Positions 1 through 64,000 of a stretch of 64,000 nt of DNA are shown here, piece by piece. The DNA is from Hysterium pulicare CBS 123377. Its lineage: Eukaryota > Ascomycota > Dothideomycetes > Hysteriales > Hysteriaceae. Location of the stretch: contig AJFK01000430.1 in assembly GCA_000467715.1 (NCBI GenBank), positions 1 to 64,000 of the forward strand, read 5' to 3'. Numbering within the stretch: position 1 is the first letter of the stretch; the number at the start of each line of letters is the position of its first letter. Below the pieces are notes generated by a model. It saw only the letters and a list, made by a program, of their open reading frames with translations, made no database searches and was not told the origin of the DNA. The translations under genes were made by a program, and so were the position numbers.

Positions 1-4
1 ATTC

Positions 5-121
5 ACGATAAAACATCATAGAATCTACATGAATTAAGGTAGAAAAACCAAAAGAACTACCCTTAATTCATGTAGGTAAATCACGATAATTAATCGTACT
101 AAAACCACCATGTTTTATCGT
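5..121. repeat. Nested foldback (inverted repeat) at left edge
   Basis: Two pairs of inverted arms nest inside each other. The outer pair is ACGATAAAACAT at 5-16 against ATGTTTTATCGT at 110-121. The inner pair is CTACATGAATTAAGG (26-40) against CCTTAATTCATGTAG (61-75). Between the right arms lies a small ACGAT/ATCGT stem at 83-97. The two arms differ in spacing, so the right arm carries about 25 extra bases. It may be a MITE-like foldback or the end of an element continuing left of the window; no coding potential is seen. Confidence 0.7.
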
Positions 122-983
122 AGTGCGAAACCCGTAGGGACGTTCTAAACTCTTCCGTGTCTGCATCTACTCCCGCAACTCCGGCCACTCACTATTGCTT
201 TCTCTAGGAAACTGGTGAAAGTTCCTGACGTTCCGACCGTCGAGAGTTCATGACTGCTGTACGGTTTTCATGTCTTCTTTCCTTTAAGCGCTAGGGTTTT
301 AGGAGGTTGAGAAGACGTAGATATCCATTGGAGATATTTGTTCTTGAATAGTTGCCTGTAGCCTTATAGTATTTATGAATTTTGCGTGAATGTACCTCAC
401 TGGTAGTTCCAGAGTCTTGACAATTAGCTCTTTGGAACTCCTGCACCTCTCATGCTCGTTGTGGCATTCTTGGGGCATTCTTCCCCTAAAGGTTTATCCT
501 CTAACTGCTTTGTGACATGAACATCGTATCAGTGAGAGATTAAGACACGTGCAACGGCAGCTAAGGTATCTTAAAGAGTACATGGAAATGAAAGAAGACA
601 AAAAGGTGTGGAGTTATATGCTTTGGAAACTCTCTTTCACCTTTAACCTTTGACTGCGAAAGAGTATGGACCGGGTGACAAACGAGAACACGGAAACCGC
701 ACTGGAGCGTTTTCGGATATTCTACAATATTGTTTTCACGGCACACCATAGGAAAGGAAAGGAGCAATAAGACAAACTTTTTTCGATTTCCGTAATGACC
801 ATAGGATGGCCATGACTATAATGTTCATCAGCATCAATGATAGTCACATTTAGCAGGTGTTGTGCTTGGGTATCATATCACCAGCCAACCCGCCGTAACT
901 CCAATGCCCAACCAACAACCCTGCAGATGACCACTCATAAGATGGCTTTGCAACGTTTGGACTCTCTCGGACAGCCCAGTCAG
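122..983. other. Intergenic, no gene seen
   Basis: No open frame here has splice signals or a recognisable protein pattern. A 68-codon minus frame at 561-767 lacks support. This is downstream of gene A on the minus strand, so part may be its 3' UTR. Confidence 0.5.
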
Positions 984-1438
984 TCAGTACTGACTATCCA
1001 CAGGCATGCCTTCGACTGTGGTTAGAAGTTGCATGTCAGCAAACGAATCGTCAGAAACGAGGTTCCGAAACATACGCTTCGACCCGAGCTTCCTCTCCAT
1101 GCCCTTTAGCAAGTTCTCCATGGCATCGTTCTTGTCGTTGAAGATGGCACTGAACGCCATCACGGTGCGACTCTCATCATGACCTTCTTCGTCCACGTCG
1201 AAAGCAATCACATGAATTTGGTATTGGTGATCCTCATGGTCAACTGCTGCAACGACATATTTGCTCAAGCTACCCCAGAGACATATTGCGTTCGCTGGGG
1301 GACATGTCAGTGACATGCGATCTCGAATGAGGAAGCATCACCGGGGAAAGGTGCCAGGCTGGGAATTGCAGAAGATGACTTACAAATGATCATCTTCTCC
1401 AACATCCCAAAGACCTGGAGGTCGTCCACAGACAGCAT
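984..1438 (-). CDS. Tandem small-protein family, member A
   Basis: I do not recognise this protein by name. Exons are 1384-1438 and 984-1294, giving 121 aa. The intron has a GTAAGT donor, a CACTGAC branch site and a CCCCCAG acceptor, and sits in phase 1 after residue 18. Just after the intron comes SNAICLWGSLSKYVV, then the strand-like YQIHVIAFD and a helix with NDKNDAMENLLKGM. These three blocks recur at the same places in the neighbouring minus-strand genes B-E. There is no signal peptide or membrane segment; the C-terminus is acidic. It is 648 bp downstream of gene B. Function is unknown. The structure and frame are convincing; expression is not shown. Confidence 0.72.
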
Positions 1439-2085
1439 TTTAGACGATTGGTTTGCGTATTGACAGAAGCAACGTAGTTGTTGGTCGAAGTAATGCCAGT
1501 GTAGGGAGGAAGAAGAGAGGAGCTGGAGTGTCGATGGGAATGAGTGTATATATGTTTATTGTTGCTCCAGAGATAAAAACACAGATGTCAACAAATAAAC
1601 CTAATTACAAAAGTAAACATTGGTCTCGAAAGATGAAAATTACATCAGTGGTGCCATAATTGCGGGGATAGAGTGAATGTCTCCCAGATTCCCCGTGCAC
1701 TTTCCAAATTGGGATGCTCGGACCACAACACAGACAAGGGAACACCCAATAAGCCACCAAGATCTGAGTCGAATAACAGAGGATGGACAGCTGAAGAAGA
1801 ATGACTTCCGACAAGACATAAGTGGGATATACTTTATCATCCTCTTCTCATACTACGCTGTGCGCCAGAGCTTTCACGTACCGGATATCAATTATTCTAG
1901 ACCAAAACTTCTGATTGATCAAGTCTCATAGATGGGATGCCTCGCACTAGAACTTGTGAGCCCGCCGCCCATACTATGTCATTCCTCCTAACGCACCCAA
2001 CCTGCAGAAGAATTAGAACTTTATCAGACGAATGTGTGCTGGTGTGACCAAGCTCGGGGTTTGACACCTGTAGTACGGTTCTTCC
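1439..2085. other. Intergenic between family members A and B
   Basis: Short overlapping frames occur on both strands (1605-1931), but none has splice signals or a family pattern. The stretch probably holds the 5' region of gene A and the 3' region of gene B. Confidence 0.45.
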
Positions 2086-2557
2086 TCATGCAAGCTGACC
2101 ATCCTCTAACCTCTCGCTCCTCGTCTCCACGGACGTCCTCGGCGTCGGCGTCTTCTCAACCCCCTTCCTCACTTTCACCATACCATTATTCTTCTGCTTC
2201 GCCATATGTCCCAATACAACCGAACCCAGGAGTTGTTGGAGACTTATAATCGCATCGACCGTAGACTTCGACTCCAGAGAAGTCGAAAGATACCTCATTC
2301 CTAGCGGTTCGAAGTATTCAATAAGGATCGCGGTGTAGAAACCCTGACGCTCTTCTTGAGTGACATGCCATCTGAAGCCGAGGACTACGTCGAAAGTTCT
2401 GTGATGGCCGTATAGAGCTCTTGCTGTCGCTATGACTGGCTTCAGTATCAAATGTCTGGGGGGAGACATGAGAGTACTTACAGATGATATTCTTTTTGTG
2501 GCTTTCGAAGAGTTGGTGATCTAACAGATCTTCCTCGCGGTCGGTACTGCAAGGCAT
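2086..2557 (-). CDS. Tandem small-protein family, member B
   Basis: Unrecognised protein of about 137 aa. Proposed exons are 2482-2557 and 2086-2423. The donor is GTAAGT straight after ...KNII, in phase 1 as in A, C, D and E. The acceptor is GCGACAG. After the intron come RALYGHH, then the strand FYTAILIEYF, then ESKSTVDAIISLQQLLG, which matches the family's helix. The tail of about 40 residues is basic, then polar (VKVRKGVEKTPTPRTSVE). No signal peptide or TM segment. A nearer AG would leave an intron of only 26 nt, so the acceptor at 2424 is preferred; this boundary is the weakest part of the model. Confidence 0.62.
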
Positions 2558-2668
2558 AATCGAATTGAGGAATGAGAAGGATCTGAAGTGGACGCTGGCT
2601 CGGTAGATCTTCGAGATAGGCAGGCAGGGATGTGGAGAACTGGTAACAAAGTGGGCAATCGACAGTGT

Positions 2669-3013
2669 TTATAAACGAATGATCTCGATAGAGTTTGATA
2701 TATAGCGAAAGATCTCCTCATGACCTGAACATATATCATGATGCGAATTTGTGTGGACCTGTTTGCGTAGGTTAAATGTTTGATGGCAATCAAGGGAACG
2801 CTTGGAAACGTGAGCGGCTCGCAAACGAGCGTCAACCTTGATATTTGAGCAAACAAAAAATAGGAGCCAATGGTTGATATCAGACCGGGCTAGGATGTAG
2901 ACTTCGACTGGGGGCGCAGTAAGAAGGGCCCATTGGAGGCAGGACAAACTCTCGTCATCCTCTTCCTATAATTCGTTCGGTAGAGCTCATACTTCATCTT
3001 CGGAACTGGCCAT
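2669..3013 (-). pseudogene. Possible degenerate sixth family copy
   Basis: Read on the minus strand from an ATG at 3011-3013, one frame gives MASSEDEV, then two in-frame stops (TGA, TAG) within nine codons, then EEDDESLSCLQWALL and VEVYILAR, then HWLLFFVCSNIKVDARLRAA and a stretch around SKRSLDCHQTF. This loosely follows gene C (SSESEEE..., LVIATG, YSAYLVEVEGSEIKL, EARREALHDLSYLL). The family intron is not evident. A 27-nt GTATG...TAG segment covers both stops, but that is too short for a normal intron. Either a decayed host gene copy or chance resemblance; I lean weakly to the former. Confidence 0.3.
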
Positions 3014-3196
3014 CTCTACCACCCAAACACAGCCACCTTTTTATATCAAGATTCCACGGTTAATAAGTGATATAATCCAATTCAGTTTCTGCGGGCGAAG
3101 CAGTGAAAGGATTCCATGATTTGACCGTAGATTCTTGACAGTATTAGGACCCATCTAGTGCTCCAAGGAGTCTATTGCCGATATCAGACATTATCA

Positions 3197-3780
3197 TCAC
3201 CCCTTTTGAACGCTAAACAACAAACTCCAGTCTGAGGCCTCGAAGGGAGGAGTGAATACTAGACCCGGCTGCCAATCCTCATAAGACTTTTGCTCTTGAA
3301 CCTGCTGTTTGGCCTCGGCTTTCAGATCACGCCCTTGAACTTCGATATACTTGTCGGGGAAACATAACAAGAGCCCCAAGTCTTTCATTCCCTGCCATAG
3401 CCGTTGCCTCTTCTTTATTCTTGGACCCTGCCAAGCCTCCGTCTTAAAATTAGCCAACTTCTGTTGAACAATCAATTCCAATAGGTATGAAAGATCGTGG
3501 AGGGCTTCCCGTCGAGCCTCTCCTGGAGCTGCGTGACTACAACTCCGTAGTTTGATCTCTGAACCTTCAACTTCAACCAGGTACGCAGAATACCCCTGAC
3601 ATTTGGGTTCGGCGCCGGTGGCAATAACTAGATTCCGGCTGGGATAAATGACTTGGGCATTCGCTTGAAGATAAGTTAGACAAGTGTTAACAGAAGACAT
3701 TTTACGTACAGAGTATACGGTTATACAATCCAGCCTCCTCTTCACTCTCAGATGACTTCGTGTAAACGCAGATGGTATTT
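3197..3780 (-). CDS. Tandem small-protein family, member C (5' end unresolved)
   Basis: Unrecognised protein. The last exon is 3197-3663. A 46-nt intron at 3664-3709 has a GTACGT donor, CTAAC branch site and TTCAAG acceptor. It is in phase 1 and joins ...LYNRIL to SNAQVIYPSRNLVIATG, the same junction as in gene A (SNAICLWG). Then come GYSAYLVEVEGSEIKL and EARREALHDLSYLLELI. The tail is longer than in its relatives: a basic part (IKKRQRLWQ), then an aromatic end (WQPGLVF...DWSLLFSVQKG). The upstream exon frame (KSSESEEEAGLYNRIL) has no ATG before a stop near 3800, so another 5' exon or a different start is needed. An ATG at 3698-3700 would start a 167-residue intron-free reading, but it lies inside the proposed intron. 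Confidence 0.6.
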
Positions 3781-3790
3781 GACCTGGGTT

Positions 3791-4832
3791 CCTGTTCCTG
3801 ATATCAGTTTAAATTTGCAAACGTTGATTAGACACGCGGGAAATACATTGTGCTGTTGAGCTGGTGATTGGCTTGACAATGGAACTGTCGTGTTAGTCGC
3901 CATAGTCCCACTTTGAGAGCGTAAACTCTTTTTTTAACAAATAACCCAACGCGTGAACTCCCGGATGAGTTGTTGTTTCAGTATGCCGTTGAGTGGATGG
4001 GATCAGCTCCTATACGTGCTTGTTGAGGAGTGAGAAAGATACAGATACGACCTCCTATAACTTGAAGAGTTCACAGAAGATATAATTGCAAGAAGGAATG
4101 CAGGTGAAGAGGAGTAGGAAGTGGTCATTGCGAAAACAGCGGTGTTATATGTTGCCAACTGCTTCATGCTTTGCTGGCATGTAGGGAGTGAAGCGGTGAT
4201 AATTTGTCCACATGTTTAGCCAGCGGTCTGGTGACTTCTATACGTCTAAGTCCGGAATGCTCTGACCAGGACATCCGCTGGCGATGCCAATTTTTGAGTT
4301 TAATTCTGTAGTGTCTTACCTTGCTTAACCGTCACCAACCTCCGGTGACGTTCGGTTTTCTAAAACGTGCTTACGATGAAATATTGGTGTCGAAAGCCCA
4401 GCGGTTCTCGCTGATGCTCAAGTATTGGACAGGTGACATGTCCGTTTCTATACCTAACCTCTTCATCGAGTTACAGTATTTTATTGTTGGTATTCAGGCA
4501 TCTGCAGCTTGGAGCTCACCAGAATTTTGATACTTGACTATCCTCTGCGTTGAAAATCCTAGTTGGTGCGAAGGGGAAGAGAAGGTGTGGTGTAGAAGAG
4601 AAGTGTGGAAGGGTGGGTTTAGGTACCTGCTGGGAGCGGGCTTAGTCATTCAAGATAGCCAATGAAGTTGTAGCACCCTTTCCTTTCCCCAGTCATCCAG
4701 GAGTCATGTACCGCACGGTCATATCGTTTTTGCAAAACAGCCATTGAACGAACTGTCCTACTCATTACCCAGAAAAGACTGCCTTATCTTTACACATAGT
4801 AAGGAGTGACTCGATCCTTCTTCCCATTCTTA
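3791..4832. other. Intergenic between members C and D
   Basis: About 1 kb without a supportable gene. A plus frame at 4321-4530 starts with TTG and has no splice or family signal. This is the widest gap in the cluster. Confidence 0.45.
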
Positions 4833-5198
4833 TCAACCACCACACTCCAACAGGCCTCCAAACTTTTCAGCAATGAAGTCAATAGCCATTGACCGCCGGG
4901 AGGCTGTTTCTTCATGAAGAACCAAAGTCCCCTTCTCGTCATTGTTGATCAGCTGAGCTGTGAATTCTTCTTTTCTGAGAGCAATGGCGACACTAAGCTC
5001 AGCTTGGCGGCCATAAATAATCTTTCCCATGGCTGGAAATATCATAAATTAGTATGTAGCAAAACGTAAAGTTGCAAGAGCGAGGGTCATACTGATGATC
5101 CGTTTCTCTAGTGACTCATAGACTTCTGTATCTTTGTGAAGATCTTCGGGGATAGTAGTGTCGGTGGATTTCTTGGGGGGTTGTTCCTTTTCTGACAT
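4833..5198 (-). CDS. Tandem small-protein family, member D
   Basis: Unrecognised protein of 101 aa from exons 5093-5198 and 4833-5032. The donor is GTATGA directly after EKRII, phase 1; the acceptor is TTTCCAG with a nearby CTAAT branch-like site. The N-terminal exon is charged (KEQPPKKSTD). After the intron come MGKIIYGRQAELSVAIAL, EEFTAQLINND and SRRSMAIDFIAEKFGGLL, the three family blocks in order. It is the most compact member and ends right after the helix, so it may show the minimal shared module. It lies 250 bp downstream of gene E. Confidence 0.72.
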
Positions 5199-5448
5199 GC
5201 TTGGCTGCGGGTTGATCGTATGCTTCGAAAATTATTGTTGTTTTAAGGGAGATATAGTGATCTAGGGTTTCTATAATTTTTCGAAGTAGTATAAAGACGA
5301 GCCATGAATTGGGAAAGTGATCACATTGCGAGGGAAGTGGTGAGTGAATGAAATAAACATGGAGATTGTCTCCTGAAAGGGTATCTAGATCCGAAACTTC
5401 GAAGCACAAAATGAATCATTTGCGTATCCCACCCTTCCCCATGAGTCT

Positions 5449-6003
5449 CTAAAAATGTCGCTGAGGCACCCAACGATGAAGAACAATATGTGAATTTTCA
5501 CAATTCTGTTTCCTCCAATACGTCTCCCATACGCAAGGCATCCATGGGGGATTCATTCCACAGTCGGAACAGATATATTTTGAAGGCTCGACCTTCGCAT
5601 GATTTTTTCGAGCCATAGGACCGGGTTGTCGACCGTCGAGTTTTTCTATCAAGCCCTTCATAGCCTCGCTCTCGTTTTTCGCTTCAGGTGATTGGATGAC
5701 GTGATAAGGTCCGCATTGCACCACCAGCCAACAAATAACCTCGGGATCGCAAGGCAGTTTTCGGGAGTTGTAAACGACCTGATAATTGATATCTGGCCCG
5801 TAGATGCGTTGAATATGGCCTAAATTATGTGAGCTCTTGTCATGTCGTTTGGCTCAGGGGAAGTGTTTGATGGTTGGGTACGTACAATGCATGAGTGATT
5901 CTAATTCTTTCTTCGCGCTCTTTTCAGTTTTCTTCTCGGGTTGAGAGACGCACGGGATGATTTTGGGGTTCATTGTGAGCGCTGTCTGGTTTTGCGTGGA
6001 CAT
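5449..6003 (-). CDS. Tandem small-protein family, member E, with Cys-containing tail
   Basis: Unrecognised protein of 162 aa from exons 5886-6003 and 5449-5819. The donor is GTACGT after ...ELESLMH and the acceptor is TTTAG; the phase is again 1. HIQRIYGPDINYQVVYN follows the intron, then EVICWLVVQCGPYHVIQ and KNESEAMKGLIEKLDG. Unlike its neighbours it has about 60 further residues with ICSDCG, MPCVWETYW and QNCENSHIVLHRW. The CxxC and later Cys/His residues could bind a metal, but spacing fits no zinc-finger family I know. The N-terminal exon is Lys/Glu-rich. It is the most upstream member of the cluster. Confidence 0.7.
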
Positions 6004-7130
6004 ATTTGATGAGGATTTCCGGTCAAAGTTGTTTGAGGAGATGACTTGTTGCAGTAGAGCAGTAGATTTTGAGATGTAGAGAGTAATCCTGGTGAATGTC
6101 GTTTTGGGAAATGGTTTGTTGTAGTAGAACAGTAGATTTGAGATGCAGAGCAAATTATGGGTAAGGCGAGTATTTAAAAAAATTGTTGGGGAAAAGAACG
6201 TTGGAAGCTTGGATTTGAAAGAATCCACGGTTAAGCTTGAAAAATCATCATTACCTTAGAATGACTCCTTAATCTGACGCCTGATTGGATTGTCCCTACA
6301 TTGAAATTGGTCTTGAAGGCTTGTCCATGATGAATATACATGTTTAATGAATTCCAGATAGCCTAGAAAGAAGAACTGGAATGACCCCTACCGTTGGAAA
6401 GAAACGAGGGAGATACTTGAATTTGTAATTCGTTGTGGAGGCTGAAAATGCAGCGTGGATAGAGATCATAGTGCGAGGCTTGGAGTTTGCGTACCAAGGT
6501 ACCGTGCCTGTTCAGGGTCTGACATACCCAGCATCCAGCCCTGCGCCTATATTAGCAGTATGGCTTCAAAGAAAACTGCCCAAACATTTCTCATCATTGC
6601 CAACGGAATATAGGGTTGAAAAGCTCAGGTCGGGATGAAGTAGAAGAGCAAACATGCTAGATAAGCCTGGAGTTGACTTTTAAAAGGCACAGACCTACAG
6701 AAGCTAGGATCATCGGCGCCTTACTGAAAAGCGTTTCGAAACGAAGTAAGCCCGCGGGCGTCATCGGCCTTCGAATCCTCGCAGTCCAACTCTCATCTGG
6801 TAGTTTTCCGGGTGCGCTATTTAATTGTTCAATCCTTCATCCACCTGTCTCTTTAAAGCCGACCTCTCCATAGCCCTCAACTCAATCCACCTGTTTCCCT
6901 CGACAGTACGCAATAAGAGAAACTTTCCACAGATTCGTGCGGATCCCCGCGGAAGCAGTTCGCTATTGTTACTTTGAGCTCTGCATGTCCTGGGTTGATA
7001 CATTTGAAGCATCCCCAACTTTAACAGTGCCATGGTTTCAAGAATTTAAAGGCCTGTCGACTCACGAATCCGACCACAGATCTCAACGATAAATATTTAA
7101 ACGCCGAGCTCGGTCAGCCACTCCGGCGCA
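6004..7130. other. Intergenic, upstream of member E and of the DUF2434-like gene
   Basis: No gene supported. Short frames at 6435-6638 and 6673-6873 (plus) and 6821-7033 (minus) overlap one another and lack splice or family signals. Diverging promoters for gene E and the membrane-protein gene at 7131 must lie here. Confidence 0.45.
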
Positions 7131-8724
7131 ATGCCTCTTCTCAACATCCGGGAGCTGCTACAGTTTCCATCTGGGGACAATTCAAGCGAGACAATCATCA
7201 ATGGGGTTCATTTCAATCTCACAGCTTTGGAGTATTACAACTACACCCTATACAGCAACGACACAATCTCCAACGCGTCGAAATGCTACCTTATCTTCAA
7301 ACAATTCCAACCACACATGTTCGCCAACGGCAGTTGGATCAACGCTACATCATGTTATACCCCATACTATCATATACACGGCCGTGGTATCGCAAGCATT
7401 GCCTTCGGAACGGTCTTCTTGTTAAGCATCATGTTTACATTAGTCAACCTGCGGAAACACGGACGATCGTTCCTTCGGGAGGATAAGAGATTCAGATTGG
7501 TTGGAAGGCGGTGGCAGTGGTATTGGATGTGCTTCGTTGCGACATGCGGCGTCATCAGCTGTTTGACGGGGATAGACGTGGACCGATATTATTTGCAACA
7601 GATTCCGATCGTCCTGCAAAGTTTCTTCTACGTGTTGATGGTTCCGGGCACATTGGCTATGGTCTGGGAGGCTACAAGACACTGGTAAGTTGGAGACTGT
7701 GAGACCGAAATGGAGGTTAACTAATCAATACAGGGGCTCTTGGCAGGAGAGACAAATACATGATCGCGATCCTTTCCTACTTCCACAAGACGACAAGCGT
7801 GGCAAGACAGAGTTCTGGTTGCCGCTGGTATTTTACCTCTTTGCCTGGCTAAATTTCTTTATGACTATCCCCCGCTCCTGGGCTGCCATAGAGAAACAAA
7901 ACACTCCCGAGCAAAAGGCAGATATCGCTAAACCCGCCGGGACTGATGTCCGGGAAAAAGCAGGAGCAATTCTAGCAGCATGTGCCTGGTTCGTCATATG
8001 TTATTCTCTAAGACATTCCTTATATTGGTATAAACCCCGCGCAACTGGATTCTGGAACAAGATCAATTCGTTCTGCCACTACTGCCCAACGAAATTATTT
8101 CTAGTCATCGTGATCCTTGCGGTTCGCATAGCCTATGCGATTGCAAGTGCTTGGGTATGGGATATCAGCATCTTCAAATATGGTGTAGAAATTGGATGGC
8201 CCTTTGGACTAGGATATGGAACTACCGTCTTGATACTTCTCATCCTAGAGATTGCTGGATACGCTGAGGAAAATGAAGACAAAGTGCTCATTACACAGCG
8301 AAGAGAACGCGGTCGGACGGTCGATCAAGAGTTGGGCCTCGTGCAGAAGCCACATTGGTGGAGCAAAAATCATACAGACCGTTTTCTCAACGACGACCAG
8401 AGACTTCGAAATATGACTACGGAAGTTGGAGGCGGCAGGCCAACAGCACGGAACATCCAGACGAACATAGAAATGGGAAACATGAGGACAGGGTTGAGGA
8501 ATCGATCACGGGATAGGCCGGCTGATGACCCGTTTAGGGACGATTATAATCCTCAGTCCCCTCAACAGACGGGCACGACTGGAGATAGACTCACGGTAAC
8601 GAGGACTGAAAGCGACACTGCCAGTACGATGACTGGTAATTCAGGGAACACCGGCATGACAGGTCGAACATTGACATCGGAGAATGCCAAACCGCAAGTG
8701 ATTAGAAGCATGCTGGACATCTGA
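7131..8724 (+). CDS. Seven-TM membrane protein, DUF2434-like
   Basis: Exons 7131-7684 and 7734-8724 give 514 aa; the intron has GTAAGT and CAATACAG. The N-terminal 80 residues hold several N-x-S/T sites (NLT, NYT, NDT, NAS, NGS, NAT) and three Cys, so they probably face the lumen or outside. Seven hydrophobic stretches follow, near residues 87-107, 130-148, 158-179, 208-226, 263-280, 305-325 and 342-360. The C-terminal 150 residues are polar and Arg/Thr/Ser-rich. This layout fits the fungal DUF2434 heptahelical family as I recall it; the role is unknown. A GPCR-like topology is an inference from the segment count. Confidence 0.8.
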
Positions 8725-9356
8725 AGTCAGAATGTGCTTGTCATATGGACAAACATTGACGGAATCAATTGTTGGAACTTCGTTGTGTACCTTGGGAATG
8801 TCAGTAGCTGTGGTTGTCTGTAACGTGTAGTTATGATAATGTAAACCCGGTAGGTATGGATATAACGATGTATAATGATGGCTGGCTGGTAATTTAATCC
8901 CTGGAGGTACGGTTGGGTCGCCGATTGGATGCAATTTAATGGTGGCTTGGGATGATGTCAATTGGGCAGAATAGACCTGGAGTATCGTCTGGGCGTGAAT
9001 TATCAACGACGTGTATTCACCACATATGATAAGCACAAAGGACTGTGAGATTGATTGCGCATATCAAAACCGCACAAGCATCCATTGGAGTTGATTGCTT
9101 GGAATAGAGACCCCGCCATTAAGAGGCAGATCGGGAGATCATCACCAAGTAAGGTGGCATCACGGCCTTTCGCAGCAGCTGCACCTCATCACAATATTCT
9201 TACTTCAACCCAACCCCCGACAACCTCTAAAACCGGCACTGCTTCCCATACCACACCGCTCTCCCCCAACCTCTCACCTTCAGCACCTATTCTCAGCTTG
9301 TGACTCTACAATACCATTGTCGCCTGTTCGATTGCACCCCGCTCCTCCATGCAGTA
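8725..9356. other. Intergenic between DUF2434-like gene and sds23
   Basis: Nothing coding is supported. The last 200 bases are C/T-rich on the plus strand (CCCAACCCCC, CTCTCCCCC), as is common just upstream of fungal start codons, and probably contain the sds23 promoter and leader. Confidence 0.5.
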
Positions 9357-11169
9357 ATGGCAGACCATCAAGCTGCAGATTCTTCTGCAGCGAAGAAGCT
9401 GGACTTGCACCAGCCAATCCTCTCTCCCATGTCGCCGAACTCGTCGGGGCCTCTATCCCCACCTCTCGATAAGCCCACACTCAGAACTTCGTCGAGCCCG
9501 CACATGGGCCACCGCCAAAGCTTCGCCGAGAACATGCGGGGTGTTCCGGGCTCACCACGCGCTCAGAGACAGCCTTCACTTTCTCAACAAGCTCTACAAG
9601 ACCTTTTGAATAATCCGCCGACTAAGAATGCTGCACCAGAGTTGGTGGGAAGGGATTGGAAGACGATTCAGCTTGGGGAGGTTGTTGATCCTGGACAAGT
9701 TCGCTTTGTCGATTATGATACAACTGTCGAGGAAGCCACGAATGTAGGTCGATAAATGCAAAGCTCGACTTGTATAGATAGACTAACCCAGACGTAGATT
9801 CTTGTTCAATCTGGAGCTCCTAATGTGGTTCTTCTGCGAGATTCCAAAAGCCCAAACGCTCCCATTGGCACCTTTGATTACGATGACTTGAACGCATACC
9901 TCTTACTTGTGGTCGGTCTTGCACATCCCGCAGAGGGTGATATAGCTTCTTTCGATGAACTAGCACGGAAAGGAAGAGAGGGGAAGCCTATACCTCTGAA
10001 AGATGTGAAAGACTTAGGGAAGAAAGAGCCTGTCGTCACGCTCCCTTCTACGGCCGTCCTACACAAGGCCATGGAGGTTTTTGGCAGTGGAGTACATCGG
10101 ATTTTGGTTATGAAGGAGAATTCACCTGATGTAATTGGTATACTTACCCAGCTCAGATTAGTACAGTTCTTCTGGGAGAACAAGCAATCTTTCCCTGTGG
10201 TGGACCAATTGTATCCGCTGCTGATCAAGGACCTAAACATTGGCTCACATACAGTCTACGCCATCAAGTAAGTCAAGTCCTGGAAATCACGGAGGATCAG
10301 GAGCTAATCAGACATCAGCGGCGACAAACCCCTCACAGACGCCCTCGAGCTCATGAACAGTGAGGGTATAACATCACTTCCTGTGCTCGACAATCAAAAC
10401 AATGTCATTGGCAATATTTCACACGTCGATGTTCGAGTAAGTTACAGGCTCTCCTATGCTTTAATAGGTTTACTGACCTTTCCCAGCTCCTTACAAAGTC
10501 TACCTCCCTCCCTCTACTCCGCTCCTCTTGCATCCATTTTATCTCTGTCATCCTCTCCGAACGCGGAGTGAACGATGGCCAAGACTCATTTCCCGTCTTC
10601 CACATAAACTCGTTCTCGACCCTCGCTCACACAGTGGCTAAACTGGTCGCTACACGCTCGCATCGGTAAGCTCAATTTTGTCCCTCTTCACTCAAGTATG
10701 ATACGTGCTAACAACATGACTGCACAGCATGTGGATAGTTGAGCAACCCTCCCCTGCCTCCTCCGGCCCTCCAACTCCAGCCGCCACACCAGCCGTCCTC
10801 GTCCCTCCTTCTCCCATCACGCCTCTCCCCTCCACAGGCTCCAATATGACACTCACTTCTACCTCGGCTCCATTCAGCCCATCCGCTGCAGCGCCCGCCA
10901 TTTCCGCTTCCGCCATCCCAGGGGCTAGTTTGTCCGGCCGGTTGACTGGTGTGGTCAGCTTGACCGACATCTTGAATTTGTTCGCACGCGCAAGCGGATT
11001 GAGTCCCCATGATCCGGATGAGATTAGGCGCGCGAGGCGGAGATCGAGCAGTTCGAGCATGAGGAGGAGTATGGATAGTGGAAGGAGTGAGAGTTTGGGG
11101 GCTAGGAGGCCCAGTACGAGTGGGGGTGTTGCCGGACCGCCAGGCGTAGTGAGGGGAAGAGGGTTATAG
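9357..11169 (+). CDS. sds23: Sds23/Moc1-type CBS-domain protein
   Basis: Five exons (9357-9743, 9798-10267, 10319-10436, 10487-10665, 10728-11169) give 531 aa. The N-terminal 90 residues are Ser/Pro-rich. Four CBS-like units follow, around [53 protein letters not shown] and [20 protein letters not shown]. The fourth is split by a Pro/Ser/Ala/Thr-rich insert before [16 protein letters not shown]. The C-terminus is Ser/Arg-rich. In fission yeast Sds23/Moc1 inhibits PP2A-type phosphatase and links nutrition to mitotic entry and cell separation; the same role is inferred. The ATG at 9357 is used because an upstream frame start is not ATG-supported and the family begins with such a Ser/Pro tail. 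Confidence 0.88.
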
Positions 11170-12023
11170 AACATGGGTGGTAGGAAAGGCGGACGAGGAA
11201 GTATGGATGCTCGAAAGTTGTCAAAGTGCCTTAGAGATGGAGACTCGACTTCAAGATTCCTCATGCTTTCCCCCTTTTGAGAGATTTTCTACTTACGGAG
11301 CACAGTGTTTTTGGAGCGTTATTTGAGGACGCACAATCAGGGTTTCCACCCCACAGAAACGATTGAATGGGTCTATCACACTTTCAATTTCTTTTTCCTC
11401 TCCCTTACTTTGCGCTCTATCTGCCTATCTTACATAGAGCGCTCTAAAAGCGGAGCGCGGATATCGCTAAGTCCAATGATATATCATATCCAAAGCACTA
11501 ATCTCTTACCCATGACTCAAATACTTTTGAAAGGGGTTTGAGGTGTCGAGGGTGGGCCACGCCTTAACTCAGGTTTTTTCTCTCGAATAATCCCCCAGCA
11601 GATCTTTCTCAATAACTCTTTAGAAAGGTATCCATAAACAGATGTTTGCCAAAGAGCTTGATGGTGCCTTTGCGGACTTCGACCTAAATGCCTTTAAATC
11701 GCTTCCCGGAAGGTCTTCAGACTTTCCGAGAACCTAATAGGAGGGGGCTTCTATAATCCTTTCAAAAACTTTTATCTTTTATACTGAGCGGGTGATCAGC
11801 ACAGAGAATCGGTGAGATGTAGGTTATCCGTCCCATATCCTGAAAGGAGTTTGATGAGTTCCGCACAAAAGCCTTAAGCCTCGCTCCATTTGCCTATGTT
11901 GCGAGAGAGGATAAAATTGAAAAAGTTTGGAGGTCTTTTGAATTCTTTCATTTGGCCCTCGGCTTCCGGGTGATTGTAATGTTGCAAGTTGGAAGTTTAC
12001 GTTACTGGAGCGGATGTGCCAGC
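11170..12023. other. Convergent intergenic region, sds23 and RING gene
   Basis: It holds the 3' ends of two converging genes. GCGCTC at 11439-11444 and GAGCGC near 11453 could form a small hairpin. No coding frame is supported. Confidence 0.45.
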
Positions 12024-13031
12024 TCAATCCGGAACATGTCGCCTCAGCGCCTCCTTACCACTTCTTCCCGTACGATCCTGCAGACCTGGTGACCTTGCGC
12101 GGCTTGCACAACGACTTCCCCTCAATCTGCCATAACCCCTCCCACTCGCATCGAATCGATAAGGTAAATCTTCCTTATATTGGACATGCCTGTCCCAATC
12201 TTCCAGCTTAGTGTAAGGGCTTCGAAGCCAGGCATTCAATTCATGCAGGAAAAGCCTCGCGTTTTCTCGACCCAGGAATTCCTGCAGCATGTCTTCTGCA
12301 TGTCCGCTGCTGTCTTTGATGTCGACAGTCTTAAGAATGACGATAATGTAGGAGAGGAGAAATTCGGCGTTGTTGGCTCGTCTTGTGGCACCATTGACTT
12401 CGCTACTTGTGGAGGGCTCCGGATCGGTGTCGACGCCGTCTGGGTCTAGAAAGCTGAAGACGCGCAACTCACGTCGTATCCACGTCCTTGCGCGAGACTG
12501 GAGATCAGGAGAGCTGGAAAGCATTTGAGGAGTCAGGTCCTTGTAGCGGGAGATGCGATTGCTGCCGACATGGAGCGAATACAGTTTGTGTCTATAGATA
12601 TGGCGACGTCGCAGAATTTCTGTGTCTGGGTTCAAAGGAGGAGCCGGCCTTCGCGAGGTTCGCTGTCGAGAGGCCCGCTGAATGGAACGGAAGGGAGTGG
12701 AGCCTGGTGTCGTGGAGCTGGTTTCGGGTGTCTTGGATGGAGGATTTGTGGGCCGGACAGTGTAGGTCTTGAAATCTGTGGGTGAGCGCCAATCATATTG
12801 GACTGCGGTAACTTCGGTCTTGCATAGTGGGCATGTGGAGCGTTCCTGTAACCAACTGGCGAGGCAAATGAAGTCGAATGTATAATGGTTGCAGGGTGCG
12901 GTTATTGCTCTCTCCGAGATAGCAGAGAGGCAGATAACGCAGACCTCTGCAGACTCGTCTTTCGCAGATACATTCGAGACTTGAGTCACTGGCCGTGTAG
13001 CAGTGTCGAGTATCTCAGGAGCGTGCTCCAT
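12024..13031 (-). CDS. RING-finger protein with variant ligand pattern
   Basis: Single open frame of 335 aa. The RING lies at about residues 31-72: CVICLSAISERA, then PCNHYTFDFICLASWLQ, then CPLC. In a standard C3HC4 finger H-x2-C-x2-C would follow the first half; here it is H-x3-D-x2-C, with Asp where Cys is usual. I recall this FDF version in fungal RING proteins, so it is probably functional. A Ser/Thr/Pro and Arg-rich linker and a conserved-looking helical region (FLLSYIIVILKTVDI...AEDMLQEFLG) follow. Likely an E3 ubiquitin ligase; no substrate can be inferred. The last 60 residues are Arg/Gly/Ser-rich, and a missed intron there is possible. It is head-to-head with the HAD gene, 284 bp apart. 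Confidence 0.75.
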   Translation of the reverse strand: MEHAPEILDTATRPVTQVSNVSAKDESAEVCVICLSAISERAITAPCNHYTFDFICLASWLQERSTCPLCKTEVTAVQYDWRSPTDFKTYTVRPTNPPSKTPETSSTTPGSTPFRSIQRASRQRTSRRPAPPLNPDTEILRRRHIYRHKLYSLHVGSNRISRYKDLTPQMLSSSPDLQSRARTWIRRELRVFSFLDPDGVDTDPEPSTSSEVNGATRRANNAEFLLSYIIVILKTVDIKDSSGHAEDMLQEFLGRENARLFLHELNAWLRSPYTKLEDWDRHVQYKEDLPYRFDASGRGYGRLRGSRCASRARSPGLQDRTGRSGKEALRRHVPD

Positions 13032-13315
13032 GCGATGGTTGTGATGGTGGAGGGAAGTTCGGAGGTGGTGCGGCGAAATGTTATCAACTCTTTAAGCCAC
13101 CTGCACTAGCCACGCCGCCAAGAGAAGCATTGACCATGTCGAAGTGTTGAAGCCATTTCCATTCTGCGCGACCAAAGCAGTTCACCATCCCCAGTCATAC
13201 GCCTACACGATGCCTTGCGCACCTCCCTCTGGCTAACCATCTAGGAGTCGCTCGCTTTATATACTGTATGCTAGTCGCGTTCGCAAGACGCTTGATCGCT
13301 CGTTCATCCCCAAAG

Positions 13316-15138
13316 ATGTTAACAGCAACATCGAATGGTCCTCTCAACGGCGACAATAATGGGAGGCCCGTTACGCATACAGTGACAGCCTTGAAGAGAT
13401 GGTCATGCGATGATAAGGACTTACCGCGTCAGAATCTCCGTCGATGATTAGCACTTTTGCTAACGTTTGTCGCAGCTGTTTCCACCATCAAATCCATTCA
13501 TGTCTATGACTTCGACAATACACGTAGGTCATTCGGAGGATAAACTACATTTTGCGCACGCATCTGACCATATATTCAGTCTTTGCAAGTCCTCTACCAA
13601 ACAAGTCGCTTTGGAATGGCCCCACCATTGGCCAGCTCGCTTCCCCTGATATATTCGTGAATGGTGGATGGTGGCACGACTCTTCGATCTTGGCCTGCAC
13701 TGGAGAAGGTGTAGAAAAGGAAGAGCCCAAGGCTTGGAAAGGCTGGTGGAATGAACAGATTGTTAATCTTGTCGAGCTTTCGATGCAACAGAAGGATGCG
13801 ATCACTGTCCTACTAACCGGTCGCTCAGAAAGTGGTTTCGGAGACTTGATCAAGCGAATCGTGAGGAGTAAAAAACTAGACTTTGATATGATCTGTCTGA
13901 AACCAGCTATTGGTCCGGCCAATCAGAGGTTCAAATCCACCATGAACTACAAGCAGGAGTTGTTGAAGGCTATCGTGTATACCTATAAAGATGCAGAAGA
14001 GATACGAATATACGAAGACCGAGTCAAGCAGTAAGTCACCTTTCAGATATATAAATGCTAATGGCTTACAGCGTTCAGCACGAGAGAGTTCCGGGATTTT
14101 CTCTTTCAATTCAACAGAGATTTGATGTCAGGCCAAGGCCGAGAGCTACGTAAACCAATCACTGCTGAAGTGGTTCAAGTCACCGAGAATGCGACATCCT
14201 TGGACCCAGTTGCAGAGATCGCGGAAGTACAGCGAATGATTAATTCGCATAACTCGATTGTCAAGAGCGGAAATGCTCCGCCAGGCACGCCGCCTTATCA
14301 AATTAAGCGCACGGTGTTCTACACCGGATATATGATACCACCAGCTATGACTGACAAGCTTGTCACTCTGGTCAATTTGCCTGCAAATATGCCTGAAGGC
14401 GAGGTTCGCTATCTTGCTAATAGCATACTAATCACACCCAAACCATGTCCCAGGAGTATACTGGAGAAGGTCGGAGGTATAGGTAAGAAAGTTATATGGC
14501 GCGTTACCGGCATTTCTGTTTTCGAGAACAAGCTTTGGGCTGCAAGGGTTGAGCCAGTCCCCTCGACTCAGAAGTTTTACTCGGAGAACCCAACACCAAC
14601 AGTGGTGCTCGCGTTACGCCGCAGTGCAAAGCCAGCCGATGCAGTTCGCATCCAAAATTGGCACCCGGTGCCTGATGAGAAGGCATTCGAGTTTGAGAGC
14701 GTGGTTGGCGAGAAGGTGCTGCTGAGGGTTGAGCAAGAGCAGGCAAATGAGAGTCAGTGGGAGAGTTTCTTCCCCAACAAGAATCACAAGCGTGTTCATC
14801 CAAGAGAAGAAGAGTACATATCTCTGAATGCAAATGGGGCTCAGAACAAGGATTTCCGGCCCCAGCACTCTCGACCCAGGCAAGAGGAGGATAGGCGTCC
14901 CAACAGTATCTCGTATCGGGGAGGCAATCAGAACCGAGGACGTGGGCATTCCTCGAGAGGGCAGGCCTACGGTGGAAGAGGGGGAAGGGGTGGCTACGGC
15001 CGCGGTGGAGGTGGCGGTGGTGGGGGCGGCAGAGGACGTGGCAGAGAACGCCAGTCCCAGTACAAGAGTTTGGATGACGTTGGCGACAAAAACCACGGTT
15101 ATCCAAGCTACGATGACAGCCCGAACAGCTATTATTGA
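13316..15138 (+). CDS. HAD-superfamily Swiss-army-knife RNA repair-like protein with RGG tail
   Basis: Four exons (13316-13427, 13476-13523, 13580-14030, 14079-15138) give 556 aa. The HAD motif I is HVYDFDNTLF near residue 48, with the two acidic residues of DxD. VLLTGRSE near residue 134 fits motif II. The family (HAD_SAK type) is predicted to act in RNA repair or processing. The C-terminal 80 residues are an RGG box (GRGGRGGYGRGG, with nine successive Gly and GRGRGR), typical of RNA binding. The first donor (GTCAGA) is weak but keeps frame and gives the expected lead-in to motif I. The third intron uses the second of two AGs (TTCAG at 14078), since the first breaks the frame. Confidence 0.82.
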
Positions 15139-16219
15139 GTATCATTTCCCAGTGGCGTTAGGTGTTCTACCGTATCGGACAAGCGTTTCCAGTTGGAGAG
15201 CAGGGTTCGAAACTCGTACGGGCACAGAGTATGTCTGCGTGGCGCTGCTCATCTGGATCACGTTGTTGTTCGATGTTCTTCGGCTTACTACAGTCGTATG
15301 TAAGGGCTGTAAAGGTCTGAGAAGGAGGCTAATATTCTGTTGGTTTTACCAAGGGCCAAAACTAAAACAGCCTTCGCGGCTCAGAATTGTATGATATGTT
15401 GAGGGTGCAAGGGACGCCTTACTGGAATACAGATACCCGATTACTTCTCTAATTGTGTAACTCTATGGCCTGGCGAATCTGTAGGTGGCGATAATCACAG
15501 AAAGTCGGCTCAGCACTTGCGACGGCACATTTACATAATACATGTGTGTAGTTGACACTGGACGCCCAACTACTTATCTGATGTAAGCTATACCAAGAAT
15601 GCCACCGATGTATATTCACTGTAGCTTCATGCAAGCCTTAAAGTATAGTCTGTATACGGTGCGGTCATCGGTTCGAAAATAGCAGGTGAATGGGTCAAGC
15701 TAATGCCAGCAGAGCTGCAGGGAACGGGTAGAATGGCGAGAGCCGGTGACGATCAAGCTTCCAATCTTATTTGCACGACCAAGGCCGATCCATGTCTATT
15801 TGTCGCACCTCCTGCCAAATCAATGTCGCCTATCGCCTGCTACTGGTCGCTGTACCTGATCAGGCAAGCGATCATAATCATGTCGCGCATACCGCTGTGT
15901 TATCAGCCGGGGGCCATGAGGCCAGTTGCCGCGGCCTGAGTGGCCACATTCCTGCATTGCCGTCGTCCCTTCTCTATTCACCACTATCCACCTCCCGCTT
16001 TCGTCTTGAGCAACTGCACTGCGCAACGGACCAATAGCGAATGGGTTGTGCCTACTCTATTGCCCCGCGGATAGCTCGATTGAGTAATATCGAGACCCTC
16101 GTGGGGTAACCTGGCACCTGGGGTTCAGCATGCTTGTCCTGGGTGCTGGGGCAGGTGCAGCACGAGTACAAAATGCTGCTCTTCCCTATGTCGAATCTCT
16201 CAGGACAGCAGCTGCGACC
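15139..16219. other. Intergenic between HAD and RNase T2 genes
   Basis: No gene is supported. A plus frame from 16130 runs into the RNase T2 gene, and an upstream ATG there would add 30 residues, but the later start fits the family better. Confidence 0.5.
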
Positions 16220-17615
16220 ATGGCTTCCTCATTTCCCTCCCTAAGAACTATCTCCAAATTCGCGCTTGGTGGTGCGCAAATACTCCTTGGCTCTGGTTCT
16301 ACGGTGCTGGGAGGCATATCAAAGACATGCTCCAACCCGCAGTTGAGCTGCCAAAACACGACCGTGGTGTCTGATCTATGCTGTTTCAATGCGCCGGGAG
16401 GCCAATTGCTTCAGACGCAGTTTTGGGATACAGATCCGCCTACTGGACCTTCGAACTCATGGACAATCCATGGCTTATGGTAAGTACACAAGGTCCCGCC
16501 CCTTACCTCTACCTTGAGAAGGAATGAGTTAAGGGGAATTGGGAAGACAAGAGAATTTAAGCTGATCATGGAAATAGGCCTGACCACTGCGACGGCACAT
16601 TCGACGCCAACTGTGACTCTTCGCGCGCCTATACTAACATCACGTCCATCCTCCAGAGCTTCGGTGCCACCTCCCTGCTAAGCTACATGCAAACATACTG
16701 GAAGGACTACCAAGGCAACGATGAGACCTTTTGGGAGCACGAGTGGGGAAAGCATGGAACTTGCATCTCGACCCTAAAACCAAGCTGCTACACCAATTAC
16801 CAAGCTACTCAGGAAGTAGTTGATTTCTGCCAGAAGACAGTGGATCTGTTCAAGACGTTGCCGTCCTACGACGTAAGCTCCTAACCACAATCACTTCTCA
16901 CGAAAACGATGCTGATTCGAGTGAGGAATAGTGGCTCTCAGCAGCGGGTATAACCCCCTCCTCCACAAAGACCTACACCTCCAGCGCCATCCAATCTGCC
17001 CTCAGCGCTCAACGCTCCGGCGTCACCGTTACCTTAGGCTGCTCTTCGGGCGCCCTGAACGAGATCTGGTACCACTACGACGTGCGCGGCTCCGTCCAGA
17101 CAGGGACCTTCGTGCCCGCAAACCCCGACGGTTCAAAGTCCACCTGCCCAGATACCGGCATCAAATATCTTCCCAAGAGCGGCTCAGGAGGCGGCGGAAC
17201 AACGACGGCAGCACCTACAGGCACGACGACAACCACAGCCGCGCCGACAGGCACTGGTGGCGCATTCTCCGGAAAAGGCTATCTCAACGCGGTGACTGGC
17301 GGCTCGACAAAAGGCTGCATCATCTCCGGCGGAACGTGGTATACATCAGGCACATGCGCTACTTTCACAGCCGCAGCATCCGGGTCCGGCTTCACATTGA
17401 CCTCCTCAAAGGGCAAATGCGCAATCTCGTCCGGCGCTCTCACGTGCGGATCCAGCGTATCTACCGCGACTGTTTTCACGGCGGTCAGTGGGAACTTGGC
17501 CGCCAGTGGAAGCACGAGTTTTTATGCGGATGCGGTGCCTAGTGGCAGTACGCAGGAGACGGTATATACGAGTAGTCATGCGACGAGCTTGACGCTTACT
17601 TGGCAGAGCGTGTAG
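16220..17615 (+). CDS. rny1: Ribonuclease T2-like protein
   Basis: Exons 16220-16479, 16578-16872 and 16932-17615 give 412 aa. The N-terminus is a signal-like stretch ending near GSTVLGG. The two catalytic motifs are present: WTIHGLWPDHCDG (CAS I, residues about 82-94) and EHEWGKHGTC (CAS II, about 141-150), with the paired Cys. A Gly/Thr/Ala/Pro linker (TTTAAPTGTTTTTAAPTG) leads to a C-terminal Ser/Thr-rich domain (GKGYLNAVTGG...) as in fungal Rny1 proteins. It should cleave single-stranded RNA in the vacuole or outside the cell, and in yeast it cuts tRNA under stress. Starting at 16130 would give 442 aa; 16220 is chosen for the usual length of about 410. Confidence 0.9.
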
Positions 17616-17967
17616 TGTAGCGCAAACCTTTTTGTTTTTCGGCATATGATGGTTGGAGTTTTTATGATCTTTTTGGATATATACAGAAAAGAAGGAATAT
17701 ACATCGATTCATATAAAACGCAGTTCCACCCATTGAATCGGTATCTACTTCACTTTTCGTTGGGCCTCTGCTGAAAGTCTGCTGTTACGCATTTTCCTAA
17801 CTCAACCTCCTTTAGGAGGCTAAAGGTGACAAAGGCTTGTCGAATATGGACACTTGCATCAGCGGCGCAGCGGCAGGAATCCGCCAGGCTGCAGTGTGGC
17901 GCAGGCTCGTCCTCTCCCGTGGGCTAAAATTGCAGTGCACTTGGGGGCCTCAAACGTATCCCAACCC

Positions 17968-18060
17968 CGACCCCTAACCTGTATACCCTAACTAACCCTG
18001 ACCCTAACTGGGGTTCCCCCAGACCCCACTGGGGAAGCCCCCAGACCCCCAGGCTCGCTG
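17968..18060. repeat. Interstitial telomere-like patch plus C/G-run inverted motif
   Basis: CCCTAAC-type units occur four times with spacers between about 17971 and 18008 (CCCTAACC, CCCTAACTAACCCTGACCCTAAC). The fungal telomere unit is TTAGGG, whose complement is CCCTAA. Directly after it come GGGGTTCCCCCAGACCCC and GGGGAAGCCCCCAGACCCCC, two near-copies of a GGGG...CCCCCAGACCCC motif about 20 bases apart. The telomere-like units are imperfect, so chance composition remains possible. Confidence 0.5.
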
Positions 18061-18183
18061 CGCTTGAATAATACGGTGGCGTACACGAAGTCTGTTGCCC
18101 AAAAAAGTCGAGCTCTTCGACAGCGGAATTACACTACTACTCTGCATGTACGAAATCATAATACAAAAGTAGTTGGCCATAAC

Positions 18184-18210
18184 CTCTAGAAGCACATCTA
18201 TCTTCTAGAG
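18184..18210. repeat. Perfect 9-bp hairpin
   Basis: CTCTAGAAG at 18184-18192 pairs exactly with CTTCTAGAG at 18202-18210 across a 9-base loop, in an AT-rich context. No role assigned. Confidence 0.6.
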
Positions 18211-19837
18211 TAAGTATTATAATAAAATATACATATTTCGTTGTTGGAGGTTGTTTTGCCTTCAAGTCTGGTTTTGGTGTTTGTAGTTTAGCAAGCAAAT
18301 AGCTGGAGCGGTGCGCGAGGCTCCCGCGAGACTGGACCTCCGTATCCAGATTTTAGACTCGGCGTAAAGCACTCAAATTCCCTTTGTAGTGGATACAATT
18401 GATTTATTAAGCTCTTTTCTGAAAGTCTAGTATAGACTAAATATTGCTAATATAATTTTGTAAAGAAAGGATTTGAGATTAGTAAAACAGCTTAATCGAG
18501 CTGCGCACCATCTACAACTATACTTTTTGAAACCTATGTCGAGTTCAAATACGTGTCACAAAACAAGCCTAATACATCAATGTCAGCATTCACATCACGT
18601 CACAAACAAGCCAGAAGCTTTGGAGAAGAGAATCTTTGCATTGAAGAGGGTACAGCAGAGTAAAAAACAGCCTCATCCAGCTCACAAGACCCGCCTTGCC
18701 ACTTATCAATCCATCACCCATAACCGAGCAATCAATCAACAAGCCCCAGCAAGAGATCGTGCAAACAAGCAGGCTGAAACCACCGTACCTTCTCAACCAT
18801 GTCCCCAAAAACATTTTTTTATGTATGATAATCACTTCTCATTTTTTGACTTTTTCTTTCTACCAGGCCCGCACTACAAGACAAAACAGGCAATCGCGAC
18901 GTTCTGGGAGCCCAAAAAGACTTTTTCGGATTCGAGACGTTGCGAGAGACTGAAGAGTTGTGAGGTATAGAGCCCAGACTGATCCGGTCCCGTTCGTGGC
19001 GAAAAGGATGATCAACGATGAGATGAGCCGATGCGTAGCGCTCAAGGTTAAGGTTTTGCGGTATCCGAGATGAGGGAGAGGAACCGCGAGAATGAGTTGC
19101 AATGCCAGCCTTCGACAAACAGGCGCCGATGCCAGGAGATGGAGTTGAACAGGGGTGATTATGAAGTTGGCTCAGGAGAGCCAAGACGTCTTTACCAGAA
19201 TACGTCTGAGAAAAGTGATGTGTGGAAAAGTGGTCCATCGCCCAAGAAGTGGAGAAATTCTACGGGCTCTGAATCGAGGGGCGGTGGTTGATAAACATGT
19301 AATTCGGGAAACCGTGAAATCCTCTATAGAAAGAGAATAGACTTTTAGCAAATACTTCGCTAGTCGTCAATCCCGCCAATCCGATGACGGCTTGTGCCGG
19401 ATACCAGCAAAATGGGAGATAGCCGGACATGAAGAATATTCCGGCGCGTAAGCGTGCATGGCCGACCAAAGTGAAAGAAAGAAAAGAAAAAGAAATCCAG
19501 AAATGACCAGGTATATAGTACAGATACGACAGACGGAATTTCGTAAAACCCCATCAAGCGCCGATGTTTCGATTCGTTAAACCTCCCGAGGAAAGGAAAA
19601 TCCAGGTATCCCGTATCGAGTTGTCGACTGCCGCTCGTAAAACCGTGAGAAAATGTAGAACACCAGAATATGTGCAGGTGAGAACAATACCAAATGCAAA
19701 TCTCCTGGCTTCCTGAGCAAAGAGAAACCGTGCCTAAAAGTTGAGATACAAGACCCGGCACCAAGTTGACGAAGGCTGCTCCAACAAACCCAGACAAATT
19801 ACTCCCCCAACACTCCCCCTACCCGCTAACGTCGACT

Positions 19838-21517
19838 TTACGCCGGGGCAGCAGGGGATGGGCGAGTGTTTCGTTGAGGGTTGTGGCCATTCTGACGATT
19901 ATGCTGGTTCGGCGGCGGGCCTCGCCGCTGACCTTGGAATTGACCACCACCTCTCTGGTTGCGCCCGAAGTTCTGCCTATTGTTGGCTTGGCTTGGGTTG
20001 AAACGAGGAACGTTTCCGTCCTGATCTTGGATCTGGCCTTGGCGTTCACCTGGGGGGTTGGAGATAGGACGTGGGATATTCTCGGGCGATTCATAGACAT
20101 AGAGATTCTTTTCGATGACCTGCGGAATTGGCTGAATCTCGGTTCCCAACTCTTGTTCGATGCGATAAAGATTGAAACGATCATCCCAATTGATCAGATT
20201 GATAGCCAAACCCAAGTGACCAAATCGGCCAGATCGTCCAATGCGGTGAAGGTATGTTTCAGCGTTCTTCGGGAAATCAAAATTGATAACAACATTGACA
20301 GCCTGAATATCGATACCACGGGTGAGGAGATCTGAGCAGACGAGATTGCGGCAAACGCCATTCCTGAAGTCGTGGAAAACGCGGTTACGGTTGTGTTGCA
20401 ACATACGGGCGTGCGAATAGAAGCATGAATAGCCAAGTTCGGTGATTTTCTTAGCGAGAAGTTCGACCCGGTTTGTGGAATTGCAGAAGATGATAGACTG
20501 GTTGATCTGCAGCTTGTTGAACAGGGTGTTAAGGCAGTGGACTTTCTGCTTCTCCTCAACGAAGGCATAGTACTGAGTGATTCCGCGCAGAGTCAGTTCG
20601 TCCATGAGGTTAATCTCGTATGGTGATGTCATGTGTTTATCCTACTAAGATCAGTTTTAAGAATGGTAGGCTTGGGTGAGGGATTATTCACCTTGAAGCT
20701 CTTTACTACAATTGGGAAAGTTGCGCTGAAGAGCATGACTTGACGCTCTTTGGGATGGAAAGCCAGCAACTGTTCAATGACGGGAGTGAACTCAGGTGAG
20801 AGAAGCTTATCTGCCTCGTCCATTACGAAAGTCGTACAAGTCGAAAGATCTGCGACGCCCTTGCTTGCGAGATCGAGAATCCGCCCAGGTGTGCCAACAA
20901 TGATGTGGACGGCCTCCTGTAAACGAATGATGTCATCTTTCAAACCAGTGCCACCAGTTGAGACCATAACGTTGAGTCCTAGATGTTTTCCAAGCATCTT
21001 GCAGACTTGCGACGTTTGAAGAGCCAATTCTCGGGTGGGTACGAGAATGAGCGCCTGTGTCGTGTTGCTCTTAAGGTTCACTCGTTCAAGAGTAGGAATG
21101 ACGAAAGCAGCAGTTTTTCCCGTGCCGTTCTTGGCTCTGGCGAGAATATCTCGTCCCGTCAGCGCGACTGGAATGGTCTCTTCCTGAATCGGAGAAGGCT
21201 TCTCGAAGCCGGCCTCGAAAATGCCCATCATTAACTCCCGCTTGATGTAGAAATCTTCGAATTCAAGACCTTTAGTCGCGGTGACATCCTAAGTATACAC
21301 GGTTTAGTCCTCTGAAATCAACGGCAGCGCTATATAATGTTCAATGTACCTCTGTTTGCGGGCGGGCATCTTTTGAAGGTATCTTCAGTCCGTCTTTCCA
21401 GGTGGCATCTGATGATTGAGGGTCTCTGCTGAATATGTCAGCTTGACTCTTTGTTTGCGTACTGATTGCATACCTGAGACTTGTCGCAGCAAGCTGGTTT
21501 GTGATTTCTGTTGCCAT
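19838..21517 (-). CDS. dhh1: DEAD-box RNA helicase Dhh1 (DDX6)
   Basis: Four exons (21474-21517, 21350-21428, 20692-21288, 19838-20641) give 507 aa. Helicase motifs are all visible: AKNGTGKT (I), PTRELALQ (Ia), TPGR (Ib), DEAD (II), SAT (III), TRGID (V) and [10 protein letters not shown] (VI). The sequence follows DDX6/Dhh1 closely ([28 protein letters not shown]). The last 90 residues are rich in Gln, Asn, Pro, Gly and Arg, a low-complexity tail typical of fungal Dhh1. Dhh1 acts in the cytoplasm with the decapping machinery, repressing translation and sending mRNAs to P-bodies. It is head-to-head with the rhomboid gene, with 1.05 kb between. Confidence 0.96.
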
Positions 21518-22565
21518 TGTGTGATGAGACCACCTGTGGTGGACAAAAGCGATTTTGTGTCACAGGTGTGGAGGCAGCGGTGACGGACAGTGGCGGGTCA
21601 AAAGAGGCCACTTTGAGTTGAGGTGAAGTGCAGATATGAGTGAGCTTTGAAGAGCTTCACCTTTGCCAAATTGCGAGTGGTTGCGCCGCTGTAGTAGTGG
21701 GCAGGCTGGTTCAGTGCCTGACTATAAAGCAAGCGGCAATGGCGATATCGAAGGCTTCAGCAGTGCGTTGTTTCAAGAATGTGACAATTTCGAAAGCCAC
21801 AGGTGAGGTAGTGGACGATTCCGGTAGCTGGTTGTTGGGCTGCGGACGGTGTTTGTGAATAGCTGAGACGCAGCGAAGAATAGGTAGGTGGTGTAGCGGC
21901 AGCCTGGACTAGAGAGCACAGTATGTTAGAGACTGTAGCAGTAATGTTAGGTGAGTGCGCGAGAGTGTAGAGAGAGAGAGCACTGCGTCGTGGTTGTGGT
22001 GGTGGTGGAGGTAGGTGAGAGACGAAGGCCGAGTGCTTTGAGGACGAAATTGAAATGGTCCGTGCCCCGCCGTTGATTGGCCAGACTGACGTCCTGCCTT
22101 CGAGAGGCAAACAGAAGCCGACTTGCTTCACTCTCTGCCTGCCGCCCTCTTCATCGTCGCACCGTCAATCCCTTTCCCGAAATCGCATGTGGAATATGTC
22201 GTGTCACATTGCCTGCTAGGCTTTCTATCAGGCTCCCACCTGGGCTGTTTTGCCTCCTTATCCTTCTTGCATAGAACCATTTCCGAGCACTTAAAGAGCC
22301 ATCGAGAACTTCAGAAGAAGCCATTGCGGCTTCCGGCGAAGTCGATCTTACTTGTCGCCCGCAAAGAATTTCTCAAATTACGCATCTACATGTCTTAGCA
22401 ATATTCACCAACTTTAATGCCGGTCTTCCGTGAAACAAACCCAATGCCCAAACGCGGGAGTCGTAACACCACGTGATGTATTCCTGAAGTTACCTAAGAA
22501 CGCCTCGACTTTCGACAACATTGTTCTCCAAAGCCCGTCTCAGCAAGTTTTCCGCTATCTTCAAC
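21518..22565. other. Shared upstream region of dhh1 and rhomboid gene
   Basis: About 1 kb without a supported gene. A GAGAGAGAGAG run is near 21970, close to a GTGGTGGTGG run. Such purine runs are common in fungal promoters and leaders. It probably serves both diverging genes, with a long dhh1 leader. Confidence 0.5.
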
Positions 22566-23366
22566 ATGTTGTTGTTATTGAACCGCTCTCCTTCCGCCTC
22601 CACAAGCCTCTTTTTTCGCGCTCTGTACCCTTCTCCCCTCCGCGGCACCACAAAACAACTTAGACAATCCAGACCCTATAGATCTAATCCCCAGATCTAC
22701 AGAGCCATGTCTCGGCGGAATTTCTCCATGCCCGTCATTTGGGGACTGATAGGAGTGAACTTCGCTCTTTTCGGCGCCTACCAATATGGCACGCCAGATC
22801 GAGACAGTCCCATAAAGACCGTCAACCTACGCGTCGTACAAAGCCTACTCGACAACTGCACCCTCTCGCTCTACCAGATACGCCAGAATAATTACTATAC
22901 CATGTTGACCTCTTGCTTTATGCATTTCGATCCGTTCCATATCCTAGCCAACGTCATCTCCCTGCACGGTTTCGGCTCTATCCTCAGTCATCATCCGTTG
23001 ATACGTGGTAGCTCTATGTTGGCCCTAGCCCTTGGGTCTGGCTTGGCGGGTAGTGTGGGCTTCCTGATTCATCAAGCCATGTTAGAACAGGAGACTAAAA
23101 GAAGGTCAAACTCTTTTGCTGTCGGAGCCAGCGGTATTGTCATGGGCATCGGTACTGCGGCCGCTCTCTTTTCACCTTTCCACCAAATTCTGCTTATGGC
23201 GGTTGTGCCTGTACCCATGTGGCTTCTCATTCCAGGGTACTTCATCATGGATGCTGTTTTTTTGAATAATTCTGATAGGGTCGCTCATGCTGGGCATCTT
23301 GGTGGCGGCGCTTTTGGGGCTGCTTACTGGTTTCTACGATTGAGGCTACCAGGAATTATAAGATAA
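22566..23366 (+). CDS. Rhomboid-family intramembrane serine protease, probably mitochondrial
   Basis: Single exon, 266 aa from the first ATG of the frame; an earlier start would need TTG. The N-terminal 55 residues are rich in Arg, Ser and Leu with almost no acidic residues, like a mitochondrial presequence. The rhomboid core follows: a first TM near PVIWGLIGVNFALFGAY, then SCFMHFDPFHILANVISL, catalytic GASGIVMG (Ser) and HAGHLGGGAFGA (His). It should cleave membrane proteins within the bilayer. Its shortness and the presequence suggest a Pcp1/PARL-like or related organellar member; family assignment by eye cannot settle which. Confidence 0.85.
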   Translation: MLLLLNRSPSASTSLFFRALYPSPLRGTTKQLRQSRPYRSNPQIYRAMSRRNFSMPVIWGLIGVNFALFGAYQYGTPDRDSPIKTVNLRVVQSLLDNCTLSLYQIRQNNYYTMLTSCFMHFDPFHILANVISLHGFGSILSHHPLIRGSSMLALALGSGLAGSVGFLIHQAMLEQETKRRSNSFAVGASGIVMGIGTAAALFSPFHQILLMAVVPVPMWLLIPGYFIMDAVFLNNSDRVAHAGHLGGGAFGAAYWFLRLRLPGIIR

Positions 23367-23953
23367 GGCTTTTTGTAACTCATGTTTTCCCTTCGAAGAA
23401 TCCCCACGAATTTCGGTATTCAGCGATACTCTAAACTGTCATCTGTTGCTTTCTAAAGCTCAACAAAAGCCCAGCAACTTGTTTCTTAATCCAAATAATT
23501 TCTTCTATTACCCACAAGTACCAGTCTCATATTAAGGCTATTCAAAAGTCGACTCTGCACGGTTAAATGAGATCTCATCAACTCATTCATTCATCAACTT
23601 ATACCTAGGTACTAGGCGCCGAAGCTTATTCAGCCTGGTTGACGACATTGATCATTGAGATCTCTTGACTCTGAGAAGCCGATAGCCCGATCCAGACCAA
23701 CTAGAAGTGCAGACCCTGTCTTAAAGCCTTTAGATCTCCATGACATTCGAGATAAACGACAAGGACACCATTTCGGCAAGACGAGTCGATGCTTGGCCGG
23801 ATACCAGATCCACATCCATAGCATAACGAGTCAGGAACCCCAGAAAATACACCAGAAAACCAATCGCAGGCCCAGACAAATGCTCCGTGCTCAAAAACTC
23901 TCGGATATCCCATCCAATCCTTTAACTCAAACTGCCCATACGCCTTGACCAGA
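23367..23953. other. Convergent intergenic region, rhomboid and C2H2 genes
   Basis: It holds two 3' ends. Overlapping frames on both strands at 23630-23961 lack any recognisable pattern and are treated as chance. Confidence 0.45.
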
Positions 23954-24442
23954 TCAAGCATCCTCCTTCTTAATCACCTTCTCAGTTTCCTCCTTCTTCT
24001 CTTCCTCCTTCATCGACAGTGACAGTCTCTTTCCTTTCTTCTCTTCCTTCCGATGTCCTCCCAGGTGCTTGATGTACTCCTGGTGTCCATCAATCTGCGT
24101 CCCGCAATGTCTGCAGATCTTCGTTCTCATTGCGACTCTCACATCCGTCCAATGCGATCCCCTCTCATGGTCTTGGAGACTCCTGACAGACTTATATTCG
24201 TGACCGCATCGCATGCAAGTGACTTTGAGGCCAGGATGCTTGTCTTTGAGATGCGCGTCCATGTGGCCGACTCGGTTGTACTTCTCGTCGCAATGGGGGC
24301 AGTGGTACATCGTAAGGTTCGTATGGGCGATTGTGACGTGTTCGGTCAGGGCATCTTCCGACGTGAGTGTTGTAGTACAGTTCTCGAAAAAGCAAGGGTA
24401 TGGGGAAGGTGCCTGAGCAGAGGTAGGTTCGGCTGACGACAT
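23954..24442 (-). CDS. Small C2H2 zinc-finger protein
   Basis: Single exon, 162 aa. There are four finger-like units: CFFENC...H....H, CPHCDEKYNRVGHMDAHLKDKH, CMRCGHEYKSVRSLQDHERGSH and CRHCGTQIDGHQEYIKHLGGH. The middle two are regular C2H2 fingers. The C-terminal 35 residues alternate Lys and Glu (KKGKRLSLSMKEEEKKEETE). DNA or RNA binding is likely and a transcription role possible; no orthologue is recognised. Initiation at 24442 is the first ATG of the frame. Confidence 0.78.
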   Translation of the reverse strand: MSSAEPTSAQAPSPYPCFFENCTTTLTSEDALTEHVTIAHTNLTMYHCPHCDEKYNRVGHMDAHLKDKHPGLKVTCMRCGHEYKSVRSLQDHERGSHWTDVRVAMRTKICRHCGTQIDGHQEYIKHLGGHRKEEKKGKRLSLSMKEEEKKEETEKVIKKEDA

Positions 24443-25207
24443 ATTGGCTGTACTCCTGTTAGAACTTGATTATGCAACGGTGGTGTCGTTGCTTGATTGA
24501 GTAATTGTGGAGTTGAGTGGTGTTCTTGGAAGGAGCAATGGAGTGTATTGATGTAGGAAAGATCAGGAAGCAGAAAGGACGTATGAAGTGAATTGAGGAC
24601 CGGGCTGGTAAACAATGGGTGGCGTGATTCACTGGATTCACCTTCACCTTTTCTACACAACCAACAACAGAAGGCTTGGCGGACAACAGCCTTGACATCC
24701 TCTGAGGGACGAATACTATTATACTCCCTTATAACAATAACAGCACGCTCATCTATTGTGTTGGCTCCTGATGCGTAGCCCAGTACTCAACGAATTACCA
24801 CGCCATTATGGTAAAGTATCTGATTTCGGATAGCTTCACTGAATAGTCGCGAGGAAATTATGACGGTAGCATAGTCAGGATGTTGTTTTCGTAGTTAAGT
24901 GGGAAGGCCCCCTTCACTGTTCAGAGCAGACTGAAAGGAAAGTAATGGATTGTTCTGAGCGAATTTGAGATCTGCATCATTGCGTGGAGCCACCGACCTG
25001 GTGAGGACGCGTTTGATGTACGCGGCTCTTGTAGCCTTGTTGAAGAAACCCGCTTCTGCAGTTAATTATCATGACGTTCATGTTCTAGGAGACACTTCGT
25101 TGGAGACTTTGAATTGGTGTTCGTAAGATTTTCTACTTCGACATTAAAATGACGAACTCCGTGCAATGTTACGGAAGTGTCATTAAGATTGTTTTGCGTA
25201 GACTATT
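24443..25207. other. Intergenic, upstream of C2H2 gene
   Basis: No gene seen. It contains the C2H2 promoter on the left and the 3' region of the next minus-strand gene on the right. Confidence 0.5.
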
Positions 25208-26080
25208 CTAGAGCGATACTGCTGAGTTCTCTTGCTCTTCTATAAATGGCTGATCTGAATCATGCTTCAAGCCAGGAGAAGATGTCCTGGCAGCTTTCCT
25301 GGACTTTGGTCTCGGGGCGTGGTTTTTTGCGCTTGCTCTGAGTAATTGCTTTCCTTTCTGTTCTTGGGCTACCTTAGCATGGTATTCATAAGGCTTCTGC
25401 TGTACAGGCTTTCTTGTCCGCAACCCTCGTCGGACTGATGATGGTGGAGTGCTTAAGTCGTCTGATTTGTGACTGGGCTCTGGTGTGGCCTGAGGCATAA
25501 CCGTCTTTTCGGATAAAGGCGGTTCTGAAGGTGGCGTCTACTTCAGTCAGCATGCCTGTATCAATACCTTAGGGGTCATATAGATGTAGATAGTAAAGAT
25601 TAGGGCTCTAGGCCGATCTTTGAGCGATATCAAAATCGTCGGCATAAAGATCGGACAACGGGGTCCACTTAGACTGGCATACCATGACTTTTGCGTCGAA
25701 GTTCTCCGTCTGGTCCACCTTGGATTGCTGATCATCCCCAGCAATCTCTTCGTGGTTGTCGTTAACCTCAGATTGATCTGAAGAAGAAGATGTCTGCTTC
25801 CATCAGTTTCAGAAGCAAGCGACAAATGGGGTTAGAACAAACTAACATTCGATGAAGATTCCCAGGCTTCCAATGCTAGGTCGTATAGATATGCTCCAAG
25901 GGCCTGTGTCGATGATTTCCACTCATCATAGTTAAGTGAATGTGGCGATTGGCAGTTCTTTTGGTAGAGATGGTACTCTTCTCCGCCATGCTCTGATAGC
26001 CATGAATCGAACGAATTCAGAGCGTTTTTTGGATCCGAGTTGTATATTTCTTCTTCTGATGTGGAAGCATGTGATGCCAT
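25208..26080 (-). CDS. Unrecognised acidic protein with LRTRKP..Q..PY motif
   Basis: Exons 25847-26080, 25683-25793 and 25208-25537 give 224 aa; all introns are phase 0. The first exon is acidic and aromatic (SFDSWLSEHGGEEYHLYQKN, ALGAYLYDLALEAW). The middle exon is Asp/Glu/Gln-rich. The last is basic and holds RRGLRTRKPVQQKPYEYH, a motif of the type R-x-L-R-x-R-K-P-x-Q-x-x-P-Y that I have seen in fungal chromatin and genome-stability proteins, then a Lys/Arg-rich region. Nuclear location is plausible, function unknown. The second intron is about 145 nt, longer than its neighbours, but reading through it meets a stop. Confidence 0.62.
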
Positions 26081-26364
26081 TTGAGGGACGTACGAAGTGG
26101 GCGGAGCGAGGAATGCGAGAGCACAGTGACGCGTGATAAGAATAGTCCTTTCCGAAAGCACTGGCGCTCAAAAGAGTAAAAGATGAACCTTCATTCGCAA
26201 TTCAAGTTGTAATATACCATGTTGCTCGTGTCGTGAGTTGACGAAAGTTCAAGTACGACCAGAAAATGAATTTGGTCTGTTGGAGGGACCGAGCAGAGGT
26301 TCGGCGTGAAATATGTCAAGCTCGTGAACGGACCAAGAAAACAAAAGATTCAAACCCTTCAATT

Positions 26365-26950
26365 TTAGCCTCTCTTCCAAGTACACAAGATCTGTGAAGA
26401 TGCTGGAGGAGTGGGAGTTGGTTTGGGGAGTCGTGTAGCATTCTTGTCGAGGGCGAATGAAGTCTGGCGGCGGAGAATATCCGACGCTAGAGACCAAAAT
26501 TTCCTGTTTGGCCGCACAAGCCTATTCGACGTAACATTAAATTTTGTGGAAGTCAATCGGTTGAGCAGAATAGACAATGGTTGGCTGGTGCAGAAGTCTC
26601 TACACTTCACGTTGCTTACTTACGTGATGCGGATCTTGCGCTGGCTGCTGACAGACAGCATCAGAAGTCTCTCGGCACTACCCTCGTCGTTTTTGAGAGG
26701 AATTATCGAATCAGCTTCACTCTCATGGGCAGACTTGTAAAACGCTTTTTTCTCAGTATACACGTTCTCTAGTATTACCCTATAACGGTCACAACCAGAG
26801 CAATGGCTCTCCGGTATATACAAAGTAAGTGTCCGTGCTGTATAGCCAGCCTTCTGCCTATGCGTCCTTGCAAAATGAAAAAAGAGCTCCAAGGCCTTGG
26901 GTATACAACTGCCTGCCACCCAAACCGCCCAGTGTAGAAATCTCAGACCG
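26365..26950 (-). CDS. Unrecognised small protein with Cys pairs (5' end unresolved)
   Basis: Two exons are supported: about 26950 down to 26624, and 26365-26521. The join uses a strong GTAAGTAAGC donor and a GAATAG acceptor, keeping frame (...KIRIT|LVRPNRKFW). Visible parts are VCDCG near the 5' end, PESHCSGCDRYRVILENV, a charged helical stretch, and a C-terminus with a Pro/Thr run (PKPTPTPPASS). CDC and CSGC might bind metal. The frame has no ATG upstream before a stop at about 26972, so a further 5' exon is needed. A plus-strand frame at 26829-27128 overlaps and cannot be excluded as an alternative. Confidence 0.45.
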
Positions 26951-27330
26951 CAATCGCACACCTCATCCGGTTAAAAAGGGGATGGTCAATACAACGCCAA
27001 CGCCAGGAAACGCAAACCACATTGGTCAACGTCAGAGAACCTCACCCATTCCACCTGAATATGCCACTGAGTGGTGGGAATATCTCAAATCCCGATTTGA
27101 TCAAAGTAAATATGAGAGAAGCGAATAAATGAATAATATGAAACGCGCCTGGACAGCACGCATCTGAACGACGTAACTTGCGGAGGTGAATAGAAAGCCA
27201 GAATGAAAGATAGAATCATCTCACTAAAATTACACCAAACCCATGACTGGTTGTCTTCAATTGCCAAAACCCAACGGACTCAGATCTTTGGAGATTTTAC
27301 CGAAATGCAAGCGATGCACTTTCGTTTTGT
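26951..27330. other. Intergenic between the small Cys protein and spt7
   Basis: It should contain the missing 5' exon of the minus-strand gene and the spt7 3' UTR. An ATG near 27022 opens a 19-codon minus frame but gives no clean splice to the exon below. Confidence 0.35.
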
Positions 27331-30300
27331 TTACGCAGCGCCAATGCTCTCTGGACTAATCATGCCCACAGCGCTCCCATCGTCTTTCTCGGGCTCGGCC
27401 GTATTCTGGTTCTCTTTCTGGCTAGGCATTTCAAGCTTTAATTTACCGACAGGCTTTCCCAGAGCCTTTGTCATTCCGTTCATTGCTCCGGGCGCGTTCT
27501 CATTAGCAGCGCTGTCATCCTTACCTTCATCCAACTTGCGTTTCTTACGAGCCATCTGCTGTTGCTCCCTGAGTGGTCTCTTGCGGGGGCTGGAGATCTT
27601 GCCCGTTGGGGGTAGGCGCGGCTTGGGGAACCGTTGCTTGACAGGCAGGTCTTCATCTTCAACGAGAGGCTCGTCGTTATTGTCATGCAACTTAGCGAGA
27701 AACCAGCTGTGGACGAGTCCGATTTGATTCTTGTAATTGTGGATGGTAACGGTTTCATAAGGCGGGGGCTGTTCCATGAGCACACCAGTGGTAGGTGCAT
27801 TGCTACGCAAATGTCAGAATCGTTATTTCGCATAGTATTGAGGAGTTTGAGCACGTACCTTGCGTTTTGTGATTGGTAAGCATTGTGCATCCTGTTCTGC
27901 AAAAGATGAAGCGGAACGCTGAGAGATGCGAGACCAAATTCTTTGTCGAGGCCGAGTTCCTTAAAACCAAAGAAGTCTTCGTCGATGTCTTCAGCGAAGT
28001 CTCCACCGACAAACTGCTCACTGCCATCATTAAAGGCACCTGCACCATCAGCACCAACGTTGTCGAGAGCAGGCCGTAGGAGTTCAGCTAGGTGCGACTT
28101 CATCCGGTCGTGCATGCCGGCTAGCTTTGAACCAAGCCTTTCAACATCATCCTTGACGTAACCTTCTAGGGTTTCAAGATCGACACCATTCTCATGCAAG
28201 CAATGAAGGATGGTTTCTTCTCGAGTGAATCTTGGTTTCCAGGCGGTCTGTGTACCAGTAGAGGCAAATGCAGGCTCATCTACCTTTGTCTTTGGTGTCT
28301 CACGATACACGCCAAGCGTGCGGACAAGATTGAGGAAGAAATTACTAGCAATGTCTGTCACTGCGTCGAGAGCGGACGGCTGGAATTCCTCGAACCCAGC
28401 GTGGTAGAATATCTTCCCTACACTTCTTTGAAGTGCTGCACGACATACGTAGGGAGACATTATCGCAGCATCTTCAGAAACGACCATAGGCTCGATGTCA
28501 GCCTCAACGAAAGGCTGTGGATCATATTTCTGGAATTGGTTTTGGTACATCTGTAAAGGTTATTTACATGTCTCCTATGGAAGTCATGTTTGCACTTACT
28601 TGTGACTGGAGCTGCATCTGCTTGACGATGCCAATTTTGGCACATATTTTTCGAGTATCTTGCATTTGACGCATGTTGGCCTCCATTTTCTTGGTCAGAG
28701 AACTTTCCGGCGCAGTGAAATGCCCTTTAGGCACCATTCGCATGAACTCCTCAACTTGATCAATGACCTGTCCTTCAGAGTCTTCTACCCATTTCAGGCG
28801 ATCACTCAGATCAGGAATGGCAGAGACAGGATCATAGTAGTCAGGAACTTGTCGTTCCTCTTCTCCTTCGATGCCTTCTGCTAGCGTTTCAACCGATGTT
28901 GCTTGGACACCATCTTTGCCATCTGGGGCTGATGAAGACGCTTCCGTTGTATCTTCTTCAAGGGCTTGTTTCCGATGACGGAGCCATCGTCGCATCCCCA
29001 ACTTACTCCGTAGTATTGCGGGTTCCTCAAGATTAAGTTGATCACCGCGAAACAGACGGTTCCGTTCAGCAGCTATTATGGCTCTGTCTTTCTTTGTCAC
29101 CTGCTTCCAGGTTTTGTATTCCAAGTCGTCAAGGTCGGCATCCTCGCTCTCCAGCGTGAGACCGCTCACAGATGCGCCAGTGCCATCAGCCTCAGACACA
29201 TCTGCTTGACTACCGGGAGCGCCACTCCTGAAGATACCGTTTGGTCCAATTGGAGTGAGTGTGCCCGGTGGAGGCGTCGAGAAACCGTTCACACTGCCGT
29301 CCATCGACACGTCAGACTCAGCGCGAAGGAACTCATTCTTTAAGTTCGATACTGCGTTGTTTAATGATGGTATTGATGGTTTGCTTTCAGGTCCCGGTGT
29401 ACCCTCCAGACCTGCTGGAGGAGCTTTTCGGGCTGCACTTGCGCCTTTTCCTCCTTTACTTGGTGCTTTGCGTCCACGTGAAGCCATGATCGGTTCTTCT
29501 AGAACGTAAATTGTCAGTGGATGTAGGAGGTGTTACGTTCTCAAAGCATACCATCTTCGCTGTCCTCAGCACCATCGGCATCTATATCTCCATTCCGCAT
29601 CCTCCTCTCTTCCGCCTCAACCTCGGCACGGTCCCGGACTACGATGTCAGGTATTAGTGGCACCAGCTTCTCCGTCTCCTTTCGCATGTAAAGGGCTTTT
29701 TTGCGAAGAAAGTGTGCCGGATCAGCATTATACTTGAGACAATTTGACCAGATGAGCATCAAATCCTCGACAAACTCCTTCTTTGACTTATACTGTAGCT
29801 GTTTCAATTTCTTCATCATAGTTCCGATATCCATGGGATGTTTGATGACGGTATAGTAATCAGGAGCCTCTCGTTTGTTGACTCTTTGTAGAAATGGGTG
29901 TGCGTGTTCCCCTGCCTTGAGTTCCATGAGGACTTTCTCCATACTCTCGTATAGCTCTTCTTGACCAATGCGATCCTCACTTGCCCATTTACTCCTGTTT
30001 TTCCGGACTTCGCTGATGAGGCTGCGCAATTGGGCATCGGTCGCATGCACCATATCTCTTTTTGCATCTATGCGGGCGATGAGGTGTTTCAGGGTAAGGC
30101 TGGAGGCTCCGAGGTTCGTGGTGCTTAAAGTGCCCTGTTGTGGAGGTGCGCCTGCGCCATTATTGACGGCAGCGGTGGGTTGTCCAGACATCTCAGTCTC
30201 AACTTGCCGATCTAGTTCATCAAGCTTCTGTTGTTCCAACATCGCATCCCGATCATTCTCCAATGTGTAGAACAGTGTATGGAAAGTCCTCTTCGCTGCA

Positions 30301-30923
30301 TCTTCCGCGGCGTTCTTGTCCTGTTGTAACCTTTTCCGTACATCATCTGACGATTTGACCTGTTCGGAGGAAGGTGTACTTGTCCTTTCAATGCCCAATT
30401 TGGTTGATATTAGAGGTACTTTGAGGCTTGGCGGGTCAAGGGCGGTAAGAGTTCCGTTAGGAGCGCTTTTAGAAAGTAGAGGTGATATGCGAGCCTCATC
30501 TTCTTCTTCTTCATCATCATCATCATCTCCGTAGTCGTCCTCATCAATTGCCCTGGCAGCCTTCTTCGGAGTGATGGTTGGACGCGGCTCATGTATGATT
30601 GTGGCGACCTCGCCCTGTGCTTCTCGATTATCCTCCGCCCTGTTGCTAGTTTCTTGCTTACTACCGCTACCCAGAGCTGCCATTAGGCGCGCCTCGGTGA
30701 GGTTGAAGCGCTCCCTGAAGAGCGCAGCCCTTGGATCCTCCTCCGCCATTGCATCTCCCCCCTCCCCGATATTGGTAGCCGAGCCGTTGGACATTGCGCC
30801 GTCATCGCTCATATTTGGCGTGCGAAGTCGGATCGCATTAGGATGTTGGCCTGAGAGCCGATGCGCGCCATAGTGTCCTTGTCGTGATGATGGTCTATGT
30901 GATGGGTTGTTGGCCGCGAACAT
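27331..30923 (-). CDS. spt7: SAGA complex subunit Spt7
   Basis: Four exons (29552-30923, 28600-29498, 27859-28550, 27331-27802) join in frame to 1144 aa. A bromodomain lies at about residues 335-425 ([50 protein letters not shown]). After an acidic and disordered middle comes a histone-fold region at about 780-840 ([40 protein letters not shown]). This order is that of Spt7, which scaffolds SAGA, pairs with Ada1 by its histone fold and binds acetylated histone tails. The C-terminus is Lys-rich with RKRP and ARKKRK, likely nuclear signals. A later ATG (30812) is an alternative start. Confidence 0.93.
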
Positions 30924-32360
30924 GTTCCGTTGGTCTCAGTTCTTGGCGGTCACCCCTCTCGCGGTGGGTGGTAGAGAAGCCACAGCGGGCGTCCTCCGAA
31001 CCTCGTACAGCTGTCGCCAGGAGATGAAACCAAGCATGGAAGAAAGCCAGAAGGCAGTCGAGTTGAATGAGCGAATTTGTTTGATGAAAAAGGGTTGCGT
31101 TGGGGCGCGGCGAGATAGAATAGTTCGGCGTGAGGTGCGCGGGAGAGCGCAGGAGTAGGTTGGTGGTTACAATGTTAGGTAGTTGGTCGCGGGCCAAGCC
31201 AGCCGGGAGCGTGTAAGTTACTTGTAGATTGTGAACAAGGCCGTGCACGTATGGAGTATTTTATCGTTCTCGCATGTTTTAGCATGCTATTAGGAAAGTC
31301 GCAAGATGCGGTTATATATCTGTCTGGCCCTATTAGCTTTGCTGTTCCAAGTCTACTAGATTATTTGACGTCGCTGAAGGTAAACCAAGCCAGTTGCCAT
31401 CATCAGGACCCAGATGGAATTGCTTAGGTATGCTACGTCCGTGCACGTATTGATGTCAGAAAAGGCTTAAGCTCACAGGCAAAATACGTTCGCCCAATAA
31501 GCCTGCAGACAAACCAGGTGCATTATGCCCAACAAACAGTCTAGGGAATGCTAAACTGGGACGCTGCAAACACATTCGAGATAATAACAAGAATGTTTGA
31601 GGCTTTGACATCCAATATCGAGACATGAGAATTGTTCCAGCTCTGCGCATTTGCTTGGCTTTGATTCGTGGAGATGCTGTAATCACCCGTTATGGGACCA
31701 AGACTCTCACTAGACCCATGCGCAGAAAGACATTCCAAGATGCGAATGGAGTATTCTGCAGAGACCCGATTTTGTCTATCCAGAGAATGCTTGTTTGAAC
31801 TACATGTGAGACAGGGTTTCAATCCATTAGATGCGCTGCTACTCGATGGTATCATTCAAGTCGTGAATAAGTAAAGATATACGTATACTCTTGAATGAAA
31901 TCGCTACTCTTTCGTGTTAGAAACCATCTAGACATAGCTATTGCGCAGATTTACGAAACCGGAACCATTAACAATGCTTTCTGGAAGCCTACGGGGGAAA
32001 AGAAAGTGCTCGCTTGATGTGTCTTGCAGGCCAACGGGCGTTTTCGATGAGCGCACCTTTCTTTGATCAGCAGGTAAATTGTGCTACTTGAGGAGATAGC
32101 AGAGAGAAAAGACGAGATCGCATCACGCTGTTTCTCAACAATACTTGTCGATGTTCGAACGATGCTTTGCACGAGGGAACTTTAGAATATCTTTAGCGCA
32201 TCGGCAATCGGAAAATGAGTTTCTGCGGGCTGTGGACAGCAACGCTCCCCCCGACGCAATCCACCGGCCGTAGTTCACGCTTCTGCATCTCATAACATTA
32301 CCCATGTCTCACATTTTATAGTCCTAGGCCTCCGTCAGCTTGCGACTATCTGACATTAAA
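30924..32360. other. Long region between spt7 and VanZ-like gene
   Basis: About 1.4 kb between diverging genes. Frames at 30895-31248 and 31541-31874 overlap spt7 antisense or each other, without splice or family signals. No repeat or RNA gene is recognised. Confidence 0.45.
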
Positions 32361-33136
32361 ATGCGAATACGGAAGCCCTTCGCAGGTAAGCTTTCGAGCT
32401 GAAGACAGTGCGGCGTGCATCCCTGCCTACACTTAGCCATATAGCTACAACTCCGTAGTATATCGTATTAATTTTATTTAGGTGCATTTCTGGGCATCTG
32501 CCTTGTCGCCGCACTTGCTGGGTTCTCACCATCGAGATACTCTCTCCCTCCATATAAGCAGAGCGACAAAGTGCTTCACTTCGTTACCTTCTTCCTCCTA
32601 ACAATTGCGTTCTACTGGATTCTGGAGACTAGTCGACGCAAAGTCCTCCAGTTCACGTTTATAGTCGTCACTGTAGGCCTTGCATTCGGTAGTGAGATTG
32701 TGCAGGCTTTACTACCTGTATGTATTCTTTCGCGCGAAACTAGCTGCCTCAACGCTTAAGCCTAAATTAGAACGATCGTCTCTTCGACTATTATGACATT
32801 CTCGCAAATGTCATCGGCTCACTGCTCGCCATGACTGGTTGCAACTGGTACCACAAGCGGATGCTGGAGAGGAAACGCGCAGCTCGAGGTTACAATGCTA
32901 TCGCCGGCGAAGACGCCGAAGATATTGACGTTGAGCTTGGTGAAGGTATAGAGCATCAGGAGTCTGGGGTTGTCAGACCCACTGTTGAGGAAGAATTGGA
33001 CAATTGGGATGAGAATGTTGAAGATGATTGGGATGATACCGAGCCAGCTGGAGACAATGCGAATGGGCAGGCGCAAGTGACACCAGATACCTCTGGAGAT
33101 ATTGGCGTGGCAGATACTAAGAAACGAAATGACTGA
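32361..33136 (+). CDS. VanZ-like membrane protein
   Basis: Exons 32361-32385, 32482-32717 and 32771-33136 give 208 aa. The first exon is only 25 nt (MRIRKPFA). Hydrophobic stretches are FLGICLVAALAGF, KVLHFVTFFLLTIAFYWIL, LQFTFIVVTVGLAFGSEIVQ and ILANVIGSLLAMTG. The pattern S-D-K-x-x-H-F, then SEIVQALLP and FDYYDILANVIGSLLA, fits the VanZ-like family, named for a teicoplanin-resistance protein of enterococci and also found in fungi. The last 80 residues are very acidic (VEEELDNWDENVEDDWDD) and probably cytosolic. Its function in fungi is not known to me. Confidence 0.82.
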
Positions 33137-33479
33137 GATGATCCCAAAAATACGACTTATTATGATCATAAGTTGGAATTCCTGTCTCATGTACTTGAGA
33201 GGCCACTGTAGAATTTCACAACATGAATTTTTCAAGCGAAACCGCTCAGTAGACGCAAACCATGCCGACAAGCTGTGTTGTTCTTTTCTTCGGTATAAGC
33301 TCATAGTTACAGGCTCCCGCCTCCCTAAGAGTAATAACTAATAACCATGATTTCATCACGTCGGCCTGGATCTTCGCAGAAATCGTACATGATTTCAGTG
33401 CAATCCGTGAAAAAGGACCAGTGAAACCCATTCCCAGCGCCACATCTCTAACCGGTGTTCGACCTTTACTTGTCACCCT
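33137..33479. other. Convergent intergenic region, VanZ-like and rps26
   Basis: 3' regions of two converging genes. No gene supported. Confidence 0.5.
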
Positions 33480-34036
33480 TTATGTCGTCTTCGCCGCCTG
33501 CTGAGGGTTGACCTTCTTTCCATCCTTGTTGTATCGGACTCTTGGTGGGGGAGCCCGGTTCCGGCGGCCTTCTCGGGAACGTACCCTAAAATTTTGAACG
33601 TTAGAGATATGGTACTTGCTAGCTGTTTACATGTGTTGACGAACCGAACGATCTTGCCATGAATGGCGCAGGAAACGCAGTATTGGAGCTTCAAGTACAT
33701 CTTGGGAACTGTGTATTCGGGGAAGACGGAGGCGTCAGAAATATCACCTATATGTCCCATGTTAGTTCATCTCAAGCCGGTACCCTCTTTCTTGTTTCGA
33801 CAGGCATGCTCTAATATCCTGGTTTACGTACGAATGGCGGCGGATTCAACCATGTTCCTAATGGTGAATCTCTTAATCGCCTTGTCCTTGGGCGTGCATC
33901 GTGAGCAGTTGGAGCAGCGAATTGGCTTGACGTGACCGCGGCCCTTCTTGTTGCGGCCGCTGTTGCAGATATTAGCCTCCTATCCATGAGAGTTCTTCAG
34001 CGCCATATCATACTTGGACGCTCGTTTCTTGACCAT
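33480..34036 (-). CDS. rps26: Ribosomal protein eS26
   Basis: Four exons (34014-34036, 33832-33959, 33645-33747, 33480-33585) join exactly to a 119-aa eS26. The start is MVKKRAS, then [56 protein letters not shown] and [10 protein letters not shown] at the end. The four zinc-binding Cys are seen as CSNC and CVSC. It belongs to the 40S subunit near the mRNA exit. Three introns in a gene this short fit ribosomal protein genes of filamentous fungi. The third donor is GTTCGT, less usual but required by the protein. It is head-to-head with the CBS-PB1 gene, 570 bp apart. Confidence 0.96.
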
Positions 34037-34605
34037 AGTGGGCTGATTCTAAAAACCGGTCAGTTTAGGTAGTTTCAATGGAGACTGCAAAAGCTACTGA
34101 CCAAAGATTTAGAATCTAGAAGTCAGCGAGAAGTGGTGGCGTTCAAAGTTCGTTACCGTGGAGTAGATGTTGGAGTTCGAAATTGAAGGTGGGCTTCCTT
34201 TAGCGACGCCGAAATTTATCCATTTCTTATCTTATCTCATCCATCTTTGCTTGGCGCTATCACGGCGCCTTCCAACAGCACATGATCCAGCGGGCCATAG
34301 AGAGCGAAATCACGCGCAAAACAATTCTAGTTATTCTAGATTAGTCTTATCCAGGGCTTTGTATTCGAGCATTTGTTGAAAGTCGATGTTCTTCTCGCAA
34401 CGCTGGATTTGTGAGCCCTGTAGCTTAGGCTTCCTTCCACGTCGGATCTTCGGTCTGAGCACAGAGCGCGTTGTTTTTCCTCGCGGACTGACCTAGCAAC
34501 CAGGGTCATCCAACATTGCTATAGCGGTCGACTGCGATTTCTCTTACGCTACTTGAGCAAGCAATTGTTCTCTGCAAGACCCATTTTTTGCGCATCGAAA
34601 TCATC

Positions 34606-36769
34606 ATGTCAGCCACCGGCACATACAGAGGCACGCCGAAGTCCAGGGGACAGGTTCCCTTCGCCAACAGTCCCTCGGGCATCCCCCGACCCGCACTGGA
34701 CTCCCATAATACATCACAGAGTGATGCAGGAACTTCAACGCTCAGTGCCAGTAGGCAAAAGATGTCTAAACGAGATGAGGTACATACCCCTCGTACCCCC
34801 GTAGCACCTGCGTGATACTGGGCGCTGACTTGAGGTTATCTAGGCTATCCGTAAGAAGATCGAGACGGATTTAAATAAGAAGAAACATCCCGGAGGTCGC
34901 GTCCGACAAACCAAAAAGGCCCCTCCGGGCACTGTATTGGCTCTCAAGCCTAGCCCTGCGCTGCAGATAAAACCATCTACGACTGTCGCGGAAGCTGCAC
35001 AGTTGATGGCAGCAAAGAGGGAAGATTGTGTGCTTGTCACCGACGACGATGACCGAATCGCTGGCATATTCACTGCCAAAGATCTTGCCTTTCGAGTAGT
35101 AGGCGCAGGAATCAAGGCTAGAGATGTCACCATTGAAGAGATTATGACGAAGAACCCCCTCTGCGCAAAGACCGATACGAGTGCTACAGATGCCTTGGAC
35201 TTGATGGTCAGGAAAGGGTTCCGACATTTGCCTGTGATGGATGAGAATCATGATATTTCCGGTATCCTTGATATTACGAAATGCTTCTACGATGCCATGG
35301 AAAAGTTGGAACGCGCGTATAGCTCATCTCGCAAACTTTACGATGCCCTTGAAGGAGTGCAGGCCGAGCTCGGATCAAGTCAACCACAACAGATTATACA
35401 ATACGTAGAGACAATTCGGCAAAAAATGTCCGGGCCAACACTCGAGTCTGTTCTGACGGGTCTGCCACCTACTACCGTCTCCGTACGCACGTCCGTCAAG
35501 GAGGCTGCTGCTCTGATGAAGGAGAACCATACGACCGCAGTCTTAGTACAAGATCAAGGTTCTATTACCGGTATCTTCACGAGTAAAGACGTGGTCCTCC
35601 GTGTCATTGCTGCAGGCCTTGATCCCAACACATGCAGTGTGGTCAGAGTGATGACACCACATCCTGACTTTGCTCCTATGGATATGAGCATCCAAGCTGC
35701 TTTGCGAAAGATGCATGGTGAGTTTTAGTGAGACCTCGGAAACTTCTTTGATGCTAACTACTGTGTAGATGGCCACTACCTTAATTTGCCCGTCATGAGT
35801 GAGGCTGGCGAAATTGTAGGCATGGTAGATGTGCTTAAGCTGACCTATGCCACCCTTGATCAGGTTCGCCCATGGAAACCCTAAGATTATAGTTCTGCAA
35901 ATTGACTGTCAATCTAGATCAACAACATCAACACGTCAGATGGCGAAGGCCCTGCGTGGAACAAATTTTGGCTTTCTTTAGACAATGAAACCGAATCAAT
36001 GATGTCCGGAGAAGGCGGAAGTCGAGCGCCTCACACCCCTGACCATCGGTCGCTCATGTCCCCTGATATCACTCGTCCTGGGATGATGGACCGAGGTGAT
36101 AGCGTAATGCCTAACGAATCTGCCTCTCACCACGGTGGCTCACCTTCTCACTCGGCACTCGCTGGTACCCCACCTGTTGTGTTAGAGGATCAACCGTTCC
36201 CATTCAAGTTCAAAGCACCCAGCGGTCGTGTCCATCGATTGCAAGTCGTTGCTTCAGCTGGAATTGAAGAGCTTGTGTCTCATGTTTCCAGCAAGTTGGG
36301 TTCTGAAATTGACTCGATCGGTGGTAGTCCCACTTTCGAGGAGGGCAAGATTTCGAAATCAGGTTTCGCTCTGAGCTATCTTGACAATGAGGGAGATACT
36401 GTTTCCATCACAACTGACAATGATCTGATTGAGGCAATCGCTCTGTCTCGACAAGCCCACAGGGACAAAGTCGATCTATTTGTCCACGATCCAGAGAAGC
36501 CGCCCCTTGCTGCGATAACTGAGCCCCAACCGTCATTAGCTAAGCCCCCAACTCCTCCAGAGTCTGTTCTTCGAGAGCGCAAGAAATATTTTGATGAGGA
36601 AGAGGAGGAGGGTACCGTGAGACACTCCAGGAATCAGCCAAGCACCTCCACTCAACAGCCAGAAATCATTCCTGGCGTGCCCAACGATTTGCTTCTACCC
36701 GGTGCCATCGTCACCCTGGCCGTGGTAGTTGTGGCTGTCTTCGCTCTGGGTCGTGCATCCAATCGATAG
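34606..36769 (+). CDS. CBS and PB1 domain protein, Mug70-like, with C-terminal membrane anchor
   Basis: Four exons (34606-34779, 34844-35717, 35769-35863, 35918-36769) give 664 aa. Four CBS units are visible, in two pairs (QIKPSTTVAEAAQLMAAKRE, AKTDTSATDALDLMVRKGFR; VSVRTSVKEAAALMKENH, APMDMSIQAALRKMHDGHYL). A PB1 domain follows near residues 455-540 (FKFKAPSGRVHRLQV, YLDNEGDTVSITTDNDL). The end is a single hydrophobic segment (LLLPGAIVTLAVVVVAVFAL) followed by GRASNR, so it looks tail-anchored. Fission yeast Mug70 has the same CBS-PB1 order. CBS pairs commonly sense adenine nucleotides; the ligand here is unknown. Confidence 0.88.
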
Positions 36770-37488
36770 AGAATATTTGAGCGTCGTCCTGTGGCATCCA
36801 TATCCGTCCTGAATGCTCTAGATTCTGTTCCCGGGTGTTGGTGAACGCCTCTCTAGGCTCTTAAATTGGCACCGATTGCTTTGTATTCTAGGTGTTGTTG
36901 AAGTAGCCTTAGTATGATATAGATCCATTACTTAATCGATAGTCTCTTTGATCCAGTCTGTGTATATGATTCAGCCGGAGTGCTTTCCACTATCCTGGTC
37001 ATGGAGGTCTCGAACTAAGTAGCATCCGTAAAGCTTATAGTAATGATACAAACGTGGTGCAGACAAAGATCTGATAGCATCGTCTTGCACAAGGTCATTT
37101 CTCAAACGAATTGCAATCGGTGCATGGTGAATCTGGTTGCCTACACTGCCCTTCAACGAATGGTGACACGTCCCACGCAATGGACTTCTTTGTGCTGGAC
37201 AACATTTTTCGCCTTCGCGAGTGCTTCGCGAACCCGAACCCCACCAAAACAACAGCCCTACCACAAATAATTCTACACCTGACACCGCGAACATCTGCAG
37301 CTTACCGAAGGGTGTGCAAGACTACTAAGTCTTCAACACTTGCGCTGTTTGCAGTTTCTTTGCTTCTTCTGAAACACCCTTTCCACTGCTTCTCACAACA
37401 CCAAACCGACCCTTTCAAGCTCCGCGCGAACCTCCCCAAGCCCGTCTGCCAAGTAGTCAACAGCAGATCACAACAGGAATAACGCATC
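36770..37488. other. Intergenic between CBS-PB1 gene and kap121
   Basis: No gene seen. The last 200 bases are C/T-rich on the plus strand, consistent with a fungal promoter and leader for kap121. Confidence 0.5.
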
Positions 37489-40400
37489 ATGTCCATTCTG
37501 TCGCCCGATATACACGCGGAACTGGGTCAGCTACTGGATGTGCTACAGTCAGGGGACAATGTGCAGCGAACTGAAGCTGAGGCGCAACTCAACTCAGCAT
37601 GGTTCAACATCAGGCCGGGGATCTTATTGATGGGCCTTGCGGAGCAGATGCGGACTCATGAGTCGGCACAGGTGAGAACAAATTTGTATATCTTATAGGT
37701 ATGGTGTACTTGCTAACAGATGCGCTTCGGTAGACTCGCTCCTTCGCAGCTGTGCTCTTTAGGCGTATGTCAACAAAACCTAAAAAGGACGCTCAAAATA
37801 ACGCACGGGATTTATTCTTCGCTCTTGAACCGCCCGAGAGGGACGCGATTCGCGCAAAAGTTTTGGAGTCCCTAGCTACAGAGGCAGTACCGTCTGTTAG
37901 GAATAAAGTTGGAGATGCTGTTGCGGAGATCGCAAGGCAATATACAGAAGAAGGTATGTCCTCTGAGATGTACGTTTAAATTATGTCTGCTCTTATACTG
38001 AAACTCTACAGGAGTAGCATGGCCAGAACTACTAGGAGCGTTGTTCACTGCGAGTCAATCAACCGACCCTGGTCAGAGAGAGACGGCCTTCAGAATATTT
38101 TCAACTACACCTAGCATAATAGAAAAGCAACACGAGGAAGTTGTGATAACCGCATTCAAAGGAGGTTTCACGGACAGTGAAAGCTCAGTAAGGAAGAAGC
38201 CCAGTCCTCCCGGCGCGTCGCTACTGACTTTGCCTAGGTCCGGATTGTTGCTGTAGAAGCTTTTGCAGCGTTCTTCCGCTCCATCAACAAGAAACACCAG
38301 TCGAAGTACTACCCTCTCATCCCCGAGATCCTCAATATCCTGCCACCGATCAAGGAGTCCGGCGATTCAGAGCTCTTGACAAAAGCACTTATTTCTTTAA
38401 TCGACTTAGCAGAGGTGGCCCCGAAGATGTTCAAACCATTGTTCAATAGCCTGGTAGTGTTCAGTGTATCGGTCATCCAAGATAAGGACCTTGGAGATAC
38501 TTGCCGGCAGAATGCGCTCGAACTTATGGCCACATTTGCGGACTACAATCCTCAAATGTGCCGCAAGGATCCTTCCTATACGAACGACATGGTCACCCAG
38601 TGTCTATCCTTGATGACTGATGTCGGCATAGAGGACGATGATGCTGAAGAATGGAATGCATCTGAGGATGTAAGTATCTCTGATAATACGGACAACATTA
38701 CCCGCAATATACTCATTGTAAGCAGTTGGATGTGGACGAGAGCGACAACAATCATGTAGCTGGTGAGCAATGCATGGACCGCTTGGCAAATAAGCTTGGA
38801 GGCCAGGCGATCCTACCACCTACATTTAACTGGCTTCCCCGAATGATGACCTCGTCTGCTTGGCGGGATAGGCATGCTGCTCTCATGGCTATCTCGGCCA
38901 TCTCGGAAGGTTGCCGTGAATTAATGGTTGGAGAGTTGGACAAGGTGCTTGATCTTGTTCTCCCAGCCTTACGAGACCCTCATCCTCGAGTTCGATGGGC
39001 CGGGTGCAATGCCGTTGGGCAAATGAGTACTGATTTTGCTGGCACAATGCAAGAGAAGTATCATCAAGTTGTTCTTCCAAACATTATTCCAGTATTAGAA
39101 TCGTCAGAGCCTCGCGTTCAAGCGCACGCGGCCGCTGCGCTGGTAAACTTCTGTGAGGAAGCCGAGAAAGCAGTCCTTGAACCGTATTTGGACCAACTTC
39201 TAAGCCATCTACTCGCACTCCTCCAAAGCCCGAAACGTTTCGTACAAGAACAAGCTCTTTCGACAATCGCCACAGTCGCCGATTCTGCCGAGACTGCTTT
39301 TGCGAAGTATTATGATGGCCTAATGCCTCTTCTTTTCAACGTTCTGAAAGAAGAGCAATCAAAGGAGTACCGGTTGCTCCGAGCAAAAGCTATGGAGTGT
39401 GCTACACTTATCGCTCTGGCCGTAGGCAAACAGAAAATGGGTGCAGATGCTCTCGCATTAGTGCAATTACTTGGCCTGATTCAGGAGAACATCACTGAAG
39501 CAGACGACCCTCAGGCATCATACCTCCTACACTGTTGGGGTCGAATGTGCCGAGTCCTAGAAAAAGACTTCGTGCCATATCTTCATGCCGTCATTCCGCC
39601 ATTGACTGAGCTTGCAGGAGCTAAAGCTGATATACAGCTTCTGGACGACGAAGAACAAGTGGCCCAGGTCGAGCAAGAGGAAGGCTGGGAGCTTGTTCCA
39701 CTTAAGGGCAAGGTCATTGGTATAAGGACAAGCACACTTGATGATAAGCATATGGCTATTGAGCTCATTGTCATCTATGCCCAAGTTCTGGAAGAATCAT
39801 TTGAGCCGTATGTCAATGATATCATGGACAAGATTGCACTTCCAGGGCTGGCATTCTTCTTCCATGACCCTGTCCGGGTTGCATCCGCAAAATGCGTTCC
39901 GCAGCTTCTGAACTCCTACAAGAAGGCCCATGGCCCTACGTCAATGCAACTCGGCCAGCTTTGGGAACGTACCGTTGAGCGCGTCCTCGAAGTGCTTAGT
40001 ACGGAACCCGCTATCGATACCCTCGCCGAAATGTACCAATGTTTCTATGAATGCGTCGAGGTGGTTGGCAAGGGCTGTCTCACACCCAAGCACATGGAAA
40101 CTTTCATCAACTCAGCCCAGTCGGTCCTAGAAGACTACCAAGAGCGAGTCAAACAGCGACTGGAAGAACAAGCCGAAGCCGAAGATGGCGAAGAACAAAG
40201 CGAGGAAACCCTCTTCGCGATCGAAGACGACCAGAATCTGCTCTCAGACATGAACAAGGCATTCCATACTATCTTCAAGAACCAAGGCACGAGTTTCCTG
40301 CCATTCTGGGAGCAACTGCTCAATTACTACAACATGGCAGTCGTGAATGCCGATCCAACCCAGAGGCAATGGGCTATTTGTATCTTCGATGATGTCCTCG

Positions 40401-41065
40401 AGTTCTGTGGGCCTCAGAGCTACAGTTACAGCCAACACATCGTACAACCGCTTATCGACGGCATGCGCGACGATGTTCCTGCTAACCGTCAAGCCGCTGT
40501 TTATGGAGTTGGCGTTGTGGCTCACAAAGGTGGAGAGGCGTGGTCAGATTTCGTGGCTGCTAGTTTACCCATGCTATTCCAAGTAATACAACGACCGAAC
40601 GCCCGCGAAGACGACGATGTCTTTGCGACCGAGAACGCATGCGCCAGCATTGCAAAGATACTACATTGGAATAACTCGAAAGTTGTGAACACGCAGGATG
40701 TCGTCAATGCGTGGATCAACACGCTGCCAGTGGTAAATGATGAAGAGGCCGCTCCCCACGTCTATCAGTTCCTTGGGGAATTGATCAAGGAGTAAGTTTT
40801 TATCCATATATTGTCCTCTGATGCCTTCAGACCTGCGCTAACAGGCTCTTCAAATAGCCAAAATCCAGCCGTTATGACTCAACCCGCCAAAATCTTCAGC
40901 TTTATTGTTGAAGCCCTCGAAGCTGAGACCCTGCAAGGCCAGAATGCTAGACGTATGGTTGACGCCGCGAAACACCTCATGACTGTCACCGGTACCGATT
41001 TAAGTCAGGTGGTGGGAACAATGACACCGGAGCAGCAGCAGACCGTGCGGACGTACTTTGTTTGA
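37489..41065 (+). CDS. kap121: Importin beta-3 / karyopherin Kap121 (Pse1)
   Basis: Six exons (37489-37671, 37734-37953, 38012-38187, 38238-38669, 38726-40791, 40858-41065) give 1094 aa, the usual Kap121 size. HEAT repeats fill the protein (WLPRMMTSSAWRDRHAALMA, VRWAGCNAVGQMSTDF, VQAHAAAALVNFCEEAEK). An acidic loop DDEEQVAQVEQEEGWE and the GWELVPLKGKVIGIRTSTLD segment are typical of importin-5/Kap121. It imports ribosomal proteins, histones and cell-cycle factors, and binds Ran-GTP through its N-terminal repeats. A second acidic insert (EEQAEAEDGEEQSEE) lies in the C-terminal third. All junctions have regular splice sites. Confidence 0.95.
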
Positions 41066-42103
41066 GAGGTATCTATGAATCTACGCTCAAGCAAGTAGAT
41101 GTGATTGGATGCATATGCGGAACACGATAGGTTTAATGGCGCACGGTGAAGAGGGGAAGCAGGAATGGAATGGAGCTGAAGGCATGATAGAGAGCGCGGA
41201 TATACATCTTTACGAGGAACAACACCCCGAGACCTCACACTGATTTTTCTTTTGTCTGACAATATCATCACCCCAACCCCCCATAGTCGGTCTTCTTGTT
41301 GGCGTTCATACCTTGGTGCACCTTTCCGCTCAATTTGCAGGATAGAATGGTCGGGCTGAAACGGGTGGGCTGCGTATTTGGTATGTTTGCATTGTGATTG
41401 CAAGGTCTAGCGGACACTAGTTCAATTAAGAACCTGATTATTAGACTTTACACGTTTTAGTACCGTCCGTGACATGCTTTGTTGAGATGTTGGGTGCTCC
41501 AAGAATGCCCTTGGCCATGCTTGCTAGGAGGTAGAAATTATATACCCGTCCAGATGCGAACTGGCTTTAATGTCACGTACCGACGCCAAATATCCTATGC
41601 TGAGCGACCTCAGAGTCGAAGACTGCGCAATAGAGACACAGGCTGAGTATCCTCACAAACATATTGGCAGGTACTCATGCTAGTATGAACTGCTTTTAAT
41701 GTGGATGTTATGTGACATGCTAAGCCTAACTGTGCTGCGTAGAACTGAGCTTGAAATCGTATAGGTTATAGTTTCCCCCTAAACCTCTTATCCAATTCTT
41801 CCTCGCATTCCTAACAGTAGATGCCCATCCAGACGTGAAATAACTTCAAGCCTGCGCACAAGCGTTAAGTGAGTCGTCCAGAGCGTATTAAGCACTATAC
41901 CCGTAGTTCAGCATACAGGGTCTAACTTTTGGAACACTGATGTACTCCTGGCCCTAGCTCCCTGCAATCGTCCACTCGCAACAACAGTCGTCTCTCGTAC
42001 AAAAGCCAATCCCTCCTTTTGCGTACTTGATGTTGCCGTGCGCCGTTTAATGAAACCCCTTGATGGCCGAGCTATACGGTTCAGATCACAATCGGGCTGA
42101 ACT
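41066..42103. other. Convergent intergenic region, kap121 and F-box gene
   Basis: One kilobase with no supported gene. AT-richer than the flanks, it holds the 3' regions of both genes. Confidence 0.5.
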
Positions 42104-43686
42104 TCACTCATCATCGACTTCGATTGCGTCGCCGGCGTCTAAGATGCTGCTTAGTGCTTGGCCAACTGTCGGTCGTTTGGGGGGAGCCCACGCCAAATGT
42201 TCTCCATAGCCTACCAAATCGATTTCGACGCCTAGCTCACGAATCTTCTTGAGGCACTCCTCTCGCACGAGCCATTGGCTGAAGTTGTTCAAGTCAGTTA
42301 TAGGTCGCGTAAGAACAACTTCGATGCCGGAAAATCTCTGCACAAGCCATTGCGAAAGGTCGAACCAATTTGAACCCTTAGAGACGAATGATAGAGTCGG
42401 GTCGAGCTTAGCATCATCCACGTCCTCTGGTTCACATTCATGCGTGAGCCTGATGTCGATAAATTCTATGAGTTTAAGAGAGTTGTGTTGGGGTTCATAT
42501 ATCTTTGGGATGGTTCGTTCGCTGACGAGGAGGTTACGGAGACAGAGGGACTCGATTTCCAGCTTTTCGTTAGAAAGAAGCCAATCAACAATGCAACCCC
42601 TATCATCCGTCACATCAGGAAAGTCATTTTTCAATTCCCAGTGATCCCCAATGAGCTCAAGACGGGAGAGGTTGGGCATCCTCGAGAAAGCTTCCTTCCA
42701 GTATCTCACCGTTCCGGCAGTGCCTGTATAGCCGCCCCAGTCACGGTCTCCATGAGTTCCTTCTGACCCACGAATTGTCAGAGTAAGGCTAGTGAGAGAT
42801 TCGAGTTGGTCGGCCACACGGTATCTCATATAAGCTGTTTGAAGTAGACGATTCGTAGTAGCAAAACTGGAAAGATTACTAGGGTTTGCCATTGACAGAT
42901 GAAGGGATCTGACACCGCTTTGGAGGTCCATCAAGATGCAGCTTGCCCACGCGAGGTTCGTTTCATCATCCTCTTCGTACGCTGGGCTTTCCTCATCAGT
43001 GATATCACGACCCCAGATCTTGACAAATTGACCGGTCCGAGTATGTGTTGGATGGTCTTTTCGAGTGCAAATCCCCACCTCCGAGTGTTCAAGATTCGGC
43101 AAGGCACTAAATACCACCCTGCACGCATGCTGGGTCTGGTTAAGTAAGTCATGCCACCTGCGGCTGTTGATGAAAGGCTCGACCATGTTGTAATGGTAAT
43201 CGTAACAATAGCCTATCTCATCACTCGTCAATTGATCCTCCTCTCCATTACATAAGCCAAACTTCTCAAGTAAGCGCATGGTGGTCAACTCTTCTAACGT
43301 GCCACCAGATCGGGGGCTGATTTCCCACCGAATTGCCGCGGGAACCTGCAAGAATGAACTTTAGCTTGCTAGTAGGATGGTGCGGGCTGGTATACCTTGA
43401 GCTGCACGCTTCTTATGTGTTTTCTGACGACATCGCCGAAAGGGTCAGAAAGTAAGCTTTCAAGGTTGCTGACTAGGCTATATGAAACAACCGTCAGGCA
43501 CATGTCACGAAAGAGGTATTCCGTCACCCATTGATGAAGACATCTGTGGGCCAAATTCGCGTTCTTAAGATGAACCTTGTGCCCAAGCTGGTAGCGTTCA
43601 TTGCCCACTGGAGCCAGGTGGCTCACAATGATCCTTAGTATTTCCGCTGGAAGGTCTGACAGCATTCTGGTCGTGCTTGCGGCCAT
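42104..43686 (-). CDS. F-box protein
   Basis: Exons 43396-43686 and 42104-43345 give 510 aa. The F-box is at residues 8-50 (MLSDLPAEILRIIVSHLAPV). The rest has Leu-rich patches (LTSLTLTIRG, LSRLELIGDH, IESLCLRNLL) as in F-box proteins with degenerate leucine-rich repeats, and an acidic end (AGDAIEVDDE). F-box proteins bring substrates to SCF ubiquitin ligases through Skp1; the substrate here is unknown. Filamentous fungi have many lineage-specific members like this one. Translation upstream of 43686 would need a TTG start, so the ATG is used. It is head-to-head with the hydratase gene, 295 bp apart. Confidence 0.75.
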
Positions 43687-43981
43687 GTCTGAATTGCCTC
43701 GCAAAGGAAAGCTCAAGGCTTGTAGCAACGATTTCGGACAAATTGAGGGTGTGAATGAAGCTGATGAGTCTGTGAGATAGTATAGAGAGTCCTATATTGA
43801 CTTATCCTGATGTTCGATGCAGTGGAAAAGAAAATCCCTACAGTCAGCTTGTTCAGCGACCTGACTTTGTGAGGTAGGCTTGGTCGTCCAAAAAACGGGG
43901 AGCCCAAGCTTTAGATCACGTGCATTTTAGCTACCCACCTGCAGAAAATAAGCCGCGGCATCTGAGCTGTATATCAACACC

Positions 43982-44934
43982 ATGCCTCTATTATTCAGAC
44001 CAGGATCAACTGCACCCTTGTTCCGCCAAATTCAGCATTATGCATACTCAACTGCTTCGTCTCCCGTAGTAAGCGTCACAAATGTTCCCGCGTCGCACTG
44101 TGGAAGCATTCGCATCCTATCCCTCAACCGCCCCGCAGCTCGCAACGCCATATCAAAGCAGTTACTCGCTGAGCTGAGCCATCAGGTCGATAGTGTTCAT
44201 GATGAAGGAGATTCAGGACCTACGAGAGCTCTGATATTGGCAAGTGAGGTAGACTCAAGTTTCTGCGCGGGCGCCGACTTGAAGGAAAGGGTAGGCTTTA
44301 CACCTGATGAGTATGGTAAAACAAGTCAATTGGGCAATGAAGATGCTAACGCTTTGCGCGTAGAACCCAAAATTTCCTCGCATCTCTTCGTGGTACCCTA
44401 GCCTCTATCTCCACCCTCCCTATCCCCACAATATCTGCTCTGGCGGCACCCGCGTTCGGCGGCGGTCTTGAGCTTGCTCTAACAACACACATGCGCATTT
44501 TTGCCTCTACAACAACTGTAGCGCTTCCCGAAACAAGGCTAGCTATAATACCTGGTGCAGGCGGAACGTATCGTCTTCCAGCACTTATTGGGCTCTCTCG
44601 GGCTCGAGACATGATACTCACGGGTCGGAGAGTGGGCGCTGCTGAGGCGTATTTCCTAGGGCTGTGTGATCGGCTCGTGGAAGTTCAGCCGGAGGAGGTA
44701 CAGCAGCCTGGCGTCGCCCGGAAACGTGTATTACAGGAAGCTGTGAAATTGGCTAGAGAAATTTGTGAGGGTGGGCCGATAGCTATCAAAGCTGCATTGA
44801 AAGCAGTGGAGGGATGTGCTCTTGGAGAGAAGGCAGAGAATGCCATGTACGATATTGTAGTGAAAACGAGAGACAGGGACGAAGCATTGGCTGCATTTAA
44901 AGAAAAGAGGAAGCCAGAATTCAAAGGTCGATAG
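43982..44934 (+). CDS. Enoyl-CoA hydratase/isomerase family, methylglutaconyl-CoA hydratase-like
   Basis: Exons 43982-44310 and 44364-44934 give 299 aa. The first 30 residues are basic and hydroxylated with no acidic residues (FRPGSTAPLFRQIQHYAYST), a likely mitochondrial presequence. Crotonase signatures follow: LNRPAARNAIS, FCAGADLKER, PAFGGGLELAL and PETRLAIIPGAGGTYRLPAL. The oxyanion-hole Gly pairs and the catalytic-site Glu positions (GGLELAL, LPETRLAI) are present. Best fit is 3-methylglutaconyl-CoA hydratase (AUH type) of leucine breakdown, since ADLKER is typical of that branch; another short-chain hydratase is possible. Confidence 0.85.
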
Positions 44935-45108
44935 CGCAAATACAAACGCATTTAGTCATTAGTGCAGGCCTTCCGGAGTCTGCCTTACGGTCTCATCGAG
45001 AACTTGTTGCGGAGGAAAAGCTAAATCACACCATAGGCAGAAATATTTCTCGTTTTGAAGAATTGCTGGATTTTTCCATTGAAAGGGATTCGCTTATGTG
45101 TTGGACCT

Positions 45109-45689
45109 TCACATCTTGGATTTGATCTCCTCAAGCAGCTTGGTTAGCTCTCCCTTATCTGCCTCCTTTGTAGGCCATCCAATGCCAAGACCCTCTGTTT
45201 CGTTCGGTTTGGGTATGAGGTGGAAGTGAACCTATGGATGGCCTTGTGTCAGCTCAAATATTGAATGCCGCGAAGCAATGCAGGGTATTCCATGGCTCGG
45301 ACGACTCACGTGGTCAACCACTTGGTGTGCAATTCTTCCGTTGTTCTGCAAAATATTATAATCCTGAACACCTTGTGCAATGGCAATTCTCTTGAGGACT
45401 GAGAGAACCTCGTGGAGCTGGTCGTCGGGAATGTCGTGCAGCTTGGCGCCGTGGTATTTAGGGATGACAAGCTGGAGAGATTATATGTTAGGAATGACTC
45501 GTTGCCATGGAAGGTTTTACATACAGAATGTCCCTTGCTCAAAGGGCCAATGTCTAGGAAAGCGAGGGTCTTGTCGCTCTCGAAGATCTTCATTGAAGGG
45601 ATCTCGCCTGTCCATTGTTAATTAACGGAGGGCTGACTTGATTGATGGCCTTTACCCTTAATGATTTTGCAGAAGATACAGGCAGCCAT
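45109..45689 (-). CDS. hnt1: HIT-family hydrolase, Hnt1-like
   Basis: Four exons (45656-45689, 45525-45607, 45471 down to 45310, 45109-45231) give 133 aa, the normal HINT size. CIFCKIIKGEIPS at the start, then FLDIGPLSKGHSLVIPKYH, ILQNNGRIAHQVVDH and HFHLIPKP at the end give the H-x-H-x-H-x-x triad. Hnt1 hydrolyses adenosine 5'-monophosphoramidate and related nucleotidyl conjugates. The C-terminus is helical and charged (EADKGELTKLLEEIKSKM). It is downstream of efm5 on the same strand. Confidence 0.92.
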
Positions 45690-45943
45690 TGCGATATCGT
45701 TGTAGTAGTCAAAGTGTCGTGAGGCGCGTCAGATAACTTTAAAGCTTGATGCGAAGCTTCCCAAAGGTTGGAGGGGATGTGGGGTTAGGGCCCAAAGCGT
45801 AATCTTCGGTGATATCTCGGTATATCTTGTGCAGAACAGAAAGAAGGATGAACGAGCATACATAGGGAATAATAGGAAAAGGATCCCGACATTTCCTCAT
45901 ATCAAGCCTAAGCAAGTCTCTTCTTCTCTATCATTGCTACGTT

Positions 45944-46984
45944 TCATGTTTTGTTTGCCCATCTCCAAGCGGCGCACTCGAAATTTGCGTAGCATCTGAA
46001 TTCGTTGCTTAGCCCTTCGGCATGTTTGGGATCGAATGTCGTGGTTCGGACTCCGGCTTTGGAATACAACTTTTCAATTAGTGTTTCCATTCGTTCGCCA
46101 GTGCATACAATGAGACGCAAATAATCCACGTTACTACCCATTGGCGACCACAACTTAGCAAGCCAACGCACAGTTACAGCAGCTACACATGTCAGAACCA
46201 CCTTCAATTCAAGACCGAAAGACCGTACCTTTAGTTTGACAGTCCGAACTAAGAAAGGGAGGATCGCAAATGATTCGATCAAAGGTACCTTTAAGCTCGC
46301 CTGCTCATCAACCCGTTAGCAACCCGGCCTTCCATGAAGAGATGCAGGTCGGCATTTACCCGGGAGTCGAATTGGGCTTTCAAAATCATAGGAGACGAAC
46401 TCCTTAAATACGGAGAAGCGTTCGTCATACTCAAGAAGCATGATCTTTGGCCGACATTTGATCTTCTCGGATGTCTATTGCTTGTGAGCATTTGTAAATC
46501 ATAGGCGCTGGCAACATGAGGGCTTGAACGCGCAAGTATCAGCTAAGGATACTCACGATTAAATTCTTTAATTGAATGAAGACGCTCGGAGCAGATACGA
46601 CTGCTATTCTTGTGTCATCAGTAGCACCATCGAGGAGTTGTTCGGCAAGTGTTGTAGCAGTCTCATCGTTATACTTCATTAAGGTGAGTACCTAATTGTT
46701 CTCTATGGGAAATAAGATCATACCCAAAATTGGCTAGCATTCCAGTCTTCAGTAAAAGCTTCCATAGACAGCTGTTTCTTCCCATCATCAAATTCATTTT
46801 CCGCTTGAGCTTTCAAGTCTTCAAACTGCTTTTGTCGTGAATCTCGTTCGCCGTAGAACTCCTTGAGTGCGTCAAGAGCGCCGCCAGATAGTTGACTATT
46901 TTCATATATTAGAGCCGTCTCGTCAGAGAAGGTGGGAGAAACCTACGGAGCATCATCATCATCGTCGGTTTCTATGGCTCCCAT
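45944..46984 (-). CDS. efm5: Elongation factor 1-alpha lysine methyltransferase Efm5
   Basis: Six exons (46947-46984, 46724-46895, 46557-46673, 46360-46474, 46229-46300, 45944-46182) give 250 aa. The N-terminus is acidic (TDDDDDAPQLSGGAL), then QLSMEAFTEDWNASQFWYND, LLEYDERFSVF (SAM-binding region) and the catalytic IICDPPFLSSDC. DPPF is the class signature shared with N6-adenine methylases. The family methylates translation elongation factor 1A on a lysine. Reading the third exon needs the AG at 46674, not the nearer one, to keep the FWYND junction. It is head-to-head with the MBL gene, 264 bp apart. Confidence 0.9.
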
Positions 46985-47248
46985 CGTGGTGAGACTAGTT
47001 TGTCAGTGGATTGGCGAAGTTCCTGAAAGTTTTAGAGCATATGATCACCTGCAGTGGCCTCGCGGGAATTCAAAATACTGTAACGAAAATCGACGTTGAA
47101 TAATATACCTTATCGATAAGGATTACCCTATGTTGTGATACCTCGGTACGTCGGAGGTAGGTAAGCACGGTAAGTAACCTTCGAAGAGGCGATGAATACT
47201 CCATGGCGACTGGGCTCATTCTCTGCATATCGTAAGTATTCCTCGAAG

Positions 47249-48180
47249 ATGGCAGAGCCTTTGACGTCGCTGCCAGAGGTCGAGAAGCTGAGTAGTCGAG
47301 TCATTCGAATATTGGGAGGAAATCCAGGTAAAGTAGGTCAAATTCCAGTTCTTATTATTAATCAGTATTCTGACGATTCACAGTTCACACTTCAAGGTAT
47401 AGCGACTCCCTACGCGGTCTATTCATACTAATTGTTAAAGGCACAAACACGTATCTAATTGGAGAAGGTCCGACTCGACTCCTCATCGATACAGGAGAGG
47501 GCAAGCCTGCATGGATTCAGTCAATAAAGTCGGTTCTCGACAATGAGAAGGTCTCGATCAACAAAGCAATTCTCACACATTGGCATCCTGATCATGTCGG
47601 TGGTGTGAAAGACCTACTAGCGCTATCGCCGGATATTCAGGTGTTCAAAAATAATCCATCAGAAGGTATGCTCAATATCAGCGACGGGCAGAAATTCGAG
47701 ACGACAGGAGCTACGCTGCGAGCATTTCACTGCCCCGGGCACACGACAGATCATATGGCTCTGATCTTGGAGGAAGAAGATGCCATGTTTACAGGCGACA
47801 ATGTCCTTGGGCAAGGTACAGCCGTTTTCGAGGATTTGGCAACGTACATGCAGAGCCTCGAGCGCATGTCTACCCAGTTCGCTGGTCGAGGATATCCTGG
47901 ACATGGTCCTGTCATCGAAGATGGAAAATCGAAGGTATTAGAGTACATCAAACATCGAAAGGAGCGCGAGGCGCAGGTACTGGGTGTTCTAGCGCAAGAA
48001 AATGAAGGAGGCTGGACATCTATGGAGATTGTGAAAATCATATACAAAGACTATCCACAAAATCTGTGGGAGCCTGCAGAAAAGGGAATTCTGCAAATTC
48101 TAGAGAAGCTTCGGAAGGAGGGCAAGGTGATACATGAGGAGAAGGGGACCTGGTCTCTAAATAGAAAAGCGGCACTCTAG
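47249..48180 (+). CDS. Metallo-beta-lactamase-fold hydrolase, LACTB2-like
   Basis: Exons 47249-47332, 47384-47396 and 47441-48180 give 278 aa. The middle exon is a 13-nt micro-exon (FTLQ plus one base), needed for the expected GKFTLQGTNTYLIG. Metal ligands are seen as THWHPDHVGG, then HCPGHTTDHM, FTGDN and GHGP. The C-terminal helical domain (GWTSMEIVKIIYKDYPQNLW) is that of LACTB2, a mitochondrial single-strand endoribonuclease in animals. The fold also occurs as the thioesterase of polyketide clusters, but no synthase lies near. Starting at 47192 would add 19 basic residues, perhaps a presequence. Confidence 0.88.
47384..47396 (+). other. 13-nt micro-exon of the MBL gene
   Basis: It is flanked by a 51-nt intron (GTAGGT...CACAG) and a 44-nt intron (GTATAG...TTAAAG). 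It codes for FTLQ and the first base of Gly. Skipping it shifts the frame and removes a family-conserved segment. Confidence 0.8.
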
Positions 48181-49067
48181 CTCCAATTTCCAATCAAGAA
48201 ACTAGTCAACTACAGTGCTAGGACATCGTGAGCCAGCCACCCGGGTAACGCTCCACAACCACCTTCAAATGCACCACATGCTATCTTTACTGCTGCTTTG
48301 ATTGAACCGAACATGAAGGTTTCTGTGAGACATCTACAGATTCTATTGAATAGAAACTCCTGCCATAAAGCCGATAAAAGCTTAGCCACCCCGTTCTTTA
48401 CGCTTCCTTGCTAGGACTGAGCCTCGCAACAACACACAAACCATTTTGGTGGTACAGAAATCCTCCTCAGCGTTGTGGAACCGAATGCTATCTTGTGAAA
48501 CAGGAACTTGTCCGCATTGTCAAATGGTCTTCGCAGTGCTGCATACTGGAAGCATCAATGGAACCGTTACCTCAACGTTGGCCCCCAAATCCGAGAATCT
48601 CCATAGTACTCTAACCATCATCTCAACTCTTAAAGCTCAATAAACTTAGGATTATTTTAAGTCTCAGGGTGCGATGGCCCGGAGTTTCATTGGCTCATTT
48701 TGGCCCATATCGGCAGAATACGCAAGGCTCACACGCACGACAGGCATGCAGGTCCTATGCCGTTAATCTAAATGATCCTTCTCAATTTTCTTGAACACCA
48801 CCCTCAAAAGAAGCCTTTTCCAGAGGAGGCTTAGTTTTAATGCGAGAAACTCGGAGCAGATTTCCCAGAAGTGGCTGGATGCAACGTCTAGTGCCTAGAT
48901 CTTAACATCAATCCTAGCCCTGCGGTGATACCAATACACAAACTAAGCGTTCTACGGTTCTCTGTTATTGCATCGTGCGACTCCGCCTCATCGCGAAAAG
49001 ATGATTAAAAGTCGATTCAAATCCATTTGATGGCTTCTTTCGGTCTTCATCCTGCTTTGGAGCAACA
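48181..49067. other. Intergenic between MBL and secreted-protein genes
   Basis: No gene is supported. Short plus frames at 48408-48643 overlap in two phases and have no splice signals. Confidence 0.45.
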
Positions 49068-52000
49068 ATGGCAGGGTCAAGAATTATGCGCCAGATTCTT
49101 TACTTTGGTTGGGTCCTGGTAGTACACGCAGCAATCCGTGAGTGTTCGTTTTAAAATACAGTATTCTCCACTTGCTAAGATGGTTCTTCTCTGTAGAACC
49201 ATTGAATTCGAGTTCTATTTTCAACGCCACGTGGTTGTCACGATCGACTTCGTCGGGTGTATCGGTATTGGATAATTTCGAAAAGACGACTACGACTGTG
49301 GGAGTAGCGTTGAAGAATTCAAGTGTTACCTCTTCAAAAGTCTTGAAGACCGCGTCTAAGAACGCCCCAACTCGATCTAGGGCGACGGTGCTATCGACAG
49401 CCAATGCCGCAAACTCTAGCCATATCACATCTGCTCCTACGACTCAATTGACTTACACGAATCCATGGATAGGCAATTTCTCAGCGAATGTGCCGGCAAG
49501 TGGAACTGGCAAGTTTCCTGGTCTATAGATGTTCTTGCGACTGAGACAATTCCCTACCCCTTGGGCTAACATATAAACAGGACATTTATATGCACTACAA
49601 TGCCAAAATGCTTGGTACAGCTTTACGTCTATTAACTATGACTACATGACCGTCTCGGCCAAACTCTTCAATTATACTTCTACCATACGGAGCGTTACAG
49701 TTACAGTGATTAACACGTATTACTCGACTGCCGCATACACTTTATGCGACGGCCACCCCCGTGTAATTACGTCGGCACCAACAGCTAGCTCTACGACTTT
49801 GTTGCTTCCATCAACGGCCACATTTCTAGTAGAGGGGTTGTCTGTTGCGAGCTATCTTCAGCCGAATTGTTCAGTTAACTTTGATGATTGCAGCGCTCTA
49901 TGGACTACATATTGGTCTGCGTCTAGGATTTATTCAGCTTATTCATTCGCTGCCGCTACCACTGTTGTATCTCTGGGGCCTGGTGCTCGTTACGTTGTCG
50001 TCAATGGCAAGAGTACATCAACATTCGCCACTCCTGCACCGCAGACAATCTCTCTTGGGACGGAGAATATCCATAAGTTCTTACGTGGTCCTAACTACTT
50101 AGTCGTTACTACTCCACCACCTGGCGGCCTTGTCGTGGATGACGGCTATATGATGACACCAGGTATGCATTACTTTGGCTTCACATGGTTGCTATTTTGA
50201 CTGACAACGTTAACTAGGAGGTGCTCCAGTGACTATTACACATGCTGTTGATAAAACTAATACACCATACAAACCGCATTGCAATACCAATGCCCCGACT
50301 TGTACGCCTGGTGCTGAATGCCAGATTAGTGGTGACAGAGTCCAGATTTTCTACTTCCCACCTCAAGGAAATGTGTCGCGGGATATGTGCGCGAGAGCTC
50401 CTATAGGCGGAGGGGTTACCAGTCGTCCTCCAACGAATTTTAGTGAGTAGTCTGCTTCCTCCTGGAGGTTCTTACAGCTGATCTGCCTAGCGTGGACACC
50501 GATCACGACTGGGCCTTACACTGTCACGGCCGGCCAGACATGGTAAGGAAGCCTGCGTGCCTAAAGTTGGGCTCTGACTGAACTTCTACCTCTAGGTATT
50601 CTGGCAATATTTATGTGTCTCTAGATCGCATGCATGCCGATTGCACCTGGTCCGGACGAGATGTTCCAGTTGGACGAGACCATGGAGGCGAAATCCTAAC
50701 AATGGCTCCATCCGAACTCTTTAGTCAACGCGCATATAAAATCACCACGAATGGACCAGGCGTAACTAAATCAGGGATGGTAGGATTTGAAGACTATGCA
50801 TACTCATTCAATTTTGCGGATCTACAGGTCCCTGTTCCATGGTCTGCCTACGACGCCAGCCCCGACTGCGTGATAGACTCGTGTTCAATAATCGACGGAA
50901 ACTACAATCCTTGGTTGGCTGTACCGGAAGCTGTCCGAAGGCTAGATGCGAGGTGGGCAACTTGTGATCTGTCCCTTTACGGCCTCTACGATCCACCCAA
51001 AGCTCTTCGAAGCGTCGGCAACATCTTTGCTTCGTTATCATCCATCGATCCGGGTTCACCTCCCGCGACTCCTGGACCTAGGCCACCAGGGTCTGCCATG
51101 GCTCCTACGAACACTCCAATACCCCCAGCGCATTCTCAAGACCCAGGAATTTTCCCTCTAGATCCACCACCAAACGGACCTGGCTTCCCAATGCCAGGGC
51201 ATCCGCATCCTCCTTCATCAACACCTACTTCTCTCGTAGGAGATCCAGGTCAGAGTCCTAGTCCAGGTCAGATCCCAGGCATAGTCAATCCAGCTCCGAA
51301 TCCCGTTGGAAACCCGGGTCAAAACCCGGGTCAAAATCCAGGTCAAAATCCAGGTGTCGTAAATCCAGGGGCGGTGAACCCAGCTCCGAATCCAGCTGCT
51401 AATCCTCACCCTCAACCTCCTCCAGGCCCAACAGCCATCGCAACTGTCGGCGGTCAATCCATTGTCGTCGACCCCTCAGATCCAAATCATGTCATAATAG
51501 GCGGTACCAAGACGCTCGATCCAGGTTCTCCCGGAACTATAATTGGGAGCACATCGATGTCTGTCGCAGATCCCAGCCACATTGTCGTATCAGCGCCTGG
51601 TGACTCCGCCCCTTCAACTATTAACATCCCACACTCGAATTCACAACCCACGCCTGGCGCCATAGTAACTTTACCAAATGGACAGATCTTCACCGCCAGA
51701 GCACTCAACTCCGGTTCCAGCATCGTGATTGCCGGAACGATCCTTTCAGTCGGCGGTCCAGCAGTGACCCTACCAGGCGGCATAACCATCTCCGAAGCCC
51801 CAATTGGAACCGGCATCATCGTTCTCGGTCCATCCGGCATCAGTACTCTCGCATTTTCATCAATCTACCCCGATCCCCTCAATCCAATTCCAAATCCCAC
51901 ACCTACATCCGGTGCCATCATCACGGTTGGCGGGCAAACTTACACTATCACGAACGAAGGCGGAAGTGTAGTTATTGGATCCATGACTTTATATCCTGGT

Positions 52001-52228
52001 GGGCCCGCGAGCACGATTTTAGGGACAGTCATCAGTGACGCTAATACAGGGGTTGTGGTTGGGAGTACGACGGTGGCATATTCGACTATCATGGTCGATC
52101 CGACGGCGACGAGCGGTGGTGGTCTACCGCAAGCTACGAAAGCCACAGGTGGGGCTTTGGGAAGGGGAGTTGGGTGGTGGTTGAGTTCATGGGTTGTTAC
52201 GACCATAATGATACTTGTAGATATGTAG
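49068..52228 (+). CDS. Large secreted repeat protein, probably GPI-anchored
   Basis: Six exons (49068-49137, 49197-49508, 49581-50162, 50218-50442, 50491-50542, 50596-52228) give 957 aa. A signal peptide is likely (MRQILYFGWVLVVHAAI). Next is a Ser/Thr-rich region with many N-x-S/T sites, then a Cys-containing domain (CDGHPRVITSAP, NCSVNFDDCSALW, CNTNAPTCTPGAEC, ADCTWSG). A Pro/Gly/Asn-rich region with PGQN repeats lies near residues 590-690. Three diverged units of about 65 residues follow, each with VGGQ or PNGQ, VIIGG/VIAG and a TL.PGGPA-type turn. The end is hydrophobic (WWLSSWVVTTIMILVDM) after a small-residue stretch, as in GPI proteins. No known function; a cell-wall or adhesive role is inferred. 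Confidence 0.75.
51311..51355 (+). repeat. 12-nt coding minisatellite (PGQN repeats)
   Basis: Almost four copies of a 12-base unit (AACCCGGGTCAA, then AATCCAGGTCAA) encode NPGQ repeats in the Pro-rich part of the secreted protein. The first two copies are identical and the next two share two other substitutions, suggesting recent expansion. Confidence 0.8.
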
Positions 52229-53179
52229 ATATGTAGAGGTGTGGATGTATATTTACTAAATGTAATAATGCAAAAAAAGAATTCTGAAATGTTCGTGTTT
52301 CCGCTTTCGAGAGTAGTTTATGCTTCAAACAGTATCTGTTGCGAACACCCTAATGATGACTACACTGATAATGCGGAGTATCAAGACCTCGAATTCCCAT
52401 AAACCAAAATCTCCATCCTAAATACCACATAGAGCCTCACACGCAGTATGCCGACCAACAAACCCGAAACCCAAAGCTCAGAACCTAGTCTTCCCAATCC
52501 AGCATCCATCTAGCCGCATCAGGCAAAGCGGCTAAACCGGATAAGACGAGGGTCACGCCAGCGCCACCCAGCTCACGGCCACTTGCGATGGGACAGCGTG
52601 AGGAGGTGGAGTTTCAGGGTGCGGGAATTGAGTTCGGTCTGTGTTTGATGGTTTTTGGGAAGAGTTGCCTGGATAGGAAGGAAGGGTGGCGTTTTTTTAG
52701 ATAGATGAAGTACCGTGTCTGGTTGGTCTCCTGTTGCCCTCGTCATGCCTACCTAGGGAGATACATGGGACGGTGGTTGATTGAAGGTAGATATGTTTGT
52801 TTAGAATGTTAAGCCTTTTCTTAGCTATGCCCTTTTTTAGGTGACATTTTTTCCAAGGTTGCGTTGGAGGTGAAGCCAACTCATTGAAAGCAATATGGAC
52901 TTGTACGTGAGCGGTACGATATATGTTAATTGGTGGGTGTGGATTAGTTCTATTAGTGCTATTGCAATATATATCGAACGGCAAAGTATCTACACGCATA
53001 TGCGAGGCAGAATAAACTATGACTTCACGGTATGCAACAAGATCGAAAATTGTTTGTAGGAATATATTTCAATTCGTCATGCCATTTTCAGGCAGAGAGT
53101 GGTATCATTACATTCTTAGGATCTAAAAGAGAATCCCAAAGCCCTTCACTCCATGTCTTCATGCAATCGTAACAGTCGT
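52229..53179. other. Convergent intergenic region, secreted protein and hsp9
   Basis: About 950 bases of AT-richer sequence with no supported gene. It holds two 3' regions. Confidence 0.5.
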
Positions 53180-53561
53180 CTAGTGCTTGTCACCGAGACC
53201 GAGCGTGTTCTTGGTCTTGTCGAGAATGCTGCCACCGGAGCTGCCATGGACCTCGCGGTCCTTTGAGCGGCCTGTCTTGTCGGAGACTTCTTGTCCGAAG
53301 GACTTGTCCGAGTCTGGCTGAGCACCACTGTAATGGTTGTTAGTTGTTGTTTGATGGGGGAAAGGTAAGGTGGGAGCATACCGTGCGACCTTGTCACCAG
53401 TGTCGGTGAAAGTCTCCTTGACCTTCTGCTGGGTGGACTTGCTGGAGTCGGGAGTCATCGACTCCTTAGCCTCTGTGTTGGTGTTAGCAACTCATTCACT
53501 ACGGAGAAGGGAGGAAGAGAGCCATACTGGTGGAGAAATCTTTGCGGCCTGCGTCAGACAT
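53180..53561 (-). CDS. hsp9: Hsp9/Hsp12-type stress protein
   Basis: Three exons (53528-53561, 53382-53472, 53180-53327) give 90 aa, the usual size. MSDAGRKDFSTKAKESMTPD is the family N-terminus; QQKVKETFTDTGDKVAR and SFGQEVSDKTGRSKDREVHG follow. It is highly charged with no Cys or Trp. Family members are disordered, fold as helices on membranes and are strongly induced by heat, osmotic shock or starvation. An HSP9/HSP12 (Awh11) role in stress and membrane protection is inferred. Confidence 0.93.
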
Positions 53562-55896
53562 GGTGATGGATTATTGTTGGAAGTGTTGGGTTGGTTTGGA
53601 TTGAGTTGATTTGGTGGTAGAGGTTGTTGGATTGAGTTGTTCGTTGATGGTGAGAGGGAGTCGACAAGCAGAAGCTCAAGTTTATGTATTGGTGGAGGAA
53701 GCAGGTACGTCATAGATGGTGCAATCTGCTTTCAGCACAGGGTCAAAGGCAACCCGAATTGTGCCTTCTTTGACACGATCATGCGACCCCGAAGACGTAG
53801 GACCGTCGTCATCGCTGGCTGTAGCGAGGGCAAGCATCGTCGATGGCGGCTGCCGCAATTGGTTCGGCGGGGAGGTTACATTCGCTGGAAGCGCTCCCGA
53901 GGTCAGGTACGCCGGCGGGGTGAATGCCATGATGTCACAGAGCTGTAAGCCACGATGCACGTCCCACAGTGGGGCTGTGCGCGGGGTTCTGGACCCTTCG
54001 CTCATCCGTACCCCTCCATCTGTCTCGGTGTTGACACAACAAGCAAGTTTTCGGCATCTGCTCTGCGAAGGCGTGCCATGTGAAGATGCATGTACCTGAT
54101 CGGCTGACCCATTGAACATTCTCCATCTGCCACCGAATACCATGTGCTACTACCTTACTTGCATCGTGTTGTTGCCCATGTCCCACATGAGGTGCCTATT
54201 ACTTGCAAGTGAAAGCCCAATCTCCCGGAGTCAGGCACCCGCAGCGCTCCGTCTTACTTCTCTGGGCCTTCATACTGCATAGATCAATCAAAAAGAGGCA
54301 TCCGGCGGAGACCTTAAACCATGGCTTATGCAGTGGAGCAATCATGCGTCCGGAGAGTAAGATCTAAAGGCACATCATCGTGCGTAAATCGAAAGTCCCA
54401 TCTGCCGAAGCAGGATTTTGTGTTTGCCATGCGAGCCCCCTCGTGCAGCTGCTAAGGCGGCTTGGAACTTCATCAGCTCTGATGAAGGAATCCTCACTCC
54501 GTTGCTATCCGAGCTTGAATCTCAAGCGACGGACGAATAATGGGCAGGACTGCAAGAGATGTCTTCGTGGCTTCGTTTGAGAGACACGGTCTGTCCATGA
54601 TTGTGGTATTGCCTTCATTATTAGGAGTTGCTCCACGGATTCGGCCCAGTTATCTTCATATGAGCACCCGTCCGCTCGATGTTTGTGCAAGAGACCAGAT
54701 AATGCGTACATACTCAGCACCATGCTGACATGGTCTCGCCTACGAATGCGGATTGGGTCGAAGCGAACTTGACATTTACGGATTCCAACAACCTTCGGAA
54801 CTTGCAAAAATGCGAAGTGATTGCGATGAGACGGAGGAGACAAAATGCCGAAAGCAGAGTGAACAAAGAACTTCGGATAGTCGAAGGAAATCATTTGAAT
54901 GTTGCAGTATCCTTCGGTAAATGTAGCACCACACTTCCTCGAACTGAGAGGATACGACAGCGGTTGAATGCAGTTTGCGGATGCTCGACAAAGTTGAATC
55001 CGGCAATGCTGCTCCGGCTGCAAACTTTCCCATACTCAATTCAGTTGCTTCGAGCCTGCATTCAGCCAACCATTCCAGGCCGTCTTGAAGTGGACTTCCT
55101 TTTGGTTGCAGTGGTATACAAGAAATTAAAGGAGTCCATGAAGGATATACTCGAAGATGACTCCCCGTGTCTTGGTTCAACACGTCGCAAAGAGGCTGGA
55201 GTCGCGTTAAGACAGCTTCGTGTCGAGCACCGAATGGCCTCGAACTTGTTGAAAGACAGTGCCAAGCGCTCTCCCCTTTCTTCAATCTTTGGTGCAGCGG
55301 AAGCGACCAAATGAAAAGCCGGGAAATTGCAGGGGCTGGAAAATGATTGGTGGAGTGGTGAGGCTCAAAACTGGATGACGCCCGCGCAGTTGGTTGCCGG
55401 GTTAGCGCCTTGTTTGTATGCAAGCTGTCCAGCCTCCTCTTCGCAGCCCAGCCACACCAACCTCTACATTTTTTTCGAACAACAATTACTACCATTGCTG
55501 CGAAGGGGAGACACCATCTGAGCTAAACCATCTACCACTCTCTCCTCCACTACTCTTTCTGAATAAGTGCCATTTCTGACCAGAAGATTCTTACAGTTGA
55601 TTCCGCGACCGAGCGAAGCTTGAACAAGCTTGCCATACCAACCTCGAACCTCATACCTCAATTGAACGACATTCCACAATTGAGACCGCATTCAGAGGCG
55701 TCAATCCGGCCGGCCATTATCAATTGCGAAACACTCATTCTTCATCCCTCGAATACATTCCTCACCACTCGCTCTACCTCGTTCGGGCCTCCGAACTTCT
55801 GACTGCATTCCTCAGTCAAGCTTCCTCCCGGCCCTTCGGGAGCCGTAGGAGAAACAGAATCAGCCAAGAGAGTAACGGAAAGGCCCAACACACACA
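53562..55896. other. 2.3-kb region upstream of hsp9, ambiguous frames
   Basis: No gene is firmly supported. Long overlapping frames occur in antisense: 53682-54143 minus against 53716-54099 plus, and 54776-55495 minus against 54730-55314 plus. None has a protein pattern I recognise or splice signals that rescue it. The plus frame ending at 55314 has a charged helical C-terminus (YKKLKESMKDILEDD), the more protein-like of the two. The right end is C/T-rich and serves as the Fig1-like gene's leader. Confidence 0.4.
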
Positions 55897-56826
55897 ATGG
55901 CGAATCTAAGGTTCGCGGTTAGCATGCAACGTGCGTCTTCTCTCCTCGTTTCAACTGAGGAATGAAAGCTAACAACGTTTTTTGCAGGGTTAATACCATT
56001 CCTGGGCTATCACCATGTGCTCATGATACTCATTGCCATAGCCATAATCTTACTATGTAAGCATCACAAGTCAAATTCGGCTTCCTCATCAGAGAAACGA
56101 CTAACATGTGGTCCCATAGCGTTATTACTGGCAGGATGCTCATCGACTTCCCCCCTAATCCCTGGCATATTCCTCATCTCCATGTACTACCAACATTACA
56201 CACCAACATACGATACTTCACAGGTCGACCCCGGCGTCACCGCCGCCATCGCCAATATAGTCGGCCAAGCCCAACTCGCCGTCCGCGTCGGCTACTTCGG
56301 TATCTGTGTGAACGCAGACGGAGGATCCTACCTCTGCTCCAACAACGCTACTGCGCTCGCTGAACAAGTATCAGTCGATCAAGATCCTCTGAATCTGATC
56401 TGGGTAGCTAGCACATTCAAGGATGCTATCGTCTTCCCATATCTCCTGATCGTCGCCATTATCCTCGCATTCTTCACATTCATCTTACTAGCCACCTTCC
56501 CGGGCTGGCATGAGGAAAGAGATTTGAGAACGGGGTCCGATGTCGACGTGAAACCCTTCCCCTCTCGACCCGTCTCGCAGGTCGCTCTCGCTCTCATCTT
56601 CATTGCGTCCATCTTCGTGCTCGTCAGTGTGCTATGGCAACACACAGCGTCGGTAGCCGCCGCAACAATAGCGCAGGATCTAGGCAACGGCAGCGTCAAG
56701 TCTGGTGTTGGTACCAGTGCCATGGTGCTGGGCTGGTTTGGATTCGTGTTACTCATCATCGTGACGATTGGACTGCTAGTTATGATCCTGAGCATCATCG
56801 TGCTGGATCGGTTGACGGATGAGTAA
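55897..56826 (+). CDS. Fig1-like claudin-superfamily membrane protein
   Basis: Exons 55897-55930, 55988-56056 and 56120-56826 give 269 aa. Four TM segments are visible: HHVLMILIAIAIILLSLLLAG, FPYLLIVAIILAFFTFILLATF, VALALIFIASIFVLVSVLW and LGWFGFVLLIIVTIGLLVMIL. The first loop holds GYFGIC followed after eight residues by Cys, the G-hydrophobic-hydrophobic-G-x-C...C signature of the claudin/Fig1 superfamily. AGCSSTSPLIPGIFL is typical of Fig1. Fig1 promotes calcium influx and cell fusion in mating and also hyphal development. A SUR7/PalI-type relative is the alternative. Confidence 0.85.
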
Positions 56827-57499
56827 ATGAAAGAGTCGTATGGAACGAAAATTGGTATATAGTGGAGGACGTGACTACCGATAAGAAGGAGAAGAAGAAG
56901 AAAAGTGTGGATATCTGTCTATTTTTCTAGCGCTGCATATTGCTTTCACGCATACTCAACATACCCCCATCCGCTACGACTTCATTATCCTTCGACCGCC
57001 GCTTCTCTATTGATGTAGCCAGGCAACTTTTCTTCATTTGGCGACGCAGCTTGCTGCTTGATGTTGGCATTTTGGGCGTTTGGATTCTCTGGGGCTTGAA
57101 ACTCCGATGCTGGGATAGGAACGACCGAGGTTATTTTGTATTGACTGATGGAGGGAAATTGATGGACGTGGAATGATGGACTGGATGGATGTATTTAGAT
57201 GAACAACAAACACCAAACGGAAGCAATGCCAAGACCCAAAAAAGGGTTAGTGTCACAAATTGAATGTTTCGGAATATTCTGAAGTTCGTAAGTTGTGCAT
57301 ACATCTTAGGATTGATTGGGGGAGTCCTTTCCATATTTCCTATCATCAGGATACCAAAATGACTTGCCAGACGAGAGGTTTTCGCTCTAAGCGGGAAAAA
57401 ATATACATTGAAGTGAAGGACACATAAATACATAATCTCCAAAACCCTACCATGTGGAATGACCATGGGGCAAACTGGGTCAAAAGTTTAGACTAGTCT
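56827..57499. other. Convergent intergenic region, Fig1-like and fmp25
   Basis: No gene supported; 3' regions of two genes. A GAAGGAGAAGAAGAAGAAAA run is near 56884. Confidence 0.5.
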
Positions 57500-59290
57500 T
57501 CACACTCCGGAATACACAGCCGTAACCCCTCTCCCACACTCGACTCTCTGCTCCAAATCCACCCACCTCCCCCCAACCTTAACCCTCGTCTTCGGGGTAA
57601 TCTGAAACCTATGGACCTCCCGCTTCCCCGCTCGCTCCTGCTCGGCTCCCTGGTCCAAAGGCTGGATATAGCTCGGTGTCGCCATGTTACTCCTTTTCCC
57701 CGTTCCAAGTTGGTAGAACTCGTTGTTGCCGAAGAAGAGGATATCCTTGCCCCAGTTCGTGTCGTTTTCGGTCGTCTTTCTGCTATTGGACGCAGAGACG
57801 TTTATCACGTTGTTCATTACAGCGGCTGCGTGGGTTGCGCCGACGGAGAGGTGGGAGAGCCGGATGGGGACGATGGAGTTTGTGGGCTCGTCGTACTCGA
57901 AGAGGCCGGAGAGTGCGGGGATTTTGGAAGGAGGGGATTGGATATGTGTGTATCGTCCTGTGCCTAGTTGGCCTGAGAGCCCTAGACCGCAAGAGAGCGT
58001 GTCGGCGGTGACGCGGCCTAGATCTCTTGGTGCTCTTGAGTCTGTAGGAGAGACGTTCTTTGTAGCGTCGACGGTGAAGAAGGAGTTGCTGCCTCCCGCG
58101 AAGACATCCGTCACACGGGGTGTTTGCGAAGTTCCGGAGTAGATTCTTTGGATGGGGAGAAGTGAGGGGGCGTCGATGAATGAAGCTTCGGGATCGTACT
58201 CGAAACCTAGCTGTCCTAGAGTGTTATCTCCAAATGAGAAAGCTCGGCCGTCTGTGTCAGCGACTAAGCTGTGATAGTCCCCGGTCGCAATCTTCGAGAT
58301 CTCGAAACCACGGAGGGTCGAGATTTCGTGCGGTTGGTCGTATGAACCTGCGGGTCTTGTTTGCCATGTTAATCCGGGAATGCCGAGCTGGCCTTTTGAG
58401 GGGAAGTCTTGCGTGCCGGAGGCGAAGGAGAAAAGACGGCCGCGCGAGGTGAGGATGAGGCCATGTTCTAGACCTGAAGCAATGTTTGTGATGCGCTCGC
58501 TCCAAGAAAGGTTTGGGAGGGAAATGGTACGGTAGGAGATGTTGTTAGAAGAGGACGTCCAGAAGGGAATCCAGGATGATGATGCAGGTTTAGGTCCAGT
58601 TTGTTGTTCGGTCTGGGAAATTGGTATAGAATAAACGGTACCGGAGGACGAGAGAGCGATGATTCGGTCGCGGGAGATGGCTAGAGATGTGAGGTTCTTC
58701 CCGCGCAGAGTCCTGACAGGCTGTGGAGCTTCTTTCGAGAAACTTGTTCCCCATTGTAATAAATCACCCTTCTCATCTATAGCGGCTGCTGAATTCCTGT
58801 CAAGCTTTATATCCCGTAGCAGAACTCCATCGAAGTATGGTATCCGTCTTGGGGTCTTGATAAATGCCTCATTCGCATCCGGAGCCGCAACTTTTCCAGA
58901 ATTAGATCCCCAAGCGTATAACCCTGGTTTCTCCCAGCTGTTTTTAACCTGCAGATGCTGAGAACTGATCAAGTCCCTGTTATCTTCCTTCGACATAGCC
59001 TTCCTTCTCGGCTTCTCAAACACCAATTCCACCTCTTCATCTTTAGGTGGCTCCTCAGCATGAACCTCCCGGAAGATGCTGTCTCCGCTGTACCATTGCC
59101 ATGCTGTGGCAAATGCCCCAAGAGTAGTGACTGTTGCGACAGACCTGACGAAATGTTGTTGTCTCCGTTGAGCGTAGGGGTGAACGGCGACTCTAGTATG
59201 ACTACCTGGCTTGTTGGTAAAGGTTCTAAATGATCGCGCGTTCTTTGAGATGCGTGGTATAGCTTGTGCGATACATTTCGTCTTGAGCAT
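57500..59290 (-). CDS. fmp25: Mitochondrial RCC1-repeat protein Fmp25
   Basis: Single exon, 596 aa from the ATG at 59290. The first 50 residues are basic and Ser/Ala-rich without acidic residues (KTKCIAQAIPRISKNARSFR), a presequence; a hydrophobic stretch (VATVTTLGAFATAWQWY) follows. RCC1-like repeats appear as GLYAWGSNSGKVA, GDLLQWGTSF, DGRAFSFGDNTLGQLG, SCGLGLSGQLGTGRYTH and ILFFGNNEFYQLGTGKRSN. Yeast Fmp25 is an inner-membrane protein needed for complex III assembly, and the same is inferred. The frame continues upstream to an ATG at 59455, but that lead-in does not look like a presequence and overlaps the promoter. It is head-to-head with cog3. Confidence 0.88.
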   Translation of the reverse strand: MLKTKCIAQAIPRISKNARSFRTFTNKPGSHTRVAVHPYAQRRQQHFVRSVATVTTLGAFATAWQWYSGDSIFREVHAEEPPKDEEVELVFEKPRRKAMSKEDNRDLISSQHLQVKNSWEKPGLYAWGSNSGKVAAPDANEAFIKTPRRIPYFDGVLLRDIKLDRNSAAAIDEKGDLLQWGTSFSKEAPQPVRTLRGKNLTSLAISRDRIIALSSSGTVYSIPISQTEQQTGPKPASSSWIPFWTSSSNNISYRTISLPNLSWSERITNIASGLEHGLILTSRGRLFSFASGTQDFPSKGQLGIPGLTWQTRPAGSYDQPHEISTLRGFEISKIATGDYHSLVADTDGRAFSFGDNTLGQLGFEYDPEASFIDAPSLLPIQRIYSGTSQTPRVTDVFAGGSNSFFTVDATKNVSPTDSRAPRDLGRVTADTLSCGLGLSGQLGTGRYTHIQSPPSKIPALSGLFEYDEPTNSIVPIRLSHLSVGATHAAAVMNNVINVSASNSRKTTENDTNWGKDILFFGNNEFYQLGTGKRSNMATPSYIQPLDQGAEQERAGKREVHRFQITPKTRVKVGGRWVDLEQRVECGRGVTAVYSGV

Positions 59291-59645
59291 AGTGTTCGCT
59301 GCAGAGGGAAGAGATCGTGTGCCGTGCGAAGTCGAATTGAACTTGGCTGATAATTTCGAATCAGAATTAAAGCATTGCAAATATAAACGACGTTGGAGAA
59401 TGACAGTCTTATTTGAAAGTGTCCGATTACTATGCAGGTTGTAACATCCGTTCATCGGAGATGTCTACAACGTCACGATGTGGGAGAATGTATTCGGAGC
59501 GGCTACCATTGGAACTTATACGGAGCAGGCAGGTCCCCCACGATGTCTGCCCAAGCGAGTTGATGGTGTTGAAGTCGGAGCTTCCACCAAGGGATTGCCC
59601 GTACAGAGGCTAATAATAATACAACACCATCCACACATCTTCGTT

Positions 59646-62498
59646 ATGTATGAGGACTCATGGTACAATGCCTTTGTACCCAAATCCAACAAGGCCTCGG
59701 AAAATTCCAAACATCGCCGACGAGAATCCCTACTTAAACAGCCCAACGTAAGCCCACTTGCCCGTTCTATATGGGTATGTTGAGCAATATTGATACTTTT
59801 TGTACAGGAGGGTAGTCAGGCTGACGTCGAGCGCGTAGAAGGCATCGTCGAGACTATAGAAGAAGCCACCGGGAAGAACAATGGTCCGCCTAAAGCTACC
59901 GTAGCTCGAAGGGCCAAGTCGTACAGCGATTTCTACGATATTGTGAGGGCTCATATAAAGAAAGAGAAGGGGCTTGAGAGGAAGAAATCCAAGGAGAATA
60001 TCGGCAACGAGCTGGAATTTGCCGCGTGGTATAGTGGAATCAGCAATGAGTTGCTGGAAGCTAGTCATGAAGAGTACAAGTATGTGGCACGCGAGATTCT
60101 AAGGCATATTGGTGGTGACAGATACTGATTGGGGTAACTACAAGACTGTACCGTGACCAGCTCCACTTGACTAGAACACACCTTGACTCCCTACTCTCGG
60201 ACACTACATCCACTCTGAACATACTTTCGTCTCTTTCCGATTCCTTCAAGGCTGTCGAAGCTCAGACTACGGCATTCCGGACACAATGTGAGGGCTTGAT
60301 GACAGATCAGAAGCGTATCACGAAGCTCGCAGATGATCTGGAGGAGAACCTCCGATATTACCTGTATCTGGAACCCACGACAAAAAGATTGAATGCTCCT
60401 GGTGCAGGCAACTTTGTGCGAGGAAAGGAGTTCACGGAGATGCTCTCTAACCTAGACAACTGTTTGGAATATATGCAAGCACATGTACGATCACCCTTCA
60501 GCTCGCATTTCACTGTTGCTTACTAGGTCATAGCCAAATCATCGCGAGTCAGCGACTTATCGTTCCCGATACCGTCTCCTACTCACCCGTGCCCTCACCC
60601 TGATACGTGTACATTTTACCAATGCTCTCCGTGAAATAGCCGCGGATGTCTCCAAACGTATAGCGGACCGTCAGTTGAATGATACTACAATGTCTGCATT
60701 ACTATACGCAAAATTCCGTGTTGGCGCTCCGGAGCTGAAACGAATCGGTCTCGAGATTCAGAAACGAGCAGTCTTACCCGCTGGCGCTGAACCTGGTGCA
60801 GAAGCGGAATATCAGAGCTTGATGAATGAACTCTATCAGAGCTATTCAACTACTCGCGGCCGACTTATTCTGCCCATTGTAACGAAGAAAATTGGGGAGA
60901 TCGCGCAAGCACCCAGTTCAGCCAAAGATCTTGTAGCGTTTGCAAGAAGTAGTATCAGCTACATCCGTGGTATCTGTTTTGACGAATATGATCTCTGGGG
61001 TGAGTGGTTCGATGGAGATGGTGGCCTTTACGACTTCCTTGAAGCTATATGCGAACCTCTCTACGATCACCTTAGGCCAAGGACGATCCATGAGACAAAA
61101 ATCCTGAAGCTTTGTGAACTATGTACGCTGATTCAGACACGATATATGGAAGAGGAGGAGGAAGATGATGAAGAAGACGAACCAATCGAGACTAGACGAC
61201 TTGATTTCACTGCCCTGGTCCACCCTGCCTTGGAAGACGCCCAGACCAGATTAGTTTTTCTATCTCTTGCCGTGTTAAGAGACGACATCGAGCGCTACAA
61301 ATCCAAACCTGAGGATCTCGATTACCCACCTAAGAATAGACGCACTTCAGCAGGAACAAAAGGCAACCAGCCAGTTCTTTCAGGAAGAAAAGCATCAAGC
61401 AACGGCCCTCCAGCCTCGACGCCCAAAACCCCAGTGGTAGTTGATGAAGATGACCCGGACTCCAGCTGGAACTTTAACACCGAGGCAGCGTTTAAAGACT
61501 GGTACCCCACCCTGCGCAAAGCGATATGGCTTCTCAGTAAAATCTATCGACTTGTTCACGTAAGCGCTTCTGTTTATTCGCCCTAAGACCGGTTAACTAA
61601 AATTCTACAGTCCTCCGTCTTCGATGACCTCGCCCACCGCATCGTGCATAGCACGACAGCCTCCATTGTCAACGCTTCCACCCAGATTTCATCTCGCTCG
61701 AGCCCCACAGACTCCCATCTCTTTCTCATTAAGCACCTACTGCTCCTCAAACAACAGATCGTTGCCTTCGATATCGAGTTCGTAACGCCGGAGACGGAGG
61801 TTTCTTTCGATTTGTCGTCGGTTAGTAATACTTTCTGGGAACTAAGAAATAGGGGTGGCTTGTTCAATCCGAGGAATCTGGTCGGATTACTCATGCCGAG
61901 GGTTGTAGAGAATATGCTTGATGCTAAGGCGGAACTGGATGCCAGACTACGGCTCGCCATTAACGAGTTCACCCAAGGATTTGCGGCGCGAATGACACAG
62001 GCTTTGGAACTCAAGAAGGATGTGAAAGCTGGAGGCGGAGGTATCTCGCCAGCGCAAGCTGCAGGGAAGACTGATAAGGTCCGCCAGCAAATCGAGAAGG
62101 AGGTTCCATTCTTGAGATTGAAGTTGGACGAATACATCGACGACGTCCGAACAAAAGAAACGCTGGTGGCGGCTGTTATGGAGCAGATTGTCGCTATCTA
62201 TGAGGAATGGTTCGAAAAGTCCCTTGGGCGGAGTCCTCAGAATGGAAATGGGCCTACTAGCTTTGGAGCTAGAAGTGGTAAGGGCAAGGGAAGGGAAGAC
62301 GAGGTTTGGGACCCTGACTCTTTCGCTGATTGGTGTGGTGGCGTCTTCAAGGTAGGCAGGTTGGGCTTGGGCATAATTAGTGATGAGCCTGGAGAAATGG
62401 AGGGAGATGTGGATAGTAGAAGTGGAAGCATGAGGACGGGGACGACTAGGACTGGAACTGGCACGAGAAGCGGGTATGGGAGAACGGGGAGTACTTGA
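59646..62498 (+). CDS. cog3: Conserved oligomeric Golgi complex subunit 3
   Basis: Five exons (59646-59747, 59808-60079, 60145-60484, 60534-61559, 61611-62498) give 875 aa. The start MYEDSWYNAFVP is the fungal Cog3 N-terminus. A coiled-coil region (TRTHLDSLLSDTTSTLNILS, VEAQTTAFRTQCEGLM) is followed by the Sec34 core with CLEYMQAHPNHRESATYRSR and LLTRALTLIRVHF. The C-terminal quarter is helical (LARLRLAINEFTQGF type). Cog3 is part of lobe A of the COG tether, which returns Golgi enzymes within the stack. The tail ends in Gly/Thr/Arg repeats (TGTTRTGTGTRSGYG). An upstream ATG at 59478 is in frame but not needed. Confidence 0.93.
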
Positions 62499-63116
62499 TG
62501 TACGACTTCAAAAATGAACAGGATGGGTTGACAGAATCATTGTGGTAGATTAGTATGCTTCTAATATGACGGGGTCATGAACGTGTCCGGCCATACCGCT
62601 GCACGAACTGAAGAATGTTGGGCAGTGAATGCTTTGCCCAAACCCCTCTGCAATTTGCCATGACTTCTTCTGGACTTCTCTTTCAGACAAGTAAAAGCCC
62701 ACCAGACCTACCGTGTTGGAGAGGATCAAAGAATGACTCGGCGAAAGATCAGATAAGCAAAGGATGCTAAATAGCTGGACTTAGTCGGGGATAATCTTAA
62801 GCTCCGCTAGCCCAAACGTTCGACTGCCTCACGCATTATTAAACCACTCTAGCTGTATGGAAGCTTTCAACGGAGTGAGTTCAGTAATCGAGAAAATTTA
62901 ATAAAGGAACGCAGTTTATCTCCAAGGCCGTCCAGAAATGCGAGTGTAGTGTCACTAAGTATAAAAGGCTCGCGATGACCCTTCTTATTATCTTATGTCA
63001 GACTAAGGATTCAACGACACCTCAATTCTCGCCGTTCTCTCGAAGAATTGACCTCTTCTCCCTTTCAAATTTCACCCATCTATCACACAGTTTGCCTACT
63101 TATAAGGCGATCCGCA
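62499..63116. other. Intergenic between cog3 and SDR gene
   Basis: No gene seen. TATAAAAGG at 62960-62968, about 150 bases upstream of the next start codon, is a plausible TATA box for the SDR gene. Confidence 0.5.
62960..62968 (+). promoter_or_regulatory. Candidate TATA box of the SDR gene
   Basis: AGTATAAAAGG stands near 62958-62968, upstream of the ATG at 63117 with no gene between. Fungal inducible genes often have such a box; function is inferred only. Confidence 0.35.
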
Positions 63117-63941
63117 ATGGCAACACCTTATAACGACAAATCCACTGCTACATCCATCGCCGCTGACCTTTCCTCCCGGATCGCAGACAAAGTTATCCTC
63201 ACTACAGGCGTGTCTCCAGGCGGTCTGGGTGCATTCTTCGTTCAGACAGTCGCAAAGCACAAGCCGCACCTCCTCATCCTCGCTGGTCGCTCGAAACCGA
63301 AACTCCAAGCAACAGCCGATGCCATCGCCGCGGATTCCGCGTCCTCGAACGTGCCAACACGCTTGCTCGTACTAAACCTGAACTCTCAAGCTCAAGTCCG
63401 AGAGGCTGCAAAAGAAGTCCTGGCATATCCAGAACCTGCCATCGATGTCGTCGTAAACTCTGCGGGGATCATGGCTACGCCGTACCAAACGACAGTCGAA
63501 GGACTCGAATCGCAATTCGGTTCAAACCACATTGCGCATTTTCTCTTCACTAATTTGATCATGCCTAAGCTGCTCGCGTCCCCACATCCTCGTGTCGTGA
63601 GCGTATCCAGTGATGGACACCGTCTCAGCTCTATCCGCTGGGACGACTACGGATTCCAGAGCGGGAAGACCTACGATAAGTGGAAGGCGTATGGGCAGAG
63701 TAAGACGGCAAATGTACTGTTTGCTGTTAGCCTTGCGCAGAAGCTGGGGAAGAAGGGATTGTACGCTTACAGTTTGCATCCAGGTATCATTTTTGGGACG
63801 ACCCTGGGAGCGCATAATACGGAAGATGACTTTAAGGAGTTAAGTACGTGACATTTCATCTTTCCCACTGCTCCTACATGAGTAAAATATGTAGAAGAGC
63901 TGTGGATGCGTGTGCCATTTAAGGTTGCAGCGGCATGCTGA
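63117..63941 (+). CDS. Short-chain dehydrogenase/reductase, 3' end unresolved
   Basis: Exon 63117-63843 is firm. The Rossmann motif is TTGVSPGGLG, then LILAGRSKPKL, NSAGIMA (the usual NNAG has Ser for the first Asn partner) and YGQSKTANVLF with catalytic Tyr and Lys. HPGII follows. This resembles WW-domain oxidoreductase/retinol dehydrogenase-like fungal SDRs, which use NADP(H); the substrate is unknown. A second exon at 63895-63941 (ELWMRVPFK...) would end after 257 aa, about 50 residues short of the family. More likely a further intron starts near 63921 and the rest lies beyond the window. Confidence 0.75.
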
Positions 63942-64000
63942 GCGGTTTGAGTTTTGCGAAAGGGTATCAAGCCATTTCACGGCCTGGAGTGGAGTTTCAT

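Follow-up and report, generated by a model that had tools for sequence, protein, structure and literature searches.

The first 64 kb of a 78,929-base contig, C328, of a 37.2 Mb assembly in 596 contigs (this whole 64-kb stretch is called the window below) raise the question of whether small neighbouring genes with very dissimilar products can be traced to one ancestor, and what their common domain would do. The genes in question, A to E, all lie on the minus strand at positions 984-6003 and had been predicted from the letters alone to form a cluster of diverged members of one unrecognised family. All five small-protein genes and the residue blocks quoted for them are present in the sequence, with one correction: the Gene D block reads FTAQLINND, not FTAQLIND. 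They belong to a genuine tandem family of rapidly diverging genes, not represented in Pfam-A, in which one intron is conserved. The cluster itself is real, but the family is not limited to it and occurs in at least two arrays. Two plus-strand ORFs adjoining the cluster (7131-8724) jointly cover the DUF2434 profile. No tRNAs were found in the window, nor any Rfam match above the gathering score.

Table 1. Gene models of the cluster (window coordinates) and location of the second array (coordinates of contig C170).
Feature	Position	Strand	Structure	Product or members
Gene A	984..1438	-	exon 1 1384-1438; phase-1 intron 1295-1383 (89 nt); exon 2 984-1294 including stop	121 aa
Gene B	2086..2557	-	exon 1 2482-2557; phase-1 intron 2430-2481 (52 nt); exon 2 2086-2429	139 aa
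Gene C	3197..3903	-	exon 3710-3797; phase-1 family intron 3664-3709 (46 nt); last exon 3197-3663	later exons encode at least 171 aa
Gene C, proposed 5' part		-	exon 3847-3903; intron 3798-3846	203 aa in total with the preferred 5' exon
Gene D	4833..5198	-	exon 1 5093-5198; phase-1 intron 5033-5092 (60 nt); exon 2 4833-5032	101 aa
Gene E	5449..6003	-	exon 1 5886-6003; phase-1 intron 5820-5885 (66 nt); exon 2 5449-5819	162 aa
C170 array	~52.8-60.8 kb	-		m1, L030, m3, m4, m5 (locus L031), m6, L019

The splice sites of the five models (Table 1) were picked with the family intron position in mind. The expectation of one intron per gene holds for the family intron, which all five have, but Gene C requires at least one extra exon at its 5' end, the preferred exon being one of three models. 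Gene C also carries a C-terminal extension and Gene E a Cys-rich C-terminal tail; in the Gene B intron an alternative AG acceptor lies six bases further on. The annotated frame has the top codon score of the six frames in every gene (A 0.247, B 0.112, C 0.116, D 0.293, E 0.099; range 0.099 to 0.293). Among 24 intergenic control frames one scored 0.131, above B, C and E, and the next 0.030.

The introns of A to E had been claimed to lie at matching positions, and they match in both phase and spacing: each is a phase-1 intron whose split codon falls 6 residues ahead of the Tyr or Trp of the first block, and a conserved segment ahead of that block straddles the intron. Identical phase and 6-residue spacing are seen in all 11 spliced copies, that is, A to E and six on C170; of the 13 copies in total, L010 is without an intron at the family site and m5 is without a matching donor. 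A scan with a grammar of the intron border, tuned on A to E themselves, recovered all five genes on the minus strand in the first 8 kb of the window. Over both strands of the remaining 56 kb no match had a GTA or GTG donor and three matches had a GTT or GTC donor; in 24.3 kb of C170 the scan recovered only two of the seven copies there.

The seven-copy array was uncovered by a local HMM together with patterns, some built on the intron border and some on the NAxxLYG motif. Two of its members are irregular: i) m3 meets a stop after strand 2, the cause being either a change of frame or a second intron that escaped recognition; and ii) m5 ends prematurely. The same domain occurs as a single, intronless copy, L010, on contig C498. 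These copy numbers are lower bounds from a genome searched through proteins, families and patterns. The gene for eIF3e (eIF3_N domain) adjoins the C170 array, and that for eIF3g adjoins L010. Other pattern matches (L016-L018, L026, L028, L029, L032, L033), two donor matches (L021, L025) and the further pattern matches outside C170 and C498 were judged on reading to be due to chance. A join of the end of C170 to the start of C328 was rejected, the two having no sequence in common.

Kinship within the family was expected to escape ordinary searches, and it does. Pairwise identity within A to E is 13-24%; the mean is 18.4% within C328, 23.4% within C170 and 18.9% between the arrays, computed on an alignment (also used for the profiles and hhalign) in which the helix-2 part of the L019 row is shifted by two columns through a hand edit and m3 and m5 are omitted. 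In single-protein searches of the genome, with the best candidates scored, A, B, D, E and L010 each matched only themselves, and Gene C matched L010 at E 0.097. In a quick tree the branches are very long, no support exceeds 0.87 and members of both arrays are intermixed, which makes A to E unlike the product of a recent amplification. Profiles reach further. A profile of six copies from outside the window, run against 1,326 window ORFs, placed B (1.2e-5), A (0.034), D (0.43) and C (0.84) at ranks 1 to 4; four unrelated ORFs came after C, followed by Gene E at rank 9 (E 6.4). In leave-one-out profiles, once the exons of the training genes themselves are set aside, the left-out exon-2 ORF always ranked first, at E-values of 0.1 for A, 1.4e-6 for B, 0.0074 for C, 0.0049 for D and 0.69 for E, with a mild bias in that the left-out rows had helped make the alignment.

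The place and phase of the intron and, for A to D, the ranking by an independent profile make it almost certain that A to E are paralogues by common descent; the membership of Gene E rests mainly on intron place and phase and on position. Five unrelated small genes or relics that look alike by chance could account for the low identities, the searches with A, B, D and E that find only the query, the weak profile result of Gene E and three modest codon scores, but a coincidence of this kind is highly improbable in the face of the shared intron place and phase, the profile ranks and the second array. The independent profile largely refutes it for A to D, and for Gene E the case hangs on the intron. 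The weak spots of the data set are Gene E, three other profile E-values and the codon scores of B, C and E.

The family had been called unrecognised, which the database searches bear out. No Pfam-A family reached its cut-off with A to E or with the 11 members, in a search whose filters discard most matches with E > 0.1, and a sequence search of the PDB gave nothing close (best E 1.6, to collagen VI). Glutaredoxin2_C (0.024) and DUF4494 (0.033), sub-threshold in Pfam and each in one member, were taken as chance matches. A PHROGs search, limited to Gene D, returned two families of unknown function at E 0.16 and 0.26. No description of the family appears in the titles and abstract openings covered by the literature search.

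The family alignment reads, in order, ..LKxxIISNAxxLYG, Y-D-V/I-V, Y-x-A-x-L-V/I, a short G-R-x-L, and S..EAMxxLLxxL. These segments probably form a single domain of ~80 residues with the order helix-strand-strand-strand-helix. The strand-strand-helix order originally proposed, the blocks of which are in place, is then probably incomplete. Hydrophobic moments peak cleanly at 100 degrees for helix 2 and at 130 degrees, with 100 second, for helix 1; the two strands peak at 60 and 100 degrees, without clear strand periodicity. The moments therefore agree with the proposed order for helix 2 only.

The arrangement of elements had been said to recall, loosely, a dsRBD-like module. Compared by hhalign with a 10-sequence dsRBD set, the family scored 16.3 over 48 columns, from strand 1 to helix 2 (P 0.014, probability 3.2%). 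This score was reached by none of 200 column shuffles, none of the 59 shuffles of a second set (one aberrant shuffle of 60 was dropped) and none of 200 block permutations (maximum 12.1). Control profiles, all entered by hand, fell within noise (RRM 7.4, KH 7.3 and cystatin, a profile of three sequences, 9.6). Subsets of the target scored lower: the five canonical dsRBDs alone gave 10.7, matched by 4 of 59 shuffles, and mL44-type dsRBDs alone 11.2, matched by 1 of 59 and near noise; the reversed family gave 11.7. An automatic alignment against the dsRBD set covered 23 columns only, at a probability of 1.7%.

Hallmarks of the dsRBD are basic residues at the start of helix 2 and a GPxH-type loop. 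The residue after the helix-2 Ala is Met, Ile or Leu in all 11 members and Lys or Arg in 8 of the 10 dsRBD rows, and by eye the family shows no GxxH loop joining strand 1 to strand 2. Acidic residues outnumber basic ones in 7 of the 11 domains, basic outnumber acidic in 3, and the two are equal in 1. None of the 11 members matched Pfam dsrm (PF00035), and a genome-wide dsrm search returned only L003 and L004, neither of which is of the family. The profile similarity is best described as a weak, specific hint of relatedness to the dsRBD, not as membership.

Structure models were made by AlphaFold2 for B and C from unspliced translations, in which residues encoded by the intron occupy the expected start of helix 1. 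Both (mean pLDDT 78.1 for B, 70.5 for C) have four strands and a long last helix; the true first helix is missing from them, and the element that opens each model is a strand. In the Gene B model 7 of the 10 residues of this strand are intron-coded. In the Gene C model the strand (residues 14-17) is encoded by an exon, which speaks against a helix at this place; it is preceded by intron-coded residues, and the exon-1 half is missing. Foldseek searches with these unspliced models gave no match below E 0.09, and the top matches listed are to other folds: the 50 listed include, for C, Pur-alpha repeat III, a PC4 homologue and WGR domains and, for B, DCAF15, cystatin and the CaMKII hub. A Dicer-like 4 chain at rank 49 (E 1.4) is not meaningful.

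The four strands plus helix of both models, and the matches just named, agree with a family whose domain has some alpha+beta fold not related to dsRBDs, be it cystatin-like, PUR- or PC4-like, or new. Such a fold is a serious possibility, if somewhat short of an even chance, and is compatible with a role in protein contact. It is weakened by the intron-coded residues within the first strand of B and ahead of that of C, by Foldseek E-values that all exceed 0.09, and by the three-sequence cystatin profile, whose score was reached by 8 of 59 shuffles. As to the proposed dsRBD-like module, what stands is a score above all 200 block permutations, but the hhalign probability is very low, dsrm is not matched and no Foldseek match is significant; a dsRBD-like fold is a tentative assignment that we hold to be rather doubtful.

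The reading that we put forward, at a little under even odds and whatever the exact fold, is that of a fast-diverging tandem family built on a small intracellular protein-contact module. Genes A to E are one array of the family, the C170 genes a second, and L010 an intronless singleton. Each member would be a small soluble intracellular protein, by eye without a signal peptide in A to E and the C170 copies. The domain may work through protein-protein contact, as a dimer, an adaptor or a decoy, and tandem duplication, divergence and loss may have generated new specificities. It may be a degenerate relative, or a look-alike, of the dsRBD fold in which the basic dsRNA-contact residues have been lost. 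A narrower version, which is unlikely, sees in the family a fungal expansion of a degenerate dsRBD fold, in which dsRNA binding through the canonical surface is gone and whose members diversify as adaptors or decoys, for example around RNA silencing or self/non-self recognition; it would be invisible to Pfam because identity is only ~18%, the intron position having stayed fixed.

Two other roles can be weighed against the protein-contact module. Non-classically secreted proteins of a host-associated fungus are typically orphans that are small, clustered and diverging, and the family has all these features; the absence of signal peptides by eye counts against this role, which we consider quite unlikely. 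Alternatively, the proteins may actively bind dsRNA, tuning RNA silencing or resisting mycoviruses. The weak dsRBD-profile signal points this way, and conflict would fit the fast divergence; moreover, one study reports that many fungal Dicers have no detectable dsRBD, and its authors suggest that divergent ones may exist (PMC12663654). Active binding is nevertheless improbable with the helix-2 basic residue missing throughout and most of the domains more acidic than basic.

Many of the orphan genes of fungi may be ancient relatives whose links are no longer visible to sequence search. In this genome, searching with a pattern taken from the fixed intron border brought out paralogues that are 10-30% identical. 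Should the fold truly be dsRBD-like, a hidden, fast-evolving branch would be added to a core domain of RNA biology.

Three known systems can be set beside the family. With the dsRBD (PF00035) it would share the order of elements, and it shares a similar length, the in-register 48-column alignment and an invariant helix-2 Ala; it differs in having no dsrm match, no GxxH loop and no basic residue after that Ala. The letters GPYH do occur in Gene E, but after strand 2. L004, on contig C250, is like the family a small fungal protein, with a dsRBD-like region and a Cys-rich tail resembling that of Gene E by features only; unlike the family it has a dsrm match, sub-threshold at 18.3 bits, and by eye it is without the NAxxLYG motif. 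The third is mL44, of which L003 is the copy in this genome. L003 scores above the dsrm cut-off and has matches to mL44 chains in the PDB, whereas the family does neither. mL44 is a mitochondrial ribosomal protein whose dsRBD has a degenerate helix-2 start and serves in a protein assembly, and in this respect the family would resemble it.

The cluster of small-protein paralogues in the window (genes A-E) is adjoined by two plus-strand ORFs (7131-8724) that jointly cover the DUF2434 profile and are probably one spliced gene. Genes for eIF3 subunits are neighbours at two of the three family loci, namely the seven-copy array on contig C170 and L010, the single intronless copy on contig C498; this association is probably a coincidence. 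The window also holds a direct repeat at 6011-6139, directly upstream of the gene E start codon; it is 59 nt long, and its copies are 76% alike with a spacing of 70. A perfect 15-bp inverted repeat (25-39 and 61-75), possibly the end of a mobile element, lies at the extreme start of the contig.

Copies m3 and m5 of the C170 array have disrupted readings (see table). The reading frame of another copy, m4 (about 56.3 kb), ends in a hydrophobic tail, which is perhaps a membrane segment or perhaps read-through of an unrecognised intron.

Coordinates of neighbouring genes, disrupted copies and a separate protein with a Cys-rich tail
Feature	Contig	Position	Description
eIF3e gene	C170	62,293-62,976 (stretch L036, 293-976)	adjoins C170 array
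eIF3g gene	C498	88,297-89,217 (stretch L041, 1297-2217)	adjoins L010
m3	C170	54.6-55.1 kb	disrupted; runs into a stop after the second predicted strand of the family domain
m5	C170	57.3-57.6 kb	disrupted; without matching donor, early end
Small protein	C250	stretch L004, 1186-1713	sub-threshold dsRBD match and Cys-rich tail; separate protein

The C-terminal tail of gene E (5449-5600) is Cys-rich, with a CxxC motif and further Cys residues, and is possibly metal-binding; no such tail is seen in genes A-D.
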